From: a virus
Direction: 5' to 3' (one strand)
Virus record (IMG/VR): IMGVR_UViG_3300025147_000442
Span: 1-26,783 of that record
Length of the DNA: 26,783 nt
The notes beneath the pieces were generated by a model. The model worked only from the letters and a program-made list of their open reading frames with translations. It made no database searches and was not told the DNA's origin. This document shows positions 1 to 26,783 of this stretch, piece after piece. A program made the position numbers and the translations under genes. Position 1 is the first letter of the stretch. The number at the start of each line of letters is the position of its first letter.

Positions 1-705
1 TTATTCTATGCGGATTACACCGACAACAAGTGCCATACCCGTAATTTCATCTTCACTAATAACAAATGGATCGTAGTCTTTATTGTCACTTATCAATAGA
101 AAGTGTTTTTCATCCTGGGCTTTTTTAATCCTTTTAATAAGGATCCCCTGTTCTCGTGTGCCTATAAGATGAACCTTATTCCATTGTATAAACTGACTTT
201 CCCTTAAAATGGTGCAAGCTACAACGTCCCCACTATTATATTTAGGATACATAGAAGATCCGGAAACCTCAATCATGAAGTCTATCCTGCGATCCTTGAA
301 TTTAGGAACAACATAGTAGTCTTTTACATCGCTTTTTTGAATCGCAAATTCAGAATTACCAAACCCAGCCACAGCAGCTATCGAGACAAGAGGAATCATC
401 TGTGACTGATCCACTGTAGGAATTGAATTTAGGATTGTAACCTCCTCTTTCTTGATCGGAATAGTCTTTTCTAAATCATTTTCATGGATCTCTTGAAATA
501 AACCATTTTGATTTATTTCAAATACCAGGCAGAACTTATTTATAAATTTCTCTGATGCATTGCGCCTCCCATGCACAACTGCATTAAGATATTGCGGCTT
601 TACTTCCAGTTTTTGCGCAATTTCAGACTGCGCAATACCCTTCTGTTCAAGCGCTCTAACTTGACCAGTAAACCAAATATTTCGTTTGTCGGAAAAATTT
701 TGCAT
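1..705 (-). CDS. Phage repressor, HTH + S24/LexA-type autopeptidase
   Basis: This is the 234-residue lysogeny repressor. An N-terminal helix-turn-helix (about residues 15-60, with an SEIAQKLEVKPQYLNAVVHG core) is followed by a linker and a LexA/CI-type S24 domain (about 105-234). The visible catalytic features are the Ala113-Gly114 cleavage site in AAVAGFG, the nucleophile Ser151 in GSSMYP and the general base Lys191 in LIKRIK, so RecA-stimulated self-cleavage, and SOS induction, is likely. Mu's own Repc has no S24 domain, so control here is lambda-like. It is read leftward, away from the early promoter, as Mu c is. The stop codon is at bases 1-3, so the gene is complete at the window edge. 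Confidence 0.93.
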   Translation of the reverse strand: MQNFSDKRNIWFTGQVRALEQKGIAQSEIAQKLEVKPQYLNAVVHGRRNASEKFINKFCLVFEINQNGLFQEIHENDLEKTIPIKKEEVTILNSIPTVDQSQMIPLVSIAAVAGFGNSEFAIQKSDVKDYYVVPKFKDRRIDFMIEVSGSSMYPKYNSGDVVACTILRESQFIQWNKVHLIGTREQGILIKRIKKAQDEKHFLLISDNKDYDPFVISEDEITGMALVVGVIRIE

Positions 706-708
706 AAA

Positions 709-749
709 TAAATCAAATAAGTTTATTATTAATTTGGAAGTAAATCAAA
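709..749. promoter_or_regulatory. Operator-like direct repeats between repressor and early operon
   Basis: TAAATCAAA occurs at 709-717 and again at 741-749, a spacing of 32 bp or about three helical turns. One copy lies just upstream of the repressor start and the other inside the early promoter spacer. This is where a repressor or a Ner-like protein would be expected to bind. The repeats are seen; the binding role is inferred. Confidence 0.4.
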
Positions 750-763
750 ATGGTTTATATTTG
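733..763 (+). promoter_or_regulatory. Early promoter, Bacteroidota consensus
   Basis: The -33 element TTTG (733-736), a 19-nt spacer and the -7 element TATATTTG (756-763) match the Bacteroidota primary-sigma consensus TTTG / N19-21 / TAnnTTTG at every position. Transcription should start near 768-771, about 25 nt before the first early gene at 796. It fires away from the repressor, like the Mu early promoter Pe. Confidence 0.85.
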
Positions 764-795
764 CATCACTAAAGTACTACAAATAATTCAATAAA

Positions 796-1002
796 ATGGT
801 TCTCGAAAAAATAAAAAAAATGTTAGACCGCGGCGACTATGTGAAAATAGCACGTATGGTTGGGTATACCGACCTAAAAAAGGGAAGAAAATATGTGTAT
901 GATGTCATGAGCGAAAGGATTCAGGGTAAAAGAGGCATCGGGAAAAAAATTCTTGAGGCAGCGCACACAGTCGCAAATCTGAACGCAGAAACCGGTAAAT
1001 AA
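796..1002 (+). CDS. Ner/Cro-like small DNA-binding protein
   Basis: This 68-residue, strongly basic protein is the first gene of the early operon, the position of ner in Mu. It looks all-helical: a segment with DYVKIARMVGYTD is followed by KYVYDVMSERIQGKRGIGKKIL, which reads as a short helix-turn-helix with a basic recognition segment. The probable role is to dampen early and/or repressor transcription during lytic growth. Position and composition support this; I see no diagnostic family motif, so Ner is a positional name only. Confidence 0.7.
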   Translation: MVLEKIKKMLDRGDYVKIARMVGYTDLKKGRKYVYDVMSERIQGKRGIGKKILEAAHTVANLNAETGK

Positions 1003-1021
1003 TCAATTAACAAACAATAAC

Positions 1022-1156
1022 ATGAAAACTAAAAGTCACTTACTCAAAAAAACAACAGCAATCACCGGCGTCGTTTTTTTCTTTTTTGTTCTCACATTCA
1101 TTGGCGGTGTAATGGGCGCCCTGGCAGTTCAACTTGTAAAAGAATGGCTGCGATGA
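1022..1156 (+). CDS. 44-residue single-pass membrane protein
   Basis: The reading frame encodes 44 residues: a basic N-terminus (MKTKSHLLKKT), one hydrophobic helix (about residues 13-38, with VVFFFFVLTFIGG) and a basic end (VKEWLR). It lies 19 nt after the previous gene, its start is preceded by A-rich sequence, and its TGA overlaps the next ATG as ATGA. The function is unknown. The overlap and the clean membrane segment make it likely to be real. Confidence 0.6.
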   Translation: MKTKSHLLKKTTAITGVVFFFFVLTFIGGVMGALAVQLVKEWLR

Positions 1157-1335
1157 GAACAAACTCCAGGATTTTTGCCACCCTATTTATATCACTTGGC
1201 GTTTTTGCTGCTGGTACCGCCATATACGGTGCAACTCATCAATGGTTTATTGCGGGCATTTGCGCAGTAGTAGCGTTTGCGCTCCTGGCTGATGCTGGTA
1301 AGAAGATTGAATCAAACGAAAAGATTAACCTTTAA
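1153..1335 (+). CDS. 60-residue two-helix membrane protein
   Basis: The product has two hydrophobic segments, about residues 5-27 (IFATLFISLGVFAAGTAIYG) and 31-48 (WFIAGICAVVAFALLAD), and a charged tail. I place the start at 1153, which gives an ATGA overlap with the upstream gene; an in-frame ATG at 1144 would add three residues. With the preceding 44-residue protein it forms a pair of small inner-membrane proteins in the early operon. Superinfection exclusion or membrane surveillance is possible but not shown by the sequence. Confidence 0.6.
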   Translation: MRTNSRIFATLFISLGVFAAGTAIYGATHQWFIAGICAVVAFALLADAGKKIESNEKINL

Positions 1336-1346
1336 ATTAAATCATC

Positions 1347-1751
1347 ATGAAAAACTTGATCAGTTCAATTGAGGATTTGAATCAGATGACAGAACGTCTA
1401 TTAAATAGTCGTAAGGAATACAGTCTGTCACTTTTCCTCCAACATGAGCTTCCACTAAAGGATAATTCAGAGGTAAGTAATACTCTTTTGGAAAAGGAAA
1501 CTCCGGAAGTGATTTGTGAAGCTGACAAAACAGATCTACCCCAGCGGACCATAAAAGGGATTTGCCGAAAATGTCGGAAACTATCTTCCGAAGGTCTTTG
1601 GCCGTTATTCGCGTATTCACGGTCGAGCGAAAGTAAACCAAGTCGGTTATGCTGCTGTCTGGAGATTGCACGTCGGAACCGGATGAGGAAAAGACTTTCA
1701 GGTCCTCAGTTATCGAGTACTCTAATTGATGAAGCCATGCAATGTGTTTAA
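1347..1751 (+). CDS. Uncertain early-operon ORF, competes with the opposite strand
   Basis: This 134-residue frame starts 11 nt after the previous gene, after an A/T-rich TTAAATTAAATCATC leader typical of starts in this operon. The first 60 codons have lower GC at position 2 than at position 3 by my hand count, as expected for real coding. The second half reverses this and is rich in Arg, Ser and Cys (a CRKC pair and a CCC run), like a shadow of the opposite frame. A Cys-rich zinc-binding C-terminus is the only functional hint. It and the 1360-1848 minus frame are unlikely both to be fully used. Confidence 0.35.
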   Translation: MKNLISSIEDLNQMTERLLNSRKEYSLSLFLQHELPLKDNSEVSNTLLEKETPEVICEADKTDLPQRTIKGICRKCRKLSSEGLWPLFAYSRSSESKPSRLCCCLEIARRNRMRKRLSGPQLSSTLIDEAMQCV

Positions 1752-1848
1752 ATACATCATGCAGGGGAGGCCGATAACAATTAAGGTTTATGTCCTCAGT
1801 ATAAACAATAACGACATTCAACCTAAATTTTATTTTACGCTTTTTCAT
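1360..1848 (-). CDS. Hypothetical protein on the minus strand inside the early region
   Basis: This 162-residue frame opens with MKKRKIKFRLNVVIVYTED, reads like a folded alpha/beta protein and has balanced composition. Its start follows ACTTAAGCATT, and a -7-like TAAATTCG lies a little further upstream on its strand with no clear -33 element. By hand count the codon-position GC pattern of its first half (about 1530-1848) fits coding on this strand. It would be the only leftward gene inside the early operon, perhaps an added lysogeny gene. I do not recognise a family. It overlaps the 1347-1751 frame almost entirely. Confidence 0.5.
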   Translation of the reverse strand: MKKRKIKFRLNVVIVYTEDINLNCYRPPLHDVFKHIAWLHQLEYSITEDLKVFSSSGSDVQSPDSSITDLVYFRSTVNTRITAKDLRKIVSDIFGKSLLWSAGVDLFCQLHKSLPEFPFPKEYYLPLNYPLVEAHVGGKVTDCIPYDYLIDVLSSDSNPQLN

Positions 1849-1923
1849 AATGCTTAAGTTTTAGTTTGACACTGCGAATTTAAGCAATATTCTGATAGTT
1901 AGTTAGTTTTTAGTTAGTCCGAA

Positions 1924-1969
1924 TCCAGGGAGGGGGCGCGAGGCTGCCACATCGAATGTGGTCCCTGGA
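1924..1969 (+). promoter_or_regulatory. Structured hairpin just before the transposase start, T-arm-like
   Basis: An outer 8-bp stem, TCCAGGGA (1924-1931) with TCCCTGGA (1962-1969), encloses a G-rich 15-nt bulge (1932-1946) and a hairpin that abuts the 3' strand. The hairpin can be read as CCAC (1947-1950), a 7-nt loop ATCGAAT and GTGG (1958-1961). The loop differs from the canonical tRNA T-loop TTCGAAT at one base. It ends 5 nt before the ATG at 1975, so it may control translation or mRNA stability of the transposase. The structure is seen; the role is inferred. Confidence 0.6.
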
Positions 1970-1974
1970 ACAAA

Positions 1975-3975
1975 ATGAAAATCACAATGGAATATTACAA
2001 CGACACACTCTGCATTGAAGCAAATAAACTCTGGCAAGCAGAGATAGTTAGCTTTGATTATTACCGTCAGCTCTGTTCTCGGAATAAGATCAAGGTAGTA
2101 CGCCGAGGTTGTTTGGGTACTCCTGCCCTTGTTGCTTACGACAGCATTCCGGAACGGTTCCGTAAACTGATCAAGGAGAAATGTGGAGAAGTCGAAACTT
2201 CAGCCTCCAGGGATACCTTCGAAGGTCAAATCATAAACGATGAAGTTGCCCTGGCATTTTTCAGAACACACCGGCTTGATGATGACAGAAGATTGCCGAA
2301 AGAAGCAATTGAAGAGTACTGCGCAAATGCATCAATACTAAACACGCTTAAACTGGTATCAACAAACCGGATCGCTAAACACCGCGTGCTCGGAGGAAAC
2401 AAAAACGGCATTTGGGAAAAACTTTCAGAGGTTATTAACCATATCGATAAAGACAAATGGCCGCATACCCTTCCTTCCAATATGCGCCGCCTGCGCGACA
2501 GGTTAGACCGGTATAATAAAGAAGGATATCAAAGCCTGATCCACCCCAATTTTTGCAATAAGAATACTGAGAAGGTCTCGGACAATGCAAAACTATGGTT
2601 ACTGGCCAACTGGGCAACGAAAGTAGAAGTCACTCCATCGATCAAACAACTGACCGCAAAATATAACCTCGAGGCTGATGCTAAGGGATGGCTCAAAGTG
2701 AAATCAGAACAAACTATTCACAACTTCATTTACAGAGAAGACATTCAGGAGCTTTGGTGGGGACACCGCTACGGTGAACTAAAAGCAAAAGAGAAATATT
2801 CGGTTCAGAATAAAACCTTTATGCCTACAATGCGCGACTCGCTTTGGTATTCGGATGGTACAAAACTGAACTACTACTATTTGACCGAAGATGGCAAGAT
2901 GGAAACCTGTACAGTTTATGAAGTAATGGATTGCTACTCGGAGGTAATGATCGGTTACCACATCAGTAAAACCGAAGATTACGAGGCTCAGTTTTTTTCG
3001 TATAAAATGGCACTCCAGACAAGCGGACAAAAACCTTACGAGATCCGCTACGACAACCAGGGAGGGCATAAGAAACTTCAAAACGGCAACTTCCTCGGTT
3101 CGGTCGCACATCTTTCGATCCCTACGATGCCCTATAATGGAAAGAGTAAAACCATTGAAAGCGCCTTCGGACGTTTCCAGGCTGAATACCTTAAACGTGA
3201 CTGGTTTTTTACAGGTCAGAACATCACCGCTAAAAAAGAAGAAAGCAAAGCAAACCTTGAATTTATCCTGGCGAATAAAGCCAATCTTCCAAGCCTTCAG
3301 GAAGTGAAGGAACGCTATAAAATGCGTCGTAACGAATGGAATACAGCAAAACACCACAAAACAGGTATTTCCAAACTTGAAATGTACCGCACAAGCGTCA
3401 ATCCACGTGCTACGAAGATTGACATGATGGATATGGTTGAACTCTTCTGGATTGAGCGTAAAGAGCCGATTACCTGCAACGCCTACGGTATCTCCTTCAG
3501 GGAAAAGAATATCAAATACGATTACCTGGTATACAAAGAGGCAGGACGAGTTGATGTTGAATTCATGCGCAAAAGCATTGACAAGAAATTCACGATCCGG
3601 TTTGATCCGGACGACATGAGCATGATCTACCTGTATGAAAACACAGCTTCCGGATTGCGGTTTGTGACGGCTGCCGAAACTAAAATCGGAACATTCAGAA
3701 ATATTCAGGAGCAGGAAGATTGGGAGGCTGAATACATCAAGAACCTTGAGATCGCCAATAAAACGGCACGTGTCGCAACCAGGGATAAAATGGACGCTAT
3801 TCTTGAAGAGCATGGTTTACTTCCTGAGCAAAACGGACTATTTAGTCCAACCATCAAGGGTATTGAGAAGAAAACAAGAGCGAAGGCCGGCGAAATTGGC
3901 AAATATCAAAAAGCGGTCAGCTACGCAGAGAACGAAGAGGACTATTCGAAGACAGAACTTTATAAGAACATGTAA
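1975..3975 (+). CDS. Mu-type DDE transposase (MuA-like)
   Basis: The 666-residue enzyme catalyses strand transfer of the phage ends during integration and replicative transposition. The N-terminal about 250 residues contain helical DNA-binding subdomains. The RNase H-fold core shows Asp294 (YSDGTK), Asp360 (RYDNQGG) and Glu395 (KSKTIESAFG). The second and third acidic residues are 35 apart, as in retroviral integrases, against 56 in MuA (D336-E392). A MuA-type beta-barrel follows (about 480-560, around VELFWIERKEPITCNAYGI), then a charged tail that in MuA contacts MuB and ClpX. Length matches MuA (663). MuB follows 19 nt later. The tail contains QNGLF (619-623), which fits a beta-clamp motif. 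Confidence 0.95.
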   Translation: MKITMEYYNDTLCIEANKLWQAEIVSFDYYRQLCSRNKIKVVRRGCLGTPALVAYDSIPERFRKLIKEKCGEVETSASRDTFEGQIINDEVALAFFRTHRLDDDRRLPKEAIEEYCANASILNTLKLVSTNRIAKHRVLGGNKNGIWEKLSEVINHIDKDKWPHTLPSNMRRLRDRLDRYNKEGYQSLIHPNFCNKNTEKVSDNAKLWLLANWATKVEVTPSIKQLTAKYNLEADAKGWLKVKSEQTIHNFIYREDIQELWWGHRYGELKAKEKYSVQNKTFMPTMRDSLWYSDGTKLNYYYLTEDGKMETCTVYEVMDCYSEVMIGYHISKTEDYEAQFFSYKMALQTSGQKPYEIRYDNQGGHKKLQNGNFLGSVAHLSIPTMPYNGKSKTIESAFGRFQAEYLKRDWFFTGQNITAKKEESKANLEFILANKANLPSLQEVKERYKMRRNEWNTAKHHKTGISKLEMYRTSVNPRATKIDMMDMVELFWIERKEPITCNAYGISFREKNIKYDYLVYKEAGRVDVEFMRKSIDKKFTIRFDPDDMSMIYLYENTASGLRFVTAAETKIGTFRNIQEQEDWEAEYIKNLEIANKTARVATRDKMDAILEEHGLLPEQNGLFSPTIKGIEKKTRAKAGEIGKYQKAVSYAENEEDYSKTELYKNM

Positions 3976-3994
3976 TAACGGTAAAACTAAAACG

Positions 3995-4858
3995 ATGATC
4001 ACAGAATTAAACAAACAGCAAGTAACAGAAAAATTAAAGGAGTATTGCGATCGCTACGAGTCTCAAAACAAAGCAGCGAAAAGCCTTAACGGTGTTAGCT
4101 CCGCAACAATCAGCCAGGCGCTCAATAACAACTGGGAGTTAATCTCCGACGAAATGTGGCGCAACATTGGATCCCAAATCGGATACAGCGAGAATGAGTG
4201 GGTGGCTGTAGAGATCCGCGATTTTAAACGCCTTAATGGGCTTTTGGCAGACTCGCAGAATTTTGGGAATGTGTTTGCTGTTACAGGTGAAGCCGGAAGC
4301 GGGAAAAGCTTTGCACTTCGCCAGTTTGCAAACGATAACAAGCGCGTTTACTTACTCCAGTGTTACGAGTACTGGAACCGCAAAATGTTCCTTCAGGAGT
4401 TGCTCAGCTCGCTTGGACGCGACTACTCGGGTTACACGGTTGGTGAGATGATGACAGAAGCGGTTCGCGTGTTGAAGACTCAGCATTGTCCACTCATTAT
4501 CATGGATGAGGCAGACAAGCTAAGTGACCAGGTACTTTACTTTTTCATCACGCTCTACAACCAATTGGAAGATCGTGCCGGCATCGTTCTGTGTGCAACT
4601 GATCACCTCGCCAAACGGATCAGACGCGGTTTGAAACTCAACAAAAAAGGGTACAAGGAAATCTACAGCAGGATTGGACGGAAGTTTATTGAGCTCAGCG
4701 GTCCGGGATCCTCAGACATTGCATCGATCTGCCTTGCAAACGGGATTACCGAAAAATCAAAAATCAAAGACATCATCGAGAAGAGTGAGTTTGACCTTCG
4801 CAGGGTAAAAAGACTCATTCACGCTCAAAAGCAAATCGACAAACAAGCGGCTGTTTAA
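3995..4858 (+). CDS. Transposition target-selection ATPase (MuB-like)
   Basis: The product is a 287-residue AAA+ ATPase that binds DNA non-specifically, marks target sites and activates the transposase. An N-terminal helix-turn-helix (about residues 8-60, SQNKAAKSLNGVSSATISQAL) resembles the MuB N-domain. The P-loop GEAGSGKS is at 98-105 and the Walker B LIIMDEAD puts Asp171-Glu172 at the active site. The frame is open back to 3746, but that overlaps the transposase by 230 nt. I chose the ATG at 3995 because it gives the full HTH and an A-rich leader. Length is close to MuB (312). Confidence 0.93.
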   Translation: MITELNKQQVTEKLKEYCDRYESQNKAAKSLNGVSSATISQALNNNWELISDEMWRNIGSQIGYSENEWVAVEIRDFKRLNGLLADSQNFGNVFAVTGEAGSGKSFALRQFANDNKRVYLLQCYEYWNRKMFLQELLSSLGRDYSGYTVGEMMTEAVRVLKTQHCPLIIMDEADKLSDQVLYFFITLYNQLEDRAGIVLCATDHLAKRIRRGLKLNKKGYKEIYSRIGRKFIELSGPGSSDIASICLANGITEKSKIKDIIEKSEFDLRRVKRLIHAQKQIDKQAAV

Positions 4859-4880
4859 TCAGCAGTTAAACGTTCTTTAA

Positions 4881-5534
4881 ATGGCTGTAAAAAAAATGAA
4901 CCGGGCAGTTTCAACAGAGGATCTGCTATCCCGCCATTTTAAGCTGATGGAGCTTGAGGGCGAATGGAAAGATCTGATAGGCGAACCGGAAAGGAATGGT
5001 GTATGGCTCATTTGGGGAAACTCAGGAAACGGGAAAACACGTTTTTGTTTGATGCTTGCCAAGTACCTCACACGCTTTGGTCGTGTCGCCTACAACACAC
5101 TGGAAGAGGGGGCCCGCCGCAGTATGCAAAAGGCGGTGACAGAAGTTGGCATGAGTGATCTTCCAAAGTTAAGGTGTCCCATCTTCCTCAACCGTGAACC
5201 AATCGAGGAGCTAAGAATAAGGCTCACCAAACGAAAAAGCCCTGATATCATCTTTATCGATTCATTTCAATATACGGGGCTGAGCCGTCTCGCATATATC
5301 AGGCTCAAAGAAGACTTCCCCAGCAAGCTTTTCATATTCGTATCGCACGCTGAAGGAAAGAACCCACTGGGACGCACAGCACAATTTGTCCGCTACGATG
5401 TCGATGTAAAAATAAGGATTGAAGGTTTCAGGGCTTTATCGGCCTCAAGGATAGCAGATACAAGGTTAGGAACCACTAAGCCATTCGATATTTGGGAAAA
5501 GGGTGCAATGGAGTACTGGGGAGAAAAGTTTTAA
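4881..5534 (+). CDS. Second P-loop ATPase downstream of MuB
   Basis: This 217-residue RecA/AAA-type NTPase has a Walker A GNSGNGKT (46-53) and a Walker B DIIFIDS (Asp127). After it comes an SHAEGKNPLGRTAQFVRYDVD stretch that looks like a sensor segment, as in RecA/DnaB-like folds (SH, then a loop and Asp). Mu has no equivalent, but ATP-binding proteins of this kind recur after MuB in Bacteroidota Mu-like phages. A role in remodelling the transpososome or loading replication proteins is a reasonable guess. It starts 22 nt after MuB. Confidence 0.8.
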   Translation: MAVKKMNRAVSTEDLLSRHFKLMELEGEWKDLIGEPERNGVWLIWGNSGNGKTRFCLMLAKYLTRFGRVAYNTLEEGARRSMQKAVTEVGMSDLPKLRCPIFLNREPIEELRIRLTKRKSPDIIFIDSFQYTGLSRLAYIRLKEDFPSKLFIFVSHAEGKNPLGRTAQFVRYDVDVKIRIEGFRALSASRIADTRLGTTKPFDIWEKGAMEYWGEKF

Positions 5535-5565
5535 TCGGGATTTTAAACTTAAAAAATAAAGAATT

Positions 5566-6012
5566 ATGAAAGCAACATGTGACAGTAAACAATCGGGGTT
5601 ATTAAAGAAGTTTCACACCCTGTGTTCAAAAAACGGATTAAGCCAGGATCAGAAGACTGCAATAGTATCATCCTTTGGAGTTGAAAGCAGTCGCGATTTG
5701 AATGTGATGCAATTACAACGCGCATGCGATACCCTGGGCAATATCGTTAAAACCGAAACATCGGATCTTGATGTTTGGCGCAAACGCGTGATGGCTTCAG
5801 TCGGTGCCTGGCTTCGTTTGATTGCACAGCCACAGAGCGCGCCAATTATTAAAGCAATTGCATGCAGGGTAACGAAGCACGAGGATTTTAATGATATCCC
5901 CAAAGAACGCCTTGTTAACGTCTATTACCTATTTCTTCAAAAGCAAAAAGACTTTAAAGCAGTTGACGGGATTGCAAAAGAGGAACTTGAAACATTAACT
6001 TATTTGAACTAA
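5566..6012 (+). CDS. GemA (Mu gp16)-like regulatory protein
   Basis: The 148-residue, largely helical protein sits right after the transposition genes, where Mu carries gemA. Its opening (LLKKFHTLCSKNGLSQDQKTAIV, then FGVESSRDLNVMQLQRACDTL) follows the DUF1018/GemA plan: a first helix, a short loop, SS-plus-DL capping, then a second helix. A second helical part contains VWRKRVMASVGAWL. GemA modulates host gene expression and DNA topology in Mu. The match rests on pattern and position, not on a diagnostic motif. Its TAA overlaps the next ATG (TAATG). Confidence 0.6.
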   Translation: MKATCDSKQSGLLKKFHTLCSKNGLSQDQKTAIVSSFGVESSRDLNVMQLQRACDTLGNIVKTETSDLDVWRKRVMASVGAWLRLIAQPQSAPIIKAIACRVTKHEDFNDIPKERLVNVYYLFLQKQKDFKAVDGIAKEELETLTYLN

Positions 6013-6218
6013 TGGAATCAACAGTAAAAACATTAGAAGAGTTAAAGGCAGAAATTGACGAATTAACTCACTTTCAAATGTGTAAAATGTGGCGGTCTGG
6101 CAATGCAAATCCAGCCTATTTTGACAGTACTAATCCGATAGCAAAGTATTTCAGTGATCGATTATTTGGACACTTCGGAGGATTTACACCGGAGATTTCA
6201 AAACAAATTGGCTGGTAA
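6012..6218 (+). CDS. Small hypothetical protein (68 aa)
   Basis: The start codon overlaps the upstream stop as TAATG, which argues for coupled translation with the GemA-like gene. The protein begins with an acidic helix (LEELKAEIDELTHFQMCKMW) and continues with an aromatic segment (NPAYFDSTNPIAKYFSDRLFGHFGGF). I do not recognise a family. The first tRNA-like hairpin begins 7 nt after its stop. Confidence 0.65.
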   Translation: MESTVKTLEELKAEIDELTHFQMCKMWRSGNANPAYFDSTNPIAKYFSDRLFGHFGGFTPEISKQIGW

Positions 6219-6225
6219 CAGTCAC

Positions 6226-6260
6226 CCGGAAGCGGCTCCGGGGTTCGACTCCCCATCCGG
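6226..6260 (+). other. tRNA acceptor/T-arm-like minihelix, copy 1
   Basis: The order is CCGGA (6226-6230), a 9-nt bulge AGCGGCTCC (6231-6239), GGGG (6240-6243), loop TTCGACT (6244-6250), CCCC (6251-6254), A6255 and TCCGG (6256-6260). GGTTCGACTCC is a perfect tRNA T-arm signature and the two stems can stack coaxially, but no D-arm or anticodon arm is present. The 3' flank TTCA runs directly into an ATG at 6265. A competing 6-bp hairpin, CCCGGA (6225-6230) with TCCGGG (6237-6242), could make the element bistable. There is no U-tract, so it is not a standard terminator. Confidence 0.7.
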
Positions 6261-6297
6261 TTCAATGACAACAATGTCAGATATTAAAAAAACGAAA

Positions 6298-6840
6298 ATG
6301 AAAAAAGTTTTAGTAGTTGGAATGATCGTGAAATACAAAACGACGGAAGCTGATCAATCAAAAATGGCTGAACACCGATCGGTTTGTAATGTAAAAGAGG
6401 AACTTCCGGCAGTGATTGTTGCAGTTTGGCCGAACGATGTAGTAAACCTAAAAGTATTGCTTGATGGCCAGGGCGAAATTTGGCAAACATCAGTTATCCA
6501 AGGTGAAGAGGTTGGACAATATAGCTTGTATCCAAGCGAAGAGAAAGAGTTTATTTCTGAAATAGAAGGATTGATTATCAAACTTGCAGGTGAAAAACAC
6601 GAGTTAGAGCAAGTATCAATCAGTATACAACAAGATTTGGAAGCGTCTAAAAATACGTTATCGGACATGCTTGCAGTGAAAAAGGATCTTGAATCCATAT
6701 TGGACGCTATCCCCTCAGTGAAACTAAAACTCGTAAACGATTTGCAGGCTCAATTTGATGTGTTCGAAGCTGCCGCTAAAACAGTAATGGTCATACCGAC
6801 CGGAACTATAGAAGCCGAAGCTGTAACAGCAAAGAAGTAA
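6298..6840 (+). CDS. Hypothetical phage protein with coiled coil
   Basis: The 180-residue product has an N-terminal small beta domain (MIVKYKTTEADQ ... ELPAVIVAVWPNDVVNLKVLLDGQGEIW), a pattern I associate with short phage proteins of unknown role, then a long coiled coil (about residues 80-145, EIEGLIIKLAGEKHELEQ) and a flexible Ala/Thr-rich tail. I chose ATG 6298 because an A-rich leader precedes it and the beta domain begins there; in-frame ATGs at 6265 and 6274 would add 11 or 8 residues, and the frame opens at 6154 inside the previous gene. It is flanked by the two tRNA-like minihelices. Confidence 0.75.
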   Translation: MKKVLVVGMIVKYKTTEADQSKMAEHRSVCNVKEELPAVIVAVWPNDVVNLKVLLDGQGEIWQTSVIQGEEVGQYSLYPSEEKEFISEIEGLIIKLAGEKHELEQVSISIQQDLEASKNTLSDMLAVKKDLESILDAIPSVKLKLVNDLQAQFDVFEAAAKTVMVIPTGTIEAEAVTAKK

Positions 6841-6878
6841 CCGGAGGCGGTCCTGGGGGTTCGACTCCCCCATCCGGT
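6840..6878 (+). other. tRNA acceptor/T-arm-like minihelix, copy 2
   Basis: The order is ACCGGA (6840-6845), a 9-nt bulge GGCGGTCCT (6846-6854), GGGGG (6855-6859), loop TTCGACT (6860-6866), CCCCC (6867-6871), A6872 and TCCGGT (6873-6878). It has the same plan, bulge length, loop and spacer A as copy 1, but its T-stem is one pair longer on both strands and its outer stem is also longer, so pairing is kept while sequence differs. The first base is the last base of the upstream stop codon. The 3' flank is ACAATA. Confidence 0.7.
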
Positions 6879-6882
6879 ACAA

Positions 6883-6898
6883 TACCGAATATTCGGTA
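6883..6898. promoter_or_regulatory. Perfect 16-bp palindrome
   Basis: TACCGAATATTCGGTA is a perfect palindrome starting 5 nt after minihelix copy 2 and 24 nt before the DUF4494 start. It could be an operator for a dimeric regulator or, less well, a hairpin, since as RNA it has no free loop. No second copy was noticed in the window. Confidence 0.45.
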
Positions 6899-6921
6899 GA
6901 ACATTAAAACTTAAAATTAAA

Positions 6922-7431
6922 ATGAATACTTGGTTCGAAACAACAGCAAAGTACATCAAAATGGATGAGAATGGCAGAGAGCGTAAGGCGAGCGAAACCT
7001 ATTTGCTTGATGCGATCAGCTTCAGCGAGGCAGAAAACCGCATTTTCAAAGAGCTCCAAACAATGGTGAGCGGTGAATTTATCGTGACGAAAATTGCCAA
7101 AACAAATATTTGTGAAATCATCCCTTCAGATGATGGCGACCGTTGGTATAAAGCAAAAGTTTCCTTCATCACAATCGACGAGGAATTAGGTAAAGAAAAA
7201 AGAGTTGCACAGTTTGTCCTGGTGTTTTCCAATAGCCCCAAAGAGGCATCAGATCAGATTACCGAAGCCATGCAGGGCATGATGGCAGACTTTGAGATAT
7301 CTTCAATTTCTGAAAGTAACATTTTGGATGTTTTCCCCTACTCAGCAGACGAAAAACAAGCATGGGCTCCACACCTGAAACCAATAGAGGCATTTTTGGC
7401 AGCCGGAAATTCTGAGGAAGATGTCGATTAA
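6922..7431 (+). CDS. DUF4494 family protein
   Basis: The 169-residue protein matches the DUF4494 pattern: an opening WFETTAKYIKMDENG, then YLLDAISFSEAENRIFKEL, GEFIVTKI, DGDRWYKAKVSFITIDE and a terminal SNILDVFPYS. The family is common in Bacteroidota genomes and prophages and has no established function. The leader (AACTTAAAATTAAA) is a typical start context for the phylum. The C-terminal 11 nt overlap the next gene. Identification is from recalled family pattern and is firm; function is unknown. Confidence 0.88.
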   Translation: MNTWFETTAKYIKMDENGRERKASETYLLDAISFSEAENRIFKELQTMVSGEFIVTKIAKTNICEIIPSDDGDRWYKAKVSFITIDEELGKEKRVAQFVLVFSNSPKEASDQITEAMQGMMADFEISSISESNILDVFPYSADEKQAWAPHLKPIEAFLAAGNSEEDVD

Positions 7432-7633
7432 GAAATACAATAAGAGTGAAACTCAAATCTGTGGCGACTGCAAAGGGGATGGCCAGCGATGGTCAGAACT
7501 GGAACCGGCTCGCCACGGATCCTCCGGAGTCTGCGAGATGATCACATGCTCCACCTGCACCGGATCAGGCATGGTAAAAGTAACCAGGGATATCACCATT
7601 ACAGTTGAACCTCACATAACAAAGCAATGCTAA
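7421..7633 (+). CDS. Small DnaJ-type zinc-finger protein
   Basis: The 70-residue protein has two CxxCxGxG-type repeats, CGDCKGDG and CSTCTGSG, the zinc-binding unit of the DnaJ central domain, separated by about 24 residues. One intact zinc site is therefore likely. The gene overlaps the DUF4494 gene by 11 nt and the next gene by 7 nt, so it is part of the same translated block. It has no J-domain. It may bind zinc to fold or to contact a partner; no more can be said. Confidence 0.75.
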   Translation: MSIKKYNKSETQICGDCKGDGQRWSELEPARHGSSGVCEMITCSTCTGSGMVKVTRDITITVEPHITKQC

Positions 7634-7938
7634 AAACAATCAAACGTTCAGATCGCCACAATATGTATGATCTCCGGGTTCGGATGATGGTTGACGCTAT
7701 AATAAAAGAGCACAATACATTGGATGAATTCAAACAACAGTTCTTTGAAAGAATTCAACTAATACCTCAAATGTCAGCCTATGCTCCAGCCTTTTGTTAT
7801 GTCCTGTTGCGTAAAGAATTTTACATGCAGGTCTGGCATCGGAACGTATCCGGGAAAAAAGACAGGTTATTGTTCGATGTCTTTTCAGTTACCGACTTCC
7901 CATTTACATATGACGAGTCATGCTCAAGTCAATCCTAA
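7627..7938 (+). CDS. Hypothetical protein, first of a paralogous pair
   Basis: The 103-residue product has a helical N-terminal half (TLDEFKQQFFERIQLIP) and a C-terminal signature QVWHRNVSGKKDRLLFDVFSV. The next gene repeats this as QVWRRSMNAGADRLLFEIVAL, with the preceding T/C-LDEF/EQF helix also in register. The two look like products of a tandem duplication. It overlaps both neighbours by short stretches (7 and 19 nt). Function is unknown. Confidence 0.7.
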   Translation: MLKTIKRSDRHNMYDLRVRMMVDAIIKEHNTLDEFKQQFFERIQLIPQMSAYAPAFCYVLLRKEFYMQVWHRNVSGKKDRLLFDVFSVTDFPFTYDESCSSQS

Positions 7939-8189
7939 AAGAAGTAAGGTTTAGCCTGTTTGATAAAAAGGCGATATCCCTGGTCTCTCAAACCACTTTA
8001 AAGTGTGATACCCTCGAACAGTTTGTGACGGAATTCAACACACAGGTTAAAAATACGGAAGGCTTTGGGGAGTTATTTAAGATTACCTATTACGTGACGA
8101 AATCAGCAGATAAGGCGCAGGTGTGGCGAAGGAGCATGAACGCAGGCGCTGATCGGCTTTTATTCGAAATAGTAGCGTTAAAGTATTAA
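7920..8189 (+). CDS. Hypothetical protein, second of a paralogous pair
   Basis: The 89-residue product shares with the previous gene the layout 'helix, TLEQFVTEFNTQV, YYVTKSADKAQVW, RLLFE'. It starts 19 nt inside its paralogue, which points to coupled translation and similar amounts of both proteins, perhaps a heteromer. The family is not recognised. Confidence 0.7.
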   Translation: MLKSILKEVRFSLFDKKAISLVSQTTLKCDTLEQFVTEFNTQVKNTEGFGELFKITYYVTKSADKAQVWRRSMNAGADRLLFEIVALKY

Positions 8190-8216
8190 TTAATCAATAT
8201 TTAAACAGTTTTTAAA

Positions 8217-8909
8217 ATGAAAGCAATTGATTTAAAACAACTGTCCGCAGCGCAAAAAGCAGACCTGATGGAGCAGTTAAAGAAAGAGAATGCCGCGATA
8301 AAGAACCGCGAAAAAGCGGAACGCGAGAATTACAAGATGATCGCCAACACAACTGTCGGTGAACAGTTTTTGAAGCTTGAGCAATTGAGCAGCATGTTAA
8401 GTATTGCCAAAGCAGATGTATACAGGCAGTTTGCCGCAGTAATTGAGCTTAAGCAGGAGTTATTTGGTGCGAAATCCGGACAGATGAGCCATACTTTTAC
8501 CGATGATCAGGGTAGGTCTATCACGATCGGGTGGCGTCAGGTAGATGAGTTTGATGATACGTTGGACATGGGCATCGCGCTGATCAGCGACTACATCTCC
8601 ACACTGGCCGTTGATGATAATAGCGCCAACCTCGTTGAGATGATCAATAAGCTGCTAAAGAAGGATGCAAAGGGAAATCTGAAACCAAACAGGATCCTCG
8701 ATCTTCGTAACCTGGCAGAGAAGATTGGCAACGAACAATTATCCAAAGGTGTTGAGATCGTTCTTGCAGCCTACAAGCCATCCCGCTCAGTTATTTTCGT
8801 GGAGGCTGATACCAAAACACAGCAGGGTGCCAAACAATCGGTAGCGCTGTCGATCACCTCCGCAGCATTTCCCCAGGGATACGAACCGAACTTTGCTGTC
8901 TTCAAATAA
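8217..8909 (+). CDS. DUF3164 family protein
   Basis: This 230-residue protein fits DUF3164, a family carried by Mu-like phages. A charged helical N-terminus with DVYRQFAAVIELKQELFGAKSG is followed by the DDQGRSITIGWRQVDEFDD strand pair, then LDMGIALISDYI, DAKGNLKPNRILDLRNLAEKI and a terminal SRSVIFVEADTKT. No molecular function is established. It lies in the early operon with other accessory genes and its TAA overlaps the next ATG (TAATG). Confidence 0.85.
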   Translation: MKAIDLKQLSAAQKADLMEQLKKENAAIKNREKAERENYKMIANTTVGEQFLKLEQLSSMLSIAKADVYRQFAAVIELKQELFGAKSGQMSHTFTDDQGRSITIGWRQVDEFDDTLDMGIALISDYISTLAVDDNSANLVEMINKLLKKDAKGNLKPNRILDLRNLAEKIGNEQLSKGVEIVLAAYKPSRSVIFVEADTKTQQGAKQSVALSITSAAFPQGYEPNFAVFK

Positions 8910-9082
8910 TGGATGCTAAACAATTCCGGGAGGCTGTGCAGACCATGCGCAGCCTTCAAAAGGAGTACTTCAAAAACCGTGACGGCCTTGTGCTACAGCG
9001 GTGCAAATCGGTTGAGAAACTGATTGATCAACACCTGAAGGAGGGAGAGCAGGAAAAGAACGCACAAAAATCACTATTCTAA
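8909..9082 (+). CDS. 57-residue helical protein with C-terminal beta-clamp motif
   Basis: This short gene begins on the stop codon of the DUF3164 gene (TAATG) and ends 1 nt before the next ATG. The product is a single charged helix pair (FREAVQTMRSLQKEYF, VEKLIDQHLKEGEQ) with the extreme C-terminus QKSLF. That fits QxxLF, the pentapeptide by which bacterial proteins bind the DNA polymerase III sliding clamp. A short clamp-binding phage peptide could recruit or block host replication; this is inferred from the motif alone. Confidence 0.7.
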   Translation: MDAKQFREAVQTMRSLQKEYFKNRDGLVLQRCKSVEKLIDQHLKEGEQEKNAQKSLF

Positions 9083-9083
9083 A

Positions 9084-9584
9084 ATGGCAATTCTAAAAAA
9101 ACAATTCGATATTCTTGAGCTTGGAAAGTTGGAACCATCAGTGCTTAATAACCTGGCTTTATGGTTTGGTGTAGATACGGTAAACAAAAAAAAACAGGAT
9201 GTCATGTATGAACTTTTGGACGAACAATTTCGCCGCAACAATGGTACGTCTAACGTAGAAATGGCCGTCCCCTGCAAATCTACCTGTAAGAAACGCGTTT
9301 ACCTGGTTGCAAAAGTTTCGGGATTACCCGAGGCCGAGGTTAAAGCCAAATACGAGAAGGCGCGATTGACCGTAGAAGCATATGGCTACGAAGCCGTAGT
9401 TCCAACCGAATGTATCGCCGCAACTACCAACTGGCATTATGCCATGCGACAACTTATTCCAATCATGCTCGCCTGTGATGCTTACACGCTCATTGATGAG
9501 CCCTGGACAACTGCCGGCGGTCTTGTCGAAGATACGATTGCCAATTGGGTACTGCTTCCAAAACTAATGTTCTCTAAAATCTAA
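9084..9584 (+). CDS. DUF4406 (deoxyribosyltransferase-like) protein
   Basis: The 166-residue protein has an added N-terminal helical segment (about 1-60) and a DUF4406 domain (about 68-165): RVYLVAKVSGLPEAEV, then a helix, YGYEAVVPTECI, NWHYAMRQLIPIMLACDAYTLIDEPW and a TAGGLVEDTIA end. DUF4406 belongs to the nucleoside 2-deoxyribosyltransferase-like Rossmann group, whose members handle nucleotides or related ligands. Here the usual VGK reads VAK and the acidic residue is kept in GLVEDTI. Nucleotide metabolism or defence evasion are possible roles. Confidence 0.8.
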   Translation: MAILKKQFDILELGKLEPSVLNNLALWFGVDTVNKKKQDVMYELLDEQFRRNNGTSNVEMAVPCKSTCKKRVYLVAKVSGLPEAEVKAKYEKARLTVEAYGYEAVVPTECIAATTNWHYAMRQLIPIMLACDAYTLIDEPWTTAGGLVEDTIANWVLLPKLMFSKI

Positions 9585-9590
9585 AATATC

Positions 9591-9764
9591 ATGACCAATC
9601 TCTTAATTTTCCTTTTCTTTTTTCTTCTCCTCTGTTTGTTCACTGTAATATTTGTTGGGATGGCCTTATTTGAACATCACTCCAGTGAGCTTAAGCCTTA
9701 CGATTGGGAGTCCACTGATAGCCTCTATCCGGATAATGAGGATAACGTAATCTTCAAGGCATAG
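9591..9764 (+). CDS. 57-residue single-pass membrane protein
   Basis: One strongly hydrophobic helix lies at the N-terminus (residues 4-27, LLIFLFFFLLLCLFTVIFVG), followed by an acidic soluble tail ending NEDNVIFKA. It starts 6 nt after the DUF4406 gene. No signal-peptide cleavage site is evident, so it is likely to be anchored in the inner membrane. Unknown function. Confidence 0.6.
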   Translation: MTNLLIFLFFFLLLCLFTVIFVGMALFEHHSSELKPYDWESTDSLYPDNEDNVIFKA

Positions 9765-9838
9765 AAACGAAAAAAGAGGCTCCGTGTAAACAGATACCCC
9801 TTTGGACTTAGCACTTCAAAGATAATTAAAGTTTGCAT

Positions 9839-10060
9839 ATGGCCTATAACCGACGGAACATATTGAAAAGAATTGTTGAGATCCAGAACCTGACACTGGA
9901 GCATACTTCGCGCGGAGTAACCCAGGTATGGGTTTACGAACACGTTATTCAACCTCGGTTTGTAATCAGTAATCGGACATATTACAATTATCTAAATATC
10001 AATGCAAAAAGGATACTCAACGAATCCGAAAAGCAGAGCAAGCAGTTAACACTATTTTAA
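9839..10060 (+). CDS. Basic 73-residue last early gene, C-terminal beta-clamp motif
   Basis: The protein has a helix (NRRNILKRIVEIQNLTLEHT) followed by a helical basic segment with VTQVWVYEHVIQPRFVISNRTYYNYL, which resembles a small winged or helix-turn-helix DNA-binding protein. The C-terminus is QLTLF, very close to the clamp-binding consensus QL[SD]LF. I chose ATG 9839; a TTG two codons earlier is in frame. It is the last gene before the early terminator, the place of the middle/late activator Mor in Mu, so it is a candidate activator for the 17932-17972 sites. Confidence 0.75.
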   Translation: MAYNRRNILKRIVEIQNLTLEHTSRGVTQVWVYEHVIQPRFVISNRTYYNYLNINAKRILNESEKQSKQLTLF

Positions 10061-10095
10061 GTCCATTTTTAAGAATGTGACTGATTGATAAAGAA

Positions 10096-10126
10096 GCCTC
10101 GGCAAGAAATTGTGCGGGGCATTTTT
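10096..10126 (+). terminator. Terminator of the early operon
   Basis: Stem GCCTCG (10096-10101) with CGGGGC (10115-10120, one G-U pair), a 13-nt loop, and ATTTTTATT immediately after. It lies 35 nt after the last early gene. Confidence 0.75.
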
Positions 10127-10149
10127 ATTGCAGTTTTTTTACTCATACG

Positions 10150-10179
10150 TTGATCACGTAAATAAATTATTTACATTTG
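10150..10179 (+). promoter_or_regulatory. Promoter of the structured RNA / 10350 gene
   Basis: TTG (10150-10152), a 19-nt spacer and TACATTTG (10172-10179) fit the Bacteroidota promoter consensus with a full -7 element. The predicted start falls at about 10184-10187, at the first base pairs of the structured RNA. An own promoter right after the early terminator marks the start of an independent unit that may be expressed in lysogeny. Confidence 0.8.
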
Positions 10180-10183
10180 TAGC

Positions 10184-10323
10184 GCTTGTCACCTATGTTT
10201 TTATCGTTAAGAAAAGGCTTTGATTCCCCAAAAGAGGAAAATAAAGCCTATGGATGGTCGGATCCGTAAGGCCCGACGACTTTCTTAGCGATGGCTATAA
10301 GGTGACAAGCACATCCATAGGTG
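10184..10323 (+). ncRNA. Structured RNA or 5' leader with alternative pairings
   Basis: Visible helices are: P1, GCTTGTCACCT (from 10184) with AAGGTGACAAGC (10299-10310); P2, ATCGTTAAGAAA (10203-10214) with TTTCTTAGCGAT (10281-10292, one G-U); P3, GGCTTT with AAAGCC (10217-10248) containing an inner TTCC/GGAA; and P4, GTCGG with CCGAC (10257-10277). P3 and P4 branch from P2. The segment CATCCATAGGTG (10312-10323), just 3' of P1, can pair with CCTATGGATG (10247-10256) or with CACCTATG (10190-10197), but not both. It matches no riboswitch class I can name. It could act as a standalone RNA or control the 10350 gene. Confidence 0.65.
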
Positions 10324-10349
10324 TTTATATTTTCTTAAAAGCCAAACTA

Positions 10350-10577
10350 ATGTCAGTAACATTCAAACCAGAAAGTTTTATTGTTGAAGTAAAAACAAAT
10401 GCAAACCCAGTTGAAAGCTGGTTGGAAACGCAGGACGAACTCATAGACCTGCTTCAGTCCGAAAATGAAGAAATGCACCTTGACAGATTCCATTGTCTTG
10501 AGATTATTAGAAATATGATGCCAGACGTAGAGACCGCAAAAAAAATGTTGTCTGCACCAATAGTGTCAATAAAATAA
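10350..10577 (+). CDS. 75-residue orphan downstream of the structured RNA
   Basis: The small acidic protein begins MSVTFKPESFIVEVKTNANP, then helices WLETQDELIDLLQSENEEM and FHCLEIIRNMMPDVETAKKML. The frame is open back to 10254, but that part lies inside the structured RNA and reads as non-coding, so I take ATG 10350. It has its own promoter and terminator. Unknown family; a lysogenic accessory gene is the likely class. Confidence 0.65.
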   Translation: MSVTFKPESFIVEVKTNANPVESWLETQDELIDLLQSENEEMHLDRFHCLEIIRNMMPDVETAKKMLSAPIVSIK

Positions 10578-10578
10578 G

Positions 10579-10618
10579 CCTCGTATCTGCCTATTGGTGG
10601 AACGAGGTTTTATATTTT
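10579..10618 (+). terminator. Terminator after the 10350 gene
   Basis: CCTCGT (10579-10584) pairs with ACGAGG (10602-10607), followed by TTTTATATTTT. It starts 1 nt after the stop codon. Confidence 0.75.
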
Positions 10619-10677
10619 GATAAATATTTTCTATTTTTAACAAAATAATTCAAATCTAAAACTTAATTACATTAATA

Positions 10678-11229
10678 ATGAAAACAATAACTTTTATTCT
10701 ATTCTCAACGGTGTTAATGGTCGTTTCATCCATCTCTTTTGGACAGCAATTCAAACATGATGATTTAACCACTACCAAATTTTCGGCTTATAAAAATTAT
10801 TACTTTGACTCTTATATTAGTAAAGATGGAGTCCTTTATAAGATCACCGACAGATTGAAAATAGGTACACCATCTTCAAATAAGACCTTTGCGTTTATAA
10901 CAGATGATAATCCTCTCGGCTCCTCAAACGATAGTCAATTAGGAGTTAGTTCAAGTGGTGATCAGACCGAAATCAAAAAGATATATGTCACGGGTAATAA
11001 AAGAACTGGGTATTCAGTATATTTTAGGACTAAAGGGTATAATAGTTTTTCAAACTTTGTTATTAATATTGAAAATGCCATTGGTGCAGGAGAAATTAAG
11101 CCATTTGGTAAGACAAGTGATGAGGCTTTGTCTGAACTTAAAAAAGCCAAAGATAAATTGGATCTTGACCTCATTACTAAAGTAAAATACGATTCAATAA
11201 AAACTGATCTATCCAAATACATTAAGTGA
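10678..11229 (+). CDS. Secreted accessory protein, SHOCT-like C-terminus (moron)
   Basis: This 183-residue protein starts with a clear signal peptide (MKTITFILFSTVLMVVSSIS, cleavage near FGQ-Q). The mature part is Ser/Thr/Lys-rich with beta-like segments (KIYVTGNKRTGYSVYFRTKG). The last about 38 residues (SDEALSELKKAKDKLDLDLITKVKYDSIKTDL) resemble a SHOCT domain, a short helical module found at the ends of secreted and membrane proteins. The gene is visibly more AT-rich than the phage genes around it and has its own leader and terminator. These features suit cargo added to the phage and expressed in the lysogen; the function is not known. Confidence 0.8.
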   Translation: MKTITFILFSTVLMVVSSISFGQQFKHDDLTTTKFSAYKNYYFDSYISKDGVLYKITDRLKIGTPSSNKTFAFITDDNPLGSSNDSQLGVSSSGDQTEIKKIYVTGNKRTGYSVYFRTKGYNSFSNFVINIENAIGAGEIKPFGKTSDEALSELKKAKDKLDLDLITKVKYDSIKTDLSKYIK

Positions 11230-11275
11230 AAATCCACAATACAAGGGGATACGAGCAATTTCCCCTTAAATGCGG

Positions 11276-11307
11276 AAAGCCCAGGGCAATTGTCCTGGGC
11301 TTTTTTT
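11276..11307 (+). terminator. Strong terminator between convergent units
   Basis: AAAGCCCAGG (11276-11285) pairs with CCTGGGCTTT (11294-11303) around a short loop, and the T-run continues to 11307. It ends the cargo unit. On the minus strand the stem is followed by only three T, so it may be a weak stop for the leftward operon. A second hairpin, AAGGGGA/TCCCCTT (11243-11267), precedes it. Confidence 0.85.
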
Positions 11308-11758
11308 AATCCGGTATGTTGATGAATGTCGTTTCGTACACGAGGTTAAACACTTTTAGTTTATTCCGCCCTGGTGCAGGAGATCCTCTCCTTCGTGCGA
11401 GTCCGGAAAAGGTTCCGTCACCGTTCCACCCCTGAAGAGCAGTATGCAGCGATGCAATTGTATCGAGCGGTGCGAGCGCCTTTGCCCTGGTATCATCGGG
11501 CGCTGTAACCTGGCTGCTGCCTAATGGTTCAAATGCCAGTTTGATTGTAATTGCGGCGTTTACCATTTGCTCGACCGCTCCGGCGCCTTCAGCCAAGTTT
11601 TTACAATCGGGATAGGCAATATCGATCAGCGCACATGGAAATGCTACAGCCGGGCGTTGTTCGTCATTGAGTTGTCCCCAGTCGTAGTCGATCCACTTCA
11701 GGTCGGGTACCAGGGAGTGAAGACGTGCGGAAATGGAGAGGTAAATTTGTTTGTCCAT
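11306..11758 (-). CDS. Tail terminator / head-tail joining candidate
   Basis: The last gene of the leftward head operon encodes 150 residues: an N-terminal helix (IYLSISARLHSLVPDL), an aromatic DYDWGQLNDEQRPAVAFPCALIDI stretch, then a segment rich in Ala/Val and a terminal NLVYETTFINIPD. Mu gp37-like and HK97 gp10/tail-terminator proteins share this size and alpha/beta plan with a PAVAFPCALI-type strand. The call depends mostly on this and on the position after the gpG-like gene. Its stop overlaps the T-run of the terminator. Confidence 0.55.
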   Translation of the reverse strand: MDKQIYLSISARLHSLVPDLKWIDYDWGQLNDEQRPAVAFPCALIDIAYPDCKNLAEGAGAVEQMVNAAITIKLAFEPLGSSQVTAPDDTRAKALAPLDTIASLHTALQGWNGDGTFSGLARRRGSPAPGRNKLKVFNLVYETTFINIPD

Positions 11759-11805
11759 AATATTGCGAATTATACTAATTAATACGAATGACCGATTTTA
11801 ACTAC

Positions 11806-12075
11806 CTAATTATTATCAGGTAATTCAACTGTTTTACCAGCCAACTCATGACTACAATCACTCAAAAATTGAATCATCCCTTCCTTTATGAATGAATGGC
11901 ATCTTATTGTCGATGGAGGCATTGTTACTAAAATTGACGGACTCACGGTTGGTTTTTCGTAATCATTGTTAAACGTCCAACTTTCGCCAAAAGCGTGAAG
12001 ACAATCACAACCTTCGCAATAAAAATAATATTGAGCAGGGTACCCTTCTACTTGTTTTTTAATGATCTTTGCCAT
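11806..12075 (-). CDS. DUF6527 family protein
   Basis: The 89-residue product has an FYCEGCDCLHAFG zinc-type start, WTFNNDYEKPTVSPSILV, a CHSFI motif and LSDCSHELAGKTVELPD, the recurrent DUF6527 pattern. The Cys and His residues (CEGC, HAF, CHSF, DCSHEL) suggest a metal site. The family is common in phages and has no known role. It is inserted between the morphogenesis gene and the tail-terminator candidate, and is unlikely to be a core structural gene. Confidence 0.75.
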   Translation of the reverse strand: MAKIIKKQVEGYPAQYYFYCEGCDCLHAFGESWTFNNDYEKPTVSPSILVTMPPSTIRCHSFIKEGMIQFLSDCSHELAGKTVELPDNN

Positions 12076-12094
12076 ATTTCGAATGATTAAACGT

Positions 12095-12568
12095 TTATAA
12101 AATATTGTTTAAATGGTTATTAATGCGATCTTTTATTCTCGCGGTTAAGTCAATGGATTTGCCCATATACTGGCGCTGCGGGATTTTTTGATTGATTGTG
12201 TGTGCGCCAACATTCACCACATTCCCTTTTTTAGATGTTCGCTGATGTGCAGGAATTACAACCGGACCAGTATAGCCTTCGTTGTGTGTCTGCGCATACG
12301 GTGTTTTATCGTTACCGGCTGAGATGATTACTTTGTCTGCACTCACATAAGCCGGGCGGATACTATTGACAAGGTTGCCGCTTTCGACCAAAAGAGATCC
12401 GCTGTTTTTTGGTTTCTTCAGCGGTGCCCAGGGCTTTGCCGCAAACGCCTTTTCCGTAAAGGTCTCTTTGAAATATTCTGTAGCTGTTTCAGCAACAATA
12501 TCAGGAACATCGTTCATCACCAGGTCGGGCAGCGTGCTTAAATAATTCTGAAGATCATCTAATGTCAT
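12095..12568 (-). CDS. Phage virion morphogenesis protein (Mu gpG-like)
   Basis: The 157-residue protein fits the Mu gpG / P2 gpS tail-completion family: an N-terminal helical region (ETATEYFKETFTEKAF), the KPWAPLKKPKNSGSLLVESGNLVNSI block, YAQTHNEGYTG and the conserved near-C-terminal RQYMGKS. It acts at the head-tail connection during assembly. Its start overlaps the portal gene stop as ATGA, so it is translated with the portal fusion. Confidence 0.85.
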   Translation of the reverse strand: MTLDDLQNYLSTLPDLVMNDVPDIVAETATEYFKETFTEKAFAAKPWAPLKKPKNSGSLLVESGNLVNSIRPAYVSADKVIISAGNDKTPYAQTHNEGYTGPVVIPAHQRTSKKGNVVNVGAHTINQKIPQRQYMGKSIDLTARIKDRINNHLNNIL

Positions 12569-15150
12569 TTGCCTTGCTTTGTAATTAGCAGTCCCCTGCG
12601 GTATTTTGCATTTGGTACTTTTGCCTCCATCTTAAACCAAGTTCGAATCTGATAAACAATTCCTTCCTTGATTTCAGCAATAACTGCCAGTGTCTGATCT
12701 TTGTAATGCTTCAGAAAAACATATTGATTAAATGTATCACCAGTGTAATTGTTGATCCATACCTCATCCGGAGTCTTCAACGTTTCATCTACACCATTCA
12801 GTAAAGCGGTTCTTTCGGCATACTTCGCCCCGTTTCCATTCAGAAAAGCTGTATCCTCAAATAGTACAGACCGATCTTTATAATCCTTGAAAAATAGTTT
12901 CCCATCTTCACTGATCATCTTCTTAACGAAATCACCTGCGACACCAGGGAAAACCGGAAGATCGAATTGTGCAGCTGCTTGCAGCACATCCATTTGTTTC
13001 AGACCATATGTTTCGTAATTCACATCCTTGAGCAGCGTTTTAGCCTGCTGTGGAAACTTACGGATATACATCTGGTTTTCGTTGAATAGCTCCGGCGCCA
13101 TCGCCCTGTTGATGCCAAAGCCCTGCGCCTGTGCGGAAGACCATTCCGGCGTTTCAAAATAAGCGTCAACCCTTGCACGCATCGCTTCCAGATCGATGCC
13201 TTTTACCTCGGACGCCATACGTGGAACGATATAACAGCGGCACTTCCATCCGTTGGGTGGCCATATCTTTTTCCACCTGGGATCGTTGGCTGGAAGTATG
13301 ATTCCCTCCAGCAGCTGATGCTCCGGCCTCACCTTGTCATCACCGACCGTCTTATACTCCCAATAAGGAAATAGTTTAACCTTGCCTGATAGCCGGTTGT
13401 AATTCTCGGTTGATGCTGCTATCAGGGAGGCCGTCTCCCATTCAGTCCGTTGCCAGGTCTTATTGAAAACCTCCATCTCGGCTTTTGCCAGTTTATAAAA
13501 CTCGCCAAAGCTTTTACTCTGCCTGAACAGCTCATTGAGTCGTTGAATTTCTGCCAGATCTTTTGCTGCGCTGAAGTGAAACAGATTCAACTCCTGGGCA
13601 GTCCGGAAGGCGTCGTTCTGATAATTGTAAACAAAACCAAGATCGGCCAGCTGCGTAGGCCGGTGATCGAGTGCTGTGATCAGATCATCTGCAAGAAAGC
13701 GGAACAACTCCGGATTAAACAGGCCACCATTGCCGGCAACCTGTTTAATAATTCTGTCGTTAATGTCGCCATCATTCAGCGTGAGGAGATCGCCAGTTGA
13801 TGCCCCGGTCATCACTGCCGGGGCCTGGACGAAAAAATCATAGAGCCTCCTTATCAAACCAAAGTCACCGTTTTTGACTGGTTTATCCTTCGGGACGGGT
13901 TTTGGCTTCGCGGTTTTAGACGCAATAACTTCCGTCTCTACACCGGGATCATCCTCTGTGTTGGGATCTGTGGCGCCGGGTTTCTTCGGATCAGACGGTT
14001 TCGCACCGGCTACGGCTTCACCATCGATTGGTGCCGGGATACTGTATTTGTCCTGAAGGTAACTGACAGGGATGTCCATAATGCTGGCAAGACTAACGAT
14101 CTCGTCAACGCTGAGCGCTTCAGCTGCTTTGGGAAAGATGAACTTACCACCAGTGACCGGGAATCCGCGTTTCTCGAATATTGGCAAAACGAAATGATTC
14201 AGAACGCGCTGTACAAACCGCATATCAGCGCGGTTCTTTCCTTCCTCGACCTCTTTATGGACTTCGCCCAGGGAACGTGCGCCTTTATCTCCCTGGACAG
14301 TTGTCATCGTTTGTCCAAGAACAGTGATCAACATCTCTTCGTTACAGGCCTTCCGGAACTCGTCGTAAGGAGAGCCACCGGTTTGTCCGGACGTAGAGGT
14401 TGTTTCAACCTCGCTCTCTTTGGGAATAACTAGCCAAGGCGCAGATCCGGACTTCTCAAAAGCCTGCTCGAGCAGTTTACGGCTTTCGGGATCGTAGCTT
14501 GAGTATTTACCTACGCGCTGCGGCATACCGAATATTTCGAGCCACTGAGCGTAGTCACCATAGGCACCACGCTTGTAAATAGCAAATGGAGCGGCCTTGA
14601 GTAATAAACCAAAATCGCGCGGCTTCCCTAAAACGAGTATATGATCATCACCTTCATACGAAACGCCACTGTCATCGTACTCGTTCAGTAAAATCTGTTT
14701 TGTGTCGAGCTTGATATGCTTGGGAGGTATTGGCTTTGCGTCGAATCCGTTTGTAAAATCAAACTCAATTCCTGCCCTTCCCCAAAATCTTACCTGCATA
14801 ATGGCGGTCAATAGTTCCTCCCATGCCGGAGAATCCATCAGTGTACTGATCTCTTCAACCTCGGACCCGTCAATATCCTGAAAGCTAAGTTCAGAGTTCG
14901 TCACTGCGCTGATTCGTTTATCAACGGCATCGCTCAGTACACCATCTATTAATAGATCCTCCAAAAGATCGAAGAGTTTTTTAACCCTTCCCATATCTGC
15001 TGCCTGGAGACCAGTGCGCCAATCGCCCACACTGCTTTTCTGTCGGGTTTGCGGACGGATAACAATTTGGTTAAGTACAAGCTTTTGATTGGGAGCATTT
15101 GGGCGAACACTTAGGCTCGCCCGTACGGTTTTTTTCTTTTTAGTTGCCAT
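12565..15150 (-). CDS. Portal (DUF935) - MuF - nuclease-like fusion protein
   Basis: This 861-residue protein joins three modules that Mu keeps apart or lacks. Residues about 1-380 are the DUF935/gp29-type portal (SVGDWRTGLQAADMG; IEFDFTNGF; TTVQGDKGARSLGEVHKE). A Pro/Asp/Lys linker spans about 383-430. Residues about 430-660 are the MuF minor-head domain with its signature around PYWEYKTVGDDKVRPEHQLLEG and WKCRCYI (about 590-650). Residues about 740-855 (LKTPDEVWINNYTGD, YVFLKHYKDQTLAVIAEI, GIVYQIRTWFKM) fit the PBECR phage nuclease/toxin domains found at MuF C-termini. The fusion should place a MuF-toxin chain on each portal subunit. The PBECR call is the least certain part. Confidence 0.88.
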   Translation of the reverse strand: MATKKKKTVRASLSVRPNAPNQKLVLNQIVIRPQTRQKSSVGDWRTGLQAADMGRVKKLFDLLEDLLIDGVLSDAVDKRISAVTNSELSFQDIDGSEVEEISTLMDSPAWEELLTAIMQVRFWGRAGIEFDFTNGFDAKPIPPKHIKLDTKQILLNEYDDSGVSYEGDDHILVLGKPRDFGLLLKAAPFAIYKRGAYGDYAQWLEIFGMPQRVGKYSSYDPESRKLLEQAFEKSGSAPWLVIPKESEVETTSTSGQTGGSPYDEFRKACNEEMLITVLGQTMTTVQGDKGARSLGEVHKEVEEGKNRADMRFVQRVLNHFVLPIFEKRGFPVTGGKFIFPKAAEALSVDEIVSLASIMDIPVSYLQDKYSIPAPIDGEAVAGAKPSDPKKPGATDPNTEDDPGVETEVIASKTAKPKPVPKDKPVKNGDFGLIRRLYDFFVQAPAVMTGASTGDLLTLNDGDINDRIIKQVAGNGGLFNPELFRFLADDLITALDHRPTQLADLGFVYNYQNDAFRTAQELNLFHFSAAKDLAEIQRLNELFRQSKSFGEFYKLAKAEMEVFNKTWQRTEWETASLIAASTENYNRLSGKVKLFPYWEYKTVGDDKVRPEHQLLEGIILPANDPRWKKIWPPNGWKCRCYIVPRMASEVKGIDLEAMRARVDAYFETPEWSSAQAQGFGINRAMAPELFNENQMYIRKFPQQAKTLLKDVNYETYGLKQMDVLQAAAQFDLPVFPGVAGDFVKKMISEDGKLFFKDYKDRSVLFEDTAFLNGNGAKYAERTALLNGVDETLKTPDEVWINNYTGDTFNQYVFLKHYKDQTLAVIAEIKEGIVYQIRTWFKMEAKVPNAKYRRGLLITKQGK

Positions 15151-15159
15151 GATAAAAAA

Positions 15160-15576
15160 TTAAAAATGCGATTCGCGTTTGTCGTTACTGCCAAAAGTTA
15201 TTCCTTGGGCTGGAGTTGTACCGTCAGCAGCTTTAATCACCGGCAGATCGGGTGATACGTTTCCTTTTTGCACGGCTTTGAGCCATTCAATTGCCCGGTC
15301 GTACCGATCCTGCCGCAGTTTCATATCGCTGCCGGCATTGCACAAATTCAATAAATGCCAGGATGCAATATCTTTCACGAAAGTTAAAAGCAGTGCATTT
15401 CTGGCTTCAGCCAAGGCTCCGAATATCGCATCACGGTCGAAGGCGCTCAGGTAGCCCTTTGCCTCACTCACAGCAGCATCGACAGCAGCGGTAACAATTG
15501 TATCATCACCACGCGTAATCACGTCTACATTATCCGTGTAGAGGTGTGTCTTTATTTCGTCGTTGGTTAAATACAT
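15160..15576 (-). CDS. DUF1320 family protein (Mu gp36-like)
   Basis: The 138-residue protein has the DUF1320 layout: MYLTNDEIKTHLY, an Ala-rich helix with VDAAVSEAKGYLSAFD, and a second helix KDIASWHLLNLC followed by RYDRAIEWLKAVQKGNVSPDLP. In Mu, gp36 belongs to the head-tail connector region, and here it follows the portal gene by order of reading. It overlaps the upstream gene by 10 nt. Confidence 0.88.
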   Translation of the reverse strand: MYLTNDEIKTHLYTDNVDVITRGDDTIVTAAVDAAVSEAKGYLSAFDRDAIFGALAEARNALLLTFVKDIASWHLLNLCNAGSDMKLRQDRYDRAIEWLKAVQKGNVSPDLPVIKAADGTTPAQGITFGSNDKRESHF

Positions 15577-15824
15577 GATGAGTTGGTGTCATAAAATGCG
15601 ATTGTATCGAAATCTTTACCGGCCTTTAAACCGAACTTAAACAGTCCGGACTTTTTGCGATCGCGAATTTCATCGCGTGTCCATACATGGTACCTGCTGC
15701 CGAAAAAGAAAACCCGGAAGCGGTTGCCTGTTTTTTTGTGCAGCCTGTCAGCTTTACGCTTTGCACGGTTAAGCGCTCCCGGACGCATCCGGAACCTGAG
15801 AACTAATGTTTGAAATCGGGTCAT
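15567..15824 (-). CDS. Basic hypothetical protein in the head operon (85 aa)
   Basis: The protein is strongly basic (MRPGALNRAKRKADRLHKKTG, RVFFFGSRYHVWTRDEIRDRKK). The order TerL - this gene - DUF1320 suggests a role in packaging or connector assembly. An internal Met at residue 13 (MRPGAL) could be the true start. The family is not recognised. It starts 13 nt after TerL. Confidence 0.7.
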   Translation of the reverse strand: MTRFQTLVLRFRMRPGALNRAKRKADRLHKKTGNRFRVFFFGSRYHVWTRDEIRDRKKSGLFKFGLKAGKDFDTIAFYDTNSSCI

Positions 15825-15837
15825 GATTAAAAGCTAT

Positions 15838-17436
15838 TTAAAAACGTTTAGAATTGACTTTTTTTACTCCAACAGTATAACTGCCGGCGTCGAGCTGCGA
15901 CATCTTTTCATTAATGATCCATATACCTCCCTCGATACAGTCGGGTCCATCGGCGGGGGCGCTCAGTTTTGGATTGACCATCTTAAATTGATCTTCCAGT
16001 TTAACCATATGAGGATTTGATTTTTCGGCCTCATTTAAAATCAGGTTGCCCATTCGGTTCATTGGTTCCAGATTCCCTTCAATTCTCGAAAACTTGTCAG
16101 TCTTACTCCTGGTATCGGGAGTGATTCCAATCGTGGTTCCTTTTTCTTTGCCGGCTGCGACAAACAGCGGAATAAAAACTTGTTCGTAAAAAGGATTTTG
16201 AAGTGAGTTATTCTCGATGAAATTATAAATCTGTGTTTTATCCCCAACAAAATCCTTCAGGTGATAATACCAATTTACATACTCACTATTTACAACATGA
16301 TCAAGAAATCCGGTGACAACATATGATTTGCCTTCACAGCGTCCGATAAGAAAAAGCGACTTATACGACCCTTTACCATTCGTTGAATTACTTGGCGCCG
16401 GGTCACCGTAGGCAATGAGAAATTTAAATCTATTCAGTGGAGGTATTCTACCCCAAACCATCTCTTTAAAAATCTCGCCTATAGAAACCGGATTATTATA
16501 GCACTCCTTTTGAACCGATAGTGATGATACCTGAGCCTGAACCGTGTCTATCTTCTCCTCCGTGTTTTTCTCCGGCCAAACCGATTTTCCACTTAAAAAG
16601 TCGTTTTTCGGATCCGGTTTATTGATATTCACCATTCGGAGATTTATGACATCCCAATTACCAAGCGGTTTTGCTCTTTTGGCAAGTTCTCCGGCCTTTG
16701 TGCCGGCACGCGTGATGCAGCAATCCTTCGCGATAATGTTACCACACCAGATAGTTAAAAGAGGCTCGGATATTGACCGTGTAAAATAAAGCGCCTGCTC
16801 AAACCAGTTCCATTTATTATTGATGATATCCGGGTTTCGGCAATCCTCATCCGTATCGAAGTCATCCATTAGCAAAGTATCGGGACGGATCTGCTCGTTA
16901 CGCGATCCACGTGGCGACTGGCCTGCGCCTAAACCGCGAAAGGCTGCACCACCGCGCGTGATAAATTCGTTCTCCTTCCAGGGTATGCCTTGCTGATCGC
17001 CATAATAAAATTTGATTCGCTGGTTTGCTTCAAGGTTGGCACGGTATGGGTTAAGGAGTCTGACTGCATTATCCTTCGAATCGGAAACAAGTATGATGTT
17101 CTTTTTCTTCCCGGTCAGGACCAGGTAAAGAATAATCATCATTACGATGGTTGATTTTGACAACTCGCGTGACCAGGATAATACCTCATACCAATCATCA
17201 TGCTCGATGATTCGTTTGATCGCCTTTTTATGAAAAGACGCGAACGGATATTTGGCATAATTGGGGAACATTTCAAGCATCCACAAAATGGGATCCCGTT
17301 CGAGCTGCTTACGCTTGGCCTCCCTTTCGGAATGGCTTAGCGATGTATCAACTGACGTTTGCCTGGCAATGTTTTGTACAAATTCATCCCAGTCAATCAG
17401 CGCGTGCCTGTCGTCTATTTTTAGCCTTTTTGCCAT
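15838..17436 (-). CDS. Terminase large subunit
   Basis: The 532-residue packaging motor has an ATPase domain with Walker A-like SRELSKST (89-96), which has lost the usual glycines as in many terminases, and Walker B LLMDDFD (Asp191-Asp192). The C-terminal nuclease domain starts at FLIAYGDPAPS (Asp345), and a PDTRSKTDKFSRIEGNLEPM block follows. It powers DNA entry into the prohead, and in Mu-like phages it cuts packaged DNA in the host flank. It starts on the TerS stop (TAATG). Confidence 0.93.
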   Translation of the reverse strand: MAKRLKIDDRHALIDWDEFVQNIARQTSVDTSLSHSEREAKRKQLERDPILWMLEMFPNYAKYPFASFHKKAIKRIIEHDDWYEVLSWSRELSKSTIVMMIILYLVLTGKKKNIILVSDSKDNAVRLLNPYRANLEANQRIKFYYGDQQGIPWKENEFITRGGAAFRGLGAGQSPRGSRNEQIRPDTLLMDDFDTDEDCRNPDIINNKWNWFEQALYFTRSISEPLLTIWCGNIIAKDCCITRAGTKAGELAKRAKPLGNWDVINLRMVNINKPDPKNDFLSGKSVWPEKNTEEKIDTVQAQVSSLSVQKECYNNPVSIGEIFKEMVWGRIPPLNRFKFLIAYGDPAPSNSTNGKGSYKSLFLIGRCEGKSYVVTGFLDHVVNSEYVNWYYHLKDFVGDKTQIYNFIENNSLQNPFYEQVFIPLFVAAGKEKGTTIGITPDTRSKTDKFSRIEGNLEPMNRMGNLILNEAEKSNPHMVKLEDQFKMVNPKLSAPADGPDCIEGGIWIINEKMSQLDAGSYTVGVKKVNSKRF

Positions 17437-17882
17437 TATCGTAAATTGTCTTTAACAAAGGCATCAAATAGTGGCGTCATATCCTGGGCTTTCACCAGGT
17501 CGAACTTACGCAACCAGGTCAGAAACTTTTTAGCCACAGAAACAATATCGGCTATTCCAACATCACTTTCCATTTTGTCGATCGCTGTAGCCAGCTTACT
17601 GATCGCATCGGCTTCTGAGGATGAAGCGTATTTCTTCTCGTCACGCTCGGCAATCACTTTATTCATTTCGGCCAGTTGCCGGTAGAGGTTTTTAAGCTGC
17701 TCCTCTTTGGTAATGGTAATCGAAACCCGGAGACCATCCCAGCTGTCGGCGTTCGCCCATTTACTGATTGTCACCTCCGAAACTTTTATCCTTGCTGCGA
17801 TTTCCTTTTGGTTCAGCTGCTCATGGATGAACAGCAGTTTCGCGTGATCGCGCTTGTCCTGCATCTCTTTTTTCGTTGCCAT
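17436..17882 (-). CDS. Terminase small subunit
   Basis: The 148-residue protein opens with a helix-turn-helix (about 18-50, LNQKEIAARIKVSEVTISKWAN), the usual small-terminase DNA-recognition module, followed by a helical oligomerisation part (LKNLYRQLAEMNKVIAERDE) and a C-terminal segment with FLTWLRKFDL. It is the first leftward gene of the head operon, and it directs TerL to the phage DNA. Confidence 0.85.
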   Translation of the reverse strand: MATKKEMQDKRDHAKLLFIHEQLNQKEIAARIKVSEVTISKWANADSWDGLRVSITITKEEQLKNLYRQLAEMNKVIAERDEKKYASSSEADAISKLATAIDKMESDVGIADIVSVAKKFLTWLRKFDLVKAQDMTPLFDAFVKDNLR

Positions 17883-17931
17883 ACCTCTCTTATTTTCAGC
17901 GAAGCTAATTATCTGATGTAACAGTTGATAA

Positions 17932-17972
17932 GATCACTGCAACTCTTGCAGCGATCAATGCAAACATTGCAG
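17932..17972. promoter_or_regulatory. Tandem 21-bp activator sites in the divergent late control region
   Basis: Two copies of GATCA-nTGCAA-nnn-TTGCAG lie 21 bp apart: GATCA 17932-17936 and 17953-17957, and dyads CTGCAA-CTC-TTGCAG (17937-17951) and ATGCAA-ACA-TTGCAG (17958-17972). The copies therefore face the same side of the helix. They sit between the divergent terminase and protease genes. A -7-like TAGCTTCG is present leftward (7 of 8 matches) with no -33 element, as expected for an activator-dependent promoter. A Mor/C-like role is inferred. Confidence 0.65.
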
Positions 17973-18065
17973 AATTACTTGTCTATTAAGAAACGAGGTG
18001 TTTAATTCGCCTTTCGAGTTTCATAAACAACTCAATTTTTTGGCAATGAAAAACATATTCAGGTA

Positions 18066-19037
18066 ATGAAAAAATCATTTGTTCTACATGACGAAACGGT
18101 TAACACTTATGGCTTCCGGATGCTCACCTCCGGGGCTGACCTGACTGAGTTCAGAAAGAACCCGGTTATGCTGCTTATGCATGGTGATTGGTCATTACCG
18201 ATTGGCCGTTGGGAAAACATCCGCATTGAGGCTGGTAAAATCCTTGCTGATCCTGTTTTTGACATGAAGGATCCCCAGGGCGCTGACGTAGCCGGAAAGG
18301 TTGAACGCGATTTTATTCGCATGGCCAGTATAGGCGCATGGCCACCTGAAGAGGTGAGTGATGATCCCCTTTTGAAACTGCCCGGACAAACGCTCCCTAC
18401 CGTAACAAAATGGAAAGTGCGTGAAGCCTCTATTGTCACGATTGGTGGCAACCATAACGCCCTGGCGTTTTATGACGCTGAAGGCAATACGATTGATTTG
18501 ACCGATGCCGGCACGGTGATAAAGCTGGTTGATACAAATAATTTTCAATATATGCCATTTAAAAAAATGTTACAACTCGCGGATAATGCTACCCCAGAAG
18601 AGGTAACTGCCGCACTGCGCACGATCATTTCGGATCGTGACCGCCTGAAAACCGAAAATGTGACTCTCGCGGGTCGTGTTGACGAACTAAACTCTACAGC
18701 TAAGGCGAAACAAAAAGCCGAATCTGTTGAACTGATTGATGCTGCCGTTAAGGATGGCCGTCTGAATGCAACAGCCAAAGACGGCATGATTAAATTGTTC
18801 GATCTTGATTTCGCCTCGGCTAAAGTGACTTTGGAAAGTATCCCTGCAAGGCAGAGTGTTACCGGAAGAATCGAGACCGCCACAGGTGGCAGTAATGCTA
18901 CTGAACTTGCCGACCTTCAGAAGAAGGATTGGGATGCGCTCGACAAAGAGGGGAAATTGGTACTGTTGAAAGATAAGTACGTCGACCTCTATAAAGAGAA
19001 GTTCAAAGTCCGTTTTGGCTGCGAAGCACAAGTGTAA
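18066..19037 (+). CDS. Prohead protease with scaffold C-terminus
   Basis: The 323-residue protein has an N-terminal HK97/U35-type serine protease (about 1-160) with His39 (LLMHGDWSLPIGRW) and Ser88 (IRMASIGAW). The C-terminal half is a helical, charged scaffold (about 185-290, RTIISDRDRLKTENVTLAGRVDELN, then AAVKDGRLNATAKDGMIKLFD). Mu gpI/Z has the same protease-scaffold arrangement. The protease trims the scaffold and perhaps the capsid protein N-terminus during maturation. It is the first rightward late gene. Confidence 0.9.
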   Translation: MKKSFVLHDETVNTYGFRMLTSGADLTEFRKNPVMLLMHGDWSLPIGRWENIRIEAGKILADPVFDMKDPQGADVAGKVERDFIRMASIGAWPPEEVSDDPLLKLPGQTLPTVTKWKVREASIVTIGGNHNALAFYDAEGNTIDLTDAGTVIKLVDTNNFQYMPFKKMLQLADNATPEEVTAALRTIISDRDRLKTENVTLAGRVDELNSTAKAKQKAESVELIDAAVKDGRLNATAKDGMIKLFDLDFASAKVTLESIPARQSVTGRIETATGGSNATELADLQKKDWDALDKEGKLVLLKDKYVDLYKEKFKVRFGCEAQV

Positions 19038-19065
19038 TTATTAACCCTTTTTATTTTACTCTATT

Positions 19066-20127
19066 ATGAGATCAAAAGTTTTTGTGGCGCTCTTTGCGCT
19101 CATGTTTAATGTGTTTTTTGCCACAGCTGTTTCGGCAGCCACCGGTTTAAATACATTCGCGGTTATGGGAACCGGATCCCTTCTCAGCCTTTTACCGCTT
19201 GTTCCTGCCGGATCGCTTGGCATGGCTGTCCAGAAAGAAATCTGGATGAACTCTATTGTTGAAGGCTTATTTGCCGATAACAGCTTTTTAAGCAAGGCGT
19301 TTAATGCCGATGAGTTTGTGAATGCCGGAAAAACCGTTCACATCCCCAACGCCGGAGCAGGCTCCAGTGTTACCAAGAACCGGACTTCTTTTCCGGCAAC
19401 TGTAACTGCTCGTGTTGATCCTGATTTGACTTTTAACCTGGATGAATTTACAACCGATCCGATCAAGATCCCTTATGCTGATCAGGTGGAACTTTCATAC
19501 AATAAGCGTGAATCTATCATCAAGCTGGATAAAGCAAAGTTGATTGAAAGTGTTTCGACTGACATGTTATTTAACTGGTCACCGGCTGTAGCGAATTCTA
19601 TCAGAACTACAGGAGCAGCAGTAGGAGCGCATACCTTATCAGCAACCGGTAACCGTAAATTATTTACCAAGACTGATGTTAAAAATGCGATGAATAAATT
19701 TAATGCGCAGGATATTCCGCAGGAAAATCGCTGGTTGTTGATAGACGCGGAAATGTATGGTCAGCTTTTGGATAGCCTTACTACGCAGGAAGCAATGGCT
19801 TTCCATTCGCTTGTGGACACCAAAAATGGTGTATTGGGTAAGCTTTACACGTTCAATATCATGATGCGTTCGAAGGCCGGTCTGTATACCACCGCCGTAG
19901 CTCCTAAGCTTTGGACGGTTGCCGCAGCTGCCACCGATAATGCCGCTGCTATCGCATGGCACGAAAACTCGGTATGCCGCGCACTTGGTCAAACCGAAAT
20001 GTTCGAAGAGGTCAAATCTCCGACTTACTATGCCGATATCTATTCCTTCCTGGTACGTGCCGGTGGCCGGCCAATGCGAAGTGGTGTAGAAGGATTGTTG
20101 GCCATTGTCCAGGACGCTTCTGCATAG
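19066..20127 (+). CDS. Major capsid protein
   Basis: The 353-residue protein follows the protease/scaffold gene, as the coat gene does in Mu. The body from residue 53 (MAVQKEIWMNSIVEGLFADNSF, then HIPNAGAG, FTTDPIKIPYADQVELSYN) matches the coat proteins I associate with Bacteroidota Mu-like phages. The first 52 residues are unusual: a signal-peptide-like MRSKVFVALFALMFNVFF with an AxA-type VSA-A site near residue 24, then another hydrophobic stretch to GSLG. This could be a pro-region for the protease. The intergenic stretch to 20208 holds only a weak CCGAA/TTCGG hairpin. Confidence 0.88.
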   Translation: MRSKVFVALFALMFNVFFATAVSAATGLNTFAVMGTGSLLSLLPLVPAGSLGMAVQKEIWMNSIVEGLFADNSFLSKAFNADEFVNAGKTVHIPNAGAGSSVTKNRTSFPATVTARVDPDLTFNLDEFTTDPIKIPYADQVELSYNKRESIIKLDKAKLIESVSTDMLFNWSPAVANSIRTTGAAVGAHTLSATGNRKLFTKTDVKNAMNKFNAQDIPQENRWLLIDAEMYGQLLDSLTTQEAMAFHSLVDTKNGVLGKLYTFNIMMRSKAGLYTTAVAPKLWTVAAAATDNAAAIAWHENSVCRALGQTEMFEEVKSPTYYADIYSFLVRAGGRPMRSGVEGLLAIVQDASA

Positions 20128-20208
20128 TTGATATAATTAATTAAGGCAGCCACCGAAGGGGTTTGAAAAACACTTTCGGGGTTGTTTAACTACTAAAAAG
20201 ATACAACC

Positions 20209-20730
20209 ATGTTAGCTTACGAGGATTTGATATTTGAAAACAAGGAGGCCTTTAAAGCCAAACTGCAACAGATTGCCGGGAAACTCAATATTAACCCCTC
20301 CTGGCTCATGGTTGTGTTTTTCATTGAAACCGCTGCGCCCAGGTATGGCAAGATTGATTCAAAGATTCAGAATTCGATTGGTGCCACGGGTCTTATTCAG
20401 TTTATGCCTTCAACGGCGAGGGGACTTGGCACTACTACTGACGCTTTGAAAAACATGACCAATGTTGAGCAGCTTGATTGGGTTTACAAATACCTGGCAT
20501 GTTACTCCGGGAGGATGCTAAACCTTGCTGATCTCTATTTTGCTGTTTTCTTCCCTGCTGCAATTGGCAAACATCCCGACTGGATCTTATCCGCCCAGAC
20601 GCTCAGCGCTCAGAAAATTGCGTGTGCGAATCCGCTGTATGACCTCAATCACGATCAGCAAATAACCGTATCGGAAGTTCAGCAGAAGCTGCGCCAATTT
20701 GTTCCTGAAGCTTTTAAATCTATCATGTAA
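20209..20730 (+). CDS. Lytic transglycosylase endolysin with EF-hand loop
   Basis: The 173-residue enzyme has a goose-lysozyme/SLT-type fold: Glu40 in FFIETA is the likely catalytic residue, and GATGLIQFMPSTA (58-70) is the standard transglycosylase motif. It degrades peptidoglycan at the end of infection. The C-terminus carries DLNHDQQITVSE (145-156), a full EF-hand calcium loop with acidic residues at 1, 5 and 12, followed by a helix. No signal peptide is seen, so release should depend on the holin, whose start overlaps its stop (TAATG). Confidence 0.88.
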   Translation: MLAYEDLIFENKEAFKAKLQQIAGKLNINPSWLMVVFFIETAAPRYGKIDSKIQNSIGATGLIQFMPSTARGLGTTTDALKNMTNVEQLDWVYKYLACYSGRMLNLADLYFAVFFPAAIGKHPDWILSAQTLSAQKIACANPLYDLNHDQQITVSEVQQKLRQFVPEAFKSIM

Positions 20731-21188
20731 TGGAATGGCTATACAATCATTTCTATAACACGATTTGCGCAATCTTCTTTGCGGTGATCGGTTACTTCGC
20801 ACAGATTCAGGGAGCAGTACACGTGATGTGGGCAGCCCTGGCTTTCGATTTGATAACAGGTGTCCTGGCATCGATGCTGAAGCGGAAAGAAAAGTTTTCA
20901 ATGACAAAAGCGTTCACGGCTGTTGGACGCGCAATTGGCGCCACTTTTCTTGTAGCCCTACTCTATGCTATGGATAAAGAGATGAATCAGTCTGTTGCCG
21001 CGAGTTATAATATTGCTGCATGGCTGATCTCCGGCTTCTATGCCTGGTCTGCCTCAGAAAATATGGATGATTTGTTTGGCGGGAAGATATTTGGAATAAT
21101 GAAAAGTTTCTTCGCCAAGCGTGTTGAAGAGACAACGGGAGTGGATTTGAATGATAAAATTAATGAATTAAGGAATGAGAAAGCTTAG
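20730..21188 (+). CDS. Phage holin
   Basis: This 152-residue membrane protein has three to four hydrophobic segments (about 10-28, 32-48, 68-85 and 96-108). The AALAFDLITGVLASMLKRKEKFSMTKAF block is diagnostic of the holin_4_1-type family. A cytoplasmic amphipathic tail follows. It forms the inner-membrane pores that let the transglycosylase out. It is translationally coupled to both neighbours, by TAATG upstream and a 14-nt overlap downstream. Confidence 0.88.
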   Translation: MEWLYNHFYNTICAIFFAVIGYFAQIQGAVHVMWAALAFDLITGVLASMLKRKEKFSMTKAFTAVGRAIGATFLVALLYAMDKEMNQSVAASYNIAAWLISGFYAWSASENMDDLFGGKIFGIMKSFFAKRVEETTGVDLNDKINELRNEKA

Positions 21189-21675
21189 TATTATCGTATT
21201 GCTGATTGGTCTTTGTTTTGGATCATGCAAAACCGCAAAACTCCCGATTAAGGAAGTTCCGCTTCAATATCGCGAGAAGATCGTTGAGCGCCTGGTGCCT
21301 GTTGCAGCTCCTGCTGATTCGGCCAATATTACAGCATTGTTTGAGTGCGACAGTCTGAACCAGGTGATCATGAAATCACTTGATGAACAGAAAAGCCAGA
21401 ACGTCAAAAGCCGTTTTTCCTATAACGCCGGATTGCTCAGTTATAATTTTGCAACCGCTCCTCCTATCAGCTTTGCAACAGTAAGAGACTCGATCGTTTA
21501 CCGCGAAGTGGCTGTAAAAGTGCCTGTAGAGGTGAAGGTAAATGAACTCACCTGGTTGCAGAAACTTTGGATCACTATCGGCAAAATCGCCGCAGGCCTG
21601 GGCACTGTTGTCCTGGTTGTTTTCATTGTCAAATCTAAATTTAGTCTCAATGGACTCACAAGCCTTTTTCGCTAA
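21175..21675 (+). CDS. Candidate one-piece spanin (lipoprotein plus C-terminal TM)
   Basis: The 166-residue protein has a lipoprotein signal (MRKLSIIVLLIGLCFGSC, acylated Cys18), a periplasmic part with short helices, and a C-terminal membrane helix (about 131-152, KIAAGLGTVVLVVFIV) followed by a basic end. This outer-membrane lipid anchor plus inner-membrane anchor is the u-spanin arrangement, as in T1 gp11, which fuses the two membranes in the last lysis step. It overlaps the holin gene. The call rests on topology and position, not sequence family. Confidence 0.75.
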   Translation: MRKLSIIVLLIGLCFGSCKTAKLPIKEVPLQYREKIVERLVPVAAPADSANITALFECDSLNQVIMKSLDEQKSQNVKSRFSYNAGLLSYNFATAPPISFATVRDSIVYREVAVKVPVEVKVNELTWLQKLWITIGKIAAGLGTVVLVVFIVKSKFSLNGLTSLFR

Positions 21676-21814
21676 ATATCCTCACCTGAATGAGTGCTGG
21701 CAGTCTCCGGATCGCCAAGTTCATTTTAACGAGGTTGATGCTAAACTTCATGCCAGGATACGAAACCTATCCGGGGAAATCGAAAAAATTAAGAAATCTT
21801 CTAAAAAATTATAG
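21650..21814 (+). CDS. 54-residue hypothetical protein
   Basis: The frame starts at ATG 21650, 26 nt inside the spanin gene, and stops 2 nt before the tail gene. The product begins MDSQAFFAKYPHLNECW and continues with a helical HFNEVDAKLHARIRNLSGEIEK part. The frame is open back to 21542, but that lies within the spanin gene and is not needed. Unknown function; small proteins at this place occur in related phages. Confidence 0.6.
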   Translation: MDSQAFFAKYPHLNECWQSPDRQVHFNEVDAKLHARIRNLSGEIEKIKKSSKKL

Positions 21815-21816
21815 TC

Positions 21817-22308
21817 ATGGGTATTGAATACGGATTAAAATCGTTCAAGTTTAAGGCTACTGGAGGTTCAACCCTCGAAAGTCTTGGTAAAATTGCTGAA
21901 GGTACAGTTAAGTGGAATGGCGATAAAGCCACACTTAATAGTTTCTATGCAGCCCAAAACCCCGATTATCCTGCCCTTACAATCAAGGAAAAAGCAGGTA
22001 TCAAAAAAGTAGCATTCTCCCTGATGGAGATTGATGCCGACATTTTGGTTAAGCTCTTTGGTGGTACCGCAACTGGTACGGCTCCAAGCAAGAGTTATGC
22101 AGCCCCCAGGGTGGATGCCAACATTCACGGATCATTTGAATTAATCACTGAATCAGGTCTGAAGATTACGGCACCAAAATCGATGCTTGATGCAACTTTT
22201 AATTGGGATCTTTCGCGAAAAGCAGTTTCGAATATTGATGTTGAGCTTACGATCGAGCTTCCGGATCTTGAAACGGATATGCCTTATACCATCGCCCGCG
22301 AAGTATAA
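21817..22308 (+). CDS. Major tail tube protein
   Basis: The 163-residue protein has a beta-rich pattern (GLKSFKFKATGGSTLES, EGTVKWNGDKATLN, GSFELITESGLKITAPKS) and lies just before the tail chaperone and tape measure genes, the fixed place of the tube protein in siphoviruses. The lack of a sheath gene ahead of it shows a non-contractile tail. Its stop overlaps the next start (TAATG). Confidence 0.78.
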   Translation: MGIEYGLKSFKFKATGGSTLESLGKIAEGTVKWNGDKATLNSFYAAQNPDYPALTIKEKAGIKKVAFSLMEIDADILVKLFGGTATGTAPSKSYAAPRVDANIHGSFELITESGLKITAPKSMLDATFNWDLSRKAVSNIDVELTIELPDLETDMPYTIAREV

Positions 22309-22808
22309 TGGATCATTCAAAAGATTTTGAGGCGCAACGCGAAGCTGCCAATATTTTGTTAGACCTGGGCGTGAGCATTCCGATGACCGCGCCCAGGTTA
22401 TTTAGGTGGTTCGGTAAAAAACAGGTCAGGCTCACGATCCGCCGTCCCTGCTGGGGAACAATGGTCCGGATCAGCCGCGCCTGGCTATCGATGGAAATCA
22501 CTGCCGAAGCCATTAAGTCAAACTCCCTCGAGGAGGACATGAAGCTGATGCAGCAACATGGCAAAACAGTTGCACGCATCGTTGCTTACGGCTCGCTTCG
22601 CGGATGGTTCTCCGGATTATTCGCACCGGTCCTGGGATATATTCTACGCTGGAGAGCTCACCCGACAATATTAGTAGAGGCAGCCTACAAGCTGGTAACG
22701 CTAAGCCGGGTCGAGGATTTTACGAATACTATCAGATTGCTCGGAACGATGGACGTGACGAGGAAGATGAGTCCGGTGGTAAAGGGGAGTCAAAAGGCCA
22801 CTATGTAG
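22308..22808 (+). CDS. Tail assembly chaperone, short (G) form
   Basis: The 166-residue protein is the un-shifted product of a lambda G/GT-type locus, lying between the tube and tape measure genes. It is helical and basic, with the stretch GTMVRISRAWLSMEITAEAIKSNSLEEDMKLM. The gene stops at TAG 22806-22808 just after a slippery site. It should bind the tape measure protein and nucleate tube assembly. Confidence 0.78.
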   Translation: MDHSKDFEAQREAANILLDLGVSIPMTAPRLFRWFGKKQVRLTIRRPCWGTMVRISRAWLSMEITAEAIKSNSLEEDMKLMQQHGKTVARIVAYGSLRGWFSGLFAPVLGYILRWRAHPTILVEAAYKLVTLSRVEDFTNTIRLLGTMDVTRKMSPVVKGSQKATM

Positions 22809-23008
22809 GCAGCCATAGCCCCTTTGGAATATTGCTTCAGGTTATCCAGGCAACGCATGGCTGGAGCATGACAAAAATTATGTGGCAGGTCAACTGGCAG
22901 ACCATACAACTGATGCTGGCCGATCAGCCGCGATATGTGAAAACGAAGAAAAAAACAACCGAGGAGGAATTCCTTGAATATATAGGAGCTAACAATGTCA
23001 AACCTTGA
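22308..23008 (+). CDS. Tail assembly chaperone, frameshifted (GT) form
   Basis: A -1 shift at A AAG GGG (22781-22787) joins the first 160 codons to the following -1 frame, which runs from GAG 22787 to 23008, giving about 233 residues. The added T part contains HYVGSHSPFGILLQVIQATHGW and a charged end (KKKTTEEEFLEYIGANN). It overlaps the tape measure start by 14 nt. Both products are needed in lambda, at a fixed ratio. The frame, heptamer and register agree; the event itself is inferred. Confidence 0.75.
22781..22825 (+). promoter_or_regulatory. Programmed -1 frameshift site with downstream structure
   Basis: The heptamer A AAG GGG sits in the zero frame (GTA AAG GGG) and obeys X XXY YYZ. Downstream, CTATG (22801-22805) pairs with CATAG (22814-22818). 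CCCCTTT (22819-22825) is the exact complement of the slippery heptamer and could compete with it. The spacing to the hairpin (13 nt) is longer than the usual 5-9. Confidence 0.7.
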
Positions 23009-26000
23009 TCCGGTCAAAATTGAGATACTGCTAAGGCAAAATATCGCTAAGGAGTTGGAAGAATCGCGGAAGGCACTTGCTGATGTAGACTCGGGCGTAA
23101 AGAAAACAGCCGGATCTTTCAAGGAAGTGGAGACGGGACTTAAGCGATCGTCAGCAGCGATTAAGGACGCCATTGCGGGACAACGCCAGTTGATCCGTGA
23201 AATTACCGGCGACATTAGAGCACTGAAGACTGCTGCTAAAAACGAGGCTCCCGGCGCGGGTTTGACCGAAATATTGGGAGACCTCAAAGGAGCCAGGCAG
23301 GCACTTGCCGAAGAGCAGGCCACCCTAATAGGACTCCAGCGCGAACAGCTTGAGATGAATGGTGAAGAAAAACAATCGAATGAGGGTTTAGTTGAGTCGC
23401 TGAAGAATTGGGCAATAGGGCTTGCGTCTGTTGGGACTGTTTTAACTGTTTTCAATTCTGTTGTAGCATCAACCAGAAGTACTTCAGATCAGTTTGAGGT
23501 TGGTATTGCCGGGGCAAAGAGTGGGCTTGACTTCTTTTGGAAAACCCTGGCAAGTGGCGACTGGACGGACTTCTTTGCAAATATGGATCGTGCGATACGA
23601 ACAGGTAGTAAGTATGCCGAGATAATGGATAAGGTAAAGGAGGCAACCTGGTCGTTAGATATCACCGAAGCGGACAGTAACGCAAAGGCACTTGAACTTG
23701 AAGATAAACTCAGAAACAAACAATTATCAAAAGACGAACGCATATCGGCAGGCCAGGAGCGGATATCCCTTGAGGAAGATCTCGCAGCGAGGCGAACCAA
23801 AATAGCACAGGATGAATTTGACGCCGCGTTATTGATTGGTCAGGACAGAACTAAGCTTTCGAAAGATGTATTGATGAACGCCATTAAAGATATCGACAGC
23901 GAAGGGAAAGCGCGGGCTGAGCAATACAATAAAGATTTAAATCAATTAAAAGGGTTAGAATCAACACTGAATAGTCAGGTCGGTCAGAACCAAAGCATTG
24001 GTGCACAATACACGGCTGATAAGATTAAAAAACTAACTCCATCATTGCAGGTGGATGATAAAGTAAAGGCCGATGCCGCTATCCTGCGTGGCGTTGGAAA
24101 CATGACCGACGAAATGACCAGCCGGATTGTCGACAGCTATGTGAAACTGAAAGAGGCACAGGATTCGGCAATGGAGAATACAACCAGGGTGAGATCTATG
24201 ACACATACCCTACTGGCCGGTGAGGATAATGCCGATAAGAAATTGAAGGATGCTGAAGGCCTGGATAACCGCATCAAGGCAACTAAAGATCAAATGGATT
24301 TAGTCGCAGACGCTAATAGTGCCGAGTTTGCAGCATTGGCTAAGAAACTTGTAATGCTCGAGTCGGAGAAAAAACTGCGTGAATCGATTGTGGACATGCA
24401 ATTGATGATTGCCAAAAAACAAACAATTGATTCAAAAGGGGCTTCATCGCCCATTTCAGCTATATATGATATGGCGAAAGCAGGCGGAATTGATCTTGAA
24501 AAGCTTAAATTAAGAGATACTGATCTTGAGATTGACAAGCTTAAAAAAGGGAATGAAGCCAGGATAAAACAGGCCGATAAATTAGGCAAGGCGGGTAAGG
24601 TTCAAAAAAAAGATGCGCAGGAGCTTGCTAATGTCTATTACGAGGTAGCCGATGCAGCAGGTTTGTTGTCGCAGGCGATTGGTGATTCCAATTCGGGGTT
24701 GGCAGACATGTTAACTGGGGTTTCAAAAATTGCCGGTCAAGTCGGTAATCTGGTAAAGGCCGGTGCGTTCAGTAAGGGTGGTATGTCGAAAGGTGATGCG
24801 GTCAGTGCAGCAGTCTCCGGAGCAACCCAACTAATCGGAATCGTTGCCGGTGCAGCTGCTGAGCGCAAAAGGGTGATGGATGAATATTACGCCTCGATCA
24901 TTTCACAGCAGCAACAATATAACTTACTGCTTAACGAGCAGCTTCTGATCAATTCAGATGTCAATGGATCAATTTTTCTGAAGGATTATGAGGGTTCGTT
25001 AAAGGATAGCACAGCTGCTTATAACGATGCACAATCGAAGTACAAGGAAGAATTAAAGAAGTTCTCAACAGCAGAGGCTATCACCGGAAAGAAGAATGTT
25101 GTCTCGGGTGGCAATGTACTTGGAGGCATTGGAGCAGGTGCAGCAGCTGGAGCTGGAATTGGTGCCATATTAGGAGGCGGCGTTTTGAGTATTCCGGCAG
25201 CAGCTGTCGGGGCTGTTATCGGCTCAGTGGTTGGAGCGCTTACCGGATTATTTGCGAAAAAGAAAAAGGATATTGTTGCGCCGCTTCTCGAGACTTACCC
25301 TGATTTGATCAAAGCGAATGGTGAGTTTAACGCTGACCTTGCAAAAACCCTGATCGCAAATAACAAAGTAACTGATGCAACAAAGGTTACACTTCAAAAT
25401 TTAATTGACTGGAAAGATGCGGCTGCCAAAGCAACAGAGCAGTTAAAATCAGTTATCACAGACCTTACCGGATCCCTGGGCGATGATTTACGCAATGCCC
25501 TGGTAACAGCTTTCAAAGATGGTACCGACGCTTCAGTGGCTTTTGGCGACTCTGTAAATAAAGTGCTTGAGAATATCCTGAGCAATATGATATTCAATAA
25601 GGTTTTTGCCGGCGCATTTGCTCAGCTTGAAAAAGGGATGACAGACAGCTATGCAACCGGGGGAGATGAAAATTGGCAGGATGACCTTAAGGTATTCTTT
25701 GATCAAAGAGGAGCGTTAACTGACCAGTTTAATAAGGCGCTGACGGATGCCAAGCAAGCCGGAGCAGCTGACGGATTTGATATTTTCGGAAAAGATACAG
25801 CGGCAGCATCGGCCACTGGCATGACTGGCGATATCCAGCGTTTGACTGAACAAACAGGATCGGCGCTTACCGGGAATATTTCAGCAATCCGGATCAATAT
25901 AGCCAGGATCATAGAGAGCGGAACTACGAGCATGACGATGCTCCAGAAAAGCCTCGAGTATCAACTCCGAACTGCTGACAATACAGACGTAATGAGTAAG

Positions 26001-26063
26001 ACGCTTGGAAGTATCGACAGCCGGCTCTCTCGCATTGAATTGGACGGACTAAAAGTAAAATAG
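22995..26063 (+). CDS. Tape measure protein
   Basis: The 1022-residue protein sets tail length. It has a coiled-coil start (NIAKELEESRKALADVDSG), long charged helical stretches, and near residues 700-755 a Gly/Ala-rich hydrophobic segment (GGIGAGAAAGAGIGAILGGG) that may insert in the inner membrane during DNA entry. At about 0.15 nm per residue a tail of about 150 nm is expected. Its start overlaps the chaperone end. Length and composition leave little doubt. Confidence 0.92.
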   Translation: MSNLDPVKIEILLRQNIAKELEESRKALADVDSGVKKTAGSFKEVETGLKRSSAAIKDAIAGQRQLIREITGDIRALKTAAKNEAPGAGLTEILGDLKGARQALAEEQATLIGLQREQLEMNGEEKQSNEGLVESLKNWAIGLASVGTVLTVFNSVVASTRSTSDQFEVGIAGAKSGLDFFWKTLASGDWTDFFANMDRAIRTGSKYAEIMDKVKEATWSLDITEADSNAKALELEDKLRNKQLSKDERISAGQERISLEEDLAARRTKIAQDEFDAALLIGQDRTKLSKDVLMNAIKDIDSEGKARAEQYNKDLNQLKGLESTLNSQVGQNQSIGAQYTADKIKKLTPSLQVDDKVKADAAILRGVGNMTDEMTSRIVDSYVKLKEAQDSAMENTTRVRSMTHTLLAGEDNADKKLKDAEGLDNRIKATKDQMDLVADANSAEFAALAKKLVMLESEKKLRESIVDMQLMIAKKQTIDSKGASSPISAIYDMAKAGGIDLEKLKLRDTDLEIDKLKKGNEARIKQADKLGKAGKVQKKDAQELANVYYEVADAAGLLSQAIGDSNSGLADMLTGVSKIAGQVGNLVKAGAFSKGGMSKGDAVSAAVSGATQLIGIVAGAAAERKRVMDEYYASIISQQQQYNLLLNEQLLINSDVNGSIFLKDYEGSLKDSTAAYNDAQSKYKEELKKFSTAEAITGKKNVVSGGNVLGGIGAGAAAGAGIGAILGGGVLSIPAAAVGAVIGSVVGALTGLFAKKKKDIVAPLLETYPDLIKANGEFNADLAKTLIANNKVTDATKVTLQNLIDWKDAAAKATEQLKSVITDLTGSLGDDLRNALVTAFKDGTDASVAFGDSVNKVLENILSNMIFNKVFAGAFAQLEKGMTDSYATGGDENWQDDLKVFFDQRGALTDQFNKALTDAKQAGAADGFDIFGKDTAAASATGMTGDIQRLTEQTGSALTGNISAIRINIARIIESGTTSMTMLQKSLEYQLRTADNTDVMSKTLGSIDSRLSRIELDGLKVK

Positions 26064-26065
26064 CT

Positions 26066-26491
26066 ATGACAGGAGAGGTAACAATTGACACGCTCGATAT
26101 CTGGACAACTTACGGTGCATTCCTTCTACAGGGGAGCTATGACGATTTGATGCGGCCACCTAAGCGTAAGGCATCGCTGAGTAATAACTGGCCTGAGCAG
26201 AATGGCCTCGAGATAGATTTGACCGTTCCAAAGTATGAATCCAAAGAGGCTGAACTGAGCTTTATTCTATCGGCTTCGAGCGAGACCGAATGGTGGACCA
26301 GGTACAATGCATTTTTCACATTATTGAAAAGCCCGGGCGAGCGATCTGTTTTTGTAAGAGAGCTCAATAAAACATTTTTGGTTTACTACATCGAGGTGAC
26401 CAGTTATGAGCAGCTCACAACAATTAAGTTGGTGAGTAAGGTCGTGTCCAGGTTCACAGTCAAATTTGGGATTGCAAATCCTGCATTTTAA
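26066..26491 (+). CDS. Distal tail protein (Dit)-like
   Basis: The 141-residue protein follows the tape measure directly, where siphoviruses carry Dit. Its beginning VTIDTLDIWTTYGAFLLQGSYDDLMRPP fits the conserved Dit start (strand, D-I-x-T/Y, then loop). The rest is beta-rich with EWWTRYNAFFTLLKSPGERSVFV. It would form the ring joining tube and baseplate. Confidence 0.7.
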   Translation: MTGEVTIDTLDIWTTYGAFLLQGSYDDLMRPPKRKASLSNNWPEQNGLEIDLTVPKYESKEAELSFILSASSETEWWTRYNAFFTLLKSPGERSVFVRELNKTFLVYYIEVTSYEQLTTIKLVSKVVSRFTVKFGIANPAF

Positions 26492-26513
26492 ACAATGATT
26501 AAACATTAATTAA

Positions 26514-26783
26514 ATGGATGAAAAACTATTAAGCCATGCAAATCAGTTAGTCGCAAAAATCAAACGGTTAAAGGAATTAAAAAGTAAAGTAACCTGGTAC
26601 AAGAACAACGAAACGACAAATAAGACTACGGTTGTTTGCTTTGGGACCACCAATACGGCTTCAATGTGCAAAGATTCTTATTTTGATGATTCGGTATTTC
26701 CAATAATGGAGATAATTGATGAGTACTCAGATCGATTAGATAAAAAAATTAATGAACTTGAAAAGGAGTTAGAGAGCTTGTAA
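26514..26783 (+). CDS. Hypothetical protein between tail genes (89 aa)
   Basis: The protein has an N-terminal helix (LVAKIKRLKELKSKV), a beta-like middle (TTVVCFGTTNTASM) and a C-terminal coiled coil (YSDRLDKKINELEKELESL). It ends with TAA at the last bases of the window and appears complete. Unknown family; it may be a small tail or accessory protein. Confidence 0.6.
   Translation: MDEKLLSHANQLVAKIKRLKELKSKVTWYKNNETTNKTTVVCFGTTNTASMCKDSYFDDSVFPIMEIIDEYSDRLDKKINELEKELESL

Follow-up and report, generated by a model that had tools for sequence, protein, structure and literature searches.

Two intergenic spaces of an early operon in a Mu-like phage each contain a short element built like the acceptor and T arms of a tRNA, and the two copies belong to a broad family of armless tRNA-like RNA elements that occupy intergenic leaders in phage operons. 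The structure of these elements is well supported. From their anatomy we infer that the copies are sites at which host tRNA-end-processing enzymes would separate one cistron from the next, as a form of punctuation; cleavage, the enzyme responsible and a protective role for the mRNA are all predicted on this basis, and the reading is given a probability of about 0.58.

Two armless tRNA-like elements in an early operon

The window, i.e., the whole stretch of DNA analysed here (26,783 nt), is an entire IMG/VR record (IMGVR_UViG_3300025147_000442), linear and possibly a fragment, of a Mu-like phage encoding a Mu-type transposase (1975-3975, phrog_310). The relevant features of the operon are the following.

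6216..6218, + strand: stop codon UAA of a 68-aa gene (6012-6218), 7 nt upstream of copy 1
6226..6260, + strand: copy 1 of the armless tRNA-like element, a degenerate one with a 5-bp acceptor, a 4-bp T stem, the loop TTCGACT and the connector AGCGGCTCC; conserved in the relatives L124 and L125
6266..6279, + strand: second hairpin after copy 1, TGACA ACAA TGTCA, from its fold; kept in L124 and L125
6298..6840, + strand: 180-aa early gene between the copies, with weak matches to phrog_19300 and phrog_2293; absent in the relatives L126 and L127
6838..6840, + strand: stop codon UAA, read from the sequence, whose final A takes part in the outermost pair of copy 2
6840..6878, + strand: armless tRNA-like element copy 2, with a 12-bp acceptor/T stack, from its fold and a match to the covariance model R1
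6883..6898, + strand: second hairpin after copy 2, TACCGA ATAT TCGGTA, from its fold; compensatory changes in L124, L125 and L126
6922..7431, + strand: downstream gene, DUF4494 (PF14902), whose leader is formed by the element; used to find relatives

Both minihelices are present where a sequence-only reading had placed them, at 6226-6260 and 6840-6878, and both follow exactly the layout described there: an outer stem, a 9-nt bulge, a T stem, the loop TTCGACT, a single A and the 3' strand. Copy 1 consists of CCGGA (6226-6230), AGCGGCTCC (6231-6239), GGGG (6240-6243), TTCGACT (6244-6250), CCCC (6251-6254), A6255 and TCCGG (6256-6260). Copy 2 consists of ACCGGA (6840-6845), GGCGGTCCT (6846-6854), GGGGG (6855-6859), TTCGACT (6860-6866), CCCCC (6867-6871), A6872 and TCCGGT (6873-6878), and directly 3' of it are A6879 and C6880, corresponding to tRNA positions 73 and 74. 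The T stem of 4 bp in one copy (GGGG/CCCC) and 5 bp in the other (GGGGG/CCCCC), with pairing kept, is likewise as that reading had it. In copy 2, A6872 pairs with U6854 to give an uninterrupted 12-bp acceptor/T stack, and the predicted fold is the one drawn (-26.8 kcal/mol, z -2.0). Copy 1 contains the mismatches C6239.A6255 and C6225.U6261, and its minimum-energy fold differs from the drawn one (z -0.65). RNase Z substrates are expected to have an unpaired 3' trailer with no CCA; the trailer that follows the window stack is A-CAA, and ACCA is present in some actinophage members of the family.

The occurrence of these structures in the window is far from a chance expectation. When both strands were scanned for GC-rich minihelix structures with any 7-nt loop, two were found under a strict filter and three under a looser one; the TTCGACT loop is present in two of them, against about 0.003 expected by chance, and copies 1 and 2 are the only GC-rich structures of such kind with a tRNA T-loop in 26.8 kb. 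ARAGORN reports no tRNA gene in the window and Rfam gives no match there at the gathering threshold. Relaxed thresholds also yield no Rfam family covering the elements; the T-arm alone gives a match there, as tmRNA (E 2.8e-4, below gathering). The elements do not have the cloverleaf with D, anticodon and T arms of the tRNA class (RF00005); what they have is the architecture of a tRNA-like acceptor/T minihelix (a stack of about 12 bp, the T-loop TTCGAYT and paired acceptor strands), which is complete in copy 2 and carries the two mismatches in copy 1.

Besides the 12-bp stack of copy 2 and the GG of the 9-nt connector, which is conserved across phages, the surroundings of the elements hold further features that the sequence-only reading had not seen. 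Each copy begins 0-8 nt past a stop codon, and a short leader separates it from ATG 6298 or ATG 6922; within this leader, about 4-5 nt past the acceptor strand, lies a second hairpin. No T run is present 3' of the hairpins at 6266-6279 and 6883-6898, where the next letters are GATATTAAAA and GAACATTAAA, respectively, and a reading as intrinsic terminators, which calls for a GC-rich hairpin with a T run, was rejected. An upstream ATG at 6265 was also considered as the start of the 180-aa gene; since the equivalent frame in L124 runs into a stop, 6298 was adopted as the start and the hairpin was regarded as non-coding. Further downstream, the overlapping small genes at 7627-7938 and 7920-8189 resemble diverged paralogues, both matching the same stretch of L124, L125 and L127, and the gene at 7421-7633 encodes a 70-aa protein with CxxC motifs and a weak match to an anti-termination protein Q-like family (phrog_6060) and to a DnaJ zinc domain.

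Conservation in relatives and recurrence in unrelated phages

Relatives of the window phage were located through the downstream DUF4494 gene, and the element is kept in front of this gene. L124 and L125 have two copies flanking a relative of the 180-aa gene, as in the window; L126 and L127 have a single copy and the 180-aa gene (6298-6840) is absent. The second hairpin changes in a compensatory manner: TACCGA/TCGGTA in the window, TCCCGA/TCGGGA in L124, TAACGA/TCGTTA in L125 and TATCGA/TCGATA in L126 are double changes that keep the pairing. Moreover, a more distant relative, L211, carries a full-length tRNA gene in front of DUF4494, at the place where the window has copy 2 (ARAGORN 5092-5163; Rfam tRNA 46.5 bits, E 5.7e-9). 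This gene is followed by CAACCCCGAATAGTCGGGAG, i.e., the same downstream hairpin, and by the same A-rich leader, and a mini-element lies about 70 nt upstream of it. The exchange of a mini-element and a tRNA gene at one site is the strongest single hint that tRNA-ness itself matters. ARAGORN assigns the tRNA at 5092-5163 of L211 to Pro (tgg), with an unusual anticodon arm.

The check proposed along with the sequence-only reading, namely a covariance model, a search of related phages and a count of covarying pairs, was carried out, and it found the elements conserved and all 12 pairs covarying. The model, R1, was built from an alignment (A3) of 15 elements from actinophages, haloviruses and other phages outside the window family, from which the Flavobacteriales phages and all Bacteroidota sequences were also left out. 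R1 nevertheless finds copy 2 at full length (6840-6880) as the best match of the window, with 30.6 bits and E 3.3e-4, E-values being rough after a short calibration; copy 1 scores 17.2 bits, through its T-arm alone. R1 also matches the elements of L127 and of Flavobacteriales phages. When 77 matches of the covariance model were aligned (A4), all 12 pairs were found to change on both sides, with 227 double-change cells against 63±5.5 after shuffling and at most 47 with the partner slid, a count that is partly circular because the members of A3 and A4 were gathered by a scan requiring pairing. The tests on the window family, on the orthologous site in Flavobacteriales and across phyla with the covariance model are independent of this filter. 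Pairing in the acceptor/T minihelix class is under selection, as its covariation indicates; the earlier reading of the elements as armless tRNA mimics under selection on structure is supported by the covariance model, by conservation in relatives and by covariation in A4, in the second hairpin and in the T stems of Flavobacteriales.

Outside the window family, IMG/VR was scanned with a pattern in which just the CCGG...CCGG acceptor around the T-arm was fixed; this returned many non-tRNA elements in unrelated phages, and a loose T-arm pattern gave mostly tRNA genes. One plan recurs in Indlulamithi, Cafasso, HF2 and Mu-like prophages of Flavobacteriales: past a stop codon comes an armless tRNA-like fold whose connector contains GG, then in many cases a hairpin, and then a start codon. 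In Mycobacterium phage Indlulamithi (NC_048824), about ten such spaces of 85-100 nt are present in one gene block, with stems that are unrelated between copies. Each space has a stop codon, 5-13 nt (at least 28 nt in two), an acceptor of 5-6 bp, a connector such as AACGGTTTTCG, a T stem of 6 bp and the loop TTCGATT; after these come, in most spaces, AC or GC and a small hairpin, and then the ribosome site AGAGGATG and the start. One of these spaces (L216 18754-18847) has in its connector a D-arm-like hairpin, CTC-TGGT-GAG. This space, together with L216 17417-17565, L239 19641-19822, L240 11224-11269 and L241 3361-3414, forms a set of variants with an extra stem or a D-arm-like connector hairpin, which are intermediates between a tRNA and the armless form.

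Gordonia phage Cafasso has such elements in six consecutive gaps, with stems that differ between neighbours, phage MyraDee has one or two such spaces and the haloarchaeal virus HF2 has two elements. HF2 also shows a predicted hammerhead ribozyme between two genes (L239 10292-10359), another possible mRNA-cutting device. Low-GC Bacteroidota phages carry two to four copies of TCCCA-AACGGTTTTTT-GGAGCGG-TTCGATT-CCGCTCC-TGGGA; one low-GC phage contig with one armless element (L174) also contains two group I introns (1776-2041 and 3061-3361). In Flavobacteriales prophages the element directly precedes a gene whose start resembles the window transposase, and at one orthologous site the T stem is CGGAGG/CCTCCG, CAGAGG/CCTCTG or GAGCGG/CCGCTC. 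In L247, L250, L253 and L255 the leader before the transposase gene has, between element and start codon, a conserved inverted repeat TTTAAAC-NNN-GTTTAAA, which is probably the second hairpin of this group.

Bacterial genomes were searched as well. A Bacteroidota-specific pattern gave 0 matches over genome contigs, and a second one matched Elizabethkingia miricola (G001) and a Flavobacteriales MAG. Of 197 genomes sampled from the family to which G001 belongs, 18 gave a match, several of them two or three matches only a few kb apart, and a phylum-wide model search gave few matches outside the seed genome. Three candidates from that search (L257, L258 and L260) resemble genes of the tRNA-Leu type and were discarded as false positives.

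The features common to the class were counted over 72 strong members without regard to their relatedness: 40 of 72 have an acceptor/T stack whose 3' strand measures 12 nt (25% in a null of shuffled upstream sequence), and in just one it measures at least 14 (null 25%); position 74 is C in 43, usually with no second C; a same-strand stop codon lies at most 30 nt upstream in 48 (control 14%); and a second hairpin starts within 9 nt in 25 of 71 under a strict score (null 3%). The total is mostly 12 bp despite a variable split between acceptor and T stem (5+7, 6+6, 7+5 or 8+4), and a tendency to R73-C74 is seen among the members. Furthermore, in loci that were not chosen for GG, 57 of 59 connectors contain it, against a mean of 36.5 after shuffling. 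This GG usually lies 9-10 nt in from the 5' end, at the place that D-loop G18G19 would take.

Proposed processing of the transcript and its alternatives

Among the functional options raised by the sequence-only reading, an mRNA processing site would fit best, in view of the placement between cistrons, the 12-bp ruler and the tRNA exchange in L211. Punctuation is suggested because the family stands between cistrons. The elements fold as a continuous acceptor/T stack, about 12 bp long, that ends in a canonical T-loop, and the GG of the short 5' connector would replace the D-loop G18G19, giving a tRNA elbow with neither D nor anticodon arm. In this way they would preserve the features by which RNase P and RNase Z recognise a substrate, i.e., a fixed-length acceptor/T stack, the T-loop, position 73, C74 and probably the elbow. 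The predicted RNase Z cut lies directly 3' of position 73, at A6879^C6880 in the case of copy 2, and RNase P could also cut 5' of the fold in phages where the stop codon is clear of it, so that the polycistronic transcript would be split between cistrons, as in the tRNA punctuation of mitochondria. The second hairpin, where present, would become a 5'-terminal stem, because it starts 2-5 nt past the RNase Z cut behind position 73, and from there it may shield the downstream mRNA. 5'-terminal stems stabilise bacterial mRNA. In the window family, a cut by RNase P at the distance set by the 12-bp ruler would split the stop codon (A6839^A6840) and yield a non-stop mRNA; RNase Z is therefore the only good candidate there, and the upstream mRNA would then end in the mimic. 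Both cuts are conceivable in Indlulamithi and Cafasso.

Several published observations bear on this proposal. RNase P recognises stacked acceptor/T stems and a 3' RCC, and a minimal helix of 12 bp is cut efficiently (PMC11221534). In non-tRNA substrates of RNase P the D-loop appears dispensable and a T-loop-like loop is needed (PMC4919913), and phage and operon RNAs are known among its substrates (PMC11143913). In HF2, a virus studied for its intergenic repeats and for its transcripts, the latter are long by RT-PCR and short on Northern blots, and the authors suggest processing (PMC8707807). The one 5' end published near a member, the primer-extension end at T-4384 of HF2, was read as a promoter start (PMC8707807); nt 4384 falls within the element 4375-4414, and this end, considered as support for cutting, is ambiguous and neither supports nor excludes the model. 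The generalisation that many tailed viruses of bacteria and archaea put armless tRNA mimics between genes, that essential tRNA-maturation enzymes of the host cut and cap their mRNAs, with cistron borders set by tRNA mimicry and not by promoters and terminators, and that in some families an overlap of the fold with the upstream stop ties the cut to translation termination, is put forward tentatively, at slightly less than even odds.

The fold could instead remain on the upstream mRNA, whether this is cut downstream or left uncut, and shield its 3' end, much as tRNA-like structures do in plant RNA viruses, with the second hairpin insulating the next cistron. Many members begin 0-10 nt past the stop codon, and the outer pair of the window-family elements reaches into it, which suits a cap better than a 5' cut; such a role taken alone, however, fails to explain the second hairpin close behind position 74, and a plain hairpin would do as well with no T-loop, GG or 12-bp length, so that we consider it rather unlikely. 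An excised 40-nt RNA might also act in trans, as a mini-tRNA or decoy that titrates EF-Tu, a tRNA enzyme of the host or some other elbow-binding factor. Several tRNA enzymes need no more than a T-arm minihelix, and many copies per genome exist in Indlulamithi and Cafasso. Minihelix work on alanyl-tRNA synthetase and EF-Tu is among that cited in PMC11221534. Against a trans role, which appears improbable, stand the unrelated stems of copies within one phage (Indlulamithi, Cafasso) and the position in cis, between cistrons, where a leader, in many cases a hairpin, and then a ribosome binding site come after the element.

The other alternatives concern DNA. As repeated tRNA-derived linkers that let gene cassettes enter or leave, with no RNA role, the elements would account for the gene at 6298-6840, which is flanked by two copies in the window and in L124 and L125, and is missing from the single-copy L126 and L127. 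To this extent the earlier suggestion of tRNA 3'-end repeats bounding an inserted gene stands; it does not extend to the elements themselves, which are folded RNAs with both acceptor strands and, in all likelihood, not attachment-site fragments. Neighbouring copies in Cafasso and Indlulamithi have different stems, so that the elements are poor homology arms, and their pairing is kept by compensatory changes that DNA homology does not need; linkers are, if anything, a shade less probable than a decoy. Attachment sites or decayed tRNA genes are the least probable of all, hardly to be expected given that both acceptor strands are kept, that several copies occur per genome, and that placement is intergenic with covariation, even though HF2 carries elsewhere a truncated tRNA-Thr as attP (PMC8707807) and L211 has a tRNA gene at one site. 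Moreover, the window phage would need no tRNA attachment site because its transposase is of the Mu type.

Relation to known systems

No description of such elements was found in the open-access full-text literature, and ten matched phage records have no annotation at the element; the class of armless tRNA-like intergenic phage elements is apparently undescribed so far. If the punctuation reading is right, phage genomics would gain an unannotated RNA family for which Rfam has no model, together with a general explanation of how separate, stable mRNAs arise in phages whose small genes are co-transcribed in long blocks, through tRNA mimicry and the RNase Z or RNase P of the host. The elements would also provide natural minimal elbow substrates for these enzymes from several phage branches, and RNA 5' and 3' ends are predicted exactly at tRNA positions 1 and 73.

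Among known systems, the non-tRNA substrates of RNase P (phi80 M3 RNA, P1/P7 C4 RNA, T4 gene 32 mRNA and his operon mRNA; PMC11143913) are also phage or operon RNAs read by a tRNA-processing enzyme, but they are single cases, whereas the phage elements are a recurrent family with a T-loop, a connector GG and a covarying 12-bp stack. The minimal substrates pATSer and MD1 (PMC11221534) share the acceptor/T-type helix with no D or anticodon arm, in MD1 as a 12-bp stack; these are laboratory constructs, while the phage elements also keep the GG connector and sit in mRNA leaders. The 3' tRNA-like structures of plant viruses likewise mimic the acceptor/T arm in a viral RNA, but they end genomic RNAs and use pseudoknots, whereas the phage elements are internal and repeated and have no acceptor pseudoknot. 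Loss of arms is common to the armless mitochondrial tRNAs of nematodes and mites, which keep the anticodon and decode, unlike the phage elements with no anticodon arm. In T4-type phages, the PeSL early-promoter stem-loop cassettes are hairpins with promoters, repeated in intergenic positions beside exchangeable small early genes; they resemble the phage elements as repeated intergenic RNA structures in such a setting and differ in having promoters and no tRNA-like fold. Finally, in mitochondrial tRNA punctuation RNase P and RNase Z excise tRNAs from between mRNAs, and here too tRNA-type folds stand between protein genes, with cutting by tRNA-end enzymes proposed for the phage; mitochondria, however, use real functional tRNAs, whereas the phage elements are armless mimics of 35-45 nt, often accompanied by a second hairpin, for which cutting is predicted.
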